A DNA stretch of 64,000 nucleotides from an uncultured Gammaproteobacteria bacterium (lineage in GTDB: Bacteria; Pseudomonadota; Gammaproteobacteria; HK1), in assembly GCA_958295835.1 (NCBI GenBank), contig OY282378.1, positions 4,985,694-5,049,693 of the forward strand. Direction: 5' to 3'. The notes below the pieces were generated by a model. It had not been told where the DNA came from. It saw only the letters and a program-made list of their open reading frames with translations, and ran no database searches. A program made the translations under genes and the position numbers. Numbering within the stretch: position 1 is the stretch's first letter; each line of letters begins with the position of its first letter. Below are positions 1 through 64,000 of this stretch, in pieces.

Positions 1-1329
1 CGATTGTCTTCCCGGGCGCGCTTGTCGGGCGATGGGTTCCTGCACGAGGTCTGGCCCGGCATCCTGGCCACCACCGGTCCCCACGACGCCCTCACGGAGG
101 CGTTGACCCAGTGGAGCATGGCCGATCCGAGGCCGCTGGTGCTGCTGATCGACGAGATCGACTCCCTGATCGGCGACAGCCTGATCTCCGTGCTCCGACA
201 GTTGCGGGCCGGCTACGACCAGCGTCCGGAGGGCTTTCCGCAGAGCGTGGCGCTGTGCGGGGTGCGCGACGTACGCGACTATCGCATCCGTTCGAGCTCG
301 GAGAACGCGGCGATCACCGGCGGCAGCGCGTTCAACGTCCGGGCCGAATCGTTGCGCCTGGGGGACTTCACAGAGGCCGAGGTACGCGCGCTGCTCGCCC
401 AGCACACCGAGGAGACCGGGCAGGCGTTCACCCCCGAGGCACTGGAGACGGTGTGGACCGAGACCCGAGGCCAGCCCTGGCTGGTGAACGCGCTATGCGC
501 CAGAGCCTGCTTCGCCGCCGAGGCCGGCCAGGACCGCGCCCGCGCGATCACCCGCGACGCCCTCCTCGACGCCCGCGAGCACCTCGTCGTGAGCCGGCAG
601 GTCCACCTCGACCAGCTTGCCGACAAGCTCCGGGAAGACCGCGTGCGGCGCGTCGTCGAGCCCTTGCTGAGCGGGAGCGACGAGGCGCGGTACCACGCTC
701 ACGACCTGGAGTACGTCCGCGACCTGGGCTTGGTCGCGCACGACGACCCGCTACGCATCGCCAATCCCATCTACGCCGAGGTCGTGCCTCGTGAGCTGAC
801 CTGGGCGGTACAGTCGAGCCTGTTGCAGGAAGTGGACTGGTACGTCGATGCCGAAGGCAGTCTCGACGTGGGCAAGCTGCTCGGGGCCTTCCAGGCGTTC
901 TTCCGGGAGCACTCGGAGCACTGGCTGGGGCGCTTCGACTACGTGGAGGCCGGCCCGCAGCTCGTGTTGCAGGCGTTCCTGCAGCGGGTGGTGAACAGCG
1001 GCGGGCGCATCGAGCGGGAGTACGGCCTGGGGCGGGGACGCACGGACCTGCTGATCGTGTGGCCGCGGGGCGGGGGCAGCGGCGAAGGCACACCCGGACC
1101 CACGCCCGCGGACAGGTACGTGGTCGAATGCAAGGTGCTGCGGAGGAGTCTCGAGACCACCCTCCGTGAAGGGCTCGAACAGACCGCGGGCTACATGGAC
1201 CGTTGCGGGAGCCGGGAAGGCCATCTGGTCATCTTCGATCGGAGCGAGGGGAAGGCGTGGGAGGAGAAGATCTTCCGGCGCGAAGAGTCGTCTTCAATCG
1301 GGCGCACGATCACCGTGTGGGGGATGTGA
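1..1329 (+). CDS. AAA ATPase with C-terminal PD-(D/E)XK nuclease-like domain (5' end outside window)
   Basis: The reading frame is open from base 1, so the gene begins before the window. It aligns along its whole length with the complete paralogue at 34977-36527, starting about residue 94 of that protein; the missing part would carry the Walker A loop. What is present is a Walker B-type strand ending LLIDEIDSL, a helical middle, and a C-terminal D...ExK signature (RTDLLI, then VVECKV about 30 residues later) typical of PD-(D/E)XK nuclease folds. The family is an ATPase-nuclease of unknown biological role often seen in accessory DNA. Relative to the paralogue it has short insertions after the DVRDYRIRS segment and between the D and ExK motifs. 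No partner gene is visible. Family call confident; function unknown. Confidence 0.8.
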   Translation, partial: RLSSRARLSGDGFLHEVWPGILATTGPHDALTEALTQWSMADPRPLVLLIDEIDSLIGDSLISVLRQLRAGYDQRPEGFPQSVALCGVRDVRDYRIRSSSENAAITGGSAFNVRAESLRLGDFTEAEVRALLAQHTEETGQAFTPEALETVWTETRGQPWLVNALCARACFAAEAGQDRARAITRDALLDAREHLVVSRQVHLDQLADKLREDRVRRVVEPLLSGSDEARYHAHDLEYVRDLGLVAHDDPLRIANPIYAEVVPRELTWAVQSSLLQEVDWYVDAEGSLDVGKLLGAFQAFFREHSEHWLGRFDYVEAGPQLVLQAFLQRVVNSGGRIEREYGLGRGRTDLLIVWPRGGGSGEGTPGPTPADRYVVECKVLRRSLETTLREGLEQTAGYMDRCGSREGHLVIFDRSEGKAWEEKIFRREESSSIGRTITVWGM

Positions 1330-1717
1330 GGGCGCGTGACAACCGGCCGTGAGCGGCCGGATCTCCGCTGCTGCGACAACTCTCGGAAGTCCGGTCAGCC
1401 GGTGCGAGGGGGACGGGTGGCGCGTGCGCCCCGGCGCTACGACACCTCTGGGAGGCCGGTCAGCCCGTGCCCCGCAAACGCTTTGTTTATCGGCCCCTTT
1501 TGCGGCGCGCAGATCCGTGACCCGCTGACCTTGACGGATCGCCGGAGCTACGAGTCGGGGTCGGCGCTCTGCTCGCGCGGGCTCGGGACGCTGCGCTTCT
1601 CGACCGTCGCGGACGGGAGCACCGAGATGCGCCGCGCCGCGCGCGAAGAGCTGCGCCGAGGGGGGACCCGGATCAAGGTCATGGGCTCCGGCGGAGTGGC
1701 GTCGTCGGCTCTCGCTG
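1330..1717. other. Gene-poor spacer
   Basis: Apart from the hairpin at 1343-1360 I see no convincing gene. Open frames on both strands have arginine/proline-rich translations with no recognisable domain and look like chance frames in high-GC DNA. Confidence 0.5.
1343..1360. terminator. Short perfect hairpin after the AAA-nuclease gene
   Basis: A 7-bp perfect GC stem (CCGGCCG/CGGCCGG) with a TGAG loop begins 14 bases after the stop codon. There is no T tract, so it could be an intrinsic terminator of the weak high-GC type or simply an inverted repeat. Confidence 0.35.
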
Positions 1718-2080
1718 CTACCGGCGGAACCCGTACTCCAGGGTGAAGAACCGTGCGTTGAGGGCAGCCAACGGCTTGCGAAGCTTCTCGATCTCCGATT
1801 CCGGGCCGTGCACTTCGAGACGCGCAAGTGTGGAGATCTTGAAGGCTTCTTCAAGCAGGGGGGTGACGTTCTCGATGTGGGCGAGCAGGGCCGGTCCATC
1901 CACGTAGCCCTCACGGCAATGCGCGGTGTGGTCGTCGAACGAGAACCCGTAGTAGAGGCAGCCGGACTCCTCCTCCGTCTTCGCCACGAAGCGCTCGCAC
2001 AGCGCCTTGAATTCATCCAGATGGCCGGACTTCACCTCGAAGTACGGGACGATGGTGCAACAGGTATCGTTCGTGGCCAT
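1718..2080 (-). CDS. Small dimeric alpha/beta-barrel (ABM-like monooxygenase fold) protein
   Basis: A 120-residue protein whose N-terminal half (PYFEVKSGHLDEFKALCERF, then EEESGCLYYGFSF) has the spacing of antibiotic-biosynthesis-monooxygenase/quinol-monooxygenase-like domains: a beta strand, a helix that gathers residues, then a second strand after an E-x-G-C turn. The open frame runs upstream to 2467, but the start at 2080 is preferred because GGAG lies 9 bases upstream and residues before it belong to an unrelated methyltransferase relic. Proteins of this fold act on quinones or small aromatic metabolites or protect against reactive species; the substrate here cannot be told. A second ABM-like gene lies at 4198-4488. 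Confidence 0.6.
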   Translation of the reverse strand: MATNDTCCTIVPYFEVKSGHLDEFKALCERFVAKTEEESGCLYYGFSFDDHTAHCREGYVDGPALLAHIENVTPLLEEAFKISTLARLEVHGPESEIEKLRKPLAALNARFFTLEYGFRR

Positions 2081-2181
2081 GGCTTCGCTCCGGGATTCGG
2101 CGGGGATTTCGTCGATCAGGATGGAGTAGCCATTGTCGCATACCGGGCAGGGCTCCGGCCGTTCGTACGGCGCCGTCGGAT

Positions 2182-2467
2182 TCAAAAGCCTGCATACGGA
2201 TCCAATACCACGCCATTGGGCCGACTCGTTATCTCTACGCAACGCCGATCCAGCGTGGAAGGTTTCGGCGATATTTCCAATGTAGTCTTCAAGGGAATCA
2301 TCCCGGCCGATTTGCTGATCTGCTTCATGGTCTCTCAAGGACCAATACGGCGGAGACATGACGACGGTCTGGATGCTTTTCCGGGGGATAAGGTCCAAAG
2401 CGTCGATCGCGCCCGTGAATGAGTACGGACTGCGAAAACGAGTCGACAGGGGCGTCGTTCTTGCCAA
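2182..2467 (-). pseudogene. Relic of a DNA (cytosine-N4/adenine-N6) methyltransferase
   Basis: In one minus-strand frame (2467 to about 2260) the translation contains TVVMSPPYWSLRDH followed by QIGRDDSLEDYIGNI, the motif IV region of beta-class DNA methyltransferases. About 40 bases further on, in a different frame (2220-2182), comes PNGVVLDPYAGF then a stop, which is motif I (normally DPFxGxGTT) at the C-terminal end of such enzymes. The TRD and everything between is missing, so the gene has suffered an internal deletion plus frame change and is dead. The first frame reads on without a stop into the ABM gene at 2080, giving a misleading 249-codon chimera. Confidence 0.7.
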
Positions 2468-2579
2468 TCAGTCGGAAACCGTCCGTGGATGGCTGTACCT
2501 GTACCGTTCCCTTCCGGCAGCCTGACGGCGACAGAGCGGACCACTTCGGTTTGGCAAGCCGTGACGTCATCGCCGCCGC

Positions 2580-2604
2580 GCGGGACCCGCTCGCCCGGTC
2601 CCGC
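2580..2604 (-). terminator. Terminator-like hairpin after fdrA
   Basis: An 8-bp perfect stem (GCGGGACC/GGTCCCGC) with a 9-base loop starts 6 bases past the fdrA stop on the minus strand. No T run follows. Confidence 0.45.
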
Positions 2605-2610
2605 CCCCGA

Positions 2611-4122
2611 TCAGCGTTCGTACCCGAGGATCATGGCGGCGACGGTGGCGGCATCGGCGTTCGAAGGCGCGACGATCACCCCGGCGTCGGCAAGCATCGC
2701 GGCTTGGCGCTTGTCGTCCTGCGGATCGTCGCGGGTGCCGCAGACCGACGCGACGACCGCGGGACCCCTGCCCTCCACGGCCAGGACCGCATCGCGAACC
2801 GGACGCGCGGGGTCGGCGTGCGCGCCGAGACCGAGCACCACGTCGAGCAGCACGACGGCGACGTCCGGCCCGGCGAGCGCCTCGCACAGCTTCTCGGTAC
2901 GGGGGGCGGGATCGATCATCGGATGGGGACGACCAACGGTGTACTCGTCGGCACCGAGATCGACCACGGTATGCGAAGACACCGTGCCGACCCGCGCAGG
3001 TGGAGCGACGTTCGAGGCGACGTCGATCCCCGCCGCCGCGAGCACCGCGTACGCCTCCGCCGCGAGCGTGCCCCCGCAGAAGAGGCCGCGAAGTGCGCGG
3101 CGTCCCGGCTCCAGTCGCGCCGCCGCGTCCCGCGCCGCCTCGCCGGGGTCGTAGTCCGGGGCGATCGGACGACCGGTCGCGCGTTCGACCGCGGCCTTGA
3201 GCGTGGGTACGAGCACCGGTCCTGCCGGCGGCGCCTCGATCCCGCCCTCGCCGGCGCCGAACACGACCGCGGTACACGGCTTGCCCGCCGCGGCGAGCCG
3301 TGCGAAGACGGTGCGCGCGGTTCGTGGTCCGGGCGGCTTGGAGACGAGGATCAGGTGATCGGTCCCGGCATCCGCCGCGAGGAGATCGATGGCGTCCAGC
3401 GTGCTGACGCCGCCGACCGCGTCGGAGAGGTCGCGCCCGCCCACGCCGACCCCGTGCGAGATGCCGGCGCCGGCGCGCGCAAGCAGCACCGCCACTTCCT
3501 GCAAGCCCGTCCCCGATGCCGCGATCACCCCCACCCGCCCGCGGGGGACGACGTTCGCGAACGCCAGCGGCGTTCCCGCGACGTACGCGGTGCCGCAGTC
3601 GGGACCCATCACGATCAGCCCGCGCGCGTGCGCTAGGGCCTTGAGCGCGCGTTCCGATTCCAGCGGGACGTTGTCGCTGAACAGCATCACGTTCAGTCCG
3701 CGGTCCAGCGCGCGCCGCGCCTCGCGGACCGCATAGACGCCAGGGACCGAGACGAGCACGAGGTTCGCATCCCCCATGCGGTCGAGGGCGCCATCGAGGG
3801 TGCGGGGCTGCCATTGTCCGCCCTCGGCCGGCGCGCTCTTTCGTTCGAGCGCGTCCCCGGCCCGGACGAACGCGGCCTCGGCTGCCGCCTCGCCGGAGGC
3901 GCGGACCGCGACGACGAGATCGTTCGGCCCCGCTGCCTCGCCTGCCGGTGCGAGCAGCCCGGCCTCGCGCATGATCTCGACGTTCGCCGGGGTGCCGATC
4001 ATCGCCACCGCGTCCTCGACCCCCGGCAACGCGGCGAGATCTCCCGAGATCCGCATCAGCGCAACGGAATCGAGGTAGAAGCCGCGCCGCACCTCGTTGA
4101 CGACCACCGTGTCCGTGTTCAC
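2611..4122 (-). CDS. fdrA: FdrA-family protein (succinyl-CoA-synthetase-like fold; AllF type)
   Basis: A 503-residue protein matching FdrA: an N-terminal segment with DTVVVNEVRRGFYLDSVALM, a CoA-binding-like Rossmann segment (VIMGPDCGTAY, then GRVGVIAASGTGLQEV) and a ligase-CoA-like half (GTDHLILVSKPPGPRT). In E. coli the FdrA, YlbE and YlbF proteins (AllF, AllG, AllH) form the oxamate carbamoyltransferase of anaerobic allantoin degradation. The start is GTG, overlapping the stop of a ylbE remnant (GTGA), so fdrA was translated coupled to an upstream ylbE. An intact ylbE lies at 33183-34616. No YlbF, carbamate kinase or allantoin gene is in the window, so the reaction performed here is unproven. 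Confidence 0.85.
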   Translation of the reverse strand: MNTDTVVVNEVRRGFYLDSVALMRISGDLAALPGVEDAVAMIGTPANVEIMREAGLLAPAGEAAGPNDLVVAVRASGEAAAEAAFVRAGDALERKSAPAEGGQWQPRTLDGALDRMGDANLVLVSVPGVYAVREARRALDRGLNVMLFSDNVPLESERALKALAHARGLIVMGPDCGTAYVAGTPLAFANVVPRGRVGVIAASGTGLQEVAVLLARAGAGISHGVGVGGRDLSDAVGGVSTLDAIDLLAADAGTDHLILVSKPPGPRTARTVFARLAAAGKPCTAVVFGAGEGGIEAPPAGPVLVPTLKAAVERATGRPIAPDYDPGEAARDAAARLEPGRRALRGLFCGGTLAAEAYAVLAAAGIDVASNVAPPARVGTVSSHTVVDLGADEYTVGRPHPMIDPAPRTEKLCEALAGPDVAVVLLDVVLGLGAHADPARPVRDAVLAVEGRGPAVVASVCGTRDDPQDDKRQAAMLADAGVIVAPSNADAATVAAMILGYER

Positions 4123-4193
4123 TCCGCGTCCATCCCCTCGGTGAGCGCCGCCACGGCCCGCTCGAAGCAGACGAACGGCACGTTCACGATTTC
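4119..4193 (-). pseudogene. ylbE: C-terminal remnant of a ylbE gene
   Basis: The minus strand reads EIVNVPFVCFERAVAALTEGMDAE then stop, nearly the same as the last residues of the intact YlbE in this window (IVNAPLACFEQAVAALVEGMDEG then stop). The DNA match to 33186-33256 is close but not identical. The frame ends five bases before the ABM gene stop at 4198. Its TGA overlaps the GTG start of fdrA. It shows that a ylbE-fdrA operon existed here and that all but about 24 codons of ylbE were lost. Confidence 0.8.
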
Positions 4194-4197
4194 CCGG

Positions 4198-4488
4198 TTA
4201 CAGAATCTTGCAGACGTGGATGTCGCGCGACTCGATGACGTCCGCGTAGCGCTCGCGGGTGCGGGCGAGGATCAGCGATGCCTTGTGGGTCTCCGGCGCG
4301 GCCTCGCCGACGTACATCTCGTAGAGGAAGACGCGGCCCCCGCCTTCGAGCGGATCGCATACCTCGAACCGGAGACAGCCCTCTTCGCTCGCGAGCGTCT
4401 GCACCGCGTGCTCCCTGATGGTTTCGAGAAACCGCGCCTTCGTGCCCGGTTCGACCTTGAAGTCCATCACGAGACAGATCCGGCTCAT
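4198..4488 (-). CDS. ABM-domain (antibiotic biosynthesis monooxygenase-like) protein
   Basis: A 96-residue single-domain protein: MSRICLVMDFKVEPGTKARF, a long helix, then EEGCLRFEVCDP, RVFLYEMYVGEAAPETHKAS and a C-terminal strand, the full alpha/beta-barrel half-unit of ABM proteins such as YgiN or LsrG. The start at 4488 is preferred over the longer frame (to 4557) because AGGAAGG sits about 10 bases upstream and the extra residues look non-coding. Its 3' end abuts the ylbE relic, so it appears to have been joined here by a rearrangement. Substrate unknown. Confidence 0.7.
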   Translation of the reverse strand: MSRICLVMDFKVEPGTKARFLETIREHAVQTLASEEGCLRFEVCDPLEGGGRVFLYEMYVGEAAPETHKASLILARTRERYADVIESRDIHVCKIL

Positions 4489-4739
4489 TGCACGGTGCCT
4501 TCCTGACGATGGGGGGCAAGAGTGTAGCCCGAATCGCGCCGGGCGATTCCTTGGCAATCACGCCTGCCGCATCATGGGCGCGTGGCGGATACGGGGCGCC
4601 ATCGCCCGGACGCGGCGCCGTCCGGCGATCCCGCGGCGGGGGGCCGTGCACTATCACCGGCGGCTCCGCCTGTTGCATCATGCTCCACCCTGCCGCCCGA
4701 GCGGCGGCGCCCAGGCGTTCGCGAAGGGCGCGCGGCCGC

Positions 4740-4892
4740 ACCACCGGCAAGGTCCTCGCCCTCGGCTACGTCCGGGTCGACGGGGTGACCGCCAACGCCG
4801 CCTGCGACGTGGAGGTGATCGGCAGGCTCGTTCCCGCGCACCGGCTCGAACGGCCTCCCGTCGATCCGGAAGGAAAGCGGATGCGGGGCTGA
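4740..4892 (+). pseudogene. C-terminal remnant of a GcvT-fold protein
   Basis: The last 50 codons before the stop read TTGKVLALGYVRVDGVTANA, then CDVEVIGRLVPAHRLERPPV and DPEGKRMRG. This is the C-terminal barrel of aminomethyltransferase-fold proteins, especially the tail of dimethylglycine/sarcosine dehydrogenase-like fusions. Upstream the frame turns into arginine/alanine-rich sequence without homology, so the rest of the gene is gone. It ends 34 bases before the M24 gene and probably marks a former operon with it. Confidence 0.6.
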
Positions 4893-4926
4893 ACCCGGCC
4901 ATCGGCAACGAACTTCGGAGGAGACG

Positions 4927-6183
4927 ATGAAACCCGTCGGCATGAACGCCACCGGCCGCGATGCTTCCGCCAACCCGGCCTTCCCGCCGGCCCCCGTCCC
5001 CGGTCGGCCCGACGTCGCCCTCGACCGCGTGGCCGCCTGGCGCCTCGGGCGCCTGCGGGAACAGCTCCACCGCGCCGATGCCGCGCTTGCCGTCCTGACG
5101 AGTCCGGTCAGCCTGCGCTACGCCACGGACTTTCGTGACTACGCGCTGTTCCAGTCCCATATCCCGACCTTCTACGCATTCGTCGCCGCCGACGGACGGG
5201 TGATCATGCACGGCGCGAGCCGCACCGCGGCCGGCCGCTTCGACGAAGTGCGCCCCGCGCGTGCGGTGAGCTTCTTCAACGCGGGCGGGAACCTGAACGA
5301 CGAGGCGCGCGCCCTCGCCCGGGACGTCACGGACTTTCTGGCCGACATCGGCGCCTCCGAGCGTCGCGTCGCCGTGGAGTACGTCAACCCGAGCATCACG
5401 GGCGCGCTGATGCAGGCCGGGCTGGACGTGATCGACGCCGTCGATCTCGTGGACCGGGCGCGGTCCGTCAAGTGCGACGGCGAGATCGAGTGCATGCGCT
5501 GGTCCCTGCGGGTGGCGGAGGCAGGCATGAGGCGGATGGAAGCGGCGCTCGCGCCGGGAATCACCGAGAACCAGCTATGGGCGCTGCTGCACGAGACGAA
5601 CATCTCCAACGACGGAGACTGGATCGACGGGCGGATGCTCTGCTCCGGTCGCAGAACCAACCCCTGGTTTCAGGAGGCGACCGCCAAGACCATCGATGCC
5701 GGCGAGCTCGTCGCCTTCGACACCGACATGGTCGGGCCGTTCGGCTACTGCGCGGACGTCTCCAGGACCTGGCTCTGCGGGGACGGCGCGGCAACGCCCG
5801 GGCAGCGCGAGATCTATCGGCGCGCCTTCGATGAAGTACAGCACAACATCGCACTCATCAAGCCCGGCATGAGCCTGCGAGAGGTGAGCGAGCGAGGCTT
5901 CCGGCAGCCGGAGATCTTCATCCCCAACCGGTATCCCTGCCTCGCCCACGGCGTCGGCATGAGCGACGAGTATCCGAAGATCTACTACCGCGAAGACTGG
6001 GAAGCCCGCGGCTACGACGGGATCATCGAGGAGAACATGGTGCTGTGCGTGGAGAGCTACACCGGCGCGGTTGGCGGCGCCGAGGGGGTCAAGCTGGAGG
6101 AGCAGGTGCTCGTCACCAGCCGCGGCTGCGAGGTACTGTCGGACTATCCGTTCGACGCCCGGCTGCTCGCCGGTCACGGCTGA
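4927..6183 (+). CDS. M24 (creatinase/aminopeptidase P-fold) enzyme, DddP-like
   Basis: A 418-residue pita-bread-fold protein. The N-terminal creatinase domain (about 30-180) precedes the catalytic domain. The segment GRRTNPWFQE, then AFDTDMVGPFGYCADVSRTW, CLAHGVGMSDEYP, VLCVES and VKLEEQV gives D265, D267, D277, H341, E376 and E391, the same set of metal-ligand positions used by the iron-dependent DMSP lyase DddP, and the surrounding motifs resemble DddP more than Xaa-Pro peptidases or creatinase. DddP cleaves DMSP to dimethyl sulfide and acrylate in the cytosol. However, many uncharacterised M24 proteins share these motifs, and the GcvT-like relic just upstream would also suit methylated-amine metabolism. 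Strong RBS GGAGGAG before the ATG. Fold certain, substrate open. Confidence 0.75.
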   Translation: MKPVGMNATGRDASANPAFPPAPVPGRPDVALDRVAAWRLGRLREQLHRADAALAVLTSPVSLRYATDFRDYALFQSHIPTFYAFVAADGRVIMHGASRTAAGRFDEVRPARAVSFFNAGGNLNDEARALARDVTDFLADIGASERRVAVEYVNPSITGALMQAGLDVIDAVDLVDRARSVKCDGEIECMRWSLRVAEAGMRRMEAALAPGITENQLWALLHETNISNDGDWIDGRMLCSGRRTNPWFQEATAKTIDAGELVAFDTDMVGPFGYCADVSRTWLCGDGAATPGQREIYRRAFDEVQHNIALIKPGMSLREVSERGFRQPEIFIPNRYPCLAHGVGMSDEYPKIYYREDWEARGYDGIIEENMVLCVESYTGAVGGAEGVKLEEQVLVTSRGCEVLSDYPFDARLLAGHG

Positions 6184-6299
6184 GCGCCGATGAACGGCTC
6201 CGCACCGAGATGCACCTCCAGCGCCTTGATTTGCCGGCTGACCGCCGAGGTGCTCATGTCCGGGGATTCGGCGGCGCCCACGAAGCTCTCCGTGCGGGT
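6174..6299 (-). pseudogene. N-terminal HTH remnant of a LysR-type regulator
   Basis: The frame reads SFVGAAESPDMSTSAVSRQI then KALEVHLGAEPFIGAQP and stops. This is the recognition helix and wing of a LysR-family HTH with the effector domain missing. It faces the M24 gene and overlaps its last codons, so it may be the vestige of a regulator of that locus. Bases 6300-6486 show nothing further. Confidence 0.6.
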
Positions 6300-6486
6300 T
6301 GCCGCCTCGCCGCCGGTGACCGGCGCCGGATGCCGTTCCCGCGCGCCGGCCGGACACCGTTCGGATCGCATCCCGCCCTGCCGCTCGCGACGTGCGCCTC
6401 ATCCGGGGTGAAATTCGATCGGGGCGCCGAACGCATCGGCCGGCGCGATGCACCGAGCCTGTCGCGGCCGATTCGCCGTCCCGGCT

Positions 6487-9400
6487 TCAGCCCCGGCCAT
6501 TGCCGATTTCCCCGATACCGGCGGGCGTCGCAACGCTCACTCCCACCAGATCCACCAGCTCCGCCACCACCGCGACCTCGCCCTCGTCCATACCGGTCAG
6601 GACGATGGGCTCGAACTCGGGATTGTTCGGCTTCAAGGTGATCCTCGCATGCCGCCAGGAGTCGCCGTCCCCGGCCCTTTCGCTCTCGTAGCGCTTGACG
6701 GTGTACCGCGCTCCGGTCTCGGGATCGGTGGCGTCGCGGAGCTGGACGAGCACCGTCTTCCCTTGACGCGTGCCCTGCACGGGCGCGCGGAACAGGCCAT
6801 ACGCGCCGTCGGGAATCGCGGGCTCCATCGACCTGCCGGCGATTCGGGCGACGAACATCCCCGGCCTCAAGCGCCGCGCGCCACCCACCTCGACCCACTT
6901 CCAATCCTCCTCGGCTTCGACGCTCCGGGGATCGCCGAAGGCGCCGGCCGCGATCGCCAGCGGCACGAGGGGGATGCAGGTGACGTAACGCTCCTCGGGC
7001 CGCCCTTCGACGATACGGAGACCGCCGGGTTCGGAAGCCTCCGCCTCCCGGCCAACCTCATCCGGTCGAAGCGGCAGAGGCCCGATGGGCGGGGAGGAGC
7101 CATCGGTGCGTTCCGCCTCGATACCCTCCGGCCGAGCCTGTCGAAGCCCGGCGGGCAAGGGGAATCCGTCGGTGGGCTCGGATGCGATACCGTCCGACTC
7201 CGCCAGCCCGGTCGGCTTGTCCATGGCGGTCGGCGCGGACGGCCCAACCGACCCGGCCGGTTCCCTTGATTCGGACAGCCCGCCTCGCCCGATCGACCCG
7301 CCCCGCCCGGCCATCTCGCTTGGCCCGGCCACCTCACTCGGCCCGGCCAGCCCTGCCGGCCGCAGCCGCCGGTATGCTTCGGTGGCCATCCAGCGGCTGA
7401 CCGTCCGGTGGAAGGGCTCGTCGTTCATGTAGCGGATGAAGATCTCTTCGTTCTGGTCCATGCGCTCGGTGAACAGGCGCTCGATCAGGGTGTCGAACAC
7501 CAGCTCGAACTTGTCTTCGGGGTTGATCGCCGCCGTTTCGCGCAACGCATCGTCGGCCACCGCCGCCTCGACGATCTGGTCGAAGAAGAGTTGATCGGCG
7601 TCGTTGAAGTCCGTGCCGAAGCGTTCGTTGACGACGTCGATCAACCTCGACAGCGGCGCCGCCTGCTCGCGGGCCATGCCGCTGCCCACCTCCGTGGGTC
7701 CGTCGAGGGCGCGCGCGCCGCCCTGCCCGAGCGGAATCGATCCCTCGCTGATCTTCCGGAGACGGTAGTACTGAAGGCGCACGTCGTCGTCGAACTGGTA
7801 CGCGGGACCGGAGCGCCGGCGCGGGAGCTTCGCCGCCAGGTGGCGGAGCCATGTGTACAGGCGTTCGAGGTCCGAATCCTGGTAAGGGATCACCTGGCTC
7901 AGGAAGCCGTAGAGGTTGCGGAACGCCTGCACCTTGCCGCGCCACAGCTCGGCTTCTTCTTCCCTCTCCTTGTGCAACGCGGCAAAGCGCGACACCGCCG
8001 GGTCCAGCGCGGCGTTCATCGCCTGGTGGTCCCGCGGGCTCTGGCGCTGCCGGGGCTTGAAGAAGATCTTGCAGAAGCGCTCGACTTCCTCGCCGAGGTA
8101 GATACCGGAAGCATCGAGCTCTTCCCTGATCGCGTACATCCGGGCCGGGTCGGCCTCGTCGCCCATTTCGGCCCCTTCGTAGTACGTCTTGAACGCTTCG
8201 CGGATCTCGTCCCGGCCGTTCACGAAGTCGAGGACGAAGGTGTCCTCCTTGAAAGGATGGGTGCGGTTCAGCCGGGAGAGGGTCTGCACGGCCTGGATGC
8301 CGGCCAGGCGCTTGTCGACGTACATCGTATGCAGCAAGGGCTGGTCGAAGCCCGTCTGGTACTTCTCGGCGACGAGCAGCACCTGGTATTCCCCGGTCGC
8401 GAAGTGTTCCGGCAGCTCCTTCTCCCGGACGCCCTCGTTCATCTTCTCCTCGGTCCAGGCGAGGTCGGGGTCCCGGTCGTCCCGGACGACCCCCGAGAAA
8501 GCCACCAGCGACCTGATCGCGTAGCCCCGGTCCTCGATGTAGCGATCGAAGCTCTGCTTGTAGCGGACCGCTTCGAGGCGGGAGCCGGTGACCACCATCG
8601 CCTTGGCGCGCCCGCCGATCCGGTGGCGGGTGGCGGAGTGGAAGTGCTCGACCATCACCTCGGTCTTCTGCGCGACGTTGTGCGGATGCAGCCGCACGAA
8701 GCGGGCCAGGGCGCGGGCGGCCCGCTTGCGCTCCACGTTCGGATCGTCCTCGCAGGCCTTGAGCAGCTTGTAGTAGGTGGCGTACGACGTGTAGTGCTTC
8801 AGCACGTCGAGGATGAACCCTTCCTCGATCGCCTGGCGCATGGTGTAGCGGTGGGCGGGCTCGCCGCCGCGCCCGAAGACCTTCAGCGTCCTGTGCTTCG
8901 GCGTGGCGGTGAAGGCGAAGAAGCTCAGGTTCGCCTGCCGGCCCCGCTTGGCCATGCCGAGAAAGAGCGCTTCCAGGCCATCGGGGTCATTGGGGTCATT
9001 GGGGTCATTGGGGTCATTGGGGTCATTGGGGTCATTGGGGTCATTGGGGTCATTGGGGTCATTGGGGTCATTGGGACCATTGATGCCATCGCCCTCCAGG
9101 CCCTCCTCGGCCGCTCGCTTTCTCGCCTTTTCGCGCAACGCTTCGCCACCCAGCACCTCCTTCAGGGCGGTGGCCGTCTCGCCGCCCTGCGAGCTATGCG
9201 CCTCGTCGATGACCACCGCGTAGCGGCGGGTCGGCAGGGTTCCGGCTCTGCTCCCGAGCCCGAGCCCGGTCCCGATCCCGGACCCGAATCTGATCCCGCT
9301 TCCGGTATTCGTCCCACTCCCGGTCTTGGTCCCGGTCCCGGTACTGGTTCCGGACCCGAGCCCGCTCCCGCTTCCGGTATTGGTCCCGCTCCCGGTATTG

Positions 9401-10659
9401 GTCCCGGTCTCGGTACCGGCTTCGGCCGCCGCCTCCGTTCCCCGCTCCTCGGCCATCCTGAGAAGCTGGCGGGAGACGAAGGGAAACTTCTGGAGTGTGG
9501 TGATCACGATCGGCACCGCGCCTTCCAGCGCCTCGGCGAGCTGGCGCGAGCTCTCGTCGATCTTCTGCACCACGCCCCGCTTGTGCTCGAACTGGTAGAT
9601 GGTGTCCTGGAGCTGGCTGTCGAGCACCACGCGGTCCGTGACCACGATCACGCTGTCGAAGACGCGGGCGTCCTGCGCATCGTGCAGCGAGGCCAGACGG
9701 TGCGTGAGCCAGGCGATGGTGTTGCTCTTGCCGCTGCCCGCGGAGTGCTCGACCAGGGCGTTGTGCCCGACGCCCTCGCGCCGCGCCGTGTCCACGAGCC
9801 GGCGCACCGCTTCGAGCTGGTGGTAGCGGGGGAAGATCATCGTCTCGACCTTCACATTGCGCCCCTTGTCGTCGCGCTTCTCCCCGGTCTGGAGGTGGAC
9901 GAAGCGCGCCAGCAGGTCCAGCAGGCTGTCGCGCGCAAGGACTTCCTCCCAGAGGTAGGCGGTGCGGTAGCCGCGTCCTTGCGGGTCGGGCGGGTTGCCC
10001 GCGCCCCCGTCGCAACCCTTGTCGAAGGGCAGGAAGTGGGTCGCGGCGCCGGCGAGCCGGGTGGTCATGAGCACGGACTCGGTATCCACGGCGAAGTGGA
10101 CGAGCGTGCGCCGCTTGAACTCGAAGATCGGCTCGCGCGGATCGCGGTCCCGCCGGTACTGCCCGCGGGCGTCCTCGGCGGTCTGCCCGGTGAGCGGGTT
10201 CTTCAGCTCCAGGGTCGAGACCGGTATCCCGTTCAGGCTCAAGGTGACGTCGACGGACTGCTCCGAGCGCGGCGAGAAACGGAGCTGGCGGGTGAGCCCG
10301 ACGCGGTTCGCGGCATAGCGCGCCTCGAGCTCCGGGTTGAGCGCGTGGGCCGCCTTGAAGAAGGCGATACGCAGCGTCCGGCCGTAGCACTTGAAGCCGT
10401 GGCGCAACGTCGCCAGCGCGCCGTTCCGGTCCATCCACTTGCACAAGTCGGCAAGGACCTGCTCGCCGGTCCGCTCGCCGAGCAGCGCTTCCAGCCTCGT
10501 CCATGCGTCCGGCTGGGTCTCGCGGATGAACCCGAGCGCGACCTCGGGAAAGACGGCGCGCTCGCGGTCGAAGCCGCGGCCGGGGACGGAGACGTATCCG
10601 TTCGCCAGGAGATGGACTTCGATGACGGTCTCGAAGGCGGATTCGCCGGTTCGATTCAT
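6487..10659 (-). CDS. hsdR: Type I restriction enzyme R subunit with C-terminal S24/LexA-like domain
   Basis: A 1390-residue protein. Near residue 150 is the HsdR nuclease motif ([10 protein letters not shown]). The SF2 motor has Walker [14 protein letters not shown] (about 304-316), DEAH as [13 protein letters not shown] and motif [16 protein letters not shown]. Family members are usually near 1000 residues; the excess comes from a glycine-rich insert before the DEAH strand (9236-9420), an (NDP)10 insert after it (8983-9081) and a C-terminal extension of about 290 residues. The extension is a Gly/Pro/Glu-rich linker, then [11 protein letters not shown] and GARYTVKRY, the Ser and Lys motifs of LexA/UmuD/phage-repressor S24 peptidases. 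The ATG at 10659 has GGAAAGGA just upstream; a longer frame to 10773 is unlikely. It is the last gene of the minus-strand island; its HsdM and HsdS lie at 25.8-27.9 and 24.5-25.8 kb. Confidence 0.92.
8983..9081. repeat. 9-bp tandem repeat (ggggtcatt) x10 inside hsdR
   Basis: Ten perfect copies of ggggtcatt (8983-9072) plus one degenerate copy. Read on the coding strand they give ten consecutive Asn-Asp-Pro triplets between the DEAH strand and motif III of HsdR. Because the unit is a multiple of three, gain or loss of copies keeps the frame. Confidence 0.97.
9236..9420. repeat. Imperfect cccggt-type repeat encoding a Gly/Ser/Thr-rich insert in hsdR
   Basis: Degenerate 6- and 12-bp units around cccggt/cccgct produce an insert of some 60 residues alternating Gly with Ser, Thr or Asn just before the Walker B strand of HsdR. 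It is in frame and absent from ordinary HsdR proteins. Confidence 0.9.
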
Positions 10660-11006
10660 GTCCTTTCCGCCGCCGGACATGCCTGCTTCCCGTTCGTTCC
10701 CATCCACTCGATTCGCAAGGAACACCGTTCCCCGGCCGTCCACGGCGCTGGCCGGGGGCGCCCGCGATTCCACGGGGGCAGGTTTCGCGGAGCCTGTGCC
10801 CGCGAAAGCGGGTAGCGGGAGCCGCCGCGCCTGTCGTCATTCCCGCGGAAGCGGGAATCCACTTCAATCAATCTCATTGAGATCCCGTGTTTTCTGCAAC
10901 CAGCGCGTGACCAGGCAGGAATGTCATGCAACCGGCAGGTCCATATCCCTTTCCGCCGCCGGACATGCCTGCTTCCCGTCCATCCGGTTCGCGCGTGAAC
11001 CATCCT
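10660..11006. repeat. Repeat-rich spacer: duplicated hsdR leader plus REP-like palindrome
   Basis: The 32 bases at 10662-10693, which on the minus strand hold the hsdR Shine-Dalgarno region, recur unchanged at 10948-10979, and similarity continues weakly for some 30 bases beyond. Between them a REP-like palindrome (10840-10858, cattcccgcggaagcgggaat) is flanked by the same tccacttc tail as the copy at 16599. No gene is evident here. Confidence 0.8.
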
Positions 11007-12818
11007 TCACGGCGATACCGGTTGTTCCTCGCCCGGATTGGCGTGATCGAAGATCTCCCTCAGCAGATCGAGTTTCCCGCCCACCTCTGCCGGTATGGAG
11101 GAAGGATCGACGAACCGGACCAGCCGGTGAAGCTCGCCCTTCCTCAGCAGCATCGCATGTCCGAGCCTTTCCGCAAGACGGCGAAAGAACTCCTCGGCGA
11201 AGTCGCTGAGCTTCACCCGTTCGGTCCTCGCCTCCCACAGCAGCCGCGCCGCGTCGGCCCTCGCGGCCTTCCAGGTGTCGAGATCCTGCTCGCGGCCGTC
11301 GAACACACGTTCCAGGATCAACGCATCGAGCACCTCTTCGGACGTATCGTGAACTTCACCGAGAAACAGGGGCAAGTCCTTGTAGTGTTCGGCGACCTGC
11401 CTGCGCAGCACCTCGGGGGTGACGAAGTAGTTTTCGACTTCGTAGCGCTTCCAGTAGACGACGTTGAGCCCGCCTTCGTTCGAATCCGATCGTGCGCCGC
11501 CGTCGTTGTCCAGAATCGCCAGGCCCCGCAGCCCGGGTATCATCTCGCGCAGGGCGAAGAAGTGCTTCCGGGGCGTCACCCCGAACCCTCCTTCCACGCG
11601 CTCCAGCTCGGCTTTCAGATCGTCGGGGTCCGGGTAATTGTCCTGTATGTAGAAAGCGTTGATCCGTTGATCCCACACGTCCGCCGCCCGATGGCCCAGG
11701 CGTTCGGCCAGGGCCTGCAGGACGGCGAGATCCGTTCCGCCCTCGACATACAGGACGTAACCCCGTTCCAGCGCCCTGACGTAGTGCTCGGCGCCGTAGT
11801 GCTTGAGCGCATTGCGGATATCGGTCCTGGCGGCCAGATCGTCGGCCCGCCCCCGCAACAGCAGCGTGAGATGGTGGTCCAGCGCCTCGTCGAGAATCAC
11901 TTCCGAATGGGTCACCAGCACGACCTGCGACTCGTTCCGGGCCGCGATCTCCCGCAAGAGCACATAGACCTGCTTCTGCCGGAGGATCTCCAGGTGCGCG
12001 TCCGGCTCGTCGATCAGCAGCACGCTCCGGCGATGCGAATAAAGGTAGGCGAAGATCAGGAGCATCTGCTGGAATCCGCGGCCCGCGAGAGAGACGTCCA
12101 GCGGCTCCCGCACGTTCGCCTGCCGGTAGAAGAGATCGATGCTGCCACGCCCGGTTTCGGTCGGGTCGCCCAGCTCGACCGAGAACAGTCGTGACATCAA
12201 CTTGGCGATGCGCTGCCAGTCTTCCGGCGCGTCCTTGAACACCAGGAGACACAGGTTGCGAAGTACCTGGGCGGTCTGCCCCTGCCCCAACAGGACGTCG
12301 ATGCGGCCGGGTTGGAGGATCGGTTCCTCGGTATCGAGGCCCGACATCGGGTAGAGCAGCGCCACGTTCAACCCCGCCGCGGCCTCGACGACCTCCGGTT
12401 TCTTGAGGGTCGCATCGTCGGGCGTGCAGTAGACCAGCTCGTCTCCCTGGTTCCGAAAGCGCATCGTCACCGGCTCGACCTTGTTCCGGTGCAGGATGCC
12501 CACGGTGATCAGGAGAGGAACGTCACGATTGCCGCGACGTACCGCCGCGTTGTGCCAGAAGTAGCGGGTGCGCCGGACGGGAACCGAGACGATGTTCAGC
12601 CGGTTGAGCGATGTGGCCGTCCGCTCCCTGGGCGTCGATTTCCCTTTCGCTTCGAACCACGTCCCGACCGCCTGCGACCAGAGTGCGATCGCCTGGATCG
12701 CCGTGGTCTTCCCGCAGTTGTTGGGGCCGATGAGCACCGCTGGATGATCGAGTTCGATCCGCTGCCTGTCGCCGAAATGCTTGAAGTTTTGAATCTCGAT
12801 GTAGTGGAGCAGCCTCAC
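11007..12818 (-). CDS. OLD-family ATPase with C-terminal TOPRIM domain
   Basis: A 603-residue protein with an SMC/RecF-like ATPase: Walker A GPNNCGKTT (31-39), a signature-like SLAGRGFQQM (about 244-253), Walker B SVLLIDEPDAHLE (266-278) and the H-switch VLVTHSE. A TOPRIM domain follows, with the acidic residue in YVEGGTDLAVL (E360) and the DxD pair in AILDNDGG (438-440). Overcoming-lysogenisation-defect (OLD) proteins are ATP-regulated metal-dependent nucleases, several of which defend against phage. The GTG start at 12818 has AGGAG 8 bases upstream. No GajB-type helicase is adjacent, so it would be a single-gene (class 1) OLD. It lies between DUF4276 and hsdR in the same direction. Confidence 0.85.
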   Translation of the reverse strand: MRLLHYIEIQNFKHFGDRQRIELDHPAVLIGPNNCGKTTAIQAIALWSQAVGTWFEAKGKSTPRERTATSLNRLNIVSVPVRRTRYFWHNAAVRRGNRDVPLLITVGILHRNKVEPVTMRFRNQGDELVYCTPDDATLKKPEVVEAAAGLNVALLYPMSGLDTEEPILQPGRIDVLLGQGQTAQVLRNLCLLVFKDAPEDWQRIAKLMSRLFSVELGDPTETGRGSIDLFYRQANVREPLDVSLAGRGFQQMLLIFAYLYSHRRSVLLIDEPDAHLEILRQKQVYVLLREIAARNESQVVLVTHSEVILDEALDHHLTLLLRGRADDLAARTDIRNALKHYGAEHYVRALERGYVLYVEGGTDLAVLQALAERLGHRAADVWDQRINAFYIQDNYPDPDDLKAELERVEGGFGVTPRKHFFALREMIPGLRGLAILDNDGGARSDSNEGGLNVVYWKRYEVENYFVTPEVLRRQVAEHYKDLPLFLGEVHDTSEEVLDALILERVFDGREQDLDTWKAARADAARLLWEARTERVKLSDFAEEFFRRLAERLGHAMLLRKGELHRLVRFVDPSSIPAEVGGKLDLLREIFDHANPGEEQPVSP

Positions 12819-13007
12819 TTCATGCTCCTTCTACGAAAGGGGCCGTCCGGCCACGACCGGAGACCGAAGCACCCCGACCGTCTTCCCAAGCGGCCGAACC
12901 CGTCGCCTGGGCCGGGTGAGCACCCGTCCCCCGGAAACGGTCGCCGCGCGCCTGTCGCGGACGTAGACCTCCGGCTTCATCGCCCGTTCCCCGTGCTTCC
13001 CCTTTCG

Positions 13008-13604
13008 TCACAACGCCCTCAATTTATTCAGGAACGCCTTGGCGTGCGGACAGGCGGCTTCGACTTGGGCGGGATCGACTTGCGCCAGCAACTCGAACGA
13101 GACTTTGCCCTTGGAATAGGATTTACGACATGAAGCGGTCGCACGTTCGAGTGCTTCGAAGACCCTCGATTTGGGCACATCTTCCAGATTGGGCCATGCT
13201 CTGAGCGCGTTCTCTCCGAACCCCGTGCCGAAGTAGCTCCGCAACGCCTCGCGGTCCGCCAGAAACCAGGTTTCCATGACCTGGACCATCAGGAATGCCC
13301 GATCGTCGCCCGCGTTGGCGGGCCGGTGCCAACCGTCACGGGCGTGCAAGTGCTGCCAGACCGAGTGTCCCGGCGCAACCGGACCTTCGCTGTCCACGAG
13401 CAGGAACGGGACCGTGCCGGGAGAGCTGTCCGAGACGGCGGTTGCGAAACGGTCGAAGGTCTGTCGGCGCCCGGCGCCCCGAACGATCTTCGTCCTGCCA
13501 CCGACGCCGGCGGAGTCGAAGAATTTTTTCCATCCCTCGCGAAAGCGGGCACGAAGATCCTTGCCCTCTCCACCGCCCTCGATGTACAGCGTTGCCGTCA
13601 CCAT
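13008..13604 (-). CDS. DUF4276 family protein
   Basis: A 198-residue protein beginning TATLYIEGGGEGKDLRARFR, with FLLVDSEGPV, a middle segment MVQVMETWFLADREALRSYF and C-terminal KGKVSFELL motifs characteristic of DUF4276. The acidic strand pattern (IEGG...VDSE) is reminiscent of TOPRIM-like nuclease cores, which is inference. Its start overlaps the end of the upstream AAA ATPase gene by 7 bases (ATGGTGA), so the two are coupled and probably form one functional unit, an ATPase sensor with a partner effector. Such ATPase-effector pairs are common in anti-phage systems. A second, broken DUF4276 gene lies at 17796-18300. Confidence 0.75.
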   Translation of the reverse strand: MVTATLYIEGGGEGKDLRARFREGWKKFFDSAGVGGRTKIVRGAGRRQTFDRFATAVSDSSPGTVPFLLVDSEGPVAPGHSVWQHLHARDGWHRPANAGDDRAFLMVQVMETWFLADREALRSYFGTGFGENALRAWPNLEDVPKSRVFEALERATASCRKSYSKGKVSFELLAQVDPAQVEAACPHAKAFLNKLRAL

Positions 13605-14941
13605 CGGTTTCCGCCCAACTCGCCCGACGTCCAGAGATCACCAAGCCTGTAGTCATTCAACCACTTCGCCAGATCGTCTTTGTCGAGACGCCGCATCTCC
13701 GTCTGTCCATCGTGCTTTTCGCAGACGACGACACTTTCCGGCTGATCCGTCAGCGTGTCGACAAATACGTCCGAGTGGGTCGTCACGATGAGCTGAGTAC
13801 GCTCGGATGCCTCTCGCATCAAATCGCTCAACGTCGGCAGCAGATCCGGATGCAAGCCCAATTCCGGCTCCTCGATACAGATCAAGGGAGGTGGTTCGGG
13901 ATGCAACAGGATCGCCAGCAGGCAGAGATAACGTAACGTCCCGTCCGAGAGGCGGGTAACCGGGATCGAGCGGTTGCCGAACTCTTCCAGGAACAACGCC
14001 ACCGTGCCGCCGGTCACGGGGCACTGTATGTCCACGATGCCGTCGAACAGCTTGCTCAATGCGGAGAGGAATGACTTCTTATGCGTTCCATGCAGTTGCG
14101 AGAGCACAAGCGGCAGGTTCTCGCCGCCTTCGTCCAGAAAGTCGCTACGCGCATGTGCGTTGCAGGGTTGGCGCAGTTTCGCGTGGGGACCGAACGACCA
14201 GCTTCGGTAGAGACGAATTTGTTCATATTGATGTTTCAAATACCAAAGCGCTGGATAATCCATCATGGCAAAAGAATAGAGCAAAGAATTTTCCTGTTCG
14301 AACGTTCTGAAGAATTCGACAACTCCACGATTTTGATCGATGAACATAGTTGGTGTATGAACATTCACATTCCTGGATTTCGACGACTGCGGTGACTTGG
14401 CTTTCGCCTCCCTCGACATCTCTCGTTCGTCCCATTGGGGAGGGCGATAATAGCGGTACCCAGAAGGATCTCCTGAATGCTTTTCCGAGGGCTCGATCTG
14501 TTCGTCAGCGACTAAAAGCAGCCCCCCCTGGTCGGCCAAGGTCAGCGGGGGAGGGCGATAATAGCGGTACCCAGAAGGATCTCCTGAATGCTTCTTCGAG
14601 GGCTCGATCTGTTCGTCAGCGACTAAAGGCCGCCCCCCTTGGTCGGACAGAGTCAGGGAATGTCGCAACGTCCTGGTCGGTGGGTAGTCAACCATGGCCT
14701 CCAGGGCGATCGAATCCGGCGCCTCCAGCCCCTTCCACAACCACTCCCGAACACCTCCCATACCTGAGATTGGTTCCGAGATACCACGCGGAGCGGCCTG
14801 GAACAGCGAGATCGCCTCCAGCAAGTTCGATTTCCCCGAACCGTTCGGGCCAATCAGGACGTTCAGCGGCTTCATCGGCAAGTCAATCCCCGCCGGTCCG
14901 AAAGACAAGAGGCCCGAAAATTTCAGCCTGTGAAACAACAT
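13598..14941 (-). CDS. AAA ATPase (SMC/AAA_21-like) paired with DUF4276
   Basis: About 447 residues. Walker A is GPNGSGKSN (31-39), Walker B LICIEEPELGLHPDLL near the C-terminus, followed by a D-loop/H-switch VTTHSDVFVD. This is the compact ABC-type ATPase layout found in OLD/PARIS-like defence ATPases. Start chosen at 14941 (ATGTTGTTTCAC) because GGGG lies about 8 bases upstream; two in-frame upstream codons are possible. The protein carries a 37-residue tandem duplication (LVADEQIEPS...YRYYRPP twice), encoded at 14441-14662. It follows the HipA-like gene by about 40 bases and overlaps the DUF4276 gene. Confidence 0.8.
   Translation of the reverse strand: MLFHRLKFSGLLSFGPAGIDLPMKPLNVLIGPNGSGKSNLLEAISLFQAAPRGISEPISGMGGVREWLWKGLEAPDSIALEAMVDYPPTRTLRHSLTLSDQGGRPLVADEQIEPSKKHSGDPSGYRYYRPPPLTLADQGGLLLVADEQIEPSEKHSGDPSGYRYYRPPQWDEREMSREAKAKSPQSSKSRNVNVHTPTMFIDQNRGVVEFFRTFEQENSLLYSFAMMDYPALWYLKHQYEQIRLYRSWSFGPHAKLRQPCNAHARSDFLDEGGENLPLVLSQLHGTHKKSFLSALSKLFDGIVDIQCPVTGGTVALFLEEFGNRSIPVTRLSDGTLRYLCLLAILLHPEPPPLICIEEPELGLHPDLLPTLSDLMREASERTQLIVTTHSDVFVDTLTDQPESVVVCEKHDGQTEMRRLDKDDLAKWLNDYRLGDLWTSGELGGNRW
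14441..14662. repeat. 111-bp in-frame tandem duplication in the AAA gene
   Basis: Bases starting agggcgataatagcggtacc at 14441 and again at 14552 begin two nearly identical 111-bp copies. The copies differ at only a handful of positions (for example SKKH versus SEKH in the protein), so the duplication is recent and preserves the frame. Confidence 0.95.
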
Positions 14942-14980
14942 GTTCATTCCCCGTTCAACGTGTCCCAGCACGACGATCCA

Positions 14981-16336
14981 CTACGCGGCGTTCGAGAGCT
15001 TCAGCCCCAGGCAGCGTCTTGCGAGATCCGTTTCCAATGCCTTGAGCCTTGCCTCGTACGCCTCGCCGTGTGCCTTTCCGACCTCGTCCTTGACCTTGCA
15101 CTTGCGCACGGCGTCGCTCAGCGCATCCTGGAGCCTGTTCGCCATTCCCTTCACGATTCGCACCGCTTCTTCGGCCCCGAGTGTCGTCTTTCCGGCAAGT
15201 GTGCCGGCCGCTTCGGCCCCGAACGCATCCGGCGTCTCCGCGCCTCCTGCCGGCAGCGCAAGCTGCCTGGTGATCCATTGCGCTCGGCCGCTCGAACTCG
15301 ACGCGTCGTAGAGCGGCGCGAGCCGGATCGGCCCGCGCAGGCGCGGGTGCCGTATCCCCAGATTCTTGCGGTGCATGTCGGTGTGCCCAAGCAGAACGCA
15401 TGCCCCGATGGCTTCGATCCCTTTCTCTACTTCCCCCGCCGCTCCCTCGCGCGCCAGCAGCGCCAGCAGATCGTCGAGTCCCGGATCCATCCGCTCGAAC
15501 GCGAACTTCTCCCGCCGACCCACTCCGGCGGCCTGTGCCCATTCCTCTTGGTGCCTCCGGCCGATGCGTCCTTGCGACGGTGTCCGGATCCGGTCGCTTC
15601 GCTCGCTGACCACGACTTGCAGTCCGTCGATGACGCGCGCCCATGTCGAGGCAGCGCGGACGCCCGCGAGCTTCAGCGTGGTCTGTACGAGGCTTTCCAT
15701 CGCCGCCTCGCCCGGGTTCCTCGGGTCGTCCTCCACTTTCACGATGTGGGTGCTCAGCAGGCCGTCCGCCGGCCGCGGCGGCCGCCAAACCCCTCCCTCC
15801 ATGTCCTCCTCCAGGTGGACACCGAGTTTCCCCTTCATTCCGCTCAGCGACGTCTGCCCGAGCTTCGGGTCCCAGTCCAGGTGCCGCCTGCCGTTCGTGA
15901 CTTCGTAGTCGGCCCGGCGCAGCACGTCCGCGAGGTACTTCCAGCCACGGTAGGCTTCCAGCGTCGGGGCGTCCCATTCGATCTCCCGCCCGTCCCCGTC
16001 GAGAGCCCGGAACGATACGCCACCCGCGTATTCGCGATCCGCGTTTCCCCAGATCCTTGCGGCCACGTCCGGTTCCCGCACGTTCGCCTCGCCGTACATC
16101 TTCAGGAAATGCTGCGCCCGCTCGCGGTATATGGTGCTTGCCTCTCCTTCGGGGATGAGGTGCTCCAGCCACTCCCGCACCGCTTCCGCATCCGGCTTCA
16201 TCTCCCTCCACCCGGCCGAAAGCAGGGAGACATCCCCGACGTGCTCGACGCGACTTTCTTGCAATGCCGGTCCTTGCCCGTTCACGATTCGCATCAGCGG
16301 GGTCCCCAGCAGTAGCACTTCGAGCGTTCCGTCCAT
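14981..16336 (-). CDS. HipA-like serine/threonine kinase
   Basis: A 451-residue protein. The N-terminal subdomain has VREWLEHLIPEGEAS, equivalent to the HipA N-lobe cap; LSGMKGKLGV is the glycine-rich substrate/ATP loop; LSTHIVKVEDD precedes the lobe junction; GHTDMHRKNLGI supplies the catalytic Asp and Asn; and LAPLYDASSSS matches the HipA metal-binding motif. HipA kinases phosphorylate aminoacyl-tRNA synthetases and stop growth, normally restrained by a HipB antitoxin. No HipB-type gene is adjacent; the nearest DNA-binding protein is the XRE/ImmA protein upstream. The start at 16336 is favoured by AAGGAAG nearby. It may act as a toxin or as part of the neighbouring ATPase operon. Confidence 0.75.
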   Translation of the reverse strand: MDGTLEVLLLGTPLMRIVNGQGPALQESRVEHVGDVSLLSAGWREMKPDAEAVREWLEHLIPEGEASTIYRERAQHFLKMYGEANVREPDVAARIWGNADREYAGGVSFRALDGDGREIEWDAPTLEAYRGWKYLADVLRRADYEVTNGRRHLDWDPKLGQTSLSGMKGKLGVHLEEDMEGGVWRPPRPADGLLSTHIVKVEDDPRNPGEAAMESLVQTTLKLAGVRAASTWARVIDGLQVVVSERSDRIRTPSQGRIGRRHQEEWAQAAGVGRREKFAFERMDPGLDDLLALLAREGAAGEVEKGIEAIGACVLLGHTDMHRKNLGIRHPRLRGPIRLAPLYDASSSSGRAQWITRQLALPAGGAETPDAFGAEAAGTLAGKTTLGAEEAVRIVKGMANRLQDALSDAVRKCKVKDEVGKAHGEAYEARLKALETDLARRCLGLKLSNAA

Positions 16337-16598
16337 CAGTTCTTCCTTTCCCGCATTTGCCGGCCTCACGACCTCAGCCCGTTGCACCTGTGATCAGCAG
16401 TGGCGGCGGCGCGGGAGCGCCTGCATTGAGCAACAAGGGTCCAGCGGCCACACGTCTGGATTACGGAGTGGGTTACGGCCCACCGGCGCTCACCGGAGCG
16501 CCGAGCTTCCGAGCACGAACCGTACTCGCTCGCGCCGCAACATCTCGAAGGGGCTCGATTTCGAAAGGACCCGATTGTTGCATAAATCAAAGATCTGT

Positions 16599-16630
16599 CA
16601 TTCCCGCGAAAGCGGGAATCCACTTCGATC
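16599..16630. repeat. REP-like palindrome, copy A
   Basis: cattcccgcgaaagcgggaatcc followed by acttcgatca: an 8-bp GC-rich stem with a gaaa-type loop, the common proteobacterial REP form. Shares its flank with the element at 10835-10870. Confidence 0.85.
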
Positions 16631-16680
16631 AGAGCACCATCAGATTTGCTCGCAAGGATGTAGACACAGGGGATTTTCAT
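16627..16680 (-). pseudogene. N-terminal scrap of a GIY-YIG nuclease gene
   Basis: The minus strand gives MKIPCVYILASKSDGALI, the usual first strand of small GIY-YIG (UvrC N-terminal-like) nucleases, and then runs directly into REP copy A. The nuclease core (YVGxT and beyond) is missing. Only 18 codons remain. Confidence 0.6.
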
Positions 16681-16687
16681 GAAAGTC

Positions 16688-16715
16688 TCTGGATTCCCGC
16701 TTTCGCGGGAATGAC
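16688..16715. repeat. REP-like palindrome, copy B (inverted to A)
   Basis: ctggattcccgctttcgcgggaatgac is the reverse-complement form of copy A, about 60 bases away, enclosing the GIY-YIG scrap. Confidence 0.85.
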
Positions 16716-16748
16716 GATCTGTGCCTGCGGAAGCAGGAAGATATGCCA

Positions 16749-17741
16749 TTACGCGATCACCCTAAGGCTGGTACCGAGTTTGCGAAAGGTTTCCATTTTC
16801 TTGAAACCGAGCAGACGGAACGCTTCGGTGAACGACGACCGGCCCTCAAGCGTATTTGCGATCATCGCATGGGCAAAACGCTTGCTGACACGGGCGCCAA
16901 GGGTGAGGTAGAAGTTTCCGTCGTCTCCCCGGGGCAGACGGCGTATCCGATCCAGTTCGGACCTGTAAGCGGCCCGGTACGCTTCGGGGGTAAGTGCACC
17001 GGCATCGCGAATCCGGCGCAGCACGACAAGCGTACTCACCTTGAAGCGCCGCGCCAGCCGGTCCAGTTCATCGCGAAGCTCGGCGTCGGCATCATGTTCC
17101 CGGCGGAAAACGGCGAGCGGCGCCAGAATCTCCGCCGCGACCAGATTGCACCAACGCTCCACTTCGTGCCCCGGCACGTGTCGCGCATCGCTGTCGGAGA
17201 GTGCCGATTCGCCGAGCCAGAGGTGGGCGAGCTCATGCGCCAAGGTGAACATCTGCGCCGCCTTCGTGTCGGCGCCACTGATGAAGACCAGAGGCGCCAA
17301 GTCGTCCACCAGTGCGAAGCCCAGCGTTTCGCGGATGCCTTCGGCTACCGCTTCGACCTCGTGGGTCAGGCGTACCGAGCCGACGAATTCCAACGGCCGA
17401 TCGCCCGTCACCTGCGCGAAGTCGCGGTACCACGCTTGGCGCTGCTGGCACAGATAGAGCGTATCGAGCAGGTCCGCACTCGGGCGGCCAATGGGTTCAT
17501 CGGCGATGGTTCGGAAATCGGGAACGGGAAGGTGTTCTTCCGGTGGCTCGGGCAAGAGCAGCAAGCCCACGGGTGTGTGGGTTGCCTTCGCGAAGGCTTC
17601 AAGCTGCCGGAGTGTCGGCTGTTTTTCCCCCCGCTCCCACGCCGGAATTTGGGGAAACCGTTCCACCAGGGCGGCGAGCTCGACTCGTGCCCGTTCACAC
17701 GCCCAACGCAGCAGCCTGGATTCAACCTGTACGCGGCTCAT
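16749..17741 (-). CDS. XRE-HTH protein with ImmA/IrrE metallopeptidase domain
   Basis: A 330-residue protein: an N-terminal XRE-like HTH (AWERGEKQPTLRQLEAFAKA) and a zinc-peptidase domain with FTLAHELAHLWLG, the HExxH of ImmA/IrrE proteins. The C-terminal segment (VSKRFAHAMIANTLEGRSSF) is typical of the long-form subfamily often paired with a DUF4411/PIN toxin. Such proteins cleave or bind repressors and control mobile elements or toxin systems. A GTG at 17753 is an alternative start. No DUF4411 gene is adjacent: downstream come the GIY-YIG scrap, REPs and the HipA-like kinase; upstream is the broken DUF4276 gene. Confidence 0.85.
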   Translation of the reverse strand: MSRVQVESRLLRWACERARVELAALVERFPQIPAWERGEKQPTLRQLEAFAKATHTPVGLLLLPEPPEEHLPVPDFRTIADEPIGRPSADLLDTLYLCQQRQAWYRDFAQVTGDRPLEFVGSVRLTHEVEAVAEGIRETLGFALVDDLAPLVFISGADTKAAQMFTLAHELAHLWLGESALSDSDARHVPGHEVERWCNLVAAEILAPLAVFRREHDADAELRDELDRLARRFKVSTLVVLRRIRDAGALTPEAYRAAYRSELDRIRRLPRGDDGNFYLTLGARVSKRFAHAMIANTLEGRSSFTEAFRLLGFKKMETFRKLGTSLRVIA

Positions 17742-17795
17742 GCCGATTTTCACATCAATACAATTTCCGACAGGTGAACGCTGCTGCCTCGGAGT

Positions 17796-18300
17796 CTACC
17801 CGTCATGATGGCCAGGACCATTCATCACCGCATCCACGAACCCTTTGAAACTGGGGCTCCTCTCCGCAATGGCCGGTGCATCGAGTCGGCTCGCGATCTC
17901 CTTCGAGATCCGAGCCGTATAGACTTGAGCACCAAGCAGATGCTTCAGTATGGAGTTTGGGGTTTTGAATCTCATCGGGTTTGGAGACATCGACCTTCCC
18001 GAGCGTTCGACCGAGATAGCCTCGGAGATCCGCGGCATCGGCAAAGTACCAAGCTTCGAGATGCCACCGTGCATAGGTGCATCGGACTGCCACCTCGATC
18101 TTGCCGTTCAAATATTCGGGAAGCTCCCTGAAGGGCTCCAACACGTCATCAGGAAGCTTCCCGTCCACATCCACGAGGACGACGAACTTGTCCGGAGAGC
18201 AGATGTCAAGGCGCCCATACCATGCCGCCTCTATCAGTCTCGCCGCCATCCTGACGCTGAGCGCCCCGTTTCGCGGCGGAATCCGTACCTCCTCCACCAA
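17796..18300 (-). pseudogene. Frameshifted second DUF4276 gene
   Basis: From 18300 one frame gives KFVVLVDVDGKLPDDVLEPF and WHLEAWYFADAADLRGYLGR up to NPKLH; the homologous continuation LKHLLGAQVYTARISKEIAS then FKGFVDAV is in the next frame. One extra base at about 17949 explains the shift, because removing it restores NPKLH-LKHLLG. The protein start normally carrying the EGG motif is missing and the frame begins 18 bases from the ISAs1 transposase stop, so the IS probably removed the 5' end. A sequencing error could explain the single-base shift but not the missing N-terminus. Confidence 0.75.
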
Positions 18301-18317
18301 GGCAACCGCATATAAAA

Positions 18318-19443
18318 TTACTGCCCCATCAATATCTTATCTCGGAAGCCATCGTTCAACGCCGCCCGGATACGCTTCTTCCTGACACTGATCTTCGTTG
18401 GCTCGCGCTTCAGCAGATTAACCGCCACATGTCGAATCACTCCCATATTATGCGGTGCGTTGCCTCGACGAATCCGACTCTCGTCCTCACGGAACGTCAC
18501 ATCCAATCTCCAGTGCAACTCATTCTCGATTCCCCAGTGCGAACGCACCGCTCTGCGAAATGACTCCACATCTTCGAGCGACGTGATGAAATCCCGCTGC
18601 TCAATACCGACACGCCCACCACGATAGCGCTCCGATTCCACCATCCCGACCGCTCTCAATCCATTCCACTTCTTCACACCAGACAATGCACTCAAATCAG
18701 TGGACAAAAAATAGCTCCTGTACTCTACCCGTCCGTGACCATCCTCCGCCGTCTCGTCGTTTTGAATCTCCTTACACTCGAAATCCTTCTCTCGTGCAGC
18801 ATCAAAATACTGCCGAACCTCCTTGTCCAATTGCTCCTGGTTCCCCTTCACCGCCAACACGTAATCCCCTCCCCCTTCCTTGACCTGCTTCGCAATCGCT
18901 CGTTGGCATCCCATCGCATCCAGCGTCACGATACGCCCCGATAATTCCAGCTTGTCCAGCAGCTCCGGCACCGCCGTTATCTCGTTCGACTTCTCCTCCG
19001 TCTTCACCTGTCCAAGCACCACTCCATTGCCACACGCCCACGCACTGACCATATGCAACGCCTTCACTCCTCGCCTGCGGTCGTGGGAACGCCTCTGCGT
19101 CTTGCCGTCCACCGCGATGATCTCGCCACCACTCAACTTCATCACATCCTCCATCCAACTCATGAAACACTCCTGAAATCCACTCACCGACAACGCCGAG
19201 ATGATTCGCGCAATCATGTCATCCACCGGTATCCCATTGGCCAACGGCACATACCGGCGAAGCCACTCCAGCTTCGTGCGTCCAAATTCCTCAATGTCAC
19301 TCCATCCCTCCGCGCCACTGACCACCGCACACACGCACAACACGATGACATCAATCAATTCATGCTTCTTGTTCCTAATCGATTCGCGGATCCTCCAGCT
19401 CCGAGAAATACTCGAGCAAACTTTCAGGTGCCGTCGTGTCCAT
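18318..19443 (-). mobile_element. ISAs1-family transposase with one frameshift
   Basis: The main frame (19358-18318) encodes the ISAs1 DDE transposase: MIDVIVLCVCAVVSGAEGW, GGEIIAVDGKTQRRS, LDAMGCQRAI, VKGNQEQL and RSHWGIENELHWRLDV. The true start is at 19443 (MDTTAPESLLEYFSELEDPRID) in another frame. One extra base at about 19377-19378 separates the two; without it the protein would read PRIDRNKKHELIDVIV, the usual family sequence. The element is therefore probably inactive unless the base is an assembly error. I could not define its terminal inverted repeats. It is lower in GC than its neighbours. Confidence 0.85.
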
Positions 19444-19747
19444 TTCTTGCCATCTCCATCTCCTTGACGAAGAGGCCATTAGATCACAGAACTTGTTGAT
19501 GTCAATAGAATTTTAGCGATCTGGCCTTGGGCCTCTGCCTAACGTTTATGACACCGACCGTTTGGGCCTCACCTAACGTCGGCATGTAGGGCCAAGGTTC
19601 TTCGTGCATCCAATCACTCATTGTTTTACAACGTGTCCGGAATATGCAGTGTCGAAGGCGAGTATGATAATTTCTGTGTAACCCATCTTTTTTTTTGAAA
19701 AAATACAGCTTCACGCTACGTACACTAGCATCGCAGCGCAAGATCTT
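19444..19747. other. A+T-rich spacer downstream of the STAND NTPase gene
   Basis: No gene is supported. The stretch contains a T9-gA6 block (about 19688-19705) and marks the beginning of a conspicuously A+T-rich section that ends near 21900. Confidence 0.5.
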
Positions 19748-21871
19748 CTAGATTTTCCTTAAAAAAATGTCTAATTTATCCGATGTCTCATATGTTCTGA
19801 GCTGGCGCCACGAAATTCCCAATTTTGCGGAAAATTCGTTCATGTTAACATGATAGAATTTTGTATCCATCGAAAGTATCTGTTCAGAAACTAGCGCATT
19901 GAGTACACATCGCCCGATATCGCCTCTCAGAACACGCTCGTGTTCAATTTTTTGTCGGTACTTTGCAAGGCCACCTTTCCCGTGAGATGCAAATTCAGAG
20001 AATATCCTTCGTAGTCTCCGGTATTTCTCTGACAGGATTGCGTCCTTAGTGGGCGCCACAGTCCTTTTAATTTTCACGTATTTCGCGAGAGGATAAGAAA
20101 GCTCATGATCACTACACTGAATCTCTATTAGTCCCCCTCTATTGGAAACCTCATTAACATGTCCTTCTACACTACGGGCATTGATGAACAATTCAGCTCC
20201 TATGTCAGTGCTTTGTCGCGAAACGCGACGCAGAGTCAAAGCAGGGGCGGTGATGCTCACTCGTCGAGCGGAAATGCTGCAAGAACCTATGCTTTCGATT
20301 ACGGAAGGTCCAGTCAAATGAACGGCACAGGGTACTATCACGCTCGCATTAACGAGGTAAGGCCCCATCGGAATAGATTCCGCACCGTCAATTTTACCGC
20401 TGAATACGAATGTGCGCGCCTGGTCCTTATCAGGAAATTCGATAGTGATAACAAGTTCCACATCGGTATCTATCTCTTGTAATTCGTCGTCGGATTCCTC
20501 CCAGGCGGTTCCAGTAATTTCCGCCGAGATATTGGCATTGACGCCCACAGACTCGGAACCCGATTGGATCAACGTGTTGAAATACCTTACTTCAATCTCG
20601 GTATCATGCGCAAGTTCATGAAAGATGTACAGAAAATGATATGTCGATTGATGTTCGACGACGTAAGAGTGTGCAAGGTCGTGATATTCTGATATGTTGC
20701 TGAGCGCGCATCGCGCAACTGCAAAAGCCGCAAACACGACATTGCGAACGCGATCTTCTTCCAGAAACGGGTGGTCGTTGCACCATTCTCCTACTGCACT
20801 TTCGTATCGTTCATTTAGTGAATCGTCCTCGATGATTCGCCGGGGAAATTGGCGACCAAGCGCGCGCGACAGAACCCTTGCGCATTGTTCTTCAGCTATG
20901 TACAGAGATCGTCGAAATTCTTGTCCTAATTCGGGGCTAGCGTCATTCGCAATCTCATCGATAAAATTGGGTAAGGCCTTGTCTTTGTGTTCACGTTTGA
21001 GAAGATATTCGGAAATGTCGACGAGGAGTTTGATTTCCAGTCGGTCATTTGTTGCCGGTTCTAAGCTTTGCAGAAGGTTATGATAATTCTTCTCTGCTTG
21101 AAGTAGGGTCGAAATGGCATCTAGAACAGGCGGATAACCAATGAAGGACAAGAACGGATCTTGATCGTCTTTTTCTTTATGGGTAACTGCCGAAAATGCG
21201 GCACTGAGTTTCGTGAGAATAAGATCCCGAGCTTGTGCATAATTGACATTCTGACCAGAGCTTCTGCCTTCTATATGCGAATCGATGTACTCCTTGGCCT
21301 GTTCAATGCTGAATGGATCGAGTTGCACCAAACCGACGTTAGCACCTTTATCCTCAAGGTAGATCCAGGTATTGAGGATGACTTGACTACGTCCAAACAC
21401 GATAATCGCGGTCGCGGCGGAACTGTCAGATCGCTGGATTAGATCATCGAGGAACGCCTCAAATCCCTGTTCTGTCGTCTTAGTTCGCCCCTCGTCTATT
21501 CCGTCTATTATAATGCCGTATTTTCCATGCTGAAGCCCTTTCAAAACTGTGCCCACGGCATTCAACGGATATGCAGTTGTCAGAATACCCGTAAGTGTGT
21601 TGTCACCGACTGCTTTGTGCTTGGCTAGATCAAGAATGGGCAACTGGATGTCGAACGAAATAGCCTGAGCGACGGTAGTTTTACCGGAGGCACCGATGGC
21701 GGACACCAGCAAGATAGAAGGTTTTTCTTTGGGAAAATCGATTTTTGAAAAATTTGGTTCGATATATGGATCGACATGCGTACGTTTCACGAAGAAAGAA
21801 TCAGAATCACTGGCAAGTGTAATAGGTTCCTTGTTTGAAGCGATAATAGATCTGAACATCCTGTATTGCAT
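19748..21871 (-). CDS. STAND/NACHT-like P-loop NTPase, unknown function
   Basis: A 707-residue protein in A+T-rich DNA unlike its surroundings. Walker A is AIGASGKTT (58-66), Walker B YGIIIDGIDEG (118-128), the hhhhDGhDE form typical of STAND/NACHT ATPases, and an ATAIIVFGRS sensor strand follows (about 153-162). A helical region follows (to about 450), then a probable beta-rich section (about 470-620, repeated short I/V-rich strands) and a C-terminal 60-residue segment ending with a possible winged-helix (FSAKLGISWRQLRTYETSDK). No nuclease, TIR, protease or membrane effector motif is recognisable. The position within a restriction island suggests defence: NTPase core with a sensor-like C-terminus. 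That role is inference; the effector may be cryptic or supplied by another gene. Confidence 0.7.
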   Translation of the reverse strand: MQYRMFRSIIASNKEPITLASDSDSFFVKRTHVDPYIEPNFSKIDFPKEKPSILLVSAIGASGKTTVAQAISFDIQLPILDLAKHKAVGDNTLTGILTTAYPLNAVGTVLKGLQHGKYGIIIDGIDEGRTKTTEQGFEAFLDDLIQRSDSSAATAIIVFGRSQVILNTWIYLEDKGANVGLVQLDPFSIEQAKEYIDSHIEGRSSGQNVNYAQARDLILTKLSAAFSAVTHKEKDDQDPFLSFIGYPPVLDAISTLLQAEKNYHNLLQSLEPATNDRLEIKLLVDISEYLLKREHKDKALPNFIDEIANDASPELGQEFRRSLYIAEEQCARVLSRALGRQFPRRIIEDDSLNERYESAVGEWCNDHPFLEEDRVRNVVFAAFAVARCALSNISEYHDLAHSYVVEHQSTYHFLYIFHELAHDTEIEVRYFNTLIQSGSESVGVNANISAEITGTAWEESDDELQEIDTDVELVITIEFPDKDQARTFVFSGKIDGAESIPMGPYLVNASVIVPCAVHLTGPSVIESIGSCSISARRVSITAPALTLRRVSRQSTDIGAELFINARSVEGHVNEVSNRGGLIEIQCSDHELSYPLAKYVKIKRTVAPTKDAILSEKYRRLRRIFSEFASHGKGGLAKYRQKIEHERVLRGDIGRCVLNALVSEQILSMDTKFYHVNMNEFSAKLGISWRQLRTYETSDKLDIFLRKI

Positions 21872-21894
21872 TTCATTTATCTCCTCAAGTTCAC

Positions 21895-24120
21895 TTATTC
21901 CTTAACTTGGCGTAGCCGGAACCAATGATACAGAAGTGGACCCCGATTATTGGACAAGGCGATAAGTGTCCTCCGCCCCCGTTGGTTCCCCACTTCACGC
22001 TGCCTTGGGCCATGAGCCGCTTCAGCATACACCGCATCGGGTGTCCTGCGCCCAAGGCCCTGATGGCGGCGCTCGGCATTGTAGAACCGGAAGTAGCGGC
22101 CCAGTCCCGCGCGAGCCGCGGCCACACCCTCACAGGCGTACAGATACACCTCCTCGTACTTCACACTTCTCCACAGCCGTTCCACGAACACGTTGTCCAC
22201 CCGTCGCCCCTTGCCGTCCATGCTGATGGCAATGTCGGCAAGAGGAGCACACCGCACATGAGCAACGATACTGTGGTTTCGCTGGCGGCGCCAGCGCTGG
22301 TTCCCGACCCCCTCACGGAGCTTCTGCGCTCCGGGGCGCGGCGGCTGGTCGAGGCTGCGGTCCGGGCGGAGTTCGAGGAGCACCTGTCGTCGTTCGGGCA
22401 CGAGAAGCTGCCCGACGGGCGCCAGCGGGTGGTGCGCAACGGGCGCCTTCCCGAGCGCAAGATTCTCACCGGGCTCGGTGAGGTGGACGTGCGGGTCCCG
22501 AAGGCGCGCAGCCGCTCGGGCTCCCCGGAGCCGTTCCGCTCCTCGGTGGCGCCGCCTTACGTTCGGCGCTGCGCGAGTCTCGATGCAGCGATTCCGTGGC
22601 TGTACCTGCACGGGGTGTCCACCGGGCAGATGCGTCAGGCGGTCGCCGCGCTGGTGGGCGAGCAGGCCGCGCGCGGGCTCTCGGCGAACGTGGTCAGTCG
22701 GCTCAAGCGGAGCTGGGACGAGGAGTACCGGCAGTGGTGCCGTCGGCGCCTGGACGACGAGTGGGTCTACCTGTGGGCGCACGGTATCTACAGCGCCCTT
22801 CGCGGCGATGGCGAGCGGCTATGTGTGCTGGTGGTCATCGGCGTGAACGCCCGCGGGGAGAAGCACTTCCTGGCCATCGAGGACGGGGTTCGTGAGTCCA
22901 CCCAGAGCTGGCGCGAGGGGCTGCTAGCGATGAAGCAGCGCGGCTTCACCCGCCCGGCGAAGCTCGCCGTGGGCGACGGGGCGATGGGGTTCTGGGCAGC
23001 GCTGTCGGAAGTGTTTCCATCCACCCGCACGCAGCGCTGCTGGATGCACAAGACCGGGAACGTCCTGAACTCCCTCCCCAAGTCCGGCCAGGCGAAGGCC
23101 AAGCAGGGGCTGCACGAGATCTGGGGGGCCGAGACCCGGGCGAAGGCCGAGCGCGCCTTCGACCAGTGGCTCGAGCGCTACCACGACAAGTACCCCAAGG
23201 CCACCGCCTGCCTGGCCCGCGACCGCGACGAGCTGCTCGCATTCTACGACTTCCCCGCCGCACACTGGACGCACCTTCGAACCACCAACGTCATCGAATC
23301 GGCCTTCGCCACGATCCGCCACCGAAGCTCGCGAGCCAAGGGCTGCGTCACCCGAAAGACCATGCTCTCGATGGTCTACAAGATGGGTCGGTGCGCGGAG
23401 AAATCCTGGCGCCGGCTGCGTGGCTTCCGCCACCTCGCCAAGGTCATCAAGGGAGTCCAGTTCAACGACGGCATCGAGGTCATCAAGGACAGCAGAGCCG
23501 CCGCATGAACAACCCCCCGTACACCAGATTTGACAATAGCTCGCCGGTGAACTGTGCCCCCGGTCGGTGTTGAATCTCTCCGGACTCCCAAAGTGTGCGA
23601 GCGCGTCCTCAACCGCCTTGATGCAGAAGTCGCCGTTGAGGGTATTGGACAGCCGCCAGGCGAGCACCTTGCGGCTGTACCAGTCCATGACCGCGACCAG
23701 GTAGAGAAACCCGCGGGCCATCGGAAGGGAGCAGATGTCGGCCGCCCACACCTGATTGGGACGCTCCACGGTGAGCTCCCTCAGCAGATAGGGATAGACC
23801 TTGTGACCCCGGCCCGCTCGGTTCGTTCAGGGCCGTGGGTACAGCGCCTCAAGCCCCATCAGGCGCATCACACGCCGCACCCGCTTGCGGTTGGCCTTCA
23901 CCCCGCGTTCCCCGAGCCAATCGCTCAATCGACGGCTCCCGTAGAACGGGAACTGAAGATGGGCCTCGTCGAGCAGGCGCATGGCCTCCAGATCCTGTTC
24001 CGAGACCGGCGCTGGCTGGTGGTACACGCTCGAACGCGACAGCGCCAGCAGCTCGCACTGATGCGTCACCGCCAATGAGTGACCCCGCTCGATCATGGCC
24101 TTGCGCCGGGGGCGGCTCAA
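21895..24120 (-). pseudogene. IS3-family OrfB (integrase-fold transposase), interrupted
   Basis: The N-terminal part reads from 24120 (HTH_21 region SVYHQPAP, FPFYGSRRLSDWL, LEALYPRP) to a premature TGA at 23827-23829. The same frame then continues GHKVYPYLLREL, NQVWAADICSLPM and NGDFCIKAVEDAL to RFNTDRG, where a missing base near 23560 shifts the frame. The IS256 insertion follows, and the C-terminus resumes at about 22235 (IAISMDGKGRR, NVFVERLWRSVKYEEVYLY, FYNAERRHQGL). Three independent lesions show the copy is dead. Confidence 0.85.
22258..23508 (+). CDS. IS256-family transposase
   Basis: A 416-residue mutator-type transposase. Motifs include VRNGRLPERKILTGLGEVDV, AIPWLYLHGVSTGQM, KLAVGDGAMGFWAAL (catalytic Asp), RCWMHKTGNVLNSLP and TTNVIESAFATIRHRSSRAK. 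The frame is open upstream to 21925, but the ATG at 22258 has AGAGGAG 8-12 bases upstream and gives the normal family length. The coding sequence is intact. It lies inside IS3 orfB in opposite orientation; bases 23515-23539 (ending tttgacaatag) probably form the right terminal repeat, whereas the left end is less clear. Confidence 0.9.
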   Translation: MSNDTVVSLAAPALVPDPLTELLRSGARRLVEAAVRAEFEEHLSSFGHEKLPDGRQRVVRNGRLPERKILTGLGEVDVRVPKARSRSGSPEPFRSSVAPPYVRRCASLDAAIPWLYLHGVSTGQMRQAVAALVGEQAARGLSANVVSRLKRSWDEEYRQWCRRRLDDEWVYLWAHGIYSALRGDGERLCVLVVIGVNARGEKHFLAIEDGVRESTQSWREGLLAMKQRGFTRPAKLAVGDGAMGFWAALSEVFPSTRTQRCWMHKTGNVLNSLPKSGQAKAKQGLHEIWGAETRAKAERAFDQWLERYHDKYPKATACLARDRDELLAFYDFPAAHWTHLRTTNVIESAFATIRHRSSRAKGCVTRKTMLSMVYKMGRCAEKSWRRLRGFRHLAKVIKGVQFNDGIEVIKDSRAAA

Positions 24121-24398
24121 TGACCGAGCTTGCCGGATAAAAAATCCCGTTCCATCGTCAACTGTCCGATCTTCGCGTGCAGCTCCTTGACTTGGTGTTC
24201 GGTGTCGTTGTCTCGTGCGGCCCCGCGTTCGAACAGGCGCTCGGCGCTGCCCACCAAGCGGCCTCGCCAGTCCTGAATCTGGTTCGGGTGCACGTCGTAC
24301 TGTTGGGCCAGCTCCGCGAGGGTCTTCTCACCGCGAACCGCGGCCACCGCCACCTTCGCCTTGAACGACGCCGAGTGATTCCTGCGCTTGCGTCTCAT
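24117..24398 (-). CDS. IS3-family OrfA (HTH transposase subunit)
   Basis: A 93-residue protein: MRRKRRNHSASFKAKVAVAA, KTLAELAQQYDVHPNQIQDW and a C-terminal leucine-zipper-like helix ending MERDFLSGKLGH. GGAG lies 7 bases before the ATG. In functional IS3 elements a programmed frameshift joins OrfA to OrfB; here OrfB is destroyed, so transposition in cis is not expected. Confidence 0.85.
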   Translation of the reverse strand: MRRKRRNHSASFKAKVAVAAVRGEKTLAELAQQYDVHPNQIQDWRGRLVGSAERLFERGAARDNDTEHQVKELHAKIGQLTMERDFLSGKLGH

Positions 24399-24529
24399 CT
24401 TCTGCTCCTCTCTCTCCCTGCTATGATCATGGCAGAAGACACTTACTGATTCGCGATTCCTGTCCAACCGATGGGGTCCACTTCTCGATTCGATCACTCG
24501 TACGCTCACGAGCTTGAGACGAATCGCTT

Positions 24530-25822
24530 TCATCCGGCACATCCGATGTCGGTCCGTCCGGTGACTGCGGCGGCGATGAGAGCGGAGCGGCGTTCCTTGA
24601 TGATCGCGATGGTTCTCTTCGCCGCTGATTGAAGGAAATCGAATCGCCCCGTGGAAACGGTGATGTGATCGAGGATCGCCGATTGCTCATCCGGCGGAGG
24701 AATCGGTACACGGAGGTTCGCGACCTGTTCGCACGTAAGGGCGCCCTTCGTGCCGCCGGTGTCGTCACTGATGCTTCTGAGAAAATCGTAGGCGGCAAAC
24801 AGCGTCCATCTCAAGAACCATGGCCGGAGGCGGGAGCATTCCGGCTGGATGAACGCGAGATGCTGATTGATGGTGGAGTCGATCGAGAGAACTACTGCTC
24901 TGCCTCGTGTTTTCCCCTGACCGGTAATGGCTATCAGAACACTGCCGGCCTTTACCAGAGGCAGATGGCATTCCTGAACTGCGTGTGCAGTCACGAACTG
25001 ATCGGCGCCGATGACTTCGGATTGGTTCACGACACCGCTGTTGCTCCAGGGAATCCGGCCATCGGTCCAGTACGCGGCTTTGTTGCGGTTCGGGGTCGAG
25101 CCGTTTCCGATTGATGCGGCGTGTCCGAGCTTCCAGATTTCCCAGTGCGCCGGAATCTGACCCAACCACGGAATGCCGGAATCCCGCATGGCGGCGTCGG
25201 GGTCGAGACCACGGGTGACGGCGCGAGTGATGAGCGCTTGGCGTTTCTCGGCCAGCAGTCTCAGAAGGCGTTCCTTCTCCGCTACCAAGGCGTCCAGCCG
25301 CGCCGTCTCACGGTCGAGGTAGTTGGCGATGGCGCGTTGCTGTGCAAGAAGGGGAACCGGAACACGGTAATCCCGAACGAAGTCTTCGGGGACGCGCTTT
25401 TGACCGGCCGCTCCAAACATGGCGGCTTCGCCAAGCCTGCGGAAGCGGTCACTCACCGTGATGTAGTACAGGAAGCGTGCTTCGATCTCGTTGCCGAGGT
25501 TCAGCACATGGAGTTCGGTTGTTCCGAAGCCGACGCCGTTCAGGGTTCCGCGCACCAGAGCACCCTTGCCGTTTTCGAAACACGGCGTGATCTTGGCTAC
25601 CAGGACGTCGCCGTCGAAAAATTGGGTGTAACCGTTCCGAACATCGTCAATGTCCCGGATGATCGAACAATCGAGCTCTCCCTGTTCTCCGATATTCTCC
25701 ATCGGCAAGAACGTGACCTGGGCCGCGCTAGCCAGAACTTGCCGTTGCTCATCCGAAAGCCCACGCCGCGTAAGAAAACGCATACGCTTTGCGGGCCACG
25801 TTTGCTCGGTGGCGACGTTCAC
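24530..25822 (-). CDS. hsdS: Type I restriction-modification specificity subunit
   Basis: A 430-residue HsdS with two target-recognition domains, about 1-165 (YTQFFDGDVLVAKITPCFEN, EDFVRDYRVPVPLLAQQRAI) and about 225-390 (PAHWEIWKLGHAASIGNGST, QVANLRVPIPPPDEQSAILD), each followed by a conserved helix (LDALVAEKERLLRLLAEKRQ and the equivalent at the C-terminus). It determines the bipartite recognition sequence of the HsdR2M2S enzyme. The GTG start overlaps the hsdM stop (GTGA), indicating coupling. The IS3 right end lies only about 45 bases from its stop, where the IS insertion now separates it from the rest of the locus. Confidence 0.93.
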   Translation of the reverse strand: MNVATEQTWPAKRMRFLTRRGLSDEQRQVLASAAQVTFLPMENIGEQGELDCSIIRDIDDVRNGYTQFFDGDVLVAKITPCFENGKGALVRGTLNGVGFGTTELHVLNLGNEIEARFLYYITVSDRFRRLGEAAMFGAAGQKRVPEDFVRDYRVPVPLLAQQRAIANYLDRETARLDALVAEKERLLRLLAEKRQALITRAVTRGLDPDAAMRDSGIPWLGQIPAHWEIWKLGHAASIGNGSTPNRNKAAYWTDGRIPWSNSGVVNQSEVIGADQFVTAHAVQECHLPLVKAGSVLIAITGQGKTRGRAVVLSIDSTINQHLAFIQPECSRLRPWFLRWTLFAAYDFLRSISDDTGGTKGALTCEQVANLRVPIPPPDEQSAILDHITVSTGRFDFLQSAAKRTIAIIKERRSALIAAAVTGRTDIGCAG

Positions 25823-27867
25823 CCCACCACCTCCCCCAGCAACCTCACGATCTCCGCCTCCGCCTTCTTCAGATCCGCGTCGATCTCCTCCAGCGGCCTC
25901 GGTGGCGTGTACTCGTAGAAGTGCCGGTTGAAGTTGATCTCGTAGCCCACCCGATCCTTGGCTCGATCCATCCAGGCGTCGGGGACGTGGGGGCGGACCT
26001 CGCGCTCGAAGTAGTCGTCGACGTCATCGGTGAGGGGAACGTTCTCGAAGTCGCGCAGCCCGGTGTCGGGCTCGAAGCCTTGCTCCCGCCCGCCCTTCGC
26101 GACGGGCTCGGCTTCCGGGTCCTTGTGGGTGAATACGTCACGGAACAGCCGCTGCTCCACCTTCTTCCAGCGCGAGCCGCGTTCGTGCAGCAGGTCCGCA
26201 ATGCGCTCCCATACGGCGTTCCAGTCGCGCATCGGCTTGCGGCCGAGGGCCTTGTCGATGACCTGGACGTCGTCCAGCAGGAAAGGGCAGGCGTCGAGGA
26301 AGCGGGCCTTGTCGTCGATCGTCATCCGGTAGCGGAGCCGTAGCGGGCGTTCGACGGTGACGCGGGTGTAGCCGAAATCGGCGTTCCTGAAGATCTTCGA
26401 GCGCCCGCCGTCCCGGAAGAGGCCGTAGAGGCGCACGATCTCGTCGATCTGCCCGTCCGGGAGATGCCGGCGCTTGTCGCCGAGGCTTCGCCTGCTCTCC
26501 TTGCTGCCGCCGGAGGCCGAGAGATCGCGTGCGTCGAAGAGCTGGATCCTGCCCCGGCGGCGCTCCTCCTTGCGGTTGGTGACGATCCAGACGTAGGTGC
26601 CGATGCCGGTGTTGTAGAACATCTGCTCGGGCAGGGCGACGATCGCTTCGAGCCAATCGTTCTCGATGATCCAGCGACGGATGTTGCTCTCGCCCGATCC
26701 GGCGCCGCCGGTGAACAGCGGGGAGCCGGAGAACACGATGGCGAGCCGCGAGCCGTGCTTGTGCTCCTTCGGGCGCACCGGCTCGAACTTGGCGATCATG
26801 TGCTGGAGAAAGAGGAGGGAGCCGTCGTTCACCCTCGGCAGCCCGGCCCCGAAGCGGCCCGCGAAGCCCCGCTGCTCATGCTCGCGCCGGACCTCGCCCT
26901 GCTGGCGCTTCCAATCGACGCCGAAGGGCGGGTTGGTGAGGAAGTAGTCGAAGGCGCCGGCCGCGAACCGGTCCTCGATGAGGCTGTCGCCGAGGCGCAC
27001 GTTGTCGCCGCGGCCGTTGTGGTCCACCTGCTTCATCAGCATGTCGGAGGCGGCGGTGGCGTAGGCGCGCTTGTTGTAGTCCTGGCCGTAGACGTAGAGC
27101 CGGGCCTCCAGGTGGTGGTCGCGCAGCCAGCTCTGCGCTTCCGCCAGCATGCCGCCGGTGCCGCAGGCGGGGTCGAGGAGGGTGCGCACCACGCCGGGGG
27201 TGGCGAGCAGCGCGTCGTCGTCGATGAACAGCAGGCTCACCATCAGCCGGATGACCTCGCGCGGCGTGAAATGGTCACCCGCGGTCTCGTTGGCGAGCTC
27301 GTTGAAGCGGCGGATCAGGTTCTCGAAGATCAGCCCCATCTGCGCGTTCGGCACCGTGTCCGGGTGGAGATCGACGTTGCGGAACTGCGAGACCATCATG
27401 TAGAGGATGTGCGATTCGCGCATCTTCTCGATCTCGGCCTCGAACTCGAAGTACTCGATGAAGATGCGGCGCACGTCGGCCGAAAAGCCCTGGATGTAGC
27501 TCACCAGGTGCTGGGCGATGTGGTCGGGGTCGCCCTGGAGCTTTTCGAAGTCGAGCGGCGAGCGGTTGTGGAAGCGCTGGCCGGCGGCCCGGTTGAGGAC
27601 GCTGTCCAGAGCCTCGCCCCTGAGCTTGCCGCCCTTGCGCCGTTCGTACTCCGCCAGCACCCTGGCCTTGGTGGGCGCGAGCACGCAGTCGAAGCGGCGC
27701 AGCACGGTCATCGGCAGCATCACCCGCTCGTACTGCGGGGGGCGGTAGGGGCCGCGCAGCAGGTCCGCGATCTGCCAGATCAGGTTGGAGAAGTACGCAT
27801 GGTCGGGCGCCGGGTGGGCGGCGCCGGACACGCCGGCGCGGGATGTGCGCGGCTTGCTGCGCTTCAT
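25819..27867 (-). CDS. hsdM: Type I restriction-modification DNA methyltransferase subunit
   Basis: A 682-residue N6-adenine methyltransferase. The N-terminal helical HsdM_N bundle is followed by motif I LLDPACGTGGM (230-240) and motif IV FLTNPPFGVDW (309-319). It has the long C-terminus of the subfamily (ENVPLTDDVDDYFEREVRPH, YEINFNRHFYEY) that contacts HsdS. The start at 27867 has GGGGAGG 6 bases upstream; an in-frame ATG at 27912 overlapping the GNAT stop (ATGA) is the alternative. It modifies host DNA and is essential for both methylation and restriction complexes. Confidence 0.93.
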   Translation of the reverse strand: MKRSKPRTSRAGVSGAAHPAPDHAYFSNLIWQIADLLRGPYRPPQYERVMLPMTVLRRFDCVLAPTKARVLAEYERRKGGKLRGEALDSVLNRAAGQRFHNRSPLDFEKLQGDPDHIAQHLVSYIQGFSADVRRIFIEYFEFEAEIEKMRESHILYMMVSQFRNVDLHPDTVPNAQMGLIFENLIRRFNELANETAGDHFTPREVIRLMVSLLFIDDDALLATPGVVRTLLDPACGTGGMLAEAQSWLRDHHLEARLYVYGQDYNKRAYATAASDMLMKQVDHNGRGDNVRLGDSLIEDRFAAGAFDYFLTNPPFGVDWKRQQGEVRREHEQRGFAGRFGAGLPRVNDGSLLFLQHMIAKFEPVRPKEHKHGSRLAIVFSGSPLFTGGAGSGESNIRRWIIENDWLEAIVALPEQMFYNTGIGTYVWIVTNRKEERRRGRIQLFDARDLSASGGSKESRRSLGDKRRHLPDGQIDEIVRLYGLFRDGGRSKIFRNADFGYTRVTVERPLRLRYRMTIDDKARFLDACPFLLDDVQVIDKALGRKPMRDWNAVWERIADLLHERGSRWKKVEQRLFRDVFTHKDPEAEPVAKGGREQGFEPDTGLRDFENVPLTDDVDDYFEREVRPHVPDAWMDRAKDRVGYEINFNRHFYEYTPPRPLEEIDADLKKAEAEIVRLLGEVVG

Positions 27868-27908
27868 GGTCCGCCTCCCCGCGTTCCCGGTGGCTTTCGG
27901 GGATCGTT

Positions 27909-28382
27909 TCATCCGGCCCACAGATCCCTGGCGATGGAGACGGCGTCCTCCCGGCCCCGGTAGAACCCCCGGATCGTCCTCGTTTCCCGGTAGCCCAGAG
28001 CACGGTAGAAGCCCCGCGCCTCCGGATTGTTCACCCGTGCTTCGAGCCGGATGAGCCCGACCCCCGCGGTGAGGGCGGTGGCTTCCAGCCAGCGCACGAG
28101 GGCGGCGCCGACCCCCGTGCGGCGGCGTTGCGGATGCACCGCGAACAGGAGGAGGTGGGCCTCGTCGTCGCCGTACTCCATGATGCCGAAGCCCGCGAGC
28201 GCGGGGCCTTCGCGGGCGACGGCGACGTTGACCGCCGGATGCCGGATGCAGGCCAGCACCCGCGTCTCGGTCCATCGCCAGCCGAGCCCCTGCTCGATGC
28301 AGTCCCGCGACATCTCGGCGATCGGCCGGGCGTCGTCGTCGCGGGCGAGCCGGATCTGGTAGTTGAGCGCCTGGCGCGGCAT
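27909..28382 (-). CDS. GNAT-family N-acetyltransferase (RimI-like)
   Basis: A 157-residue single GNAT domain. Acetyl-CoA-binding motif A is VHPQRRRTGVGAALVRWLEA (Q/RxxGxG/A), preceded by strand LLLFAV and followed by ARVNNPEARGFYRALGYRE, the usual motif B. It transfers an acetyl group to an amine, the substrate being unknown. It lies directly upstream of hsdM on the same strand and overlaps or closely abuts it, so it may be the first gene of the restriction operon. Whether it has a role in restriction is unknown. Confidence 0.85.
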   Translation of the reverse strand: MPRQALNYQIRLARDDDARPIAEMSRDCIEQGLGWRWTETRVLACIRHPAVNVAVAREGPALAGFGIMEYGDDEAHLLLFAVHPQRRRTGVGAALVRWLEATALTAGVGLIRLEARVNNPEARGFYRALGYRETRTIRGFYRGREDAVSIARDLWAG

Positions 28383-28433
28383 GGGCGGTTTCGACTCCCG
28401 TTCAGGGATCTCCCGTAAACACGGCGACTCGGT

Positions 28434-28664
28434 TCAGCCTCGCGGTAGTGGTGCGGGATGACGACGTGCGGGCGCAGGGTCTCGATACGGATCGATCATG
28501 ACGCCCACCCCTTTCGGGGAGGTGATCCCGAACGCGGAGCCGCTATAGCAGGCGATCTCCACCGGGCCGTCGCGCGGCGCCGGGCGGTCGGCCTGGATCT
28601 CGATCATCCGGTCGTGGCTGCGTGTCATCTGCCAGACGTTCAAACCGGTGTCGACATCGGTCAT
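28434..28664 (-). pseudogene. N-terminal remnant of an MBL-fold hydrolase
   Basis: The frame beginning at 28664 (GGGAG 8 bases upstream) reads through VEIACYSGSAFGITSPKGVG then VMIDPYRDP. This resembles the first strands of metallo-beta-lactamase-fold hydrolases (GxSAFxITSPxG...IDP). It then changes to proline/arginine-rich residues and stops at 28434. The HxHxDH motif is absent, so only about 60 codons of the gene survive. Confidence 0.45.
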
Positions 28665-29055
28665 GACTTGCTCCCGGGAATGCCGCATGGCGATTGCTCG
28701 GCGAAACCGTGGACACCGTGGCACGCCACCGGGCGAGGCGCAACCGCCGGTTCCCGTTACGCTGGCCCGGGGCACATGGCCGGCATGGTTTGCGGCGCAC
28801 CACTCGGACCATATCCCGTCCTGCCGCTCACGCTCCACGTTCGGAGCGTCCTCGCTCGCCTTCGTCCAGCGCTTCCGGACCCCCGTGGTCATGGATTGGA
28901 CGAAGGTCAGGCTCAAGGCGCCGCTGTCGTGACCAGCCATACTGCCCGCTCCGAAGAGATCGTGAACGCAGTCTGGACGGAGCTCCCGATGTGCTGCACC
29001 ATCCGTTCCGCAAACCGGACACGTTCCGCAAGCCTTCAACCACCCGAAGGAGAAG
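28665..29055. other. Intergenic region upstream of the polyamine-type ABC operon
   Basis: No gene is supported on either strand. The promoter of the operon starting at 29056 must lie here, but I see no convincing -35/-10 pair. The RBS GAAGGAGA precedes the first gene. Confidence 0.5.
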
Positions 29056-30129
29056 ATGATGCGTGCATGCAAGCTGTTTCCCGCGCTGCTGTCGGCGCTC
29101 CTCGTGGCGATGAGCGCCTCGTCGTGGGCCCAGGACACCCTGCGGCTGCTCACCTGGGGGAGTTACGCCCCGGAGAACGTCATCGAGAGATTCGAGAAGG
29201 AGACCGGCATCGAGGTCGAGGTGACCTACTCGAACAACGAGGAGATGATCTCCAAGCTTCGCGCCACCGGCGGCGGGGGGTTCGATCTGGCGCAGCCGAG
29301 CCATGACCGGATCCATGCGGCACAACTGGAGTACAACATCTACAAACCGATGGATCTCTCCATGATCGACACGTCGGTCTACGACACGAGCCTGCTCGGC
29401 GCCGTGAAGGAGAACACCACCATCGACGGCGAAACCTACTCGGTTCCGCATTTCTGGGGAACTTCCGGCCTCGTCGTGAACAGGAAGGAGGCGCCTGATC
29501 TCAAGAGCTTCTCCGATCTGTGCGACCCGCGGTACAAGGGACGGATCTCGATGCGCCTGAAGCGGACGATCCTCATCGGCATGGGCTATGCAATGGGTGA
29601 AGATCCCTTCGCCGCCTATGGGAACATGACGGAGTACGGGCGCATCATCGATGCAGCCGCCGAGAAGCTGATCGAATGCAAGGACAACGTGAAGACCTAC
29701 TGGACCGGCGGCGACGATCTGTCGAACCTGCTCCGCTCCGGTGAAATCGTCGCCTCCGACGCCTGGGACGGCACCGCCTTCAAGCTGAACACCGAGAACC
29801 CGGACATCAACTTCACGCCCCCTGCCCACGGAGCGCTGGGGTGGATCGACACGTTCACGCTGCCGCGCAAGACCAGGGCCGAGGAAGCGGCCTACAAGTG
29901 GATCAACTTCGTGATGCAGCCCGACGTGGCCAAGATGATGTCCAGCCATTCCGGCTACGTCACCGCCCACCGCAACGGGGGCGATCTCACGTCGGATCAG
30001 CTCAAGCAGTCGTTCAACGATGCGTTTTCCAAGCAGGACATCGCCAACATCAAGTGGTTCGCAAACATTCCTCCCGGACTCGAGGACATCGAAGGCAAGG
30101 TTCTCGAGCGCATCAAGGCGGCCCGCTAG
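29056..30129 (+). CDS. Spermidine/putrescine-type ABC transporter substrate-binding protein
   Basis: A 357-residue periplasmic protein with a Sec signal peptide (hydrophobic 9-22, likely cut after SSWA). The mature start DTLRLLTWGSYAPENVIERF is the PotD/PotF-like opening, and VPHFWGTSGLVVNRKEAPDL and SGEIVASDAWDGTAF are ligand-cleft strands of the family. It delivers a polyamine or related cationic/osmolyte ligand to the membrane permeases encoded downstream; the exact ligand is not readable. First gene of a four-gene operon, separated from the ATPase gene by a strong hairpin that should favour high expression of this component. Confidence 0.85.
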   Translation: MMRACKLFPALLSALLVAMSASSWAQDTLRLLTWGSYAPENVIERFEKETGIEVEVTYSNNEEMISKLRATGGGGFDLAQPSHDRIHAAQLEYNIYKPMDLSMIDTSVYDTSLLGAVKENTTIDGETYSVPHFWGTSGLVVNRKEAPDLKSFSDLCDPRYKGRISMRLKRTILIGMGYAMGEDPFAAYGNMTEYGRIIDAAAEKLIECKDNVKTYWTGGDDLSNLLRSGEIVASDAWDGTAFKLNTENPDINFTPPAHGALGWIDTFTLPRKTRAEEAAYKWINFVMQPDVAKMMSSHSGYVTAHRNGGDLTSDQLKQSFNDAFSKQDIANIKWFANIPPGLEDIEGKVLERIKAAR

Positions 30130-30139
30130 CCGGCACCGG

Positions 30140-30174
30140 CCGGGAGGAAAGGCGCCGCGCGCCTTTCCTCCCGG
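30140..30174 (+). terminator. 16-bp perfect hairpin between binding-protein and ATPase genes
   Basis: CCGGGAGGAAAGGCGC and its exact complement are separated by three bases, 10 bases after the binding-protein stop. There is no T tract. In ABC operons such intergenic hairpins act as partial terminators or 3' mRNA stabilisers that raise the level of the binding protein over the membrane parts. Confidence 0.75.
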
Positions 30175-30193
30175 ACCATGCGAAGCCTGACCG

Positions 30194-31315
30194 GTGGCCT
30201 ACGATCTGGAGTGTGAGCGCGTAAGAAAGCGTTTCGGCGCGTTCATTGCGGTCGACGGCGTCTCGTTCCGGATCCCGAGGGGGTCGTTCTTCTCCATTCT
30301 CGGTCCTTCCGGTTGTGGAAAGACCACCCTGCTCAGGATGATCGCCGGGTTCGAGACCCCGAGCGAAGGCGACATCCTGATCAAGGGCAGGTCGGTGCTC
30401 GCCCTGCCCCCCAACCGGCGCAACGTCAAGCTCGTGTTCCAGCACCTGGCGTTGTTCCCGATGATGAACGTCGAGGAGAACATCGCCTACGGCCTGCGCT
30501 GTAAGGGCATGGCAAAGGACGAAATCACCCGCCGCACGGCGGACGTGCTCGAGCGGGTCGGGCTGCCCGACGCCCGCCGCAAGGACATCGGCCAGTTGTC
30601 GGGGGGCCAGAAACAGCGCATCGCGATCGCGCGCTGCATGGTGCTCGACCCGGACGTCCTCCTGCTCGACGAGCCGCTCGGCGCTCTCGACCTCAAGCTG
30701 CGCGAGCACATGAAGATCGAGCTCAAGATGCTCCAGAGCCGGTTCGGGACCACGTTCCTGTACATCACCCACGACCAGTCGGAGGCCCTGGTGATGTCCG
30801 ATCGGGTTGCGGTGATGAACGACGGAAGGTTCGAGCAGGTCGGCGAGCCGCGCGAGCTCTACCACCACCCGAAGACCGCGTTCGTCGCCGGATTCGTGGG
30901 CGACAGCAACCGCTGGCCCGGCCGCGTGCTGGACCGCGATCCGGCGGGGATGCGGGTGGAAACGCGATCGGGGCTGATTTTCATCGCCGATGCGACGGAC
31001 GAGGGGATCGGGAAGGGGGATGCGGTCGACGTCTTCGTGCGGCCGGAATCGATCGCCGTCACGCGGGGAGAAGGCGCGGGCGGCCAGGACGCGAGCGGCG
31101 AGACCAACCGCCGGACCGGCAGGATCGAGGGCGTGCTGTTCAACGGAGCGAACACCCGCATCCTGGTCAGAACCTCCGCCGGGGATCAGATCGAGGCCGA
31201 TCTCCCGCAAGGTGGGGCGGAAGCGAACCTCGGGAACGGCGATCCGGTCACGCTGACCTGGAAACGAACCGGTGCGAAGTGCTTCGCACGGGCGGGTGGG
31301 ACGCAGGCCCGATGA
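30194..31315 (+). CDS. ABC transporter ATP-binding protein (PotA-like)
   Basis: A 373-residue ATPase: Walker A GPSGCGKTTLL, Q-loop VFQHLALFP, signature LSGGQKQRIAIAR, Walker B VLLLDEPLGALD and H-loop THDQSEA, followed by a C-terminal TOBE domain (VDVFVRPESIAVTR). It powers uptake through the two permeases. The start is a GTG (GTGGCCTAC); no strong Shine-Dalgarno is seen, consistent with its place after the hairpin. The stop overlaps the start of the first permease (ATGA). Confidence 0.9.
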   Translation: MAYDLECERVRKRFGAFIAVDGVSFRIPRGSFFSILGPSGCGKTTLLRMIAGFETPSEGDILIKGRSVLALPPNRRNVKLVFQHLALFPMMNVEENIAYGLRCKGMAKDEITRRTADVLERVGLPDARRKDIGQLSGGQKQRIAIARCMVLDPDVLLLDEPLGALDLKLREHMKIELKMLQSRFGTTFLYITHDQSEALVMSDRVAVMNDGRFEQVGEPRELYHHPKTAFVAGFVGDSNRWPGRVLDRDPAGMRVETRSGLIFIADATDEGIGKGDAVDVFVRPESIAVTRGEGAGGQDASGETNRRTGRIEGVLFNGANTRILVRTSAGDQIEADLPQGGAEANLGNGDPVTLTWKRTGAKCFARAGGTQAR

Positions 31316-32187
31316 CCCGGCAACACGTCCGGCGCCTGACCCTGTTCATGCTGCTGGCTCCATTCCTGCTGTGGATCCTGCTCATGATCGTATTGCCCCA
31401 CCTCGGCATCTTTGCGCTTTCACTGCGCGAGAAGGTCGCCCCGCTGGTCTATACCATCGGCCCGAAGAACTACCTGGATTTCCTGCGGGAACCGATCTAC
31501 TGGAACACGCTGCTGCGTACCGCGTCGATCTCGATCCTGGTCACCGCCCTGACCTTTCTGGTCGGCTTCCCGATCGCGTACTACATCGCCAAGATAGCGG
31601 GGCGGCGCGTCAAGGGCGCCTTGTTCCTGGCCTGCCTGATCCCGCTGTGGGTGAGCGATCTCGTGCGGGCCTACGGCTGGATGATCCTGCTGCGCGAGAC
31701 GGGGGTGGTGTCGAGCGTCCTCCAGTGGACGGGGATCGTGGACGGACCGGTCGAGCTGCTCTACAACGACGCCACGGTCGTCGTCGGCCTGGTGTACACC
31801 GTGGTCCTGTTCATGATCGTGCCGCTGGCATCGACGCTCGAAGGCATGGACGACAGCCTGATCGAGGCGGGCTACAACCTGGGCGGAAGCGGCTTCACGG
31901 TCATGCGCAGGATCGTCATCCCGTATGCGATGCCCGGAATCGTCGCCGGAAGCATCATCGTCTTCATGCTGACCGCGGGGAGCTATCTGACGCCGATACT
32001 GCTCGGGGGAAAGAACAGCATGTGGTTCACCGAGCAGATCTACGAGCAGTTCATCACCCGTTTCAATTGGGAGTCGGGAGCCACCTTCGGCATCCTGCTC
32101 CTGCTGTTCACTTCCCTGACCGTCTGGCTCGGCCTGCGCCTGAGCGGACAGTCGCTGGCGACCACGGTGGCGAGGAGCGAGGCATGA
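31312..32187 (+). CDS. ABC transporter permease (PotB-like)
   Basis: A 291-residue inner-membrane protein with about six hydrophobic segments starting with LTLFMLLAPFLLWILLMIVL and an EAA-type loop (DDSLIEAGYNLGGSGFTVMR) for contact with the ATPase. Both its start and its stop overlap neighbouring genes by ATGA, so the operon is tightly coupled. Confidence 0.88.
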   Translation: MTRQHVRRLTLFMLLAPFLLWILLMIVLPHLGIFALSLREKVAPLVYTIGPKNYLDFLREPIYWNTLLRTASISILVTALTFLVGFPIAYYIAKIAGRRVKGALFLACLIPLWVSDLVRAYGWMILLRETGVVSSVLQWTGIVDGPVELLYNDATVVVGLVYTVVLFMIVPLASTLEGMDDSLIEAGYNLGGSGFTVMRRIVIPYAMPGIVAGSIIVFMLTAGSYLTPILLGGKNSMWFTEQIYEQFITRFNWESGATFGILLLLFTSLTVWLGLRLSGQSLATTVARSEA

Positions 32188-33074
32188 TCCCTTCCGTCCG
32201 CCCTTCCAGGCTGGTCACCTGGAGCTACCGCGCCTGCGTACTCGCCTTTTTCCTGTACCTGATCGCCCCGTTGACCGCGGCCGGGATCTTCGCGTTCAAC
32301 GATTCGCTGTTCGCTTCCATGCCATGGAAAGGGTTCACGCTGGACTGGTTCGTCGGCGACACCGAGCCGAAGATCGGACTGCTGCACGACAACCGTCTTC
32401 TCAAGGGGCTCGGGGTCTCCTTCCTGGTCGCGACGATGGTGTCGCTGGCGAGCCTGCTCGTCGGCCTGACCAACGCCTTCCTGTTCGAACGGCACTGGTT
32501 TCCCCTGAAGGGACTCTGCTACATGCTGATGATCGTGCCGCTGGTCATCCCCGGAGTGCTCCTCGGAATATCGATCCTCGTCCTCGCGAGCGGAATCGCG
32601 AACTACGTCGAGAACACCTTCGGCTACGAACCGGACTTCCTCCGCCCGGGACTTCCCCTCGTCGTGCTTGGCCAGGCATCGTTCATCATCACCATCACGT
32701 CGCTGGTGATTGCCGCGCGGCTGAGGAAATTCGACCGGACGCTGGAGGAAGCCGCATTCAACCTGGGGGCCAGCCGGACCCGGGTGTTTCTGACCATCAC
32801 CCTGCCGTACATCAGACCGGCCCTGATCGGAGCGGGGCTCGTGGCGTTCCTCGTCTCCTTCGAGAACTTCAACACCACCCTGTTCCTCGTCGGCTCCGAC
32901 GCCCCCCTGACCGTCACGATGTACGACCGGATGTTGAAGGTGGGATCCACCCCCGTACTCAACGCGGTTTCGCTGCTGTTGATTGTAGGGTCGGGGGCGC
33001 TGGCGCTGGTGAGCGTGTTCGTCCAGCTCGAAAAGAGGCGGCCGCCGGCCCCACGGGCTCCACGGGAACGATGA
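32184..33074 (+). CDS. ABC transporter permease (PotC-like)
   Basis: A 296-residue second permease with six hydrophobic segments and the EAA loop EEAAFNLGASRTRVFLTITL. The GFTLDWFV segment near residue 50 is characteristic of PotC-type subunits. It pairs with the PotB-like protein to form the channel. Last gene of the operon; it converges on ylbE, with 108 bases between in which I found no obvious hairpin. Confidence 0.88.
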   Translation: MIPSVRPSRLVTWSYRACVLAFFLYLIAPLTAAGIFAFNDSLFASMPWKGFTLDWFVGDTEPKIGLLHDNRLLKGLGVSFLVATMVSLASLLVGLTNAFLFERHWFPLKGLCYMLMIVPLVIPGVLLGISILVLASGIANYVENTFGYEPDFLRPGLPLVVLGQASFIITITSLVIAARLRKFDRTLEEAAFNLGASRTRVFLTITLPYIRPALIGAGLVAFLVSFENFNTTLFLVGSDAPLTVTMYDRMLKVGSTPVLNAVSLLLIVGSGALALVSVFVQLEKRRPPAPRAPRER

Positions 33075-33182
33075 CCCCGGCCCGCACGCTCCGGCTCGTG
33101 AAACGCGGGCGCGCAACGGCCGAGGCGCCCGTTCAGCGCGTGCGATTCGAGGCGCCGGTCGTGCTCCCCGCACCCGCCGCGC

Positions 33183-34616
33183 TCACCCCTCGTCCATCCC
33201 CTCGACGAGCGCCGCGACGGCCTGCTCGAAGCAGGCGAGCGGCGCGTTCACGATCCCGGCCCCTACCTGCCCGACCCCCGGCTTCCGATGGGCGATGCCG
33301 GTGTTGATGGTCGGCGCAAGTCCGCTCGCGACGACCTTTCGCACGTCGATCCCCGTCGGCGTCCCGGCGAAATCCAGCGCGGGGATCGTCCACTCCGGAT
33401 TCCGCGTCGCGGTGATCTCGTACATCGCCCGGGTCGCCCCCAACGCCGCGCTCGCGCTCCCCGCCCCCACGAAGCCCGCCACCGCCGGGGATGCGGCCAT
33501 CGCGAACCCGCCGAGGCCGACGGTCTCCACGATGGTCGAATCGCCCATGTCGGGGTTCGCGTCGTCCGCGGTGAAGCCCGGAAAGTAGAGCCCGCGCGGC
33601 ATCTCGACGGGGGCGGTGAACCAGCGCTCGCCGGCGCCGGCGAGCCGCACCCCGAAGTCGGTGCCGTTCCTCGACATCGCGGTGACGATGCTCGCACCGG
33701 CAATACCGCGCACCGGGTCCATGATCGCCTTGCCCATCGCCATCGCCACGTTCAGGAAGAACTGGTCATTGCCGCCGATGAATTCGAGCACCTCGCCGAG
33801 CAGAGCGTTGTCGCGGGTCGCGCGGGCCAGCGCGGGGGCCAGCGCACGCAGCAGCAGGCTGGTGCATGCGACGTTGCGCTGGTGCATCTCGTCGCCCATG
33901 GAGAGGCCGCGCGCGGCCAGCGCCTTGAGGGCTATCCCGTCCCCGGCGCGCAGCGCGTCGCCCAGCAGCGGGGCGAGGGTGGACGCGAGCCAGCGCAGGC
34001 GATCGAGGACCGCCTCGTCGTTGCCGCCGAAGCGCATGACCTTGCCGAGCCCCTCGTTCACCGTGCAGTACGCCCGGTTGCCGAAGGCCCGGTTCTCCAC
34101 CACCATCACCGGCATCGTGCGCGTGGTCAGCCCGGTCATCGGGCCGACCGCGTCGAAGTGGTGGTTCGGCGCGAACCGCACCCCGCCCGAGGCGGCGAGC
34201 GCGGTCGCGGCCTCCAGGGTCGGCGCCCAGCCTTCGAGCACGATCGCCCCGGCGACGGCGCCGCGCATCGGGCCGCACATCCGCGCCCATTCGATCGGCG
34301 GCCCCGCGTGGAGGATCATCCGGTCTTCGAGCCCGCCGATCACCTCCCCGGCCGGGCGCACGTCGACGAGCACCGGGTCCGCGGCGAGCATCCGTTCGAC
34401 CGCGAGCGCGTTGGCGGCCTCGACCCGCTCCGTCAACCGGGGGTCCGCGCCGGTAACGCGGTCGAGCGCTTCGAGCACCCGCGCGTCCGCGCTCGCGGGC
34501 GGCGTCCAGGCGACATCGGTGACGGGGACCCCGGTCGCGCGCAGATCATCGGCGAACCGGGGCAGGCCGACGTTCACCACCCGCGGCCCGTTCGCGAGCA
34601 GGTCGGCGGCGGTCAA
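33183..34616 (-). CDS. ylbE: YlbE-family protein (DUF1116; AllG type)
   Basis: A 477-residue protein matching YlbE: VVNVGLPRFADDLRATGVPV, VLVDVRPAGEVIGGL, ILHAGPPIEWARMCGPMRGA, VTAMSRNGTDFGVRL and a long C-terminal segment. With FdrA and YlbF it forms oxamate carbamoyltransferase in E. coli. Start is a TTG, since a stop lies three codons upstream and no better start gives full length. It stands alone here, with no fdrA or ylbF beside it, while fdrA at 2611-4122 still carries the tail of a second ylbE copy. The two halves of the presumed complex are thus 29 kb apart on the same strand. Confidence 0.85.
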   Translation of the reverse strand: MTAADLLANGPRVVNVGLPRFADDLRATGVPVTDVAWTPPASADARVLEALDRVTGADPRLTERVEAANALAVERMLAADPVLVDVRPAGEVIGGLEDRMILHAGPPIEWARMCGPMRGAVAGAIVLEGWAPTLEAATALAASGGVRFAPNHHFDAVGPMTGLTTRTMPVMVVENRAFGNRAYCTVNEGLGKVMRFGGNDEAVLDRLRWLASTLAPLLGDALRAGDGIALKALAARGLSMGDEMHQRNVACTSLLLRALAPALARATRDNALLGEVLEFIGGNDQFFLNVAMAMGKAIMDPVRGIAGASIVTAMSRNGTDFGVRLAGAGERWFTAPVEMPRGLYFPGFTADDANPDMGDSTIVETVGLGGFAMAASPAVAGFVGAGSASAALGATRAMYEITATRNPEWTIPALDFAGTPTGIDVRKVVASGLAPTINTGIAHRKPGVGQVGAGIVNAPLACFEQAVAALVEGMDEG

Positions 34617-34976
34617 AGCACGTTACCGGGGTGTCGGATCATGGCAGGCGAAGGATATGCGATTCGGGGCGCCGGTGGAGACCGGCGCGCGGTTCCGCCA
34701 GGGCCGACCCCTCCCCATTGTCCACCGCCTTTCCTCCGACGCAGTCGGTCACAAGGGAGGACGCGCCCGTGGAAAGCCCGTGGAACACGCTCCCCGCCGA
34801 ACCCGGCGCCCGCGTGACCCTGCCTCTCGACCGGAGAAATGGCCCGACGGCCGGGGGGACATCCCTGCTTTGCGTGGACACTTCGAATCCATGCTTCGAA
34901 TCCATGCCTTGCACGGATACCCCTGTACCGCCATGCTGATGCCGGAGCGCTCATGCAGAAGCCGAGGAACGAAGCC
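34617..34976. other. Spacer between ylbE and the AAA-nuclease gene
   Basis: No gene is supported. A 13-base unit (cttcgaatccatg) is directly repeated at about 34878-34903. The region should contain promoters for both divergent genes, but none stands out. Confidence 0.5.
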
Positions 34977-36527
34977 ATGCGCTTCTTCAACACCACCGGC
35001 CCGGTCAATCCCGCGGACCACTACTGCATCCCGCCGCTCGCGCGCTTCGACCTCGACGAGGTGCTGACGCTCGTCCGGACGAAGAAGTACTTCGTGCTGC
35101 ACGCGCCACGCCAGACGGGCAAGACCTCCGCCCTGCTGGCGCTGTGCGACCTGCTCAACGGGCAGGGTTTCAGTTGCGTGTACACCACCGTCGAGAATGC
35201 GCGAACGGCCCGCGACGATGTGGAACGGGCGATGCGCACGGTGCTCTCCGGCCTGGGTTCGCGGGCGCGGTTGACGCTGGGCGACGAGTTCCTGGCCAAA
35301 GCATGGTCCGGCATTCTCGCCGAGTTCGGTCCGGACGGAGCGTTGGGAGAGGCATTGACGCGCTGGTCGGAGGCGTCGCCGAAGCCGCTGGTGCTGCTCA
35401 TCGACGAGATCGACACCCTCCAGGGGGACCCGTTGCTCTCGGTGCTCCAGCAGCTACGGGGGGGCTACCCCATGCGCCCGGAGGCGTTTCCGCAGTGCGT
35501 GGTGCTGTGCGGGCTGCGCGACGTGCGCGACTACCGCATCCGGTCCACCAGCAGCCCGTTCAACATCGTGGCGGAGTCGCTGCGGTTGGGGGACTTCACG
35601 CAGGAGGAGACGCTGGCCCTCCTCGACCAGCACACCGGGGAGACGGGACAGGCGTTCACGGACGATGCCCGCGAGGCGATATGGACCCAGACCCTGGGCC
35701 AGCCGTGGCTGGTGAACGCGCTGGCCTACGAAACCTGCTTCAAGAGCAAGGCCGGGCGCGACCGCGCGGTGACCGCGGACGACGTCGCCGAGGCGCGGGA
35801 AGGTCTCATCGTGCGCCGGGTGACGCATCTGGACCAGTTGGCGGACAAGCTCCGGGAAGACCGCGTGCGCCGGGTGGTCGAGCCGATGCTCAGCGGGGCG
35901 GACGAACACGCCTTCTCCAACCGCGACGTCGAGTACGTGCGAGACCTCGGCCTGATTGCCCGGGACAAGCCGGTGCGCATCGCCAACCCCATCTACGCGG
36001 AGGTCCTGCCGCGCGAGTTGGGCTGGGTCTTGCAGGAGACGCTGGACCTGAACACGACGTGGTACGTGGACGCGGACGACAGCCTGAACCTGAACAAGCT
36101 GCTGGGGGCGTTCCAGGACTTCTTCCGCCGCCACTCGGAGCACTGGAAGAACCGGTTCATGTACGAGGAGGCGTGGCCGCAGATTCTGTTGCAGGCGTAC
36201 CTGCACCGGGTGGTGAACGGGGGCGGGCGCATCGAACGGGAGTACGGCCTGGGCCGGGGGCGGGTGGACCTGCTGATTACCTGGCCGCGAGGCGATCGGA
36301 TGCGGGAGTACGTGGTGGAGTGCAAGGTGGTGCGGATGGGAGACGGGCTGGAGAGCACGGTTCGTGACGGTGTGGAGCAGACGGCGGGGTACATGGCCCG
36401 CTGCGCGGCGGAGGCGGGGCATCTGGTGGTGATCGACCGGCGCGAGGGCCGGAGTTGGGAGGAGAAGGTGTTCCGCCGGCAGCACCGCTCGCAAGACGGC
36501 GTGCCGGTGGACGTCTGGGGGATGTGA
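34977..36527 (+). CDS. AAA ATPase with C-terminal PD-(D/E)XK nuclease-like domain
   Basis: A complete 516-residue copy of the family whose truncated paralogue opens the window. Walker A is APRQTGKT (43-50), Walker B LVLLIDEID (138-146), then a sensor segment CGLRDVRDYRIRS and an HTH-like middle. The C-terminal nuclease motif runs from RVDLLITWPRGD to VVECKVV about 15 residues later, with EGRSWEEKVFRR near the end. Two ATGs fit: 34977 (GAGGAA upstream, family-typical MRFFNTTGPV) and 34953. The gene ends 19 bases before a nucleoside transporter with a strong RBS. Role unknown; an ATP-regulated DNA nuclease is the structural inference. Confidence 0.85.
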   Translation: MRFFNTTGPVNPADHYCIPPLARFDLDEVLTLVRTKKYFVLHAPRQTGKTSALLALCDLLNGQGFSCVYTTVENARTARDDVERAMRTVLSGLGSRARLTLGDEFLAKAWSGILAEFGPDGALGEALTRWSEASPKPLVLLIDEIDTLQGDPLLSVLQQLRGGYPMRPEAFPQCVVLCGLRDVRDYRIRSTSSPFNIVAESLRLGDFTQEETLALLDQHTGETGQAFTDDAREAIWTQTLGQPWLVNALAYETCFKSKAGRDRAVTADDVAEAREGLIVRRVTHLDQLADKLREDRVRRVVEPMLSGADEHAFSNRDVEYVRDLGLIARDKPVRIANPIYAEVLPRELGWVLQETLDLNTTWYVDADDSLNLNKLLGAFQDFFRRHSEHWKNRFMYEEAWPQILLQAYLHRVVNGGGRIEREYGLGRGRVDLLITWPRGDRMREYVVECKVVRMGDGLESTVRDGVEQTAGYMARCAAEAGHLVVIDRREGRSWEEKVFRRQHRSQDGVPVDVWGM

Positions 36528-36546
36528 TTCGAGAAGGAGGACCGTC

Positions 36547-37800
36547 ATGTTGCAGGCACAAAGCGCGCTGGGTCTCGTCGTGCTGCTGTTCCTGGCCTGG
36601 GCCCTGGGCGAGGAGCGCCGGCTCTCGGCCTGGCGGATCGCAGTCACCGGCGCCGTACTGCAACTCGTACTGGCGGCCTCGATGCTGTACCTGCCCGCGC
36701 TCACCGATGCGGTGGCGGCGGCCAACCGGCTCGTCGCCATGCTCGATGCCGCGACCAAGGCCGGGACGAGCCTGGTGTTCGGCTACCTGGGCGGCGGCCC
36801 GCTGCCCTTCGAGGAGGGCTTTCCGGGCGCGAGCTTCGTCCTCGCCTTTCGGGCCCTGCCCGTCATCCTGGTGGTCAGCGCGCTGGCGGCGCTCCTCACC
36901 CACTGGCGCATCCTGCCGCTCGTCATCCGGGGCTTCGGCCGGCTCCTGGAGCGCAGCTTCCGCATCGGCGGGCCGGTGGGACTGGTGAGCGCGGCCAACG
37001 TGCTCGTCGGGATGATCGAGGCGCCGTTCCTGGTGCGCCCCTACCTGTCCCTCCTGTCCCGCTCGGAGCTCTTCGTGCTGATGGCCACCGGCATGGCGAC
37101 GATCGCCGGCACGGTCTACGTGCTCTATTCACTGATCCTGACGCCCGTGCTGCCGGACGCCGCCTCCCAGCTCCTGGTCGCCTCGGTGATCAGCGCCCCG
37201 GCGGCGGTCACCATCGCCCTCCTGATGGTGCCGCCGCGGGAGCCGCCGACCGAGGGCCGGGCGGAGATACCGCGCGAGAGCGCCGGGGCCATGGACGCCG
37301 TCGTACACGGCACGGGACAGGGCGTGAAGGTGCTGATCGCGGTCGTCGCCATGCTGATCGTGTTCGTGGCGCTGGTCCACCTCGCCAACGTCGGGCTGGG
37401 GATGCTCCCCGACCTCGCGGGCGCGCCGCTCACCCTGCAACGGGTGCTTTCCTGGCCCCTGGTGCCGATCGCCTGGCTGCTGGGCATTCCGTGGGAGGAG
37501 GTCCGGACGGCTTCGCAGTTGCTGGCGACGAAGGTGGTGCTCAACGAGCTCGTGGCCTACCTCGACCTCGCAAAGCTGCCGGAGGAGGCGCTCTCGGCGC
37601 GCAGCCGGCTCATCGTCGTCTACGCCCTGTGCGGCTTCGCCAACCTCGGCAGCCTGGGCATCATGATCGGCGGCCTGTCCACCCTCGTCCCCGAGCGCCG
37701 GGCGGAGGTCGTGGCGCTCGGCCCGAAGAGTATCGTGGCCGGATTCCTGGCCACCTGCCTGACGGGCGCGGTCGCCGGCATCCTGACCCCGGCATCCTGA
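36547..37800 (+). CDS. NupC-type concentrative nucleoside transporter
   Basis: A 417-residue membrane protein with the CNT layout: an N-terminal hydrophobic region (LGLVVLLFLAWALGEERR), the FGYLGGGPLPF segment, GPVGLVSAANVLVGMIEAPF and LFVLMATGMATIAGTVYVLY, and near the C-terminus LLATKVVLNELVAYLDL and YALCGFANLGSLGIMIGGLS. These are the substrate and cation-coupling helices of proton/sodium-nucleoside symporters. The start has AGGAGG 6 bases upstream. Confidence 0.92.
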   Translation: MLQAQSALGLVVLLFLAWALGEERRLSAWRIAVTGAVLQLVLAASMLYLPALTDAVAAANRLVAMLDAATKAGTSLVFGYLGGGPLPFEEGFPGASFVLAFRALPVILVVSALAALLTHWRILPLVIRGFGRLLERSFRIGGPVGLVSAANVLVGMIEAPFLVRPYLSLLSRSELFVLMATGMATIAGTVYVLYSLILTPVLPDAASQLLVASVISAPAAVTIALLMVPPREPPTEGRAEIPRESAGAMDAVVHGTGQGVKVLIAVVAMLIVFVALVHLANVGLGMLPDLAGAPLTLQRVLSWPLVPIAWLLGIPWEEVRTASQLLATKVVLNELVAYLDLAKLPEEALSARSRLIVVYALCGFANLGSLGIMIGGLSTLVPERRAEVVALGPKSIVAGFLATCLTGAVAGILTPAS

Positions 37801-37956
37801 ACGGCGGCAACGCTCTCGCGCGGGCTCATCGACCGGTCCTCGGGCGGCGGCTCTCGCGGTGGCGCCATGCAGCGAAGTGCGGCCGTCACGCCCTTCGACT
37901 CACGGACCTTTCGGACCCGAGCCCGCCGGGACCCCGACAAGAGGAGCCCTGCCGGC

Positions 37957-39714
37957 ATGAACGAATCCGCGTCCACGAAGCGTTTCGCCCCGTTCGCCTG
38001 CGAGAAGAGGCCGGCCGTCGGTTCCAGGGCGATGGTGGTGGCCAACCACCCGCTCGCTTCCGCCGCGGGAGCGGAGATGCTGCTCGCCGGCGGCAACGCC
38101 GTCGATGCGGCGGTGGCGGCCCTGTTCGCCCTCACCGTGGTCGAGCCGATGATGGTCGGGATACTGGGAGGGGGCGTGGCCCATATCCGTCTGTCCGGCG
38201 GTCGCCACCTGATACTGGACGGGCTGAGCACCGCGCCCTGCGCCGCCCACGGCGCGATGTACGAGACGGTGTCCGACGAGCTGCCGGACCGCCGGGAGAC
38301 CGCGGGACGCGCCAACCAGGTGGGTCCGCTCTCCATCGCGGTACCGGGCGCGCTCGCGGGCTGGTGCCGCGCCCTGCGCGACTTCGGCACGTTCTCCATC
38401 GCGGACGTGACCGCCCCCGCGATCCGGTTCGCCGAGCGCGGCTTCACGGCGACGCCGTACCTCGCGGACTGCGTGGCGGATCTGGCCTCCGATCTGGGCC
38501 GCGACCCCGGCCTTTCCGCCCTGTTCCTGCCCGGCGGCGCTCCCCTGCGGGCCGGCGACCGGGTCGTGCAACCCGAGTACGCCCAGACGCTGCGCACCAT
38601 CGCCCGCCGGGGCGCCGACGCACTCTACGCGGGCGAGCTGGGCGGCGCGCTGGTCGAGGCCATGTCACGCACCGGCGGCCTCGTCGCCCGCGAGGACCTC
38701 GGGACGTACCGGGTGGTCGAGCGCGATCCGATCCGCGGCAGCTACCGCGGCTTCGAGATCCTCGGCCCGCCGCCGCCGGCGTCTTCCGGGGTGCACGTGA
38801 TCCAGATGCTCAACCTGCTCGAGGGCTTCGATGTGGGGGCGATGGGCTTCGGCTCCCCGGACGCGGTACACCTGCTCGCCGAGGTCATGAAGATCGCCTT
38901 TGCCGACCGCGCGGTGGCGACCGCGGACCCCGCCTTCGTCGAGGCGCCGGTGGAGCGGCTCACGGACAAGGGCTACGCGGATCAGCGCCGCCGGCTCGTC
39001 GATCGCGCCCGGACCCGCCGATGGGAGCCCGGGGTGTCCGGGGCGGCGCCGAAGTCCGGGCCGGCCCGGCGGGCAGGGCGGGATGCGCCCGGCGGGGCCG
39101 CGGTCTCCGGGAGTTTCGGCCGCGAGCCGGGCTGCACCACGCACGTCACCGTCGCCGACGCCGAGGGCAACGTCGTGGCCACCACCCAGACCATCAACGG
39201 CCTGTTCGGCGCTTGCGTGCAGATCCCGGGCACCGGCATGATCGCGAACAACTACATGTTCAACTTCGACCCGCATCCTGGGCGGGCGTTGTCGGTCGAG
39301 CCGGGCAAGCGGGTGTTCACGTCGATGGCGCCGATGATGGTTTGCCGGGACGGACGGCTGCTCTGCGCGCTCGGCCTGCCCGGAGGATTGAGGATCTTCC
39401 CGTCGGCGATGCAGGCGCTGGTCAATCTCCTGGATCACGGCATGGCCCTGCAGGAGGCGGTCGAGGCGCCCCGGATCTGGACCGAGGGCGGCGCCGTCGA
39501 AATGGAAGAGGCATTTCCGGAGGCGGTGGAGAAGGCGCTGGTCGACCGCGGGCACGAGGTCGAGCGCCTGCCGCGCATCGGCGGCGGCATGAACGCGATC
39601 GCCTTCGGCGGCAACGGATCGTTGACCGGGGCCGCCTGCTGGCGGGCGGACGGCGCCCCGGTGGCCATCGCCGGTGGGCTGGCTCGGGCGGGGGTGCGCT
39701 TCTCCGGCATCTGA
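37957..39714 (+). CDS. Gamma-glutamyltransferase (Ntn-hydrolase fold)
   Basis: A 585-residue GGT-family protein. The precursor is expected to self-cleave before T394 in PGCTTHVTVADAEGN, giving large and small subunits. Other family marks are GGNAVDAAVAAL, GILGGGVAHI, PPPPASSGVHVIQML and NNYMFNFDPHPG. No signal peptide is evident, so it may act in the cytosol, unlike periplasmic GGTs, and it may be a gamma-glutamyl or amide hydrolase of other specificity. GAGGAG precedes the ATG; a longer frame to 37867 seems non-coding. Confidence 0.85.
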   Translation: MNESASTKRFAPFACEKRPAVGSRAMVVANHPLASAAGAEMLLAGGNAVDAAVAALFALTVVEPMMVGILGGGVAHIRLSGGRHLILDGLSTAPCAAHGAMYETVSDELPDRRETAGRANQVGPLSIAVPGALAGWCRALRDFGTFSIADVTAPAIRFAERGFTATPYLADCVADLASDLGRDPGLSALFLPGGAPLRAGDRVVQPEYAQTLRTIARRGADALYAGELGGALVEAMSRTGGLVAREDLGTYRVVERDPIRGSYRGFEILGPPPPASSGVHVIQMLNLLEGFDVGAMGFGSPDAVHLLAEVMKIAFADRAVATADPAFVEAPVERLTDKGYADQRRRLVDRARTRRWEPGVSGAAPKSGPARRAGRDAPGGAAVSGSFGREPGCTTHVTVADAEGNVVATTQTINGLFGACVQIPGTGMIANNYMFNFDPHPGRALSVEPGKRVFTSMAPMMVCRDGRLLCALGLPGGLRIFPSAMQALVNLLDHGMALQEAVEAPRIWTEGGAVEMEEAFPEAVEKALVDRGHEVERLPRIGGGMNAIAFGGNGSLTGAACWRADGAPVAIAGGLARAGVRFSGI

Positions 39715-39816
39715 GGCGAAGAAACCGCCACCGGGCAGCCGGGAGCCAATCGACCCTGGCATCCAGTTCGCGAGACCGTCGCGCGGTGCGCGCCTCGCGA
39801 TGGAGGAAACACCACC

Positions 39817-40782
39817 ATGACCGAGACCATCGTCGTCCTCGACGCGATCAGCGAGACCGTCGCCAAACGGTTGCGCGCATTGCTGCCGGAGGGATTCTCG
39901 CTGACCCACGGCACTGCGCTCGGCGACGATCACCTGGCGGAGATCGTCGCCGGGGCGGATTACGCGATCTCGGGCCAGGTGCCGGTCAGCGGCACGGTGC
40001 TGCGGGCGGGAAAGCGGCTGAAGCTGCTGCATAAATGGGGGGTCGGGGTCGACAACCTCGACCTCGGGACCGCCCGCGAGCTCGGGATCAAGGTGGCGCG
40101 CACCACCGGAAGCAACGCGGTGGCGGTGGCGGAGTTCACCATCGGCCTGATGCTCTGCGCGTTGCGGCACATTCCGCATGGCCATTTCGGGCTGCAACAG
40201 GGACGGTGGCAAAGCTGGCGCGGGCGGAGCCCCTTCCTGCTGTCGGGCAAGACGGTGGGGCTGGTGGGCTTCGGCGCGATCGGCAAGGCCGTCGCGCGGC
40301 TGCTGTCCGGATTCGGATGCACCATCCTGTACAACAAGCCGCATCGGCTCACGGGCGGCGAGGAGAAGGCGCTGGGCGCCCGGTACGCGCGGCTCCCGGA
40401 CCTGCTCGCCCGGTCCGACGTGGTGTCGCTGCACTGTCCGTTGACCCCGGCCACCAACGGGCTCATCAACCGCGCCGCGCTGGCGTCGATGAAGCCCACC
40501 GCGGTTCTGGTCAACGTCGCGCGGGGCGGCGTGGTGGCGGAGCAGGACCTTGCCCGGGCGTTGCGAGACGGTGTCATCCACGCCGCCGCCGTGGACGTGT
40601 ACGAGATCGAACCCCTTCCCGCCGACAGCCCCCTGCTGCACATCGACAACCTCACCCTCACCCCGCACCTGGGCGCGATGGCCGCGGACACCTTCGCACC
40701 CACCGTCGGGCGCATGTTCGAGAACATCGCCCGCGTCTCTCGCGGGGAAGCCATCCCGGCCCTCGACGTGGTGGTGGATTAG
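39817..40782 (+). CDS. D-2-hydroxyacid dehydrogenase (NAD-dependent)
   Basis: A 321-residue protein of the phosphoglycerate-dehydrogenase superfamily. The Rossmann motif is GLVGFGAIGKAVARLL (GxGxxG at 151-156), with catalytic Arg in NVARGGVV (R236), Glu in YEIEPLP (E265) and His in LTPHLGA (H284). It interconverts a 2-oxo and a D-2-hydroxy acid. The gene downstream encodes a FAD/Fe-S 2-hydroxyacid oxidase-like protein, so the two may act on the same D-hydroxyacid, one linked to NAD and the other to the quinone pool. ATG with GGAGGA upstream. Confidence 0.88.
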   Translation: MTETIVVLDAISETVAKRLRALLPEGFSLTHGTALGDDHLAEIVAGADYAISGQVPVSGTVLRAGKRLKLLHKWGVGVDNLDLGTARELGIKVARTTGSNAVAVAEFTIGLMLCALRHIPHGHFGLQQGRWQSWRGRSPFLLSGKTVGLVGFGAIGKAVARLLSGFGCTILYNKPHRLTGGEEKALGARYARLPDLLARSDVVSLHCPLTPATNGLINRAALASMKPTAVLVNVARGGVVAEQDLARALRDGVIHAAAVDVYEIEPLPADSPLLHIDNLTLTPHLGAMAADTFAPTVGRMFENIARVSRGEAIPALDVVVD

Positions 40783-40913
40783 GCGCGGCTCGCCACCAGG
40801 CCATTCATCGGATCATCCCCTGGGGGATGCTCCCGCCGCGTTTCTGCGCTCGTCATGCCCGACCTCGCCACCACCGACGCCGCCCCGGCCGCCCCAAGCG
40901 CCGGGAGACGCGC

Positions 40914-43900
40914 ATGAGGCATCGATCCGGCCCGCGACCGGGAGATCCGGGGCTTGCCACTCGCCTGCGCCGCGAGATCGAGGGGGAGGTGCGCTTCGGC
41001 CCCGCGGATCGGGGCCGCTACAGCACCGATGCGTCCATCTATCAGATCGAGCCGATCGGTGTCGTGGTGCCCCGCAGCGCGGAGGACATCGGCCACGCCA
41101 TCGCGATCTGCCGCGAGGCGGGCGCCCCGGTCCTTGCGCGCGGCGCCGGCACCTCGCAGTGCGGGCAGACCGTGGGCGAGGCGGTGGTCGTCGACACCAG
41201 CAAGTATCTCGATGGGGTGCTCGGCTTCGACGAAGGTGCGCGCCGGATCACGGTGCAGCCCGGCGTCGTGCTCGACCGCCTCAACGCCTGGCTTGCACCG
41301 AAGGGGCTCTTCTTCCCCGTGGACGTGTCCCCGTCCAACCGAGCCACGATCGGCGGCATGACCGGCAACAACTCCTGCGGCGCACGCTCCATCCGCTACG
41401 GCAACATGGTGCACAACGTGCACGCCGTCAACGCGATCCTCGCCGATGGGAGCGCGGTGCGGTTCGGCGAGGCGCCGGGCAACCTCGCGGGGCTGGCGGC
41501 CGACGGCCACTATCTCGACCTGATCCGGCGCATGCGAGCCCTCGGCGTCCGCGAGGCCGGCGAGATCGCGCGCCGCTTCCCGCCGCTGCTCAGAAGGGTG
41601 GGCGGCTACAACATCGACGCCCTCACCCCGGGCGCGGCAGCCGACGCGCGGCGCCGGTCCTCACGGAAGCCCCGACCCGGCGAGGGCCTCGACGCCATCG
41701 CTCCGGGTGCGGGCGCCTCCCCCGGCGGTCACAACATGGCCCACCTGCTGGTCGGCTCCGAGGGCACCCTGGGGTTCTTCACCGAGATCGAGCTGGACCT
41801 GCAACCGCTGCCCACCCACCGCGTGCTGGGCGTCTGCCACTTTCCGGCGTTTCACGATGCGATGGCCGCCACCCGGCACATCGTGGCCCTGGACCCGAGC
41901 GCGGTGGAGCTGGTGGACCGCACCCTGATGGAGCTGGCCCGCGACATCGCGGCGTTCCGCCCCGCCGTCGAGCGCTTCGTGCGGGGGAATCCCGATGCGC
42001 TGCTGCTGGTGGAGTTCGCGGGCGAGGACCGCGACGCCCTCCTCGCCCGGCTCGCACGGCTCGGTGAGCGGATGGCGGACCTGGGCTTCCCCGGCGCGGT
42101 GGTGGAGGCGGTGGAGCCTGCGTTCCAGCGCGCGGTCTGGGACGTGCGCAAGGCGGGGCTCAACATCATGATGTCGATGAAGGGGGACGGAAAGCCGATC
42201 TCCTTCGTCGAGGACTGCGCGGTGCGCCTGGAAGACCTCCCCGAGTACACCCGCCGCCTCGACGCCATCTTCGCCCGCCACGGCACCCGCGGCACCTGGT
42301 ACGCGCACGCTTCGGTCGGCACCCTGCACGTGCGCCCGATCATCGATCTCAAGACCGCGGAAGGCGCGCGCACCATGCGGGCGATCGCGGAGGAATGCTT
42401 CGAGATGGTCCGCGGCTACCGGGGCTCGCACTCCGGCGAGCATGGCGACGGCATCGTGCGCAGCGAGTTCCACGAGGCGATGTTCGGTCCCCGGCTCGTC
42501 GCCGCGTTCGAGGAGGTCAAGGACGCCTTCGACCCCGGCGGGCTGTTCAACCCGGGCAAGATCGTGCGGCCCGAGCGCATGGACGACCGCACGCTCTTCC
42601 GCTACAAGCCGGGCTACGCGCCGTTGCCCGTGGAGACCGGGCTCGACTGGTCCGAATGGGGCGGGTTCCACCGCGCGGTCGAGATGTGCAACAACAACGG
42701 TGCGTGCCGCAAGTCCGACCCCGGCGTGATGTGCCCCTCCTACCGGGTGACCGCGGACGAGCAGCACGTCACGCGGGGGCGCGCGAATACGCTGCGGCTC
42801 GCCCTGACCGGCCAGCTCGGCCGCGACGCGCTCACCTCCGACGCGATGCGCGACACGATGGCGCTGTGCGTCGGATGCAAGGGCTGCCGGCGCGAATGCC
42901 CCACCGGCGTGGACATGGCGCGCATGAAGATCGAATACCTCCACCAGCACCGGAAGCGGCACGGGATCGGGCTGCGCGATCGCCTCGTCGCGTGGCTGCC
43001 CCGCTACGCCCCCGCCGCGAGCCGGCTCGCGTGGATGATGAACCTGCGCGACCGGATCCCCGGACTCGCCCCCGTCACCGAGCGCCTTCTGGGGCTGAGC
43101 GCGAGGCGTTCGCTCCCGCGCTGGCGCAGCGACCCGTTCCGGGCCGATGCGTTGCGGGCCGATCCCTCCCCCGCGCGCGGCAGCGGGTCCGAGGTGGTCC
43201 TCTTCGCCGATACGTTCAACACCTGGTTCGAGCCGGAGAACGCGCGGGCCGCGGTCCGGGTGCTGGAGGCGGCGGGCTTCCGGGTCCGCGCCGCCGCGCC
43301 GCCGCCGGGAGAACGCCGCCCGCTGTGCTGCGGGCGGACGTTCCTCGCCGCCGGCTTGATCGAGGAAGCCCGGTGTGAGCTGGAGCGGACCCTCTCGGCG
43401 CTCGCACCGTTCATCGAGCGCGGCGTTCCCGTCGTCGGCCTGGAGCCCTCGTGCCTGCTCACGTTCCGCGACGAGGCCCTCGTGCTCGGCCTGGAGCGGG
43501 ATTCGGGCGGAGCGCGGTTCCTGCTGTTCGAGGAGCTCATCGCCGAGGCCGCCGCCGAAGGGGATCTCGCACTCTCCCTGCACCCGCTGGCGCAGAAACG
43601 CGCCCTCCTCCACGGCCACTGCCACCAGAAGGCGTTCGGGGCCATGCCCGCAGTCGAGCGCACCCTCCGCCTGGTACCGGAGCTCGCGGTGGAGACCGTC
43701 GCCTCGAGCTGCTGCGGCATGGCCGGCGCCTTCGGCCACGAGGCCGAGCACTACGAGAGGTCGATGGCCATGGCCGAGCTCGGCCTCCTCCCGGCGGTAC
43801 GGGCAGCGGACCGGGACACCCTGATCGTGGCGGACGGCACGAGCTGCCGGCGCCAGATCGCCGACGGCGCGGCCCGCGAGGCGTGCCACGTTGCGAGGGT

Positions 43901-43925
43901 GCTGGAGCAGGCGCTTCCGGTCTGA
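40914..43925 (+). CDS. Fused FAD-binding oxidase / Fe-S reductase (D-2-hydroxyacid dehydrogenase type)
   Basis: A 1003-residue protein. The N-terminal FAD_binding_4 domain (ARGAGTSQCGQTVGEAVVVD, ATIGGMTGNNSCGARSIRYG) and FAD-oxidase C domain (HSGEHGDGIVRSEFHEAMFG) resemble GlcD/Dld. A ferredoxin-like part follows, CxxxxxCRKSDP...MCPSYR and CVGCKGCRRECPTGVDM, then a CCG-domain half (PLCCGRTF, GHCHQKAFG, SCCGMAGAFGHE) like GlcF/GlpC. Such fusions oxidise D-lactate, D-2-hydroxyglutarate or glycolate and pass electrons to quinones at the membrane. An Arg/Ser/Pro-rich insert (about residues 243-262) interrupts the FAD domain. Start has GGGAG 7 bases upstream. Confidence 0.88.
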   Translation: MRHRSGPRPGDPGLATRLRREIEGEVRFGPADRGRYSTDASIYQIEPIGVVVPRSAEDIGHAIAICREAGAPVLARGAGTSQCGQTVGEAVVVDTSKYLDGVLGFDEGARRITVQPGVVLDRLNAWLAPKGLFFPVDVSPSNRATIGGMTGNNSCGARSIRYGNMVHNVHAVNAILADGSAVRFGEAPGNLAGLAADGHYLDLIRRMRALGVREAGEIARRFPPLLRRVGGYNIDALTPGAAADARRRSSRKPRPGEGLDAIAPGAGASPGGHNMAHLLVGSEGTLGFFTEIELDLQPLPTHRVLGVCHFPAFHDAMAATRHIVALDPSAVELVDRTLMELARDIAAFRPAVERFVRGNPDALLLVEFAGEDRDALLARLARLGERMADLGFPGAVVEAVEPAFQRAVWDVRKAGLNIMMSMKGDGKPISFVEDCAVRLEDLPEYTRRLDAIFARHGTRGTWYAHASVGTLHVRPIIDLKTAEGARTMRAIAEECFEMVRGYRGSHSGEHGDGIVRSEFHEAMFGPRLVAAFEEVKDAFDPGGLFNPGKIVRPERMDDRTLFRYKPGYAPLPVETGLDWSEWGGFHRAVEMCNNNGACRKSDPGVMCPSYRVTADEQHVTRGRANTLRLALTGQLGRDALTSDAMRDTMALCVGCKGCRRECPTGVDMARMKIEYLHQHRKRHGIGLRDRLVAWLPRYAPAASRLAWMMNLRDRIPGLAPVTERLLGLSARRSLPRWRSDPFRADALRADPSPARGSGSEVVLFADTFNTWFEPENARAAVRVLEAAGFRVRAAAPPPGERRPLCCGRTFLAAGLIEEARCELERTLSALAPFIERGVPVVGLEPSCLLTFRDEALVLGLERDSGGARFLLFEELIAEAAAEGDLALSLHPLAQKRALLHGHCHQKAFGAMPAVERTLRLVPELAVETVASSCCGMAGAFGHEAEHYERSMAMAELGLLPAVRAADRDTLIVADGTSCRRQIADGAAREACHVARVLEQALPV

Positions 43926-43944
43926 TCCTGCCCGCGGTCGCCAC

Positions 43945-43976
43945 TCGAGGCCGCCGTGCGCCCCGGCCGGCCTCGA
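43945..43976. terminator. Bidirectional hairpin between convergent genes
   Basis: A 9-bp perfect stem (TCGAGGCCG/CGGCCTCGA) with a 14-base GC-rich loop fills the 52-base gap between the oxidoreductase gene and the convergent sulfatase gene. Its position suits termination from both sides, although no T tract is present. Confidence 0.55.
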
Positions 43977-43977
43977 A

Positions 43978-45516
43978 TCATTGCTCGAACGGGACCGGCT
44001 CGACGTAGGGGAACCGGGCCCGGGCCTTGGTCGGCGCGGCGCCGGCATTGCGCACGAACCGCCGGTCGTCGTCCTCGCGCACCTTGTACGCCCAGTAGGG
44101 CTCGCCGCCGGTGGCGCGCTGCACGAAGCGGCGCCGGCGCTGCGATTCCAGGCAGCGTTCGCCGATCGCATCGGGGTCCCAGCCGTCGAGCAGGGCGGCG
44201 CGCAGCTCCTGCGCGGTCTGCGCCGTGTCCGTCGCCCCGACGAGGTTCCGAAGCTCCAGGGGATCGGATTCCAGGTCGTAGAGCCTGTCCGGGAAGCCAT
44301 GCGTGTACATGTACTTGAACCGGCCCCGGCGGAGCATCCGGCAGGGCGCCCGGACCCCTTCGCCGGTGTACTCGGAGATCACCTGGTTCGGCCATCCGCC
44401 GGTGCTGCCGCCCAGCAGGCCGGTGAGGCTGTTGCCGTCGAAGGGGTCCACCGCCTCGGGCGGATGGCCGCCGGTGGCGAAGTCGAGCAGGGTCGGCAGG
44501 AGATCCACCAGCGAGACCAGCTCGCCCACACGGCCCGGGGCGAACGTGCCGGGCTTGCTCACGATGAGGGGGACGCGCGCGGACCACTCGTGGAAGGTCT
44601 GCTTGTACCACATGCCCCGCTCGCCCAGCATCTCGCCGTGGTCGCTGGTGAAGACGACGAACGTCTCGTCGGCGAGCCCGGTGGCGCGCATCGCCTCCAT
44701 GATGCGGCCCACCTTGTCGTCCACGTAGCTGCACATGCCGTAGTAGGCGTGCCGGGCGGCGCGCACGTGCTCCTCGGTGACCGTGTTCAGGTGGGTGCCG
44801 TGCGCGTAGTGGAGCCAGCGGCTGTGCTCGTCCAGCTCCTCCACCGGGATCGGCGGCACGCTGGGCATGTCGATGTCGTCGTGGCGGTACAGGTCCCAGT
44901 AGCGCGCGGTGGTGGTGAAGGGCGAGTGCGGGTGGGTGAAGGAGATGACCAGGAAGAACGGGGTGTCCCGCGAGTAGCGCGCCAGGTCGTGGATTTGCTG
45001 GATGCCGTAGAACTCGACCTCGTCGTCGTAGTCGATCTGGAGGCTACGCACGCACTGGCCGGCCTGCACCACCGGGCGGAGGCTGATCCCGGTGGGGCGG
45101 TACTCGGGCTCGTTGGGCCAGTCCGGGGTCCACGCGAAGTTGGAGGGGTAGACGTCGGTGGTGAGCCGCTGCCTGAAGCCGTGGAGCTGGTCCGGGCCGA
45201 CGAAGTGCATCTTGCCGCAGAGGATGGTGTCGTACCCGAGATCGTCCATGTAATGGGCCATCGTCGGGCGCTCCGAGGCCAGCTCGACGGCGTTGTCCCA
45301 GGCGCCGATCGCGCTGGTATGGCGTCCCGTCAGCATCGAGTAGCGCGAGGGGACGCAGAGCGGGAAGTTGCAGTAAGCGTTCTCGAACACCACCCCCTGC
45401 TCCGCCAGGGCCGAGATGTTGGGCGCATGAAGCAGGGGATGGCCGTGGACCGGCAGCGCCTGCGGCGCCATCTGGTCTGCCTGGATGATCAGGATGTTGG
45501 GTCTTTTCGTGGCCAT
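43978..45516 (-). CDS. betC: Choline-sulfatase-like type I sulfatase
   Basis: A 512-residue sulfatase. PLCVPSRYSMLTGR holds the C-x-P-S-R motif (C54 to formylglycine), and the metal site is NILIIQADQ and FTSDHGEMLGERGMW. The segments SGKMH-like LCGKMHFVGPDQLHGF and RLTTDVYPSNFAWTPDW are hallmarks of choline-O-sulfatase BetC, which releases choline and sulfate in the cytoplasm for use as osmoprotectant precursor and nutrient. The start at 45516 (GGGAGC upstream) is preferred to 45672. No betA/betB neighbour is present. An anaerobic-type or Cys-type maturase is also not in the window. Confidence 0.82.
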   Translation of the reverse strand: MATKRPNILIIQADQMAPQALPVHGHPLLHAPNISALAEQGVVFENAYCNFPLCVPSRYSMLTGRHTSAIGAWDNAVELASERPTMAHYMDDLGYDTILCGKMHFVGPDQLHGFRQRLTTDVYPSNFAWTPDWPNEPEYRPTGISLRPVVQAGQCVRSLQIDYDDEVEFYGIQQIHDLARYSRDTPFFLVISFTHPHSPFTTTARYWDLYRHDDIDMPSVPPIPVEELDEHSRWLHYAHGTHLNTVTEEHVRAARHAYYGMCSYVDDKVGRIMEAMRATGLADETFVVFTSDHGEMLGERGMWYKQTFHEWSARVPLIVSKPGTFAPGRVGELVSLVDLLPTLLDFATGGHPPEAVDPFDGNSLTGLLGGSTGGWPNQVISEYTGEGVRAPCRMLRRGRFKYMYTHGFPDRLYDLESDPLELRNLVGATDTAQTAQELRAALLDGWDPDAIGERCLESQRRRRFVQRATGGEPYWAYKVREDDDRRFVRNAGAAPTKARARFPYVEPVPFEQ

Positions 45517-45725
45517 CTGTCGTGCTCCCTGTCTGTTTGCCGGCGGCAGGATCGGCCGGCTCGCATGGAACGAACCTGTTCCTCGCGCGGCGCCGGCCGG
45601 GGGTGGCCGCGCCAGCGGTCGCCCCTCCCTTTCGATCGAGCACCGCCCCGCGCTCGACCCGCATCGTTTCAACGGTTCAGCGTCGTTTCAACCCTTCCCG
45701 GTCGAGCCGGCGATCGAGACCCGGA

Positions 45726-46562
45726 TCACGGCCCGAGCCCCAGCAGGTGCTCCACCATCCTGCGGGGGATGTCGACGCCGGTGGTGTCGATGCTGTTCCT
45801 GAACTCCATCGTGTAGTTCACCTCGTTGACGAGGAGACCGTCCGGCGTCTCGAAGAGGTCGACGGCCAGGATCCCCCCGCCCACCGCCCGGGCCGCGGCC
45901 AGCGAGACCGCCGCCAGCTCGCCGGTCACCGGGCAGTTCGAGGCTTGCGCGCCACGCGCGGTATTGGTGATCCAGTGCGCCGACCCGCGGTAGATGGCGG
46001 CGATGCACTCGTCGCCGACGACGAAGCTGCGGATGTCGCGTCCGTGCTTCTCGACGTACTCCTGGATGTAGAAGATCGAGTGGTGGTAGCTGCCGAGGAT
46101 GGTCTTGTGCTCCAGGATCGACTCGGCCGCGTCCCGATCGTTGACCTTGGAGAGCAGGCGGCCCCAGGAGCCGACAGCGGGCTTGAGCACCGCGGGATAG
46201 CCGACGGCGTCCAGCGCTTCGAGCGCGGACGCCTCGGTGAACGCGACCCTGACCTCCGGCTGCGCAACCCCGGCCTCGTGGAGCGCGAGCGAGGTGAGCA
46301 GCTTGTCGCCGCAGACGTTGGCCACCCGGTAGCTGTTCACGCACCGGATCCCCAGGCTTTCGAGCAGGCGCAGCCCGTGCAGCGCACGGGAGTGGTTGAT
46401 GCAGCGCTCCAGCACCACGTCGACGTCGGGGCCGCTCTTCAGATCGAAGACCATCTTCCGGTCGTCGAGCATGGCCACCTCCACCCCGCCATGCTTCGCG
46501 AGCTCGCCGAGCAGGAGCTTCTCCTCCTTCCGAATCAGGGAATGGAGGAAGCCGACCCTCAC
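45726..46562 (-). CDS. lysX: LysX-like ATP-grasp ligase
   Basis: A 278-residue RimK/LysX ATP-grasp protein: [60 protein letters not shown] and [20 protein letters not shown]. The last is the LysX-type metal/substrate loop. LysX attaches the amino group of 2-aminoadipate or glutamate to the C-terminal Glu side chain of the carrier LysW. Its GTG start overlaps the lysW stop (GTGA). No LysZ, LysY, LysJ or LysK partner is seen, so lysine synthesis is unlikely to be complete here; a specialised use such as non-proteinogenic amino-acid synthesis is possible. Confidence 0.82.
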
Positions 46563-46729
46563 TGACCCCAGTCCTCCTCGGTCTCGGGGGCCTCGCCGAG
46601 CGCCGGCGGCTCCACTTCAAGCACCTCCAGCTCGGCGCCACAATCGGCGCACTCCATCAGCTCTCCCACCACCGCGTCGGCCGCCAGCTCGACCTCCGCC
46701 CCGCACACCGGACATTCCGCCATCTGCAT
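46559..46729 (-). CDS. lysW: LysW-type amino-group carrier protein
   Basis: A 56-residue zinc-binding carrier: [12 protein letters not shown] and [20 protein letters not shown], with a CxxC pair on each side, and the diagnostic acidic tail ending EEDWGQ. In most LysW proteins the last residue is Glu, to which the substrate is attached; here it is Gln, which would have to be deamidated or makes the carrier atypical. The start at 46729 has GGGAG 7 bases upstream; the frame is open to 46840 but the extra residues are unlike LysW. Confidence 0.85.
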
Positions 46730-47098
46730 TTCTCCCATGCGTCCTGAAGTCGTTTGGCCCCGCTTCCCCGCGCTCCACCGCCGCGCATTGTAGGCACGGC
46801 TCCGGGGGATGACGAGAAGTCCGGCAACGATTCCCGCCAACGTCCCGAACCCGATGGCACGACAGGGATTTCGCAGCCGTCCCGATCACCTGCCGAGCCC
46901 CTGATCGTTGGGATGCAAGGGACGTTCTCGGGCCTGGCGGGAATTGCCGGCCGTTCACGAATCGTTTTCAAACGATAACGCCGTTCACGAAAAACCGCTT
47001 GCGATCGCCGGACGGGCTGGCCTATACCCATCGGCGAGGGAGGCCGCCGCATCCCCGTGGCGATGGCTCCCGTTTCACGATCAGGCGGGACGACGGCA
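46730..47098. other. Divergent intergenic region upstream of lysW and the molybdoenzyme operon
   Basis: No gene is supported. It includes the palindrome and paired direct repeat at 46951-46991 and should contain the promoters of both operons. Confidence 0.5.
46951..46991. promoter_or_regulatory. Palindrome flanked by direct repeats upstream of the molybdoenzyme operon
   Basis: ATCGTTT-tc-AAACGAT (46961-46976) is a 7-bp inverted repeat bracketed by two copies of ccgttcacga (46951-46960 and 46981-46990), about 110 bases before the alpha-subunit start. The arrangement resembles a regulator-binding site, for instance for the OmpR-type regulator at 60401-61150. The assignment is speculative. Confidence 0.4.
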
Positions 47099-49828
47099 AT
47101 GCAAACAGTCACTCGGCGGGAATTCCTCGGCGCCACGGCGCTCACCGGCATCGGCGTGCTCACCGCCGACGGCGCCTGGGCGCTCAACAAGCTGGAGCCG
47201 CTCTTCGATACGCTCGACCAGGAGTATCCCTATCGTGCCTGGGAAGATCTCTACCGCGACGAGTTCACCTGGGACCACGTGGGATACGCCGCTCACTGCA
47301 TCAACTGCGTCGGCAACTGCGCGTTCCGGATCTATGTGAAGGACGGCATCGTGCTGCGCGAAGAGCAGCTCGCCGAGTATCCGCAGATCAATCCGGACAC
47401 CCCCGACGCCAACCCCCGCGGCTGCCAGAAGGGCGCCATCCACTCGGCGGCGATGTACGAAGGCGACCGCCTGCGCTACCCGATGAAGCGCGCCGGCGAA
47501 CGCGGCGAGGGCAGGTGGCAGCGCATCTCGTGGGACCAGGCGACGACCGAGATCGCCGACAGGATCGTCGACATCTTCGAGAAGTACGGCCCCGGCGCCC
47601 TGATGACCCACACCGGCAGCGGCAACCTGAGCCACGTCCGCCTCGCCGCGCCCTATCGCCTGGCTTCGCTGCTCGGCGGCGTCCAGCTCGACATCTTCAC
47701 CGACGTCGGAGACCTCAACACGGGCGCCCACCTCGCCTACGGCGATCCGATCCAGAGCTTCACCTCCGACGCGTGGTTCGACGCCGACTACATCATGATG
47801 ACCCTGTTCAACCCCAACGCGACCCGCATCCCCGACGCCCACTACATCTGGGAAGCCCGCTACAACGGCGCCCGCATCGTCTCCATCGCGCCGGACTACA
47901 ACCCCAGCTCGATCCACGCCGACCTGTGGATCCCCATCCAGCCGGGCGCGGACCCCTTCTTCAACATGTCGCTGGCCCAGGTCATCCTCTCCGAGGCGCT
48001 GCACGACACTGCGTTCGTCAAGGAGCAGACCGACCTGACGCTGCTGGTGCGCGACGACAACGGCAAGCTGCTGCGCCAGTCGGATCTCGCCGCCGACGGC
48101 AAGGCCGACGTGTTCTACATGTGGGACACGGTTGGCAACCGGGCGGTCGAAGCCCCGGGCTCGATGGGCAGCGAGACCAAATCGATCGCGCTCGGTGCGG
48201 TCGACCCGGCGCTGGAGGGCAGCTTCACCGTCGAGGGCATCGCGGTGCAGCCGGCTTTCGTGCACATGCGGGCCGAGGCGATGAAGTATCCACCCGAAGC
48301 GACGCGGGAGGTCACCGGCGTGCATCCCGACGTGGTGCGCACCGAGGCGCGCCACATCGCCAGAGCGAAGAAGGCCGTGTTCATGACCGGCTTCAACATC
48401 GGCCGCTACATCAACGGCATCCACACCGGCTGGGCGCAGGTGCTGGTGCTGGCGCTGACCGGCCACGGCGGGCCGCGCGGCGGACTCGACACCTCATGGA
48501 TCGAGTGGGCGCACCCCAAGCTGCTGTCCCTCGCGCTCGCCGAGTTCACCAAGCTCCCCCGCCTCGAACCCGGCGGCCTCGGCGAGTTCATGCGCGGCGA
48601 GATGGTCCACGAGGCGCGCCGGCACTTCGACCCGGACAAGCTCAAGGCGCGCGTCGGCTTCAACGTCGATGAAATGATGGAGATGATCCACGAGAGCATC
48701 GACAAGCAGGGCATGCCCTACCACGGACACGTCAAGGGCCTGATCTCGATCGCCGACAACAAGTTCCGCCGCAACAAGGGTGCCCACAAGTACCGCGAGC
48801 GCATCCTGAACGAGGTCAGCGAGCTGTTCGTCAACGTCAACGTGCGCATGGACTCGACCGCTATGTGGGCCGATTACCTGCTGCCCGCGGCGAGCCATTA
48901 CGAGGCCTGGGACCTGCGCTCGGTCGGCTACCACCGGTTCGTCAACGTGTTCACCGCGCCGGTCGACCCCGTCGGCGAAGCCCTGCCCGACTGGGACATC
49001 ATGGCGCTGCTCACCGGGAAGATCCAGGAACGCGCCAGGGTGCGGGGCGCTGGCGCCTACGAAGACGGATCGGTCACCCGCAACCTCGACACCATCCACG
49101 ACGACTTCACCATGGGCGGCACCATCAACACCGCCTACGACGCGACCAGGTGGCTGGTGGACAACAGCCCGGAGATCGACGGCACCCTCGAGGAAGGCGC
49201 CAAACGCGGGTTCTTCGTGATGAACGAGAAGGCGGGCGGCCACTCGACGCTGCGGCCCGACGCGGTCTACAACCCCTTCGAGCATCAGGTGGTCGACAAG
49301 ACGCCCTATCCGACGCTGTCGGGGCGCATCACCTTCTACTGCGACCACGACCGCTACATGAAGCTCGGCGCCCGGGTACCGACCGCGCGCCGGCACGCCG
49401 GGAAGGAAGCCTCCAACTACCCGTTGCACTTCTACACCCCGCACACGCGCTGGGGCATCCATTCGAACTGGCGTTCGAACAAGTTCATGATGCGCCTGCA
49501 GCGCGGCGAGCCCAACGTCTACATCAACCCGCGGCTTGCCGCTGCCCGCAGCATCGCCGACGGCGACAAGGTGCGGGTGTTCAACGGCATCGGAGAATTC
49601 TTCGCCCAGGCCAAGTTCTATCCCAGCCTTCCCGAGGATGCGCTGATGATGGAGCACGGCTGGGAGCCCTACCAGTACGACGAGCAGAAGCCGCTCAACA
49701 ACGTCACCGCGACGCTGCTGCAGCCGCTGGAGCTGGTCGGCGACTGGGGGCACCTGAAGTTCACCTTGTGGAAGTGGAACGCCAACCAGCTCGCTCACGA
49801 GAGCAGCGTCGACGTCGAGAGGGTGTAA
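47099..49828 (+). CDS. Type II DMSO-reductase-family molybdoenzyme, catalytic (alpha) subunit
   Basis: A 909-residue protein with a twin-arginine signal (TRREFLGATALTGIGVLTAD) for folded export. The Fe-S motif H66-x3-C70-x3-C74 ... C109 (AHCINCVGNCAF and PRGCQKGA) uses His as first ligand, the mark of type II enzymes such as NarG, SerA, ClrA, DdhA and EbdA. Molybdopterin-binding segments run throughout (HTGSGNLSHVRLAAPYRLAS, SVGYHRFVNVF, TPHTRWGIHSNWRSN). The C-terminal QPLELVGDWGHL resembles SerA/DdhA/EbdA. Substrate cannot be deduced: selenate, chlorate, dimethyl sulfide and hydrocarbon-hydroxylating enzymes share this architecture. The ATG at 47099 sits next to the signal; a GTG at 47057 is in frame. 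Confidence 0.9.
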   Translation: MQTVTRREFLGATALTGIGVLTADGAWALNKLEPLFDTLDQEYPYRAWEDLYRDEFTWDHVGYAAHCINCVGNCAFRIYVKDGIVLREEQLAEYPQINPDTPDANPRGCQKGAIHSAAMYEGDRLRYPMKRAGERGEGRWQRISWDQATTEIADRIVDIFEKYGPGALMTHTGSGNLSHVRLAAPYRLASLLGGVQLDIFTDVGDLNTGAHLAYGDPIQSFTSDAWFDADYIMMTLFNPNATRIPDAHYIWEARYNGARIVSIAPDYNPSSIHADLWIPIQPGADPFFNMSLAQVILSEALHDTAFVKEQTDLTLLVRDDNGKLLRQSDLAADGKADVFYMWDTVGNRAVEAPGSMGSETKSIALGAVDPALEGSFTVEGIAVQPAFVHMRAEAMKYPPEATREVTGVHPDVVRTEARHIARAKKAVFMTGFNIGRYINGIHTGWAQVLVLALTGHGGPRGGLDTSWIEWAHPKLLSLALAEFTKLPRLEPGGLGEFMRGEMVHEARRHFDPDKLKARVGFNVDEMMEMIHESIDKQGMPYHGHVKGLISIADNKFRRNKGAHKYRERILNEVSELFVNVNVRMDSTAMWADYLLPAASHYEAWDLRSVGYHRFVNVFTAPVDPVGEALPDWDIMALLTGKIQERARVRGAGAYEDGSVTRNLDTIHDDFTMGGTINTAYDATRWLVDNSPEIDGTLEEGAKRGFFVMNEKAGGHSTLRPDAVYNPFEHQVVDKTPYPTLSGRITFYCDHDRYMKLGARVPTARRHAGKEASNYPLHFYTPHTRWGIHSNWRSNKFMMRLQRGEPNVYINPRLAAARSIADGDKVRVFNGIGEFFAQAKFYPSLPEDALMMEHGWEPYQYDEQKPLNNVTATLLQPLELVGDWGHLKFTLWKWNANQLAHESSVDVERV

Positions 49829-49889
49829 CCGGACGGATCGCACCACGACACGGTCGCGATACGAAACGAGTATTCAGGGGGCGAACGAG

Positions 49890-50876
49890 ATGGCAACCGG
49901 AGTCAAACGGCAGCTCAGCATGGTGATGGACCTCAACAAGTGCATCGGCTGCCATACCTGCACGTCGGCCTGCAAGATGCAGTGGACCAATCGCAACGGC
50001 CGGGAATACATGTACTGGAACAACGTCGAGACCCGGCCGGGCCGCGGCTATCCGCGCGACTTCGAGTCGATGGGCGGGGGTTTCGACGAAGGAGGCAACC
50101 TCCGCCTCGGCCGCGAGCCCAGCGCGGAGGACTACGGCATCCCATGGGAGTACAACTTCGAAGAAAGCCTGATGACCGGCACCGACCCCTGGATGCGGCC
50201 CAACGTCAAGCCGACCTGGGGCGCGAACTGGGACGAGGACGAAGGCACCGGCGACTACCCCAACAGCTACTACTTCTACCTGCCGCGGATCTGCAACCAC
50301 TGCGACGATCCGGCCTGCCTCGCCGCGTGCTCGCGCAACGCCATCTACAAGCGCCAGGAAGACGGCATCGTGCTGGTGGACCAGGAACGCTGCCGGGGCT
50401 ACCGCTACTGCGTCACCGCCTGCCCCTACAAGAAGGTCTATTTCAACGAGCGCATCTCGAAATCGGAGAAGTGCATCTTCTGCTATCCGCGCATCGAGAA
50501 GGGCCTGGCCATGGCCTGCGCGCGCCAATGCGTGGGGCGCATCCGCTGGGTGGGCTATCGCGACGACGAGGCCGGTCCGATCCATCTGCTGGTGGAGAAG
50601 TACAAGGTCGCCCTGCCCCTGCACCCCGAATGGGGCACCAGGCCGAACGTGTTCTACGTGCCGCCGACCTCGCCCCCCCGGCTCGGCGCCGACCGCAACG
50701 CCGAGACCGAATCGCGCATCCCCGTCGCCTATCTCGAAGAGCTGTTCGGCGACGGCGTGCGCCAGGCGTTCGAGACCATCGCGGCCGAGCGTGCGAAGAA
50801 GGCGAGCGGTGAAGCGTCGGAGCTGATGGACACGCTCATCGGCTTCAAGCACCACGAGATGTTCAAGCTGAGCTGA
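49890..50876 (+). CDS. Type II molybdoenzyme iron-sulfur (beta) subunit
   Basis: A 328-residue four-cluster ferredoxin subunit. Clusters are KCIGCHTCTSACKMQW (C18, C21, C24, C28), CNHCDDPACLAACSRN, CRGYRYCVTACPYKK and KCIFCYPRIEKG...CARQC. In the third motif the second cysteine is replaced by Tyr (C-x2-Y-x2-C), the substitution that makes this cluster [3Fe-4S] in type II beta subunits (Trp or Tyr in relatives). It wires the alpha subunit to the haem subunit. No signal peptide of its own: it is expected to be exported with alpha by the Tat system. Confidence 0.92.
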   Translation: MATGVKRQLSMVMDLNKCIGCHTCTSACKMQWTNRNGREYMYWNNVETRPGRGYPRDFESMGGGFDEGGNLRLGREPSAEDYGIPWEYNFEESLMTGTDPWMRPNVKPTWGANWDEDEGTGDYPNSYYFYLPRICNHCDDPACLAACSRNAIYKRQEDGIVLVDQERCRGYRYCVTACPYKKVYFNERISKSEKCIFCYPRIEKGLAMACARQCVGRIRWVGYRDDEAGPIHLLVEKYKVALPLHPEWGTRPNVFYVPPTSPPRLGADRNAETESRIPVAYLEELFGDGVRQAFETIAAERAKKASGEASELMDTLIGFKHHEMFKLS

Positions 50877-50946
50877 GCCGGTGCCCTCGATGAAGCCGCG
50901 ACCGCCGATCCGGAGCCCCACCACGCGCCCCGACCGGGAGCGCGCC

Positions 50947-51660
50947 ATGACCGATCCGGTGACCCGCTGCCGCGCACGTTCCGCCGGCTACCAGCTACTC
51001 TCGATCGCGTTCGCGCATCCGATCTCCGAGATTACCGCGCAGCTCGAAGACGGGCGGTTCCAGTCGGCGTTCGCGGGACACATGGAGACGGTCTTCGGCC
51101 GCATTCCTCCGCTGCCCCGGCTCACGCTCGCCCCGTCCTCCTTCGGGAGCGCCTATATCGCGCTCTTCGAGCGCGGGACACGGGGGCGGCCGCCGGTGCC
51201 GCTGTGTACCGGCGAGTACATGCAGCTACTCGACGGACGGCCACGGCCCGAGGTGCTGCTCGACCATGTCCGGTTCTACCGCCATTTCGGCCTCAAGGTG
51301 CGCGGCCACGGCGAGGACAACGAGCTGCCCGACCATCTGTGCTGCCAGCTCGAGGCGATGGCCTGGCTCGGCGAGCTCGAAGCACGCGCCCGCCGGGAGG
51401 GGAAGCGCACCGGCGGCCTGGAGCGCGCGCAGGCCGACTTCCTCGACAAGCTGCTGATCCCGTTTCTCGATCGATTCGTGCCCACCCTCGAGCTCGAGGT
51501 TTCGCGCCGCGGCGGCGACCCCCTGTTCGCCGCACTCGGCGGGGCCGCGGCCTCGCTCACCACTTGGCACGCGCACGAGCTCGGCGCCGCTCTGCCGGCG
51601 CCGCCGGTGCATGCGCTTGCCGACAAACCGTTGACCGAAGAACAGAACCTCTGGGGATGA
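50947..51660 (+). CDS. TorD/NarJ-like assembly chaperone (delta)
   Basis: A 237-residue all-helical cytosolic chaperone: RSAGYQLLSIAFAHPISEIT, GSAYIALFERGTRGRPPVPL and HFGLKVRGHGEDNELPDHLC are the DmsD/TorD/DdhD-type motifs. It inserts or proofreads the molybdenum cofactor in the alpha subunit before Tat export. The start at 50947 (GGGAG 7 bases upstream) is preferred to the GTG at 50881. The following gene overlaps by ATGA. Confidence 0.85.
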   Translation: MTDPVTRCRARSAGYQLLSIAFAHPISEITAQLEDGRFQSAFAGHMETVFGRIPPLPRLTLAPSSFGSAYIALFERGTRGRPPVPLCTGEYMQLLDGRPRPEVLLDHVRFYRHFGLKVRGHGEDNELPDHLCCQLEAMAWLGELEARARREGKRTGGLERAQADFLDKLLIPFLDRFVPTLELEVSRRGGDPLFAALGGAAASLTTWHAHELGAALPAPPVHALADKPLTEEQNLWG

Positions 51661-52451
51661 GACCGATGCGGACAATCGTTCCGGGTTTGCTGCTGGTGGC
51701 CATGATCGGCTGGAACGCCGGATTCGCCGCCGAAGTTCCACGCGGAAAGGCCAACGTGCTCGACCTCGCGGCCGGCGACACGATACCGGTGACCATCATC
51801 CCGCGAGGGGTGCATCTGCGGATCGCCAATGATCCGATCGACGACATCTGGGAGCGTGTCCCCGAATACCAGATGTGGCTGACGCCCGCGCCGATCTGGC
51901 ACCCATCGGTGGCGCTGCGGCAGGAGGCCGGCGGGACGGGGATGCCGCTGTATTTCAGCGCGGCCAGCGACGGGGAGCGGCTGTACGTCAAGCTGCGCTG
52001 GGCGGACGCGACCGCCGATCGGGTCACGGGGCTCGACCGCTTCCGCGACGGCGCCGCGGTGCAGTTCGCGCTGAAAGGGGCCGATGTCACGCCGCATCTC
52101 ATGGGCGTCACCGGAGCGCCCGTGAACATCTGGTACTGGAAAGCCGACGACGACTCGGCCGAGAACCTTGCGGCGGGTGGACCCGGCTCGACCACCCGGC
52201 TCGACGATCAGCCGCTCGGCGCGGCCAGCGCCCACGGCAAGGCGGCGTTCGCTCCGGAAGACCAGTGGGTGGTGGTGATGTCGCGTGCGCTCGGGGCCGA
52301 AGGGATGCACATGGCGCGCCTCGACCCCGCCGGCGACCCTCAGCCGCTCGCCTTCGCGGTCTGGCAGGGCGCCGACGGCGAGCGCGACGGCCACAAGAAC
52401 GCGAGCCCCGGCTGGATCCTGCTCGATCTGTCGCCGCTCGCGGGGAGCTGA
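51657..52451 (+). CDS. Periplasmic haem b (gamma) subunit, ethylbenzene-dehydrogenase-related
   Basis: A 264-residue secreted protein (signal peptide IVPGLLLVAMIGWNAGFAA). It matches the EbdC/DdhC/SerC haem-binding domain: DDIWERVPEYQMWLTPAP, PLYFSAASDGERLYVKLRW and GAPVNIWYWKADDD. The haem iron in this family has Met and Lys ligands; M113-region and K-containing motifs are compatible but not assigned. It passes electrons between the Fe-S subunit and a periplasmic carrier. The ATG at 51657 overlaps the chaperone stop; a second ATG lies at 51666. Confidence 0.85.
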   Translation: MRPMRTIVPGLLLVAMIGWNAGFAAEVPRGKANVLDLAAGDTIPVTIIPRGVHLRIANDPIDDIWERVPEYQMWLTPAPIWHPSVALRQEAGGTGMPLYFSAASDGERLYVKLRWADATADRVTGLDRFRDGAAVQFALKGADVTPHLMGVTGAPVNIWYWKADDDSAENLAAGGPGSTTRLDDQPLGAASAHGKAAFAPEDQWVVVMSRALGAEGMHMARLDPAGDPQPLAFAVWQGADGERDGHKNASPGWILLDLSPLAGS

Positions 52452-52459
52452 GCCCGGCC

Positions 52460-53539
52460 ATGGCAAAGCCGAGGCCGGCCGTGATCGACTGCGGCCTCGG
52501 GCACGCCTGCACGTTCTGCAAGCTCGAGGACGACTGTGCGCTCGACAAGCCTGCGCACAACCGGCGCCTGATCGAGGACCGGTTGCAGGCGATCGGCGGC
52601 GTGATCCTGGTCCTCGCCAACAAGGGCGGGGTCGGCAAGAGCACCGTGGCCGCCAATCTCGCCGCATCGCTGGCGGCGCGGGGCCATCGCACCGCGCTCG
52701 CCGATGCCGACATCCACGGCCCCAACGCCGCCCAGTTCTTCGGCCAGCAGGGAGAGCACACCACGGTCGGTGGCCGGGGCATCCAACCTCGCCGGTACCG
52801 CTTCCACGATCACGCGGGCGAGCTTCCGATCGGCTCGCTCGGCTTCTTCCTCGACGGACCCGACGTGCCGGTGGTCTGGCGCGACGCCTACAAGTTCGAC
52901 TACGTTCACCACCTGATCGGCTCCTACGACTGGGGCACGCTCGACTTCCTGGTGATCGACATGCCCCCCGGGACCGGCAACGAATTGATCACGCTCTGCG
53001 ATCTGCTCGAAGGGGTCGAGACCCGCGCGCTCCTCGTGACCACGCCGCAGGCGGTGGCGCTGCTCGACACCCTCAAGGCGGCCCGCTTCTGCCACGAACG
53101 CGGCCTGCCGGTGGCCGGGGTGGTCGAGAACATGGCCGGCATGTCGTGTCCGCACTGCGACGGCCATATCGAGATGTTCCCGCGCGATCCGCTGTCGGAT
53201 CGACTCGCGCAGAGCGGCATCGAGACCCTGGTTCGACTGCCCTTCTCCCCGGCGCTGGCGTTTGCCTCCGACGCGGGTCGGCCGGCGGTCGACGACGGCG
53301 ACCGGCAAGGCGATGCAGCGGGACGGTTCGCCGCGCTGGCTGATCGCATGGTCGCGGCGTTCGCCCGGGAGCAGTCGGGCGCGATGTCCGGTGAGCTGGT
53401 CGAATCGCTCGGCGTCGGCGCTCAGATGGAGTCCATCGAGGCCGCCCTCGCCACCCGGCCCGACATCGACAAGGCGGCGGTTCGTGGCGAGATCCAGGCG
53501 TTGATCGACGGTGAGGTCGAGCGTCTGGGGCATGGATGA
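52460..53539 (+). CDS. Mrp/NBP35-like P-loop ATPase
   Basis: A 359-residue MinD-superfamily ATPase. The deviant Walker A is NKGGVGKSTV (54-63), Walker B FLVIDMPPGTG and switch ADADIHGPN; a conserved CPHC pair (GMSCPHCDGH) can bind an Fe-S cluster. An N-terminal cysteine cluster, C11-x5-C17-x2-C20-x5-C26, recalls the Fe-S-binding N-terminus of NBP35 proteins. This suggests a dedicated iron-sulfur carrier for the molybdoenzyme's five clusters, an uncommon addition to type II operons. A C-terminal extension of about 70 residues (from AREQSGAMSGEL) follows the ATPase. Confidence 0.85.
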   Translation: MAKPRPAVIDCGLGHACTFCKLEDDCALDKPAHNRRLIEDRLQAIGGVILVLANKGGVGKSTVAANLAASLAARGHRTALADADIHGPNAAQFFGQQGEHTTVGGRGIQPRRYRFHDHAGELPIGSLGFFLDGPDVPVVWRDAYKFDYVHHLIGSYDWGTLDFLVIDMPPGTGNELITLCDLLEGVETRALLVTTPQAVALLDTLKAARFCHERGLPVAGVVENMAGMSCPHCDGHIEMFPRDPLSDRLAQSGIETLVRLPFSPALAFASDAGRPAVDDGDRQGDAAGRFAALADRMVAAFAREQSGAMSGELVESLGVGAQMESIEAALATRPDIDKAAVRGEIQALIDGEVERLGHG

Positions 53540-53714
53540 CCGGCGTCGCCTTTCCCGGGAGGCTCCATGAGGGCAGTCGCGAGGCTTGTCATGACAAGGC
53601 GCGGTGTCCCGCAAGGCCCACGCCTTCGGCCCCGGATCCTTCGGTCCGCTGCGGGCGGGACGCCCGCGCTCCCAAGCGCCCGGTTCCGGCGTGCCGGATC
53701 AGGCCAGGTCACCC

Positions 53715-55577
53715 GTGCCGGACGATAACGTCCCGTCGCGGCGCCGCTTCCTCACCGGTCGCATCCGTGGCGAGCAGCCGATCTGGCGCCCGGTGCCGAC
53801 CACCGGCGCTTCCCCGAACGACGTGTTGTGGGGGGTCTGGTGCGACGGTCCCGATCACGCGCTGATCGTCGGTGACGGTGGCGCGATTCACCGGCTGAAG
53901 GACGGCGTCTGGCGGCGCGAGGAATCGGGGGTCAAGGAGCCGCTGCACGCTGTCGCCGGGTTCGGCGACGGCAACGCTGGCAATGCCCCCGGCATTGCCG
54001 CTGTTGCCGTCGGCTGGATGGGGGTCATCGTGCATTGGGACGGCGCCGCCTGGCGCCGGCTTGGCGGCGGCACCGTCGATCCGATGACCAGGCGCTTCGC
54101 CTCGATCCGCGCGAACACGCCGCTCTTCGGCCTGTGGGCGTCGTCGCCTGCCGATGTCTGGGCCGTCGGCGACGAGGGCCGGGTGTGCCGATTCGACGGA
54201 TCCGCATGGCACGAGGCCGATTGCCCGACCGACGCTCACCTGCGCGCGGTCCTGAGGGCACCCGACGGCACGCTCATGGTCGCCGGCGCCCAGGGAGTCG
54301 TGCTGACCTTCCGCGACGGCACGTGGTCGCGGATGGCGACGGACACGTCGAGCCATCTGACCGGGATGCACGTCGAGCCCGACGGCACGGTCTATGCGGT
54401 CGGCGGTCATTTCAACGCGCGGCGAAACGGCTTCACCGGCACCCTCCTGCGCCTGCGCGGGGGAACCTGGTCCCCGCTCGCCTCCGACGAGGCGCTGCCG
54501 CGGCTGCGCGCGGTCGGGCGGATCGGTGACGCGGTGGTCGCGGTCGGCGATCACGGCACGATCGTGCGGGTCGCGGGCGATTCGATCGTGGCCGAGCGAG
54601 TCGACACCCGCCGCGATCTCTACGCGCTGGCCGCGGTGGGCGGCCAGCGCGCCTTGTGCGTGGGTGACGGCGGAGGCGTCATCGAAAGGGCGACGGTCTC
54701 GGCAACCGCCCTGCCCTCCCTCGAGGCCGACGCCGCTCCGATCGGCCGCGCCAGCCCTTGGGAGTGCGTCGATGGATGCCCGACCGATCGAGTGCTGTGG
54801 TCGCTGTGGGGAGACGACGACCAAATCTTCGCGGTCGGCGACGAGGGCGCCATCGTCACCTTCGACGGGAAGCGGTGGCTCGCCCATGCCGCACCCGCGC
54901 CGCTGCATCTGCACGGCGTGTGGGGCCGACGCGCCGATCAGGTCTACGCGGTGGGCGACTTCGCAGCCGTCATCGAGTTCGACGGCTCGCGCTGGCGCGA
55001 GATCCACCGTCTGGGTGTCGACATCTCGGCTGTCGCGGTCGCAGGCTTCGGGCCGCACGACCTGTTCGTCGTCGGCGACGAAGGCCTGATCCTGCGCTCG
55101 GACGGCGTCGGCTTCGAGCGTATCGACGGGCGCACCCGCGACGCGCTCTATTCGATATGGGGCTACGACGCCGATCATGTGCTCGCGGTCGGCGACTTCG
55201 GCGCCATCCTGCGCTGGAACGGCCGCGAGTGGAACAGCTTCTCCGCCGGCACCGAGGCGTTCCTCTACGGTGTCTGCGGCCGGGCGCTCGACGACGTCGT
55301 GGTGGTCGGCCTCTCGGGCACCACGGCGCATTTCGACGGCCGGCGCTGGTCGCGACGCGCCACCGGCACCACCGCGGACCTGCTCGGGGTGGCGCCGCTC
55401 GACGACACGCGATGGATCGCGGTCGGCACCCGGGGGACGGCTCTCGTCTGGGATGGCGACGCCTGGATCGAAGAGGACACCGGCACCGATGCCGGCCTGC
55501 GCGCCGTCCGGGTCGCCGTGGACGGGACCGCCTACGCGGTGGGGGACGCCGGAACGGTGCGCAAGCGTCTGCCGTGA
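53715..55577 (+). CDS. 14-repeat beta-propeller protein
   Basis: About 620 residues made of at least 14 repeats of about 40 residues with the pattern xxxAVGDxGxIxxFDGxxW (examples: VWAVGDEGRVCRFDGSAW, IFAVGDEGAIVTFDGKRW, VYAVGDFAAVIEFDGSRW, VLAVGDFGAILRWNGREW). Fourteen repeats would fill two seven-bladed propellers. A short N-terminus has SRRRFLTGRIRGEQPI, twin-arginine-like but with no hydrophobic stretch, so export is uncertain. It follows the ATPase gene on the same strand and may be a scaffold or assembly factor. Start uncertain: GTG at 53715 chosen because upstream codons look non-coding, though the frame opens at 53604. Confidence 0.8.
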   Translation: MPDDNVPSRRRFLTGRIRGEQPIWRPVPTTGASPNDVLWGVWCDGPDHALIVGDGGAIHRLKDGVWRREESGVKEPLHAVAGFGDGNAGNAPGIAAVAVGWMGVIVHWDGAAWRRLGGGTVDPMTRRFASIRANTPLFGLWASSPADVWAVGDEGRVCRFDGSAWHEADCPTDAHLRAVLRAPDGTLMVAGAQGVVLTFRDGTWSRMATDTSSHLTGMHVEPDGTVYAVGGHFNARRNGFTGTLLRLRGGTWSPLASDEALPRLRAVGRIGDAVVAVGDHGTIVRVAGDSIVAERVDTRRDLYALAAVGGQRALCVGDGGGVIERATVSATALPSLEADAAPIGRASPWECVDGCPTDRVLWSLWGDDDQIFAVGDEGAIVTFDGKRWLAHAAPAPLHLHGVWGRRADQVYAVGDFAAVIEFDGSRWREIHRLGVDISAVAVAGFGPHDLFVVGDEGLILRSDGVGFERIDGRTRDALYSIWGYDADHVLAVGDFGAILRWNGREWNSFSAGTEAFLYGVCGRALDDVVVVGLSGTTAHFDGRRWSRRATGTTADLLGVAPLDDTRWIAVGTRGTALVWDGDAWIEEDTGTDAGLRAVRVAVDGTAYAVGDAGTVRKRLP

Positions 55578-55626
55578 GTGGCTGAACCGCCACTCGCGCA
55601 TCGTGAACCGCGCGGTCCTCGCGGTT
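55576..55626 (+). terminator. Two successive hairpins after the propeller gene
   Basis: GAGTGGC/GCCACTC (55576-55595) overlaps the stop codon and AACCGCG/CGCGGTT (55606-55626) follows. Each is a 7-bp perfect stem. They probably end or reduce transcription of the molybdoenzyme operon. Confidence 0.5.
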
Positions 55627-55751
55627 TGCGAAAAAGTCCGTTGTTTCACGAATTTCCGATTGCCGGCGGCTCGCATCCCTGTCGAGAATCCGCGTCACGG
55701 CGCACCGCATCGGTCGCCGTTCCCGACCATCCAGACACAGGAGAACCCACC

Positions 55752-56195
55752 ATGATTCAACGATTGCTCACCGGATTGCTCACCGTCGCCGCCCTGGCCG
55801 GCGTCGTCGCCGTCCCGCTCCCCGCCGCGGACCTCGCCGTCGAGGTACGCGGCATTCGCTCCGGGGACGGACGTCTCTACGTCGCGGTGCACGCCCCCGA
55901 GACGAAGGACAAGTTCCCCGCCACGTCCGGCACGATCGCAGCGGTCCAGCAAAGTGCGAACGTCGGTGCGCTTCGTTTCATCCTGCGCGACCTGCCCCCC
56001 GGGCGGTACGCGGTGAACGCCTTCCATGACGAGAACGACAACGGGGAGCTCGACACCAACCTCGTGGGGATCCCGTCCGAAGGCTACGGCTTCGCCAACG
56101 ATCCCGATTCGTCCTTCGGGCCTCCCGACTTCGAGGCCGCCGCGGTGAACGTCGGCGACGCAGCCGAGGTCGCCGTCATGACCCTGCGCTACTGA
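55752..56195 (+). CDS. Secreted DUF2141 protein
   Basis: A 147-residue protein with a signal peptide (LLTGLLTVAALAGVVAVPLPA, cleavage near PAA) and the DUF2141 core: LAVEVRGIRSGDGRLYVAVH, RFILRDLPPGRYAVNAFHDE and NGELDTNLVGIPSEGYGFAN. The family is a small extracytoplasmic beta-sandwich of unknown role. AGGAG precedes the ATG. It is 11 bases upstream of the carotenoid-oxygenase-like gene and coupled with it. Confidence 0.85.
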   Translation: MIQRLLTGLLTVAALAGVVAVPLPAADLAVEVRGIRSGDGRLYVAVHAPETKDKFPATSGTIAAVQQSANVGALRFILRDLPPGRYAVNAFHDENDNGELDTNLVGIPSEGYGFANDPDSSFGPPDFEAAAVNVGDAAEVAVMTLRY

Positions 56196-56206
56196 GGAGG
56201 CTTCCG

Positions 56207-57724
56207 ATGGCTCACCAGACATGGAAACGCCGATCCTTCCTGCGCACGGCAGGGCTTGCCGGCCTCGCTCCGCTGTTTCCGCTGCACGCGGCGGCGGGTG
56301 GAAGCGGCTGGTCGGAGAGCTTCGCCCGAGCTCTCGAGAAGAATCCCATGCTGCTCGGCTGGCGTAGCGTCCGCGCCGATCGGCTCCGCTGCGAAGCACG
56401 CATCGAGGGCCGCCTGCCGGCGGAGCTTCAAGGGATCTTCTACCGCAACGGACCGGCGGTCTACCAACGCTTCGGGGTCCGCTACCGGCACTGGTTCGAG
56501 GGCGACGGCATGGTGCAGGCCTGTCGTTTCGACGGCCGCGGCGTCTCGCACCACGCCCGCGTACTGGAGACTCCGAAGCTGGTGCGCGAGACCTCGGCGC
56601 AGCGCCGCCTCTTCTCCGGATTCGCAACCTCCGCGGGCGGCGGCGCCGGCCCACGCCGTCCCGATGACCTCAACGTCGCCAACACCTCCGTACTCGACCA
56701 CCACGGCGAGCTGCTCGCGCTGTGGGAAGGCGGCTCGGCGAGCGTGCTCGATCGCGAGACACTTGCCTGGCAGGGCTTCAAGGTATGGGGCGAGTCCCTG
56801 GACGGCCTGCCCTTCACCGCCCACCCCAAGGTCGAGTCCGACGGCACGCTTTGGGCGTTCGGCTACAGCTTCGCGCCGGTCCCGGCGCTCCTGCTCTATC
56901 ACATCGCCCCGGACGGCACGGTTCGGAGGGCGCATCGCATCGACGTGGGTGCGCCCGGCATGGTGCACGACTTCGTCGTCACCGCCCGGCACCTGGTCAT
57001 CGTCATTCCGCCTCTGGTGTTCGCGCCGGCCGCGGGCGACGAGGTGCTGCTCGACGCCCTGTCCTGGCAGCCCGCGCTGGGCTCTCGCGTGCTCGTGGTG
57101 GACAAGGACGATTTCGACACCCGGCGCTGGTACCAGCTCCCGGCCGGATTCGGCTTTCACCACGGCAACGGGTGGGAGGACGACAGCGGGGTCATCCGCT
57201 TCGACCACTGCGTCGCGACCGATGCCTCCCTGGTGACGGACAGAATGCGCGCCATCATGCGCGGCGAGCTCGGGGAGGCGACACCGGAACGCTATGCCCG
57301 CTTCACACTCCGTCCGAACGGGAGCGCAGAGGTCGAGGCCACGGGCGAGGAAGCCGAGTTTCCCCGCATCGCGCCCTCGGTGGCGGGACGACGCAACCGC
57401 TACGTCTATACCCTCGGGGCAGCATCCGTGGAATCAACCGGGTGGCATCTGCGCCGGGTCGTCAAGCGGGACCTGGATGCCGGATCCGTTGAAGCGTTCG
57501 ACTACGGGCCGGGGGTGATTCCGGAGGAGCACGTCTTCGTACCGAAGCAGGCCCCGCGCAGCGAGGACGATGGGTGGCTGATCGGTCCCTACCTCGACTA
57601 CGTACGGGAGCTGAGCGGCATCGCGATCTTCGATGCCCGGCACGTCGCCGACGGGCCGATGGCGCGCGCCTGGCTCGACTACCCCCTCCCAATCGCTCTG
57701 CACGGCCATTTCTCGCCGGCCTGA
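56207..57724 (+). CDS. Tat-exported carotenoid-cleavage-oxygenase-fold protein
   Basis: A 505-residue RPE65/CCO-family protein. KRRSFLRTAGLAGLAPLFPL is a twin-arginine signal. Propeller iron ligands are H206 (FTAHPKVE), H254 (GMVHDFVV), H318 or H319 (GFGFHHGNG) and H499 (ALHGHF). The family cleaves double bonds in carotenoids, stilbenes or phenylpropenes with Fe(II) and O2. Bacterial members are usually cytosolic; periplasmic export via Tat in an operon with DUF2141, beside a periplasmic molybdoenzyme, is unusual. The substrate is unknown. Confidence 0.88.
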   Translation: MAHQTWKRRSFLRTAGLAGLAPLFPLHAAAGGSGWSESFARALEKNPMLLGWRSVRADRLRCEARIEGRLPAELQGIFYRNGPAVYQRFGVRYRHWFEGDGMVQACRFDGRGVSHHARVLETPKLVRETSAQRRLFSGFATSAGGGAGPRRPDDLNVANTSVLDHHGELLALWEGGSASVLDRETLAWQGFKVWGESLDGLPFTAHPKVESDGTLWAFGYSFAPVPALLLYHIAPDGTVRRAHRIDVGAPGMVHDFVVTARHLVIVIPPLVFAPAAGDEVLLDALSWQPALGSRVLVVDKDDFDTRRWYQLPAGFGFHHGNGWEDDSGVIRFDHCVATDASLVTDRMRAIMRGELGEATPERYARFTLRPNGSAEVEATGEEAEFPRIAPSVAGRRNRYVYTLGAASVESTGWHLRRVVKRDLDAGSVEAFDYGPGVIPEEHVFVPKQAPRSEDDGWLIGPYLDYVRELSGIAIFDARHVADGPMARAWLDYPLPIALHGHFSPA

Positions 57725-58064
57725 CGCGAACCCTCGCCGGCGTTCGGCGCCGGGAAGGCACACCACGTCGAAGCAGGGCTGCTCGCGGCGCCGGACACCG
57801 CGAGCAGCCCTCACGAGACGGCCTGCCCGATCGTCCAGACCGGCCGGACGCTCACCGGATACGGATCATCGAGCATCGGCGCGCAACGAGGAGGATATTC
57901 GAGTACATTGCAGACAGGCGTAGCGCACACCGCCGCCGGAGCCTGTCCCGCGAAAGTCGGAGATACGGGATGTCAGGCACCTATCGGGACGACTCGCCGA
58001 GCCGCGGCTTCACATCCTGGCCGCGGTCGACCCACTGCGACGAATCAATTTCACCGGCGAGGGA
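57725..58064. other. Intergenic region before the histidine kinase gene
   Basis: No gene is supported. It holds the strong hairpin at 57775-57811 and otherwise nothing I recognise. Confidence 0.5.
57775..57811 (+). terminator. 14-bp perfect hairpin downstream of the carotenoid-oxygenase gene
   Basis: AGGGCTGCTCGCGG and its exact complement with a 9-base loop, 50 bases past the stop. No T run follows. It is the strongest hairpin in this half of the window and probably ends the DUF2141-oxygenase unit. Confidence 0.7.
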
Positions 58065-60446
58065 ATGAGGCATTCACTGCGCGATCTGCTGCTCGGCCAC
58101 GAAGACTGGCTGATTTACCGCGTCATCGATTACGCCAAGGCGAACGACTACTCGCAGTACACGCCCACCCTGGTCAGCGCCTGGCGGGAGTCCGTGGTGG
58201 GGCTTCGCGACGAGCTGGCCCGGGCGCTCGACGAGCACCCGGGGCTGCTGCCGATGCCCGCAGACCATGACTACTGTGCCGATCCCTATACGGCGTTCGC
58301 CATCGGCTCGGCGAGACGCCACCGCGCCCGCGGCGTCACCCTCGCCCTGTTCCTCGGGCTGACCAAGTTCTTCCGCCTCACCTTCCTCGATCTCGTCGAC
58401 AAGGAGCATTGGCCGGAACCCGAGGCCCGCCGGGCGCGCGAGCTCATCGCGCGTTACTTCGACCGTATCGAGCTGGCCATCAGCATCGACTGGGCATCGC
58501 TCGGCGAGAACGAGAAGATCGCCGAGGTCCAGGACAAGAATCGTGCTCTGGCAAACGAGAAGGACAAGTACCTCACCATCTTCGAGAGCCTCGAGGATCC
58601 GGTCTTCGTCCTCGACGAGAGGAACGGGATCGAGAACATGAACGGCGCCGCCTGGCGCCTGTTCGGGGTCGAGAACGACCCCGGCGAGCTCTACTACCGC
58701 CCTGAAGGCGCAAGCGCGGCCCTCGAGGCGGTGACCTCGCGCCTCGATCCGTCGAGCTTGATCGACGGCGCCTCCCTGGCGTTGCAGACGTCGGCGGGCG
58801 AGAGCTTCTTCGACGTCCGCCGCCGCGACATCCTCGACATCTGCGACAAGTACGCCGGCTCGGTCGTCATTCTCAACGACGTCACCACCCACAAGCACGC
58901 TCTGCGCGCCGCCGAGGAAGCGAACCGCGCCAAGTCGGCCTTCCTGTCCACCATGACCCACGAGCTGCGCACCCCGCTGAACGGCGTGCTCGGCGCCATG
59001 CGCCTGATCCGCGACGAGGGCCTGACCGACGCCCAGAACGAGTTCGCCGACACCATCGAACGTTCGGGAGAGCGGCTGCTCGGGGTGATCAACAATGTGC
59101 TCGACTACAGCCGCATCGAGGCCGGCCGCATCGAGGTCGCGCGCGCACCCTTCGTGCTGCCGGAGATGCTCGACGGGGTCCTCGCCATCGTCCGTCCGCG
59201 CGCCATCGAATCCGGGGTCCATCTGACCCTGGATTGCATGGCCCCGCACGATGCGCATCGGCTCGGCGATGCCGGCAAGATCCAGCAGGTGCTGCTCAAC
59301 CTGGTCGGCAACGCGATGAAGTTTTCGCCGCGAGGGCGCGTCACGGTCAACGTCCGGCGGGCGCACGGACGCGATGGACGGCTTCGCTTCGAGGTCGTCG
59401 ATGACGGCACGGGCGTGGACGAAGCGGCGCTCCCCCGGTTGTTCGAACCGTTCACGCAGATCCACCCCCACACCACCGACCGAGGCCAGGGCGCCGGACT
59501 CGGCCTCGCCATATCGCGGGCGCTGGTGACCGGGATGGGCGGGGAGATCGGCGCCGAACGACGCCGGGAGCGCGGCAGCCGTTTCTGGTTCGAGCTCGAT
59601 CTGCCGCCCGCCGCGGCGCCGGCGCGTTGCGAGGTGGCGCCGCCTCCGGACATCAGCAGGCAATCAGCGCGCACCATCCTGATGGTGGAGGACGACGAGG
59701 TGAACCGCGTCGTCGGCAAGGCACTGCTCGAACGCCGGGGCCATCGGGTGCTCGTCGCCGCCACCGGCATGGCCGCGATCCGGATGGCGCGCGACCATCG
59801 GGTCGACGTCGTGCTGATGGATATCCGTCTGCCGGACATCGACGGCTTCGAGGCCGCAAGACGCATCCGGACCCTGTACGGGGAAACGTTGCAACGCAGC
59901 CAACCGCCGATCATCGCTCTGACCGCGCAGGTCGAGCCATCGGATGCGACCGCTTGCGAAGCCGCCGGGATCGACGACCTCGTCGTCAAGCCCTTCTCGC
60001 CGGAAGACTTGTGCCGCCGGATCGAATTGCTGCCCGGGGGCGGGACTTCGCAGTCCGCCGCCGCTTCCACCGGCGAGGACGCGGGGGACTGGCTCGATCC
60101 GCGCATACTCGCCGATCACTTCAGCGCCCTCGGCCCCGGGCGTACCGCGCGGATACTGAAAGCCTTCGAGACGAACACCGGGCAGGTGCTGGCGGCTCTC
60201 GCCAACCCCGGCGCCGACGGCGGGAAGCTCGTGGACCGCGCTCATCGGCTGGCCGGCTCGGCGGCAGCCCTGGGCTTGCCGAGGCTGCACTCCCTCGCCG
60301 TCGATCTCGAACGTGCGGCGCGCAACGGCGCCCGTGAGCTGGACACCCTGTCGGTGCTGATGCCCGCGGCCATCGAGGTGAGTCAGCGGCACATCGACGC
60401 CTACTGGTCGTCGCTCTGCGGCGATGCGACCGCATCCAGCATGTAG
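58065..60446 (+). CDS. Hybrid histidine kinase (PAS-HisKA-HATPase-REC-Hpt)
   Basis: A 793-residue cytosolic hybrid kinase with no transmembrane segments. Domain order: a helical N-terminus (about 1-145), a coiled segment and PAS-like domain (about 165-275), HisKA with H299 in STMTHELRTPLNG, HATPase (NLVGNAMKF, FEVVDDGTGV, GAGLGLAIS), REC with D586 in VVLMDIRLPDIDG, and a C-terminal Hpt with H727 in RAHRLAGSAAALG. This four-step phosphorelay layout is that of TorS/ArcB. The absence of a membrane sensor means the helical N-terminus or PAS must sense an internal signal. Convergent with and overlapping the OmpR-type regulator gene by 46 bases. Confidence 0.9.
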   Translation: MRHSLRDLLLGHEDWLIYRVIDYAKANDYSQYTPTLVSAWRESVVGLRDELARALDEHPGLLPMPADHDYCADPYTAFAIGSARRHRARGVTLALFLGLTKFFRLTFLDLVDKEHWPEPEARRARELIARYFDRIELAISIDWASLGENEKIAEVQDKNRALANEKDKYLTIFESLEDPVFVLDERNGIENMNGAAWRLFGVENDPGELYYRPEGASAALEAVTSRLDPSSLIDGASLALQTSAGESFFDVRRRDILDICDKYAGSVVILNDVTTHKHALRAAEEANRAKSAFLSTMTHELRTPLNGVLGAMRLIRDEGLTDAQNEFADTIERSGERLLGVINNVLDYSRIEAGRIEVARAPFVLPEMLDGVLAIVRPRAIESGVHLTLDCMAPHDAHRLGDAGKIQQVLLNLVGNAMKFSPRGRVTVNVRRAHGRDGRLRFEVVDDGTGVDEAALPRLFEPFTQIHPHTTDRGQGAGLGLAISRALVTGMGGEIGAERRRERGSRFWFELDLPPAAAPARCEVAPPPDISRQSARTILMVEDDEVNRVVGKALLERRGHRVLVAATGMAAIRMARDHRVDVVLMDIRLPDIDGFEAARRIRTLYGETLQRSQPPIIALTAQVEPSDATACEAAGIDDLVVKPFSPEDLCRRIELLPGGGTSQSAAASTGEDAGDWLDPRILADHFSALGPGRTARILKAFETNTGQVLAALANPGADGGKLVDRAHRLAGSAAALGLPRLHSLAVDLERAARNGARELDTLSVLMPAAIEVSQRHIDAYWSSLCGDATASSM

Positions 60447-61150
60447 CCCACGTTACGGATCGAGCGAATCAACCCGCTGCCGCACCGGGCCGCCAGCTTG
60501 CGCCGGATGCGACTGACCAGCACATCGATGCTCCGGTCGTCGGGGCCTCCCAGCCGGCGGCCCATCCGCATGGCCAGAGCCTCGCGCGTGATCGGCCGCC
60601 CGGGATGCTCGGCCAGGGCCGCCATGATTGCGCCTTCAGCCGCGGTGAGCGCCACCCGCCGTCCTTCGGTTCCGACGAAGCGGCGGCGCTCCCGATCGAA
60701 GGTCCAGCCGCCACCGATCGCCAGAGGTTCGGCACCGCTCCGTTCCGCGGCCCGCCTCAGAACGTTGCGCACGCGCGCCACCAGCTCGCGGGCGTTGAAC
60801 GGTTTGGTGACGTAATCATCCGCACCGAGCTCCAGTCCCTCGACGCGTGCCCGGGCTTCGGTACACGAAGTGACCATGATCACCGGCAGATCGGAGCGCG
60901 CGCGGACCGAGCGCAGCAGCTCGAAGCCGTCGGTTCCGGGCAGCTTGACGTCGAGCAGCATCAGCGCCGGGGCGAGCCGTGGCAGAGCATCCAGGAGGCT
61001 CTCACCATCCGCGGCCTCGGTCACCCGGTAACCGGCGTCCTCGAGGTAGCCACGCAGGATCGCCCGCAGCACGGGGTCGTCGTCGACGACCACGATCCGC
61101 CGGGCGGCTCCTGCTCCGGCCGGGCCGGCACCGGCGAGGTTCTCCGGCAT
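60401..61150 (-). CDS. OmpR/PhoB-family response regulator
   Basis: A 249-residue regulator with a receiver domain (D67 in LMLLDVKLPGTDG, lysine in YVTKPFNARE) and a C-terminal winged-helix DNA-binding domain (VALTAAEGAIMAALAEHPGR, DDRSIDVLVSRIRRKL). It resembles TorR/ArcA and is the likely target of the adjacent hybrid kinase phosphorelay. Its 3' end overlaps the kinase gene by 46 bases on the opposite strand. The molybdoenzyme operon upstream is the natural regulatory candidate. Confidence 0.9.
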   Translation of the reverse strand: MPENLAGAGPAGAGAARRIVVVDDDPVLRAILRGYLEDAGYRVTEAADGESLLDALPRLAPALMLLDVKLPGTDGFELLRSVRARSDLPVIMVTSCTEARARVEGLELGADDYVTKPFNARELVARVRNVLRRAAERSGAEPLAIGGGWTFDRERRRFVGTEGRRVALTAAEGAIMAALAEHPGRPITREALAMRMGRRLGGPDDRSIDVLVSRIRRKLAARCGSGLIRSIRNVGYMLDAVASPQSDDQ

Positions 61151-61304
61151 GAGTCCGAGTCCCGAGGGTTGGACGGCTCGATGCCCGCGCGGCCTGGTGT
61201 GAAGTCGGGCGCAAAGCCGATTCTCAGGATAGCAGACGGAGCCCGGACACGACGGCGGAGTCCGGTCGCCCTAGGCTCCTCTGCACCGGTACACTCCGTC
61301 GGCG

Positions 61305-62564
61305 ATGAATCCCTCGATTCCGGAGCCGGCGGCATTGGCCGACCGAAGGAAGTCGCGAGCCAATCTCGCGATCCTCAGCATCGCCACCATGCTCAACCGG
61401 TCGGCGGTCCCGTTGATCGTGCTCGTCGGCGGGCTGTCGGGGCTGGTGCTCGCCCCGGATCCGGCCCTCGCGACCCTGCCGGTCGCGCTGAACGTGGTGG
61501 GCCTGGGACTGTGCACTTACCCTGCTTCCAGCATCATGCGCCGCATCGGCCGGCGAACCGGCTTCGTGTCGGCCAGCACGGTCGCGGGGCTCGCCGCGAT
61601 TGCAGCCGCAATCTCGATCATGGCCGGAAGCTTCACCGGCCTGTGCCTCGCCAGCGCCGTGCTCGGCGCGAACCAGGCGTTCGTGCACCAGTACCGGTTC
61701 GCGGCGGCCGAGAACGTCCCGTCCTCGCGGGTGAGCCAGGCGATCTCCCTGCTGCTGTTCGTCAGCTTGGTCTCGGCGTTTGCCGGTCCGGAGCTCGGCC
61801 GGCACGGCCGCGACTGGGTGGACGGCGCGCCGTTCGCCGGCGCGTTCTTCGGACTCGCCGTGGTCCATTTCCTCGCCGCGCTGGTGCTCGCGGGCTATCG
61901 GGACACCGGGATGATGCAGGAGGCGGGCGGCGGCGCCGAGAGGCCGCTCGGGCGCATCCTCGCCCAGCCGTCCTACGTGATCGCGGTGGCGGCGGCCGCG
62001 TTCGCGTACGCGGTCATGACGATGATGATGACGGCGGCGCCGATCAGCATGCATGCGATGCACGGGTTCGGGCTCGACATCACCGCATGGGCGATCGAGG
62101 GGCACGTGCTGGCGATGTTTCTTCCGTCAGTGATCACCGGCGCCCTGATCATGCGTCTCGGCGTGTACACGATCATGACCGTCGGAGTGGCGATCCTCGC
62201 GGCATCGACCTCCGTCGCATGGCTCGGCCAGAGTGCGATGCACTATATGGCAGGGCTGATACTGCTCGGAGTGGGCTGGAACTTCCTCTTCACCGCGGCC
62301 AGCACCCTGATCACCACCACCTACGGTCACGCCGAGCGTTTCAAGGCCCAGGGTCTCAACGACCTCATCGTGTTCGGGACCATGGCGCTTCTGACCCTCG
62401 CGGCCGGGGTGCTGCTGGATCGGGTGGGCTGGCGGGGGCTGCTGCTGTGCACGCTGCCGTTCCTCGTGGCGATGCTGGCGCTTCTCTTCTTCATGCCCCG
62501 GGAGGGGGCCGAATCCGCGAGGGGAGCCGCCGGCCACGTCGAAGAGGGTGCATCGACCCGGTGA
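61305..62564 (+). CDS. MFS transporter
   Basis: A 419-residue major-facilitator protein with about a dozen hydrophobic helices and an A-type loop (ASSIMRRIGRRTGFVSAST) between helices 2 and 3. Methionine-rich helix 7 (AYAVMTMMMTAAPISMHAMH) is unusual. Substrate unknown. Closely followed by a second MFS gene, and 154 bases from the divergent regulator. Confidence 0.85.
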   Translation: MNPSIPEPAALADRRKSRANLAILSIATMLNRSAVPLIVLVGGLSGLVLAPDPALATLPVALNVVGLGLCTYPASSIMRRIGRRTGFVSASTVAGLAAIAAAISIMAGSFTGLCLASAVLGANQAFVHQYRFAAAENVPSSRVSQAISLLLFVSLVSAFAGPELGRHGRDWVDGAPFAGAFFGLAVVHFLAALVLAGYRDTGMMQEAGGGAERPLGRILAQPSYVIAVAAAAFAYAVMTMMMTAAPISMHAMHGFGLDITAWAIEGHVLAMFLPSVITGALIMRLGVYTIMTVGVAILAASTSVAWLGQSAMHYMAGLILLGVGWNFLFTAASTLITTTYGHAERFKAQGLNDLIVFGTMALLTLAAGVLLDRVGWRGLLLCTLPFLVAMLALLFFMPREGAESARGAAGHVEEGASTR

Positions 62565-62700
62565 CCGGCGCGTCGATCCCGCACCGTCCACGCACCGGTC
62601 CGCGATTCATGGATGCGCGGACGACAGACACCACCGAAGGCCGGTCGGCCCGGTAATCCGCAGAATCGATCGAACCGGCTCCCTGCTCCACCGCCGGGCG

Positions 62701-63912
62701 ATGACCACCATCCCGCGCCAGTCGGCGCGAGCCGTCGCCGTACCGCTCGCGGGCATGCTCTTCACCCAGACGGCGGGGGTGATGAGCCTCGTGACGGTGC
62801 CGGTGCTCGCAACCGAGATCGCCGGCGAGACCGGCATCGGGGCCAGCAACGTCGGTCTCCATACCTCGCTGATCTTCGGTGCCGCGATGTTCACCTCGGC
62901 CGCGGCCGGCGGAGCCATTCACCGGCTCGGTCCGGTGCGGACCAACCAGGTCGGGCTCGTATTCTCCGCGACGGCACTGCTGCTCACCCTGACTGCCAAC
63001 CCGTGGTGGATCGCCTTGAGCGCGGTGCTCATCGGCGCGGGGTACGGGCCGAACACACCCTCCGGCAGCGAGGTTCTGGGCCGGGTGACCCCGCCGCGCA
63101 TGCGCGGACTGGTGTTCTCCATCAAGCAGAGTGGCGCACCGCTCGGGGCAATGGCCGGCGGCCTGGTCCTGCCCGCGATGGTCATGGTCGGCGATTGGCG
63201 TACCGCGGTCGTCACCGGCGCGCTGATCGTGTACGCGGCAGCCGTGGCGGTGCAGCCGTTGCGCGCGCGCATCGACAGCCACGCCGGTAGCGGCGGACCG
63301 CCGCGGCGTGCATCGACGGTGGACGCCGTCCGCGAGACGCTTGCCGATCCCGCGTTGCGCCGGCTCACGGTGGCCGCGTTCGTGTTGATGACGGTGCACA
63401 CCTGCTTCCAGACGTTCACGGTGGCGTTCCTCGTCGAGCACGTGGGTCTGGGACTCACGCTGGCCGGCGGCCTGTTCGCGACGCTCTCGGTGGCCGGAGC
63501 GATCTCGCGGGTGGGGCTGGGCTGGCTCTCCGACCGGCTGAGCCGGGCCCGTGGCGTCCTCGTCACCCTCTCGCTCGCCGCCAGCGCCTCGTGCGCCCTG
63601 ACCGCGTTGTTCACGAGCACGTGGACGCTGGCGGGGATGGCGCTCGCATGCGCGTTCGCAGGCATCGGCACCGCCGGCTGGTACGGGGTCTTCCTGGCCG
63701 AGGTCGCACGTCTGGCGCCCGCCGAGCGGATCGGCCTCGCCACCGGCGGGGCGCTGTTCTTCGTGTACGCGGCGATCTGCGTCGGACCGCTGGTGTTCAC
63801 CGCAACGGTATCGATCGCCGGGAGCTATCCCGCCGCGTTCTGGCTCGGGGCCGCGGTGTCCCTCATCGCCACCGTCAACCTGTTGCGCATCCCGGCCATG
63901 TCCGGTCGATGA
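62701..63912 (+). CDS. MFS transporter
   Basis: A 403-residue transporter with about 12 hydrophobic helices. Motifs: IHRLGPVRTNQVGLVFSATA, IGAGYGPNTPSGSEVLGRV and VGLGWLSDRLSRARG in the second half. The central region resembles cyanate/nitrate-type or drug-efflux MFS proteins; substrate unknown. The ATG at 62701 is preferred to the frame opening at 62548, whose added residues look non-coding and overlap the previous gene. Confidence 0.85.
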   Translation: MTTIPRQSARAVAVPLAGMLFTQTAGVMSLVTVPVLATEIAGETGIGASNVGLHTSLIFGAAMFTSAAAGGAIHRLGPVRTNQVGLVFSATALLLTLTANPWWIALSAVLIGAGYGPNTPSGSEVLGRVTPPRMRGLVFSIKQSGAPLGAMAGGLVLPAMVMVGDWRTAVVTGALIVYAAAVAVQPLRARIDSHAGSGGPPRRASTVDAVRETLADPALRRLTVAAFVLMTVHTCFQTFTVAFLVEHVGLGLTLAGGLFATLSVAGAISRVGLGWLSDRLSRARGVLVTLSLAASASCALTALFTSTWTLAGMALACAFAGIGTAGWYGVFLAEVARLAPAERIGLATGGALFFVYAAICVGPLVFTATVSIAGSYPAAFWLGAAVSLIATVNLLRIPAMSGR

Positions 63913-64000
63913 GGCTGCTTCGAGCGTCCCCGCCGGCGAGTTCCTGGCCGTGATCGGACCTTCCGGATGCGGCAAGACGACGCTGCCGAACCTCCTGCTC
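63911..64000 (+). pseudogene. ABC ATPase fragment at the window end
   Basis: The plus strand reads ASSVPAGEFLAVIGPSGCGK followed by TTLPNLL to the last base, the Walker A region of an ABC ATP-binding protein. The usual N-terminal 30 residues are missing and no start codon is suitably placed, because the frame overlaps the end of the MFS gene. It is either a 5'-truncated relic or a gene joined to the MFS gene by deletion; the remainder lies outside the window. Confidence 0.6.

Follow-up and report, generated by a model that had tools for sequence, protein, structure and literature searches.

The window, by which we mean the whole 64,000-nucleotide stretch of an uncultured gammaproteobacterial genome that was analysed, carries on its reverse strand a restriction locus in which the reading frame of hsdR continues into an S24 domain. 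The relevant features are:

6487..10773, (-): hsdR::S24, restriction subunit of 1428 amino acids with a C-terminal S24 domain
7360..10659, (-): HsdR core, with HSDR_N nuclease, Walker A, DEAH and SF2 motor
7003..7359, (-): low-complexity linker of about 120 residues from the HsdR core to the S24 domain
6541..7002, (-): S24 autopeptidase domain, residues ~1258-1411
6943..6951, (-): predicted cleavage site AA/G, between Ala1276 and Gly1277 (AAG is residues 1275-1277; P side LAIAA)
6829..6831, (-): Ser1315, predicted nucleophile (GRSMEP)
6694..6696, (-): Lys1360, predicted general base (YTVKRY)
11007..12818, (-): AAA_21/OLD-like ATPase, immediately upstream of hsdR
24530..25822, (-): hsdS, specificity subunit
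25819..28275, (-): hsdM, true start later than 28275

The hsdR open reading frame (10773..6487, reverse strand) comprises 1428 codons in one unbroken frame, although translation may in fact begin at Met39, near 10659. The main part of the protein, which PADLOC assigns to a type I restriction enzyme, contains both an HSDR_N nuclease domain (residues 154-242) and an SF2 motor with a Walker A motif (GSGKSN, at 346) and a DEAH box (at 523); Pfam finds, in order, HSDR_N, SWI2_SNF2, a T1R_D3-like domain and a terminal Peptidase_S24. The hsdM and hsdS partners of a type I system both lie in the window on the same strand as hsdR, and the HsdM is 77-79% identical to the HsdM of two other hsdR::S24 operons. 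By its sequence, the window protein is thus a type I restriction subunit, for which restriction activity is predicted.

Near residue 1138, the point at which unfused relatives stop too, the core gives way to about 120 residues of the low-complexity linker that the sequence-only reading had described; this linker is short in most relatives. That reading had placed the additional C-terminal residues at 6487-7330; an extra tail does follow the core, and the upper limit, slightly off frame, should read 7329. Two low-complexity inserts break up the core. We also observed tandem repeats within hsdR, namely a 9-bp unit present 10.8 times at 8979-9075, which encodes NDP repeats, and 18/72-bp units at 9265-9419, which encode TGTGSG-like stretches; both are in frame, both occupy loops that are short in relatives, and their copy number could be variable between strains. 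The fused HsdRs of L059 and L064 are free of such repeat inserts. The number of repeats in the linker is unequal between the window and the sister genome G003, with the frame kept in both. The G003 copy (L041:8254-10410) lacks the N-terminal half of HsdR, being present only from residue 745 onward, and is adjoined by a remnant of the start of hsdM, an arrangement that could be explained by a deletion taking out hsdM, hsdS and half of hsdR.

The gap between hsdS and hsdR holds transposases and further defence-like genes, and because these separate the two genes, insertions appear to have broken up the operon of the window. They include an ImmA-like M78 peptidase (16752-17753), a HipA_C protein (14984-16387) and two transposases (18321-19358 and 21928-23505). 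Also in this gap, an AAA ATPase (13598-14971) and a DUF4276 protein (13008-13604) resemble PADLOC HEC-01A/HEC-01B (E 2e-140 and 1e-66), and the ATPase gene of this pair contains an internal 111-bp duplication (14437-14646). The pair was weighed as a possible component of the system and rejected, the ATPases of other fused operons being different proteins. For the ATPase at 11007..12818, no similarity could be detected to its counterparts in the two other operons compared, and its tie to the restriction system is uncertain.

The identity of the tail is supported at the level of profile, fold and catalytic residues. Peptidase_S24 (PF00717) matches residues 1303-1405 with E-values of 1.8e-6 for the whole protein and 1.5e-7 for the tail alone; the latter is modest for a single-sequence match, and the scores of 31.5-33.6 bits lie above the curated cut-off of 23.3. 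The same profile is matched by all 65 aligned relatives of the tail. An AlphaFold2 model of the tail, built from the 65-row alignment, reached a pLDDT of 81 and a pTM of 0.79, and Foldseek (E 5.8e-5) placed LexA on top, followed by lambda repressor and UmuD'. VIA-align gave Z-scores of 12.0 for Thermotoga LexA (129 residues aligned at 3.3 A, a LexA-type fold), 11.6 for E. coli LexA, 10.9 for RecA-bound lambda CI and 9.8 for UmuD'. A phmmer search of PDB sequences with the tail alone returned no match, and the profile of 65 relatives returned from the PDB only weak matches, every one of them LexA (E 0.16 or worse).

The predicted active site has the elements of an S24 autopeptidase, with a dyad of Ser1315 and Lys1360 and a scissile bond between Ala1276 and Gly1277. 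The lysine is conserved in 86 of 86 aligned S24 domains; so is the serine, a count that is partly built in since the pattern used in the scan included the serine, while the lysine and the Ala-Gly site lay outside the pattern. Ala-Ala-Gly is found in 79-80 of the 81 domains having that stretch, the departures being L122 (AAS), L129 (VAT) and the decayed L045 (TGG). Among controls from the same phylum, LexA-type proteins mostly show AA/G preceded by V or I, and one of five UmuD-like proteins has AA/G; the genome's own LexA-like protein reads VPA/G. In sequence, the site of the defence-module proteins therefore resembles that of LexA. The window protein has HsdR in place of the N-terminal DNA-binding HTH of LexA, and its S24 domain is fused to HsdR rather than being, as in UmuD, a small free partner of a Y-family polymerase. 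Taken together, sequence and model confirm the tail as a genuine S24 domain of the LexA/UmuD type with predicted self-cleavage. The fusion proposed from sequence alone is accordingly upheld by the open frame, the Pfam profile, the AlphaFold2 model and the fold comparison (Z of about 12 to LexA), none of which refuted it, and the Ser and Lys motifs named there are present and conserved among relatives.

To see how widely this type of S24 domain occurs, 84,980 species genomes were scanned with a six-row S24 alignment, which yielded 428 relatives, and we examined 82 loci, namely the best 80 of the 428 together with two strong matches on viral contigs. In 35 of these 82 loci the S24 domain lies in frame behind the same HsdR family, mostly straight after core residue 1138. 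These fusions come from at least ten phyla (Acidobacteriota, Pseudomonadota, Myxococcota, Gemmatimonadota, Thermodesulfobacteriota, Chloroflexota, Planctomycetota, Actinomycetota, Binatota and Rhodothermota). Because the same fusion with the same junction recurs in independent genomes of other phyla, chance or an assembly error is very unlikely. In the relatives, hsdM and hsdS lie upstream of the fused hsdR, often with a RecF/PtuA-like ATPase as well. A 58.5-kb IMG/VR contig (L128), which may be a mobile element, carries an hsdM-hsdS-ATPase-hsdR::S24 set.

In a tree of HsdR cores, a single clade (98/94) unites 26 fused proteins, and next to it stand unfused HsdRs of plasmids and isolates; the fused rows came from the S24 probe, so losses within the clade may be undersampled. 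Two further fused proteins branch elsewhere, which requires at least two changes, and the mixing of phyla inside the fused clade suggests horizontal transfer of the fused HsdRs. The fusion is rare in a sample of 398 genomes of the phylum: of five close HsdR cores checked there, none bore the tail. Relatives of the tail were absent from isolate phages and represented by one weaker match in plasmids, which leaves a recent origin from a phage repressor unsupported. Two other arrangements were noted along the way. At L046:7305 onward, an HsdR of the unfused type from the same bacterial family carries another C-terminal addition with an AlbA_2/Schlafen-like look (EFKSTLRWN), and at L056:8746-9429 a 227-residue ORF joins an apparent VapC/PIN toxin start to an S24 domain of this type via an HsdR-like linker.

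The same module is also present on other enzymes, which the sequence-only reading had not noticed, just as it had not named the cleavage site. It is found at the C-terminus of type ISP/IIG restriction-modification proteins (L051, L077, L085, L096, L116, L121 and L126; L116 continues for 200 more residues beyond it), of DruE-like helicases of ~1975 residues (L101 and others) and of the ResIII helicase L129. In two HindI-like HsdRs, L082 and L118, it lies instead between HSDR_N, which ends at 212, and the motor, whose SWI2_SNF2 domain starts at 459 and 493, with the cleavage site at residues 325 and 329. Two XRE-type regulators bear the module too, L079 (by profile) and L092 (by sequence). A second restriction-type ORF in the genome of the window (L045:3565-5427) has S24 in its N-terminal part with a broken site (TGG); its motor parts are apparently missing, and it is probably related to the L082 architecture and has decayed. 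A tree of S24 domains groups partly by host enzyme, with most branches weak, and leaves the number of transfers between enzymes unsettled. Tentatively, and with somewhat less than even confidence, we suggest that a transferable S24 module, attached to no fewer than four classes of DNA-acting defence enzyme (two kinds of type I HsdR, DruE-like helicases and type ISP/IIG enzymes), provides a general link at the post-translational level between DNA damage and the shut-down of immunity, by creating a protease tag on the enzyme that bears it.

For HsdR itself, we see about an even chance that the S24 tail is a built-in circuit breaker working by LexA-type self-cleavage, with a trigger and a degradation step that we infer. 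Damage to host DNA, for example by restriction of unmethylated self sites, would give rise to RecA-ssDNA filaments, and these would stimulate cleavage of HsdR between Ala1276 and Gly1277. The HsdR fragment would then have the C-terminus -LAIAA (-LKAAA in most relatives), and since such an -AA end resembles both the ssrA tag and the N-terminal fragment of LexA, ClpXP could destroy HsdR and restriction would stop. Genes for RecA, ClpX (667 bits) and a LexA-like protein are all present in the genome of the window, whose tmRNA tag is ANDDNYALAA; the likeness to LAIAA/G is one of sequence. Cleavage alone would not disarm the window HsdR, because the whole core remains. The off-switch thus relies on the degradation step, since loss of the tail leaves motor and nuclease intact, a requirement missing from the sequence-only reading.

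It has been previously reported that LexA-like proteins have ClpXP degrons hidden beside their cleavage sites (PMC5742171), that ClpX substrates include both LexA fragments (PMC10584840) and that restriction alleviation of EcoKI consists in the destruction of HsdR by ClpXP (PMC11109961; PMC12707154). On the strength of such LexA-like degrons and of the fate of EcoKI HsdR, we propose that cleavage makes the fused HsdR a ClpXP substrate. The fusions would differ from EcoKI, because alleviation there is independent of LexA cleavage, as seen in a lexA1 strain (PMC11109961), and because no terminal degron was found in its HsdR (PMC4231737). An off-switch is independently supported by L082 and L118, because their site lies between nuclease and motor; in such HindI-like HsdRs cleavage itself would also sever the two. 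Two considerations bear on this reading: the -AA motif may be retained for the chemistry of cleavage and not as a degron, and phage infection could form RecA filaments too, so that defence would be shut down just at an unsuitable moment, which counts against an off-switch. The proposal that a fused S24 domain cuts restriction off after DNA damage is therefore upheld as to domain and motifs; as to role, restriction alleviation is the best-supported of the possibilities and remains plausible, and the phenomenon is wider than was first proposed.

Other roles for the domain can be weighed against the same evidence. Self-cleavage of the S24 domain might be set off by something else than RecA (a phage protein, for example, mechanical strain as the motor translocates, or a different stress) and adjust restriction by another route. 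We regard this as unlikely, although a common fold does not prove a common trigger, and each of the host enzymes either translocates DNA or is a restriction enzyme that binds it, and could in this way register what it is doing. A precedent is IrvR, an S24 protein with a RecA-independent trigger (PMC7101444). Against it, both the fold and the site resemble those of LexA, and among the closest structures are LexA and lambda CI in complex with RecA.

The reverse arrangement, in which the tail keeps HsdR inactive until RecA filaments raised by phage lead to cleavage and free an active motor-nuclease, would fit the C-terminal position of the tail in the HsdR and DruE fusions, where its removal leaves the enzyme whole, and has a precedent in UmuD, which is activated by self-cleavage. 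It seems improbable to us, since cleavage of L082 and L118 would part nuclease from motor, the -AA on the P side is LexA-like and untypical of UmuD, and close HsdR relatives exist that have no tail, so that the core needs no release. We give similarly little credence to the idea that the domain recruits HsdR to DNA coated with RecA, or holds two HsdRs together, as a docking or dimerisation element for which cleavage is unimportant. S24 domains of LexA and UmuD do dimerise and bind RecA filaments, and the DruE of Druantia acts on ssDNA as a dimer (PMC13192584), but the cleavage site and the lysine hardly vary from phylum to phylum or from one host enzyme to another, the site being altered only in the three proteins named above, and this argues against it. 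That the fusion is functionless, a passive chimera or one in decay, is very improbable: insertion elements do interrupt the window locus, its core has repeat inserts and the G003 copy has lost its N-terminal half, but the clade of 26 fused HsdRs retains intact catalytic residues across many phyla.

It has long been asked what keeps type I enzymes from killing the cell that makes them, and for hsdR::S24 the answer may lie within the protein, in a switch of the LexA type whose cleavage site can be read from the sequence and adjoins a candidate degron. A module of this kind on unrelated defence enzymes would couple the DNA-damage response to immunity at the level of protein and not via transcription. 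In a search that covered mainly open-access papers we found no report of S24 on HsdR, Druantia or type ISP enzymes, which is weak evidence of novelty. Both parts belong to known families; the novelty appears to lie in joining them, in the range of defence enzymes that bear the module, and in a cleavage site that comes with a candidate degron.

Compared with known systems, the tail is closest to the C-terminal S24 domain of LexA, with which it shares the fold, the Ser-Lys dyad, an Ala-Gly bond after hydrophobic-Ala-Ala and an LPLV-like stretch upstream of the site; unlike LexA, it has no DNA-binding HTH or repressor role and sits C-terminally on a restriction motor of ~1140 residues. UmuD and phage CI repressors share fold and dyad, whereas UmuD stands free as a small protein of ~140 residues, and Ala is missing from P2 in four of the five UmuD-like sites. 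The HsdR of EcoKI is not known to bear an S24 domain. It resembles the window protein in HSDR_N, SF2 motor, hsdM and hsdS partners and, as proposed here, control by proteolysis, and differs in that its degron was not found (PMC4231737), whereas the self-cleaving domain of the fusion would create one. Finally, a plasmid operon of Ketogulonicigenium vulgare (hsdM-hsdS-ATPase-HNH-hsdR) has the same HsdR family, with cores 72-78% identical, and the same operon order, but its HsdR stops after the core, where the fused proteins continue into the S24 domain.

Follow-up and report, generated by a model that had tools for sequence, protein, structure and literature searches.

The open reading frame at 53715-55577 of the window (the whole stretch of 64,000 nucleotides that was analysed) encodes a protein of 620 residues with the predicted fold of a double seven-bladed propeller, and its gene is strongly associated with a single clade of operons for type II molybdoenzymes, where it lies beside the gene of an iron-sulfur carrier ATPase. 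As it travels with this one particular ATPase in many proteobacteria, the protein is probably a dedicated assembly helper for the enzyme; that it is, more precisely, a cytosolic assembly factor dedicated to this clade and an adaptor partnering the ATPase has, in our judgement, about an even chance of being right.

Judged by its family models, the operon encodes an enzyme of the type II DMSO-reductase family; of its four components, three score above the NCBIfam cut-offs and the chaperone below (Table 1). A search with the alpha subunit found 63 loci in named genomes, and in 61 of them the relatives of this subunit are 63-92% identical. Among the members of the clade is the alpha subunit of Stutzerimonas chloritidismutans AW-1 (L089), 64% identical to that of the window, near which lie genes for a chlorite dismutase (PF06778) and a cytochrome c (L089:6938-8350); DMS dehydrogenase is perhaps another member, which is a guess of ours. 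ClrA of Ideonella and Alicycliphilus is 43% identical to the window's alpha subunit, and in the Alicycliphilus clr operon cyc and mobB stand at the place of the ATPase and propeller genes, neither of which is present. Two rather dissimilar alpha subunits (64% versus 43% identity to that of the window) are thus found near cld.

Table 1. Positions of the operon genes and of two segments of the propeller protein within the window
Feature	Position	Strand	Evidence and remarks
Alpha subunit, type II DMSO-reductase-family molybdoenzyme, Tat-type N-terminus	47099..49828	+	TIGR03479 1208 bits (cut-off 984.75); PF00384
Beta subunit, iron-sulfur protein	49890..50876	+	TIGR03478 565 bits (cut-off 480.7)
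Delta, TorD/NarJ-like dedicated chaperone	50947..51660	+	PF02613 above cut-off; TIGR03482 120 bits, below cut-off 152.3
Gamma, haem b subunit	51657..52451	+	TIGR03477 188 bits (cut-off 169.85); PF09459
Mrp/NBP35-type Fe-S carrier ATPase, N-terminal C-x5-C-x2-C-x5-C, CPHC, helical tail	52460..53539	+	PF10609 215 bits
Double seven-bladed propeller protein, 620 aa	53715..55577	+	Feature under study
N-terminal RRRFL...W element (residues 9-24)	53739..53786	+	Resembles NapF N-terminus
Blades 10-12 (residues 435-552)	55017..55370	+	Lowest column entropy of the propeller family

The preliminary description had placed a reading frame of highly regular repeats at these positions; it is open there, and alignment with the sister gene (81% identity), which has an ATG in the same column, indicates that the GTG at 53715 is the start, the mechanical open reading frame extending further upstream. 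The core of the repeat, [AVIC][VA]G[DWAGLT], is present 16 times in the protein, whereas 2000 shuffled versions contain it 2.9 times on average and never more than 9 times; of the 16 copies, two (286 and 307) fall between the regular ones, which are spaced by 39-40 residues in the C-terminal half and less uniformly in the N-terminal half. The AlphaFold2 model, built from 46 sequences (pLDDT 89.2, pTM 0.68), bears out the earlier count of 14 repeats forming two seven-bladed propellers: its strand list, as we read it, gives 14 blades, seven at about 20-331 and seven at about 347-620, and no other fold was found. In this model the protein is a double propeller of two closed rings, each apparently closed by one further strand (20-26 and 349-351), and pLDDT drops below 50 only at the N-terminus (1-16) and in the linker (332-345). 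With VIA-align 2, residues 346-620 align to seven-bladed propellers over about 270 residues (Z 31-33, rmsd 2.2-2.9), a comparison that barely tests the N-terminal ring, which is judged from the AlphaFold2 model alone. Double propellers such as AIP1 are among the whole-length Foldseek matches; their TM-scores are low (0.38 for 1nr0), which probably reflects a different orientation of the two rings.

Conservation is uneven along the protein, whose homologues, the sister apart, share 34-43% identity with it. The mean column entropy is 0.87-0.95 in blades 10-12, which hold 27 invariant columns, versus 1.14-1.54 in the remaining blades; blades 2 and 3 carry 10 and 9 invariant columns. The family has no cysteine that is common to all its members. 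Binding of an iron-sulfur cluster or haem by the propeller itself was rejected on this ground, and the propeller itself probably does not bind an Fe-S cluster.

No curated family covers the window protein, and no NCBIfam model made for the propeller family was found. Up to 0.1 it matches only Tectonin, CBM_5_12 and SGL, each below its cut-off; it matches neither PF14870 nor the Ycf48 model PRK13684 at 0.001, nor WD40 (PF00400) at the same threshold, and has no match to Fer4, the ferredoxin-type 4Fe-4S model. Among the 46 homologues, HVO_0234-like is matched by 31, PF14870 by 23 and WD40 at 0.001 by three, while in NCBIfam 22 match PRK13684 and 16 a glycosylhydrolase model, in both cases weakly. 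Of four homologues compared with the Pfam cut-offs, one (L087) just passes PF14870/PSII_BNR (30 of 27 bits). A PDB search with the family profile retrieves Ycf48 (5ojp/2xbg) at 1e-3, with TLAP2 and DOA1 scoring better, and Foldseek aligns Ycf48 (5ojr) over 296 columns with a TM-score of 0.75 by target length and an rmsd of 3.3.

At the N-terminus, R9, R10 and W24 are invariant in all 46 aligned propeller sequences; each of the 46 carries RRx[FLI][FLI] with a tryptophan 15-21 residues further on, preceded by proline in 29. In the preliminary description, RRRFL was said to mimic a Tat motif in the absence of a hydrophobic core, and this is borne out, the core being absent or weak with one exception. 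The best 14-residue Kyte-Doolittle mean behind the propeller motif ranges from -0.9 to 1.06 (median -0.06; 47 of 48 loci scored), versus 0.91 to 1.66 (median 1.23; 61 of 63) behind the Tat motif of the alpha subunits; a single homologue (L069) overlaps the lower part of the alpha range, and both the sister and most homologues have no hydrophobic core after the double arginine. Generally, L069 excepted, the propeller N-terminus is devoid of a signal-peptide core; it runs straight into the first strand. An element of the NapF kind, with double arginine and PW, is found in the propeller family: among four NapF-like proteins from propeller-bearing genomes, three start with a similar RR...PW element. 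In that of Pelagibius (L156) the tryptophan follows the double arginine at 21 residues, the spacing seen most often in the propellers; two others (L155 and L158) have shorter versions, L158 with no residue between RR and FF, and the fourth (L157) has no clear element. As a counterpoint, the NapF-like element is short, and the double arginine of NapF is reportedly not essential in E. coli.

This N-terminus bears on where the protein works. It might leave the cytoplasm by Tat, alone or carried along, and serve the mature enzyme in the periplasm as a structural or electron-transfer partner, a reading that we consider improbable. Its twin-arginine motif would suit export, the core of L069 lies within the lower range of the alpha subunits, and Ycf48, to whose models 23 of 46 (Pfam) and 22 of 46 (NCBIfam) homologues have weak matches, is lumenal. 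Ycf48 is also lipidated (PMC8038367). However, the median hydropathy of -0.06 behind the motif compares with 1.23 for the alpha subunits, the N-terminus leads into the first strand with W24 conserved, and the family has no cysteine conserved throughout; on hydropathy, a periplasmic accessory of the enzyme was not retained as first choice. Of the two roles offered in the preliminary description, maturation scaffold is the one that fits best, whereas action in the periplasm is not supported, given an N-terminus that in general has no signal-peptide core and looks like that of NapF. A second possibility is that RRxFF, by imitating the alpha subunit's Tat signal, keeps the delta chaperone or the translocase occupied as long as the enzyme is unfinished, with the ATPase as an incidental partner. 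This proofreading or targeting role in Tat export is in line with the presence of RRx[FLI][FLI], generally without a core, in all 46 propeller sequences, with the true Tat-type N-terminus of the alpha subunit and with the similar element in NapF. We nonetheless regard it as unlikely, since the tightest genetic tie of the propeller is to the ATPase (the pair moves jointly, and the ATPase tail is missing where the propeller is missing) and since the delta chaperone persists in the six loci that have no propeller.

The link between the propeller gene and this clade of molybdoenzyme operons is strong and directly observed. In 48 of the 63 alpha loci the ATPase and propeller genes are adjacent, in six the ATPase gene stands alone and in nine neither is found. 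Six of these nine end within about 1 kb past alpha (L062, L085, L089, L112, L114 and L115); in L116 the alpha match is only 340 residues long, with 7.5 kb behind it, in L117 the alpha subunit is barely related (26% over 215 residues), and in L109 (alpha 46% identical) neither gene lies in the 5.2 kb downstream and the genome has no propeller. For the presence in other type II operons that the preliminary description had put forward as a check, the association was seen in one clade; the Alicycliphilus clr operon has neither gene, nor does L109 in the 5.2 kb downstream. Full-length propeller genes occur in 45 of the 48 loci, those of L077, L083 and L108 being cut or disrupted. In 46 of the 48 loci the ATPase-propeller pair comes after gamma, whereas L071 and L107 have it upstream of alpha, which indicates that the two genes move as a unit. 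They overlap by 4 bases in 12 of 45 pairs, with a median gap of 22, and are separated by 175 bases in the window. The delta chaperone gene is present in all six propeller-less loci (L057-L060, L068 and L104), and no propeller was found elsewhere in the six genomes concerned; for L104, where just about 0.6 kb lies behind the ATPase gene, the absence rests on this whole-genome search. As these six operons retain the enzyme and the ATPase, the propeller is not needed everywhere.

Several of these loci have features of their own. In L083 (Oceanimonas sp. CHS3-5) about 5 kb separates beta from delta (L083:11802-16822), compared with well under 0.3 kb in related loci, and is a probable insertion. 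One Thiorhodococcus MAG has two operons of different subclades (L056 and L091), each with its own propeller. A Marinobacter operon (L087:7308-9733) adjoins a cytochrome c gene and alcohol-dehydrogenase-like and esterase genes, which resemble the glutathione-dependent formaldehyde pair. Within the window itself, a LysX/RimK-like ATP-grasp ligase is encoded upstream and divergently (45726-46562, minus strand), with 91% identity in the sister contig (L055) and no tblastn match at 1e-4 in the other alpha loci. Downstream of the propeller lie genes for a DUF2141 protein and a carotenoid-oxygenase-like (RPE65) protein (55752-57724), the latter with a Tat signal that is possible but scores below cut-off; considered as members of the module, they probably fall outside it, tblastn at 1e-4 finding them only in the sister contig among the 63 loci. 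The segment 18001-22000 has a G+C content of 0.47-0.52, against 0.61-0.73 in the rest of the window, and is perhaps acquired DNA.

Just downstream of the operon, 58065-60446 encodes a hybrid histidine kinase whose best NCBIfam model, TorS, is below cut-off. Relatives with 45-49% identity follow the operon in L056-L060, and more remote ones with about 32-36% lie divergently upstream in 15 alphaproteobacterial loci; the kinase is probably a dedicated sensor. Propellers are common in sensing and scaffolding, and with a related kinase beside many such operons the window protein could be a cytosolic stabiliser, regulator or sensor for the operon with no part in Fe-S insertion. This we hold to be quite unlikely, as the kinase adjoins an operon that has the propeller (L056) as well as six that lack it (L057-L060, L068 and L104), and the presence of the propeller is shared with the tail of the ATPase.

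The neighbour itself was described at first as a molybdoenzyme assembly ATPase. That it is an ATPase stands, but by its motifs it is an Fe-S carrier of the Mrp/NBP35 type and not specific to molybdenum: it has a deviant Walker A motif (NKGGVGKST, N54-T62, invariant in 55 of 55), a CXXC pair and a PF10609 score above cut-off, and its best PDB match is CFD1 (6g2g, 1.9e-37). C11, C17, C20, C26, C230 and C233 are likewise invariant in 55 of 55. The first four, spaced C-x5-C-x2-C-x5-C, may be the counterpart of the N-terminal four-cysteine cluster site of the NBP35 branch, which in yeast NBP35 has the spacing Cx13Cx2Cx5C. The genome of the window encodes another Mrp that is 35% identical, and the ATPase of the operon therefore looks dedicated.

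The ATPase has a C-terminal helical tail (about residues 304-359), modelled as helices 285-316, 319-331 and 338-357 with a weak spot at 306-310. Counted from the start position of the window's gene, the ATPase has 298-315 residues in the six propeller-less loci and 349-372 beside a propeller. From CPxC onward there are at least 120 residues in 44 of 44 propeller-bearing loci and at most 84 in six of six propeller-less ones (Fisher 6e-8, uncorrected for kinship); the four propeller-bearing loci that the CPxC pattern does not match stand outside this count, and their ATPases, at 350-364 residues, are long too. Among the 54 ATPase-bearing loci, none has a tail without a propeller or a propeller without a tail. 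In a tree of 60 alpha subunits, 55 of them of known state (quick method, LG+G4, no bootstrap), the states of tail and propeller both change twice and in the same two lineages, one among the Chromatiaceae and the other Rhodospira; a sign test on two events gives p = 0.5, two being too few for significance. As all six propeller-less ATPases are without the tail, in two independent lineages, the pattern suggests that the tail docks on the propeller, although a single deletion spanning the junction of the two genes could have taken both together.

Joint presence extends to whole genomes. The family of Marinobacter piscensis (L087) was covered by 151 genomes drawn from a larger group; the propeller profile (E up to 1e-20) is found in seven of them and the alpha subunit (E up to 1e-150) in the identical seven, one of which (G847) has both in pieces. 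Among 398 genomes of the phylum, only the window's own (G000) has an alpha subunit above the family cut-off, and it is also the only one with the propeller profile (E up to 1e-25). Within the window's family (17 genomes), both proteins are full length only in G000 and G003, and G008 has a weak partial propeller match. A single propeller sequence is matched at 0.001 by 62 of 369 genomes of the class, at full length only by G000, the next-best match covering 173 residues at 37%. Plasmids gave two weak partial matches, and a pattern scan of a collection of genome contigs with the propeller itself gave no relative, probably because the patterns were too strict for homologues that, beyond the sister, are only 34-43% identical. 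Such joint presence can also come from transfer of the operon as a block.

Taking the propeller as an adaptor of the ATPase in enzyme assembly, we infer a cytosolic location, a docking tail, a client and an order of steps as follows. The CPHC pair of the ATPase would bind one [4Fe-4S] cluster, and its four N-terminal cysteines perhaps another; its helical C-terminal tail would dock on the double propeller, which in turn, through blades 10-12 and the N-terminal RRxFF...W element, would hold either alpha or beta in the apo form, or else the delta chaperone bound to it. Clusters would then be inserted ahead of the molybdenum cofactor and ahead of Tat export of the folded complex. Set against this, the propeller fold by itself names no partner, as propellers bind many things.

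How complex iron-sulfur molybdoenzymes acquire their clusters ahead of Tat export is largely an open question, and few bacterial Mrp/NBP35 ATPases have been studied (PMC6345978). Here one such ATPase has a constant neighbour and a constant likely client, and the lineages without propeller and tail amount to an experiment done by nature, so that its partner, docking site and client can be tested directly. As the AW-1 alpha subunit, near chlorite dismutase, belongs to the clade, these factors may matter for moving such chlorate reductases into other hosts. Among the best-matching titles and abstract openings of the open-licence literature, no description of the ATPase-propeller pair was found, which does not imply its absence from print, and the main texts of PMC9751292 and PMC10609526 do not contain the word 'propeller'; a dedicated double-propeller assembly helper of this kind seems not to have been studied before.

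Ycf48/HCF136 is the characterised protein that recurs in the NCBIfam, Pfam, PDB and Foldseek comparisons, without ranking first in Pfam or PDB. It resembles the window protein in being a seven-bladed propeller with similar repeats and an assembly factor for an enzyme with a metal cofactor: it assists the assembly of photosystem II and, while this goes on, sits at the place of the manganese cluster (PMC10403576). However, Ycf48 is a single propeller, exported, with an unrelated client, whereas the window protein is double and has no signal peptide. Membership in Ycf48/PSII_BNR was set aside, the window protein having no model match at 0.001 and two propellers, and the sister and most homologues no signal-peptide core.

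In comparison, the cytosolic iron-sulfur assembly (CIA) pathway likewise unites an NBP35-type P-loop ATPase with a seven-bladed propeller, and the best PDB match of the operon's ATPase is one of its proteins, CFD1. CIA1 is a seven-bladed propeller that acts downstream of NBP35 and helps deliver clusters to apo-proteins, as outlined in PMC12674569, but it is a single WD40 propeller that receives clusters via Nar1. The Pfam and PDB searches do not support homology to WD40/CIA1 by sequence, and CIA1 is absent among the Foldseek and VIA-align 2 matches listed, which excludes nothing; the resemblance is one of parts, not of descent. MrpORP and other extended Mrp/NBP35 proteins similarly combine an Mrp ATPase with an added part (PMC6345978), which is a Di-Nase domain there and a helical tail with a separate propeller protein here.

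NapF offers a further likeness as a cytosolic maturation factor of a Tat-exported molybdoenzyme with an N-terminal RR...PW element. According to PMC10609526 it is cytosolic, and R. sphaeroides NapA needs it in vitro for its Fe-S cluster, but it is absent from some nap operons and only marginal in E. coli. NapF differs in being a polyferredoxin, whereas the window protein is a propeller with no 4Fe-4S motifs and no cysteine conserved throughout its family. There is some room, well short of an even chance, for a bacterial two-part Fe-S delivery system for one Tat-exported molybdoenzyme clade, in which the tail of an NBP35-type ATPase would plug into a double-propeller targeting adaptor on the plan of the eukaryotic NBP35 and CIA1 but with a separate evolution, and a NapF-like N-terminal tag would provide the link to the Tat substrate. 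The best reading of the comparison as a whole may be that the window protein, although it falls outside both families as tested, works like Ycf48 or like NBP35 together with CIA1.
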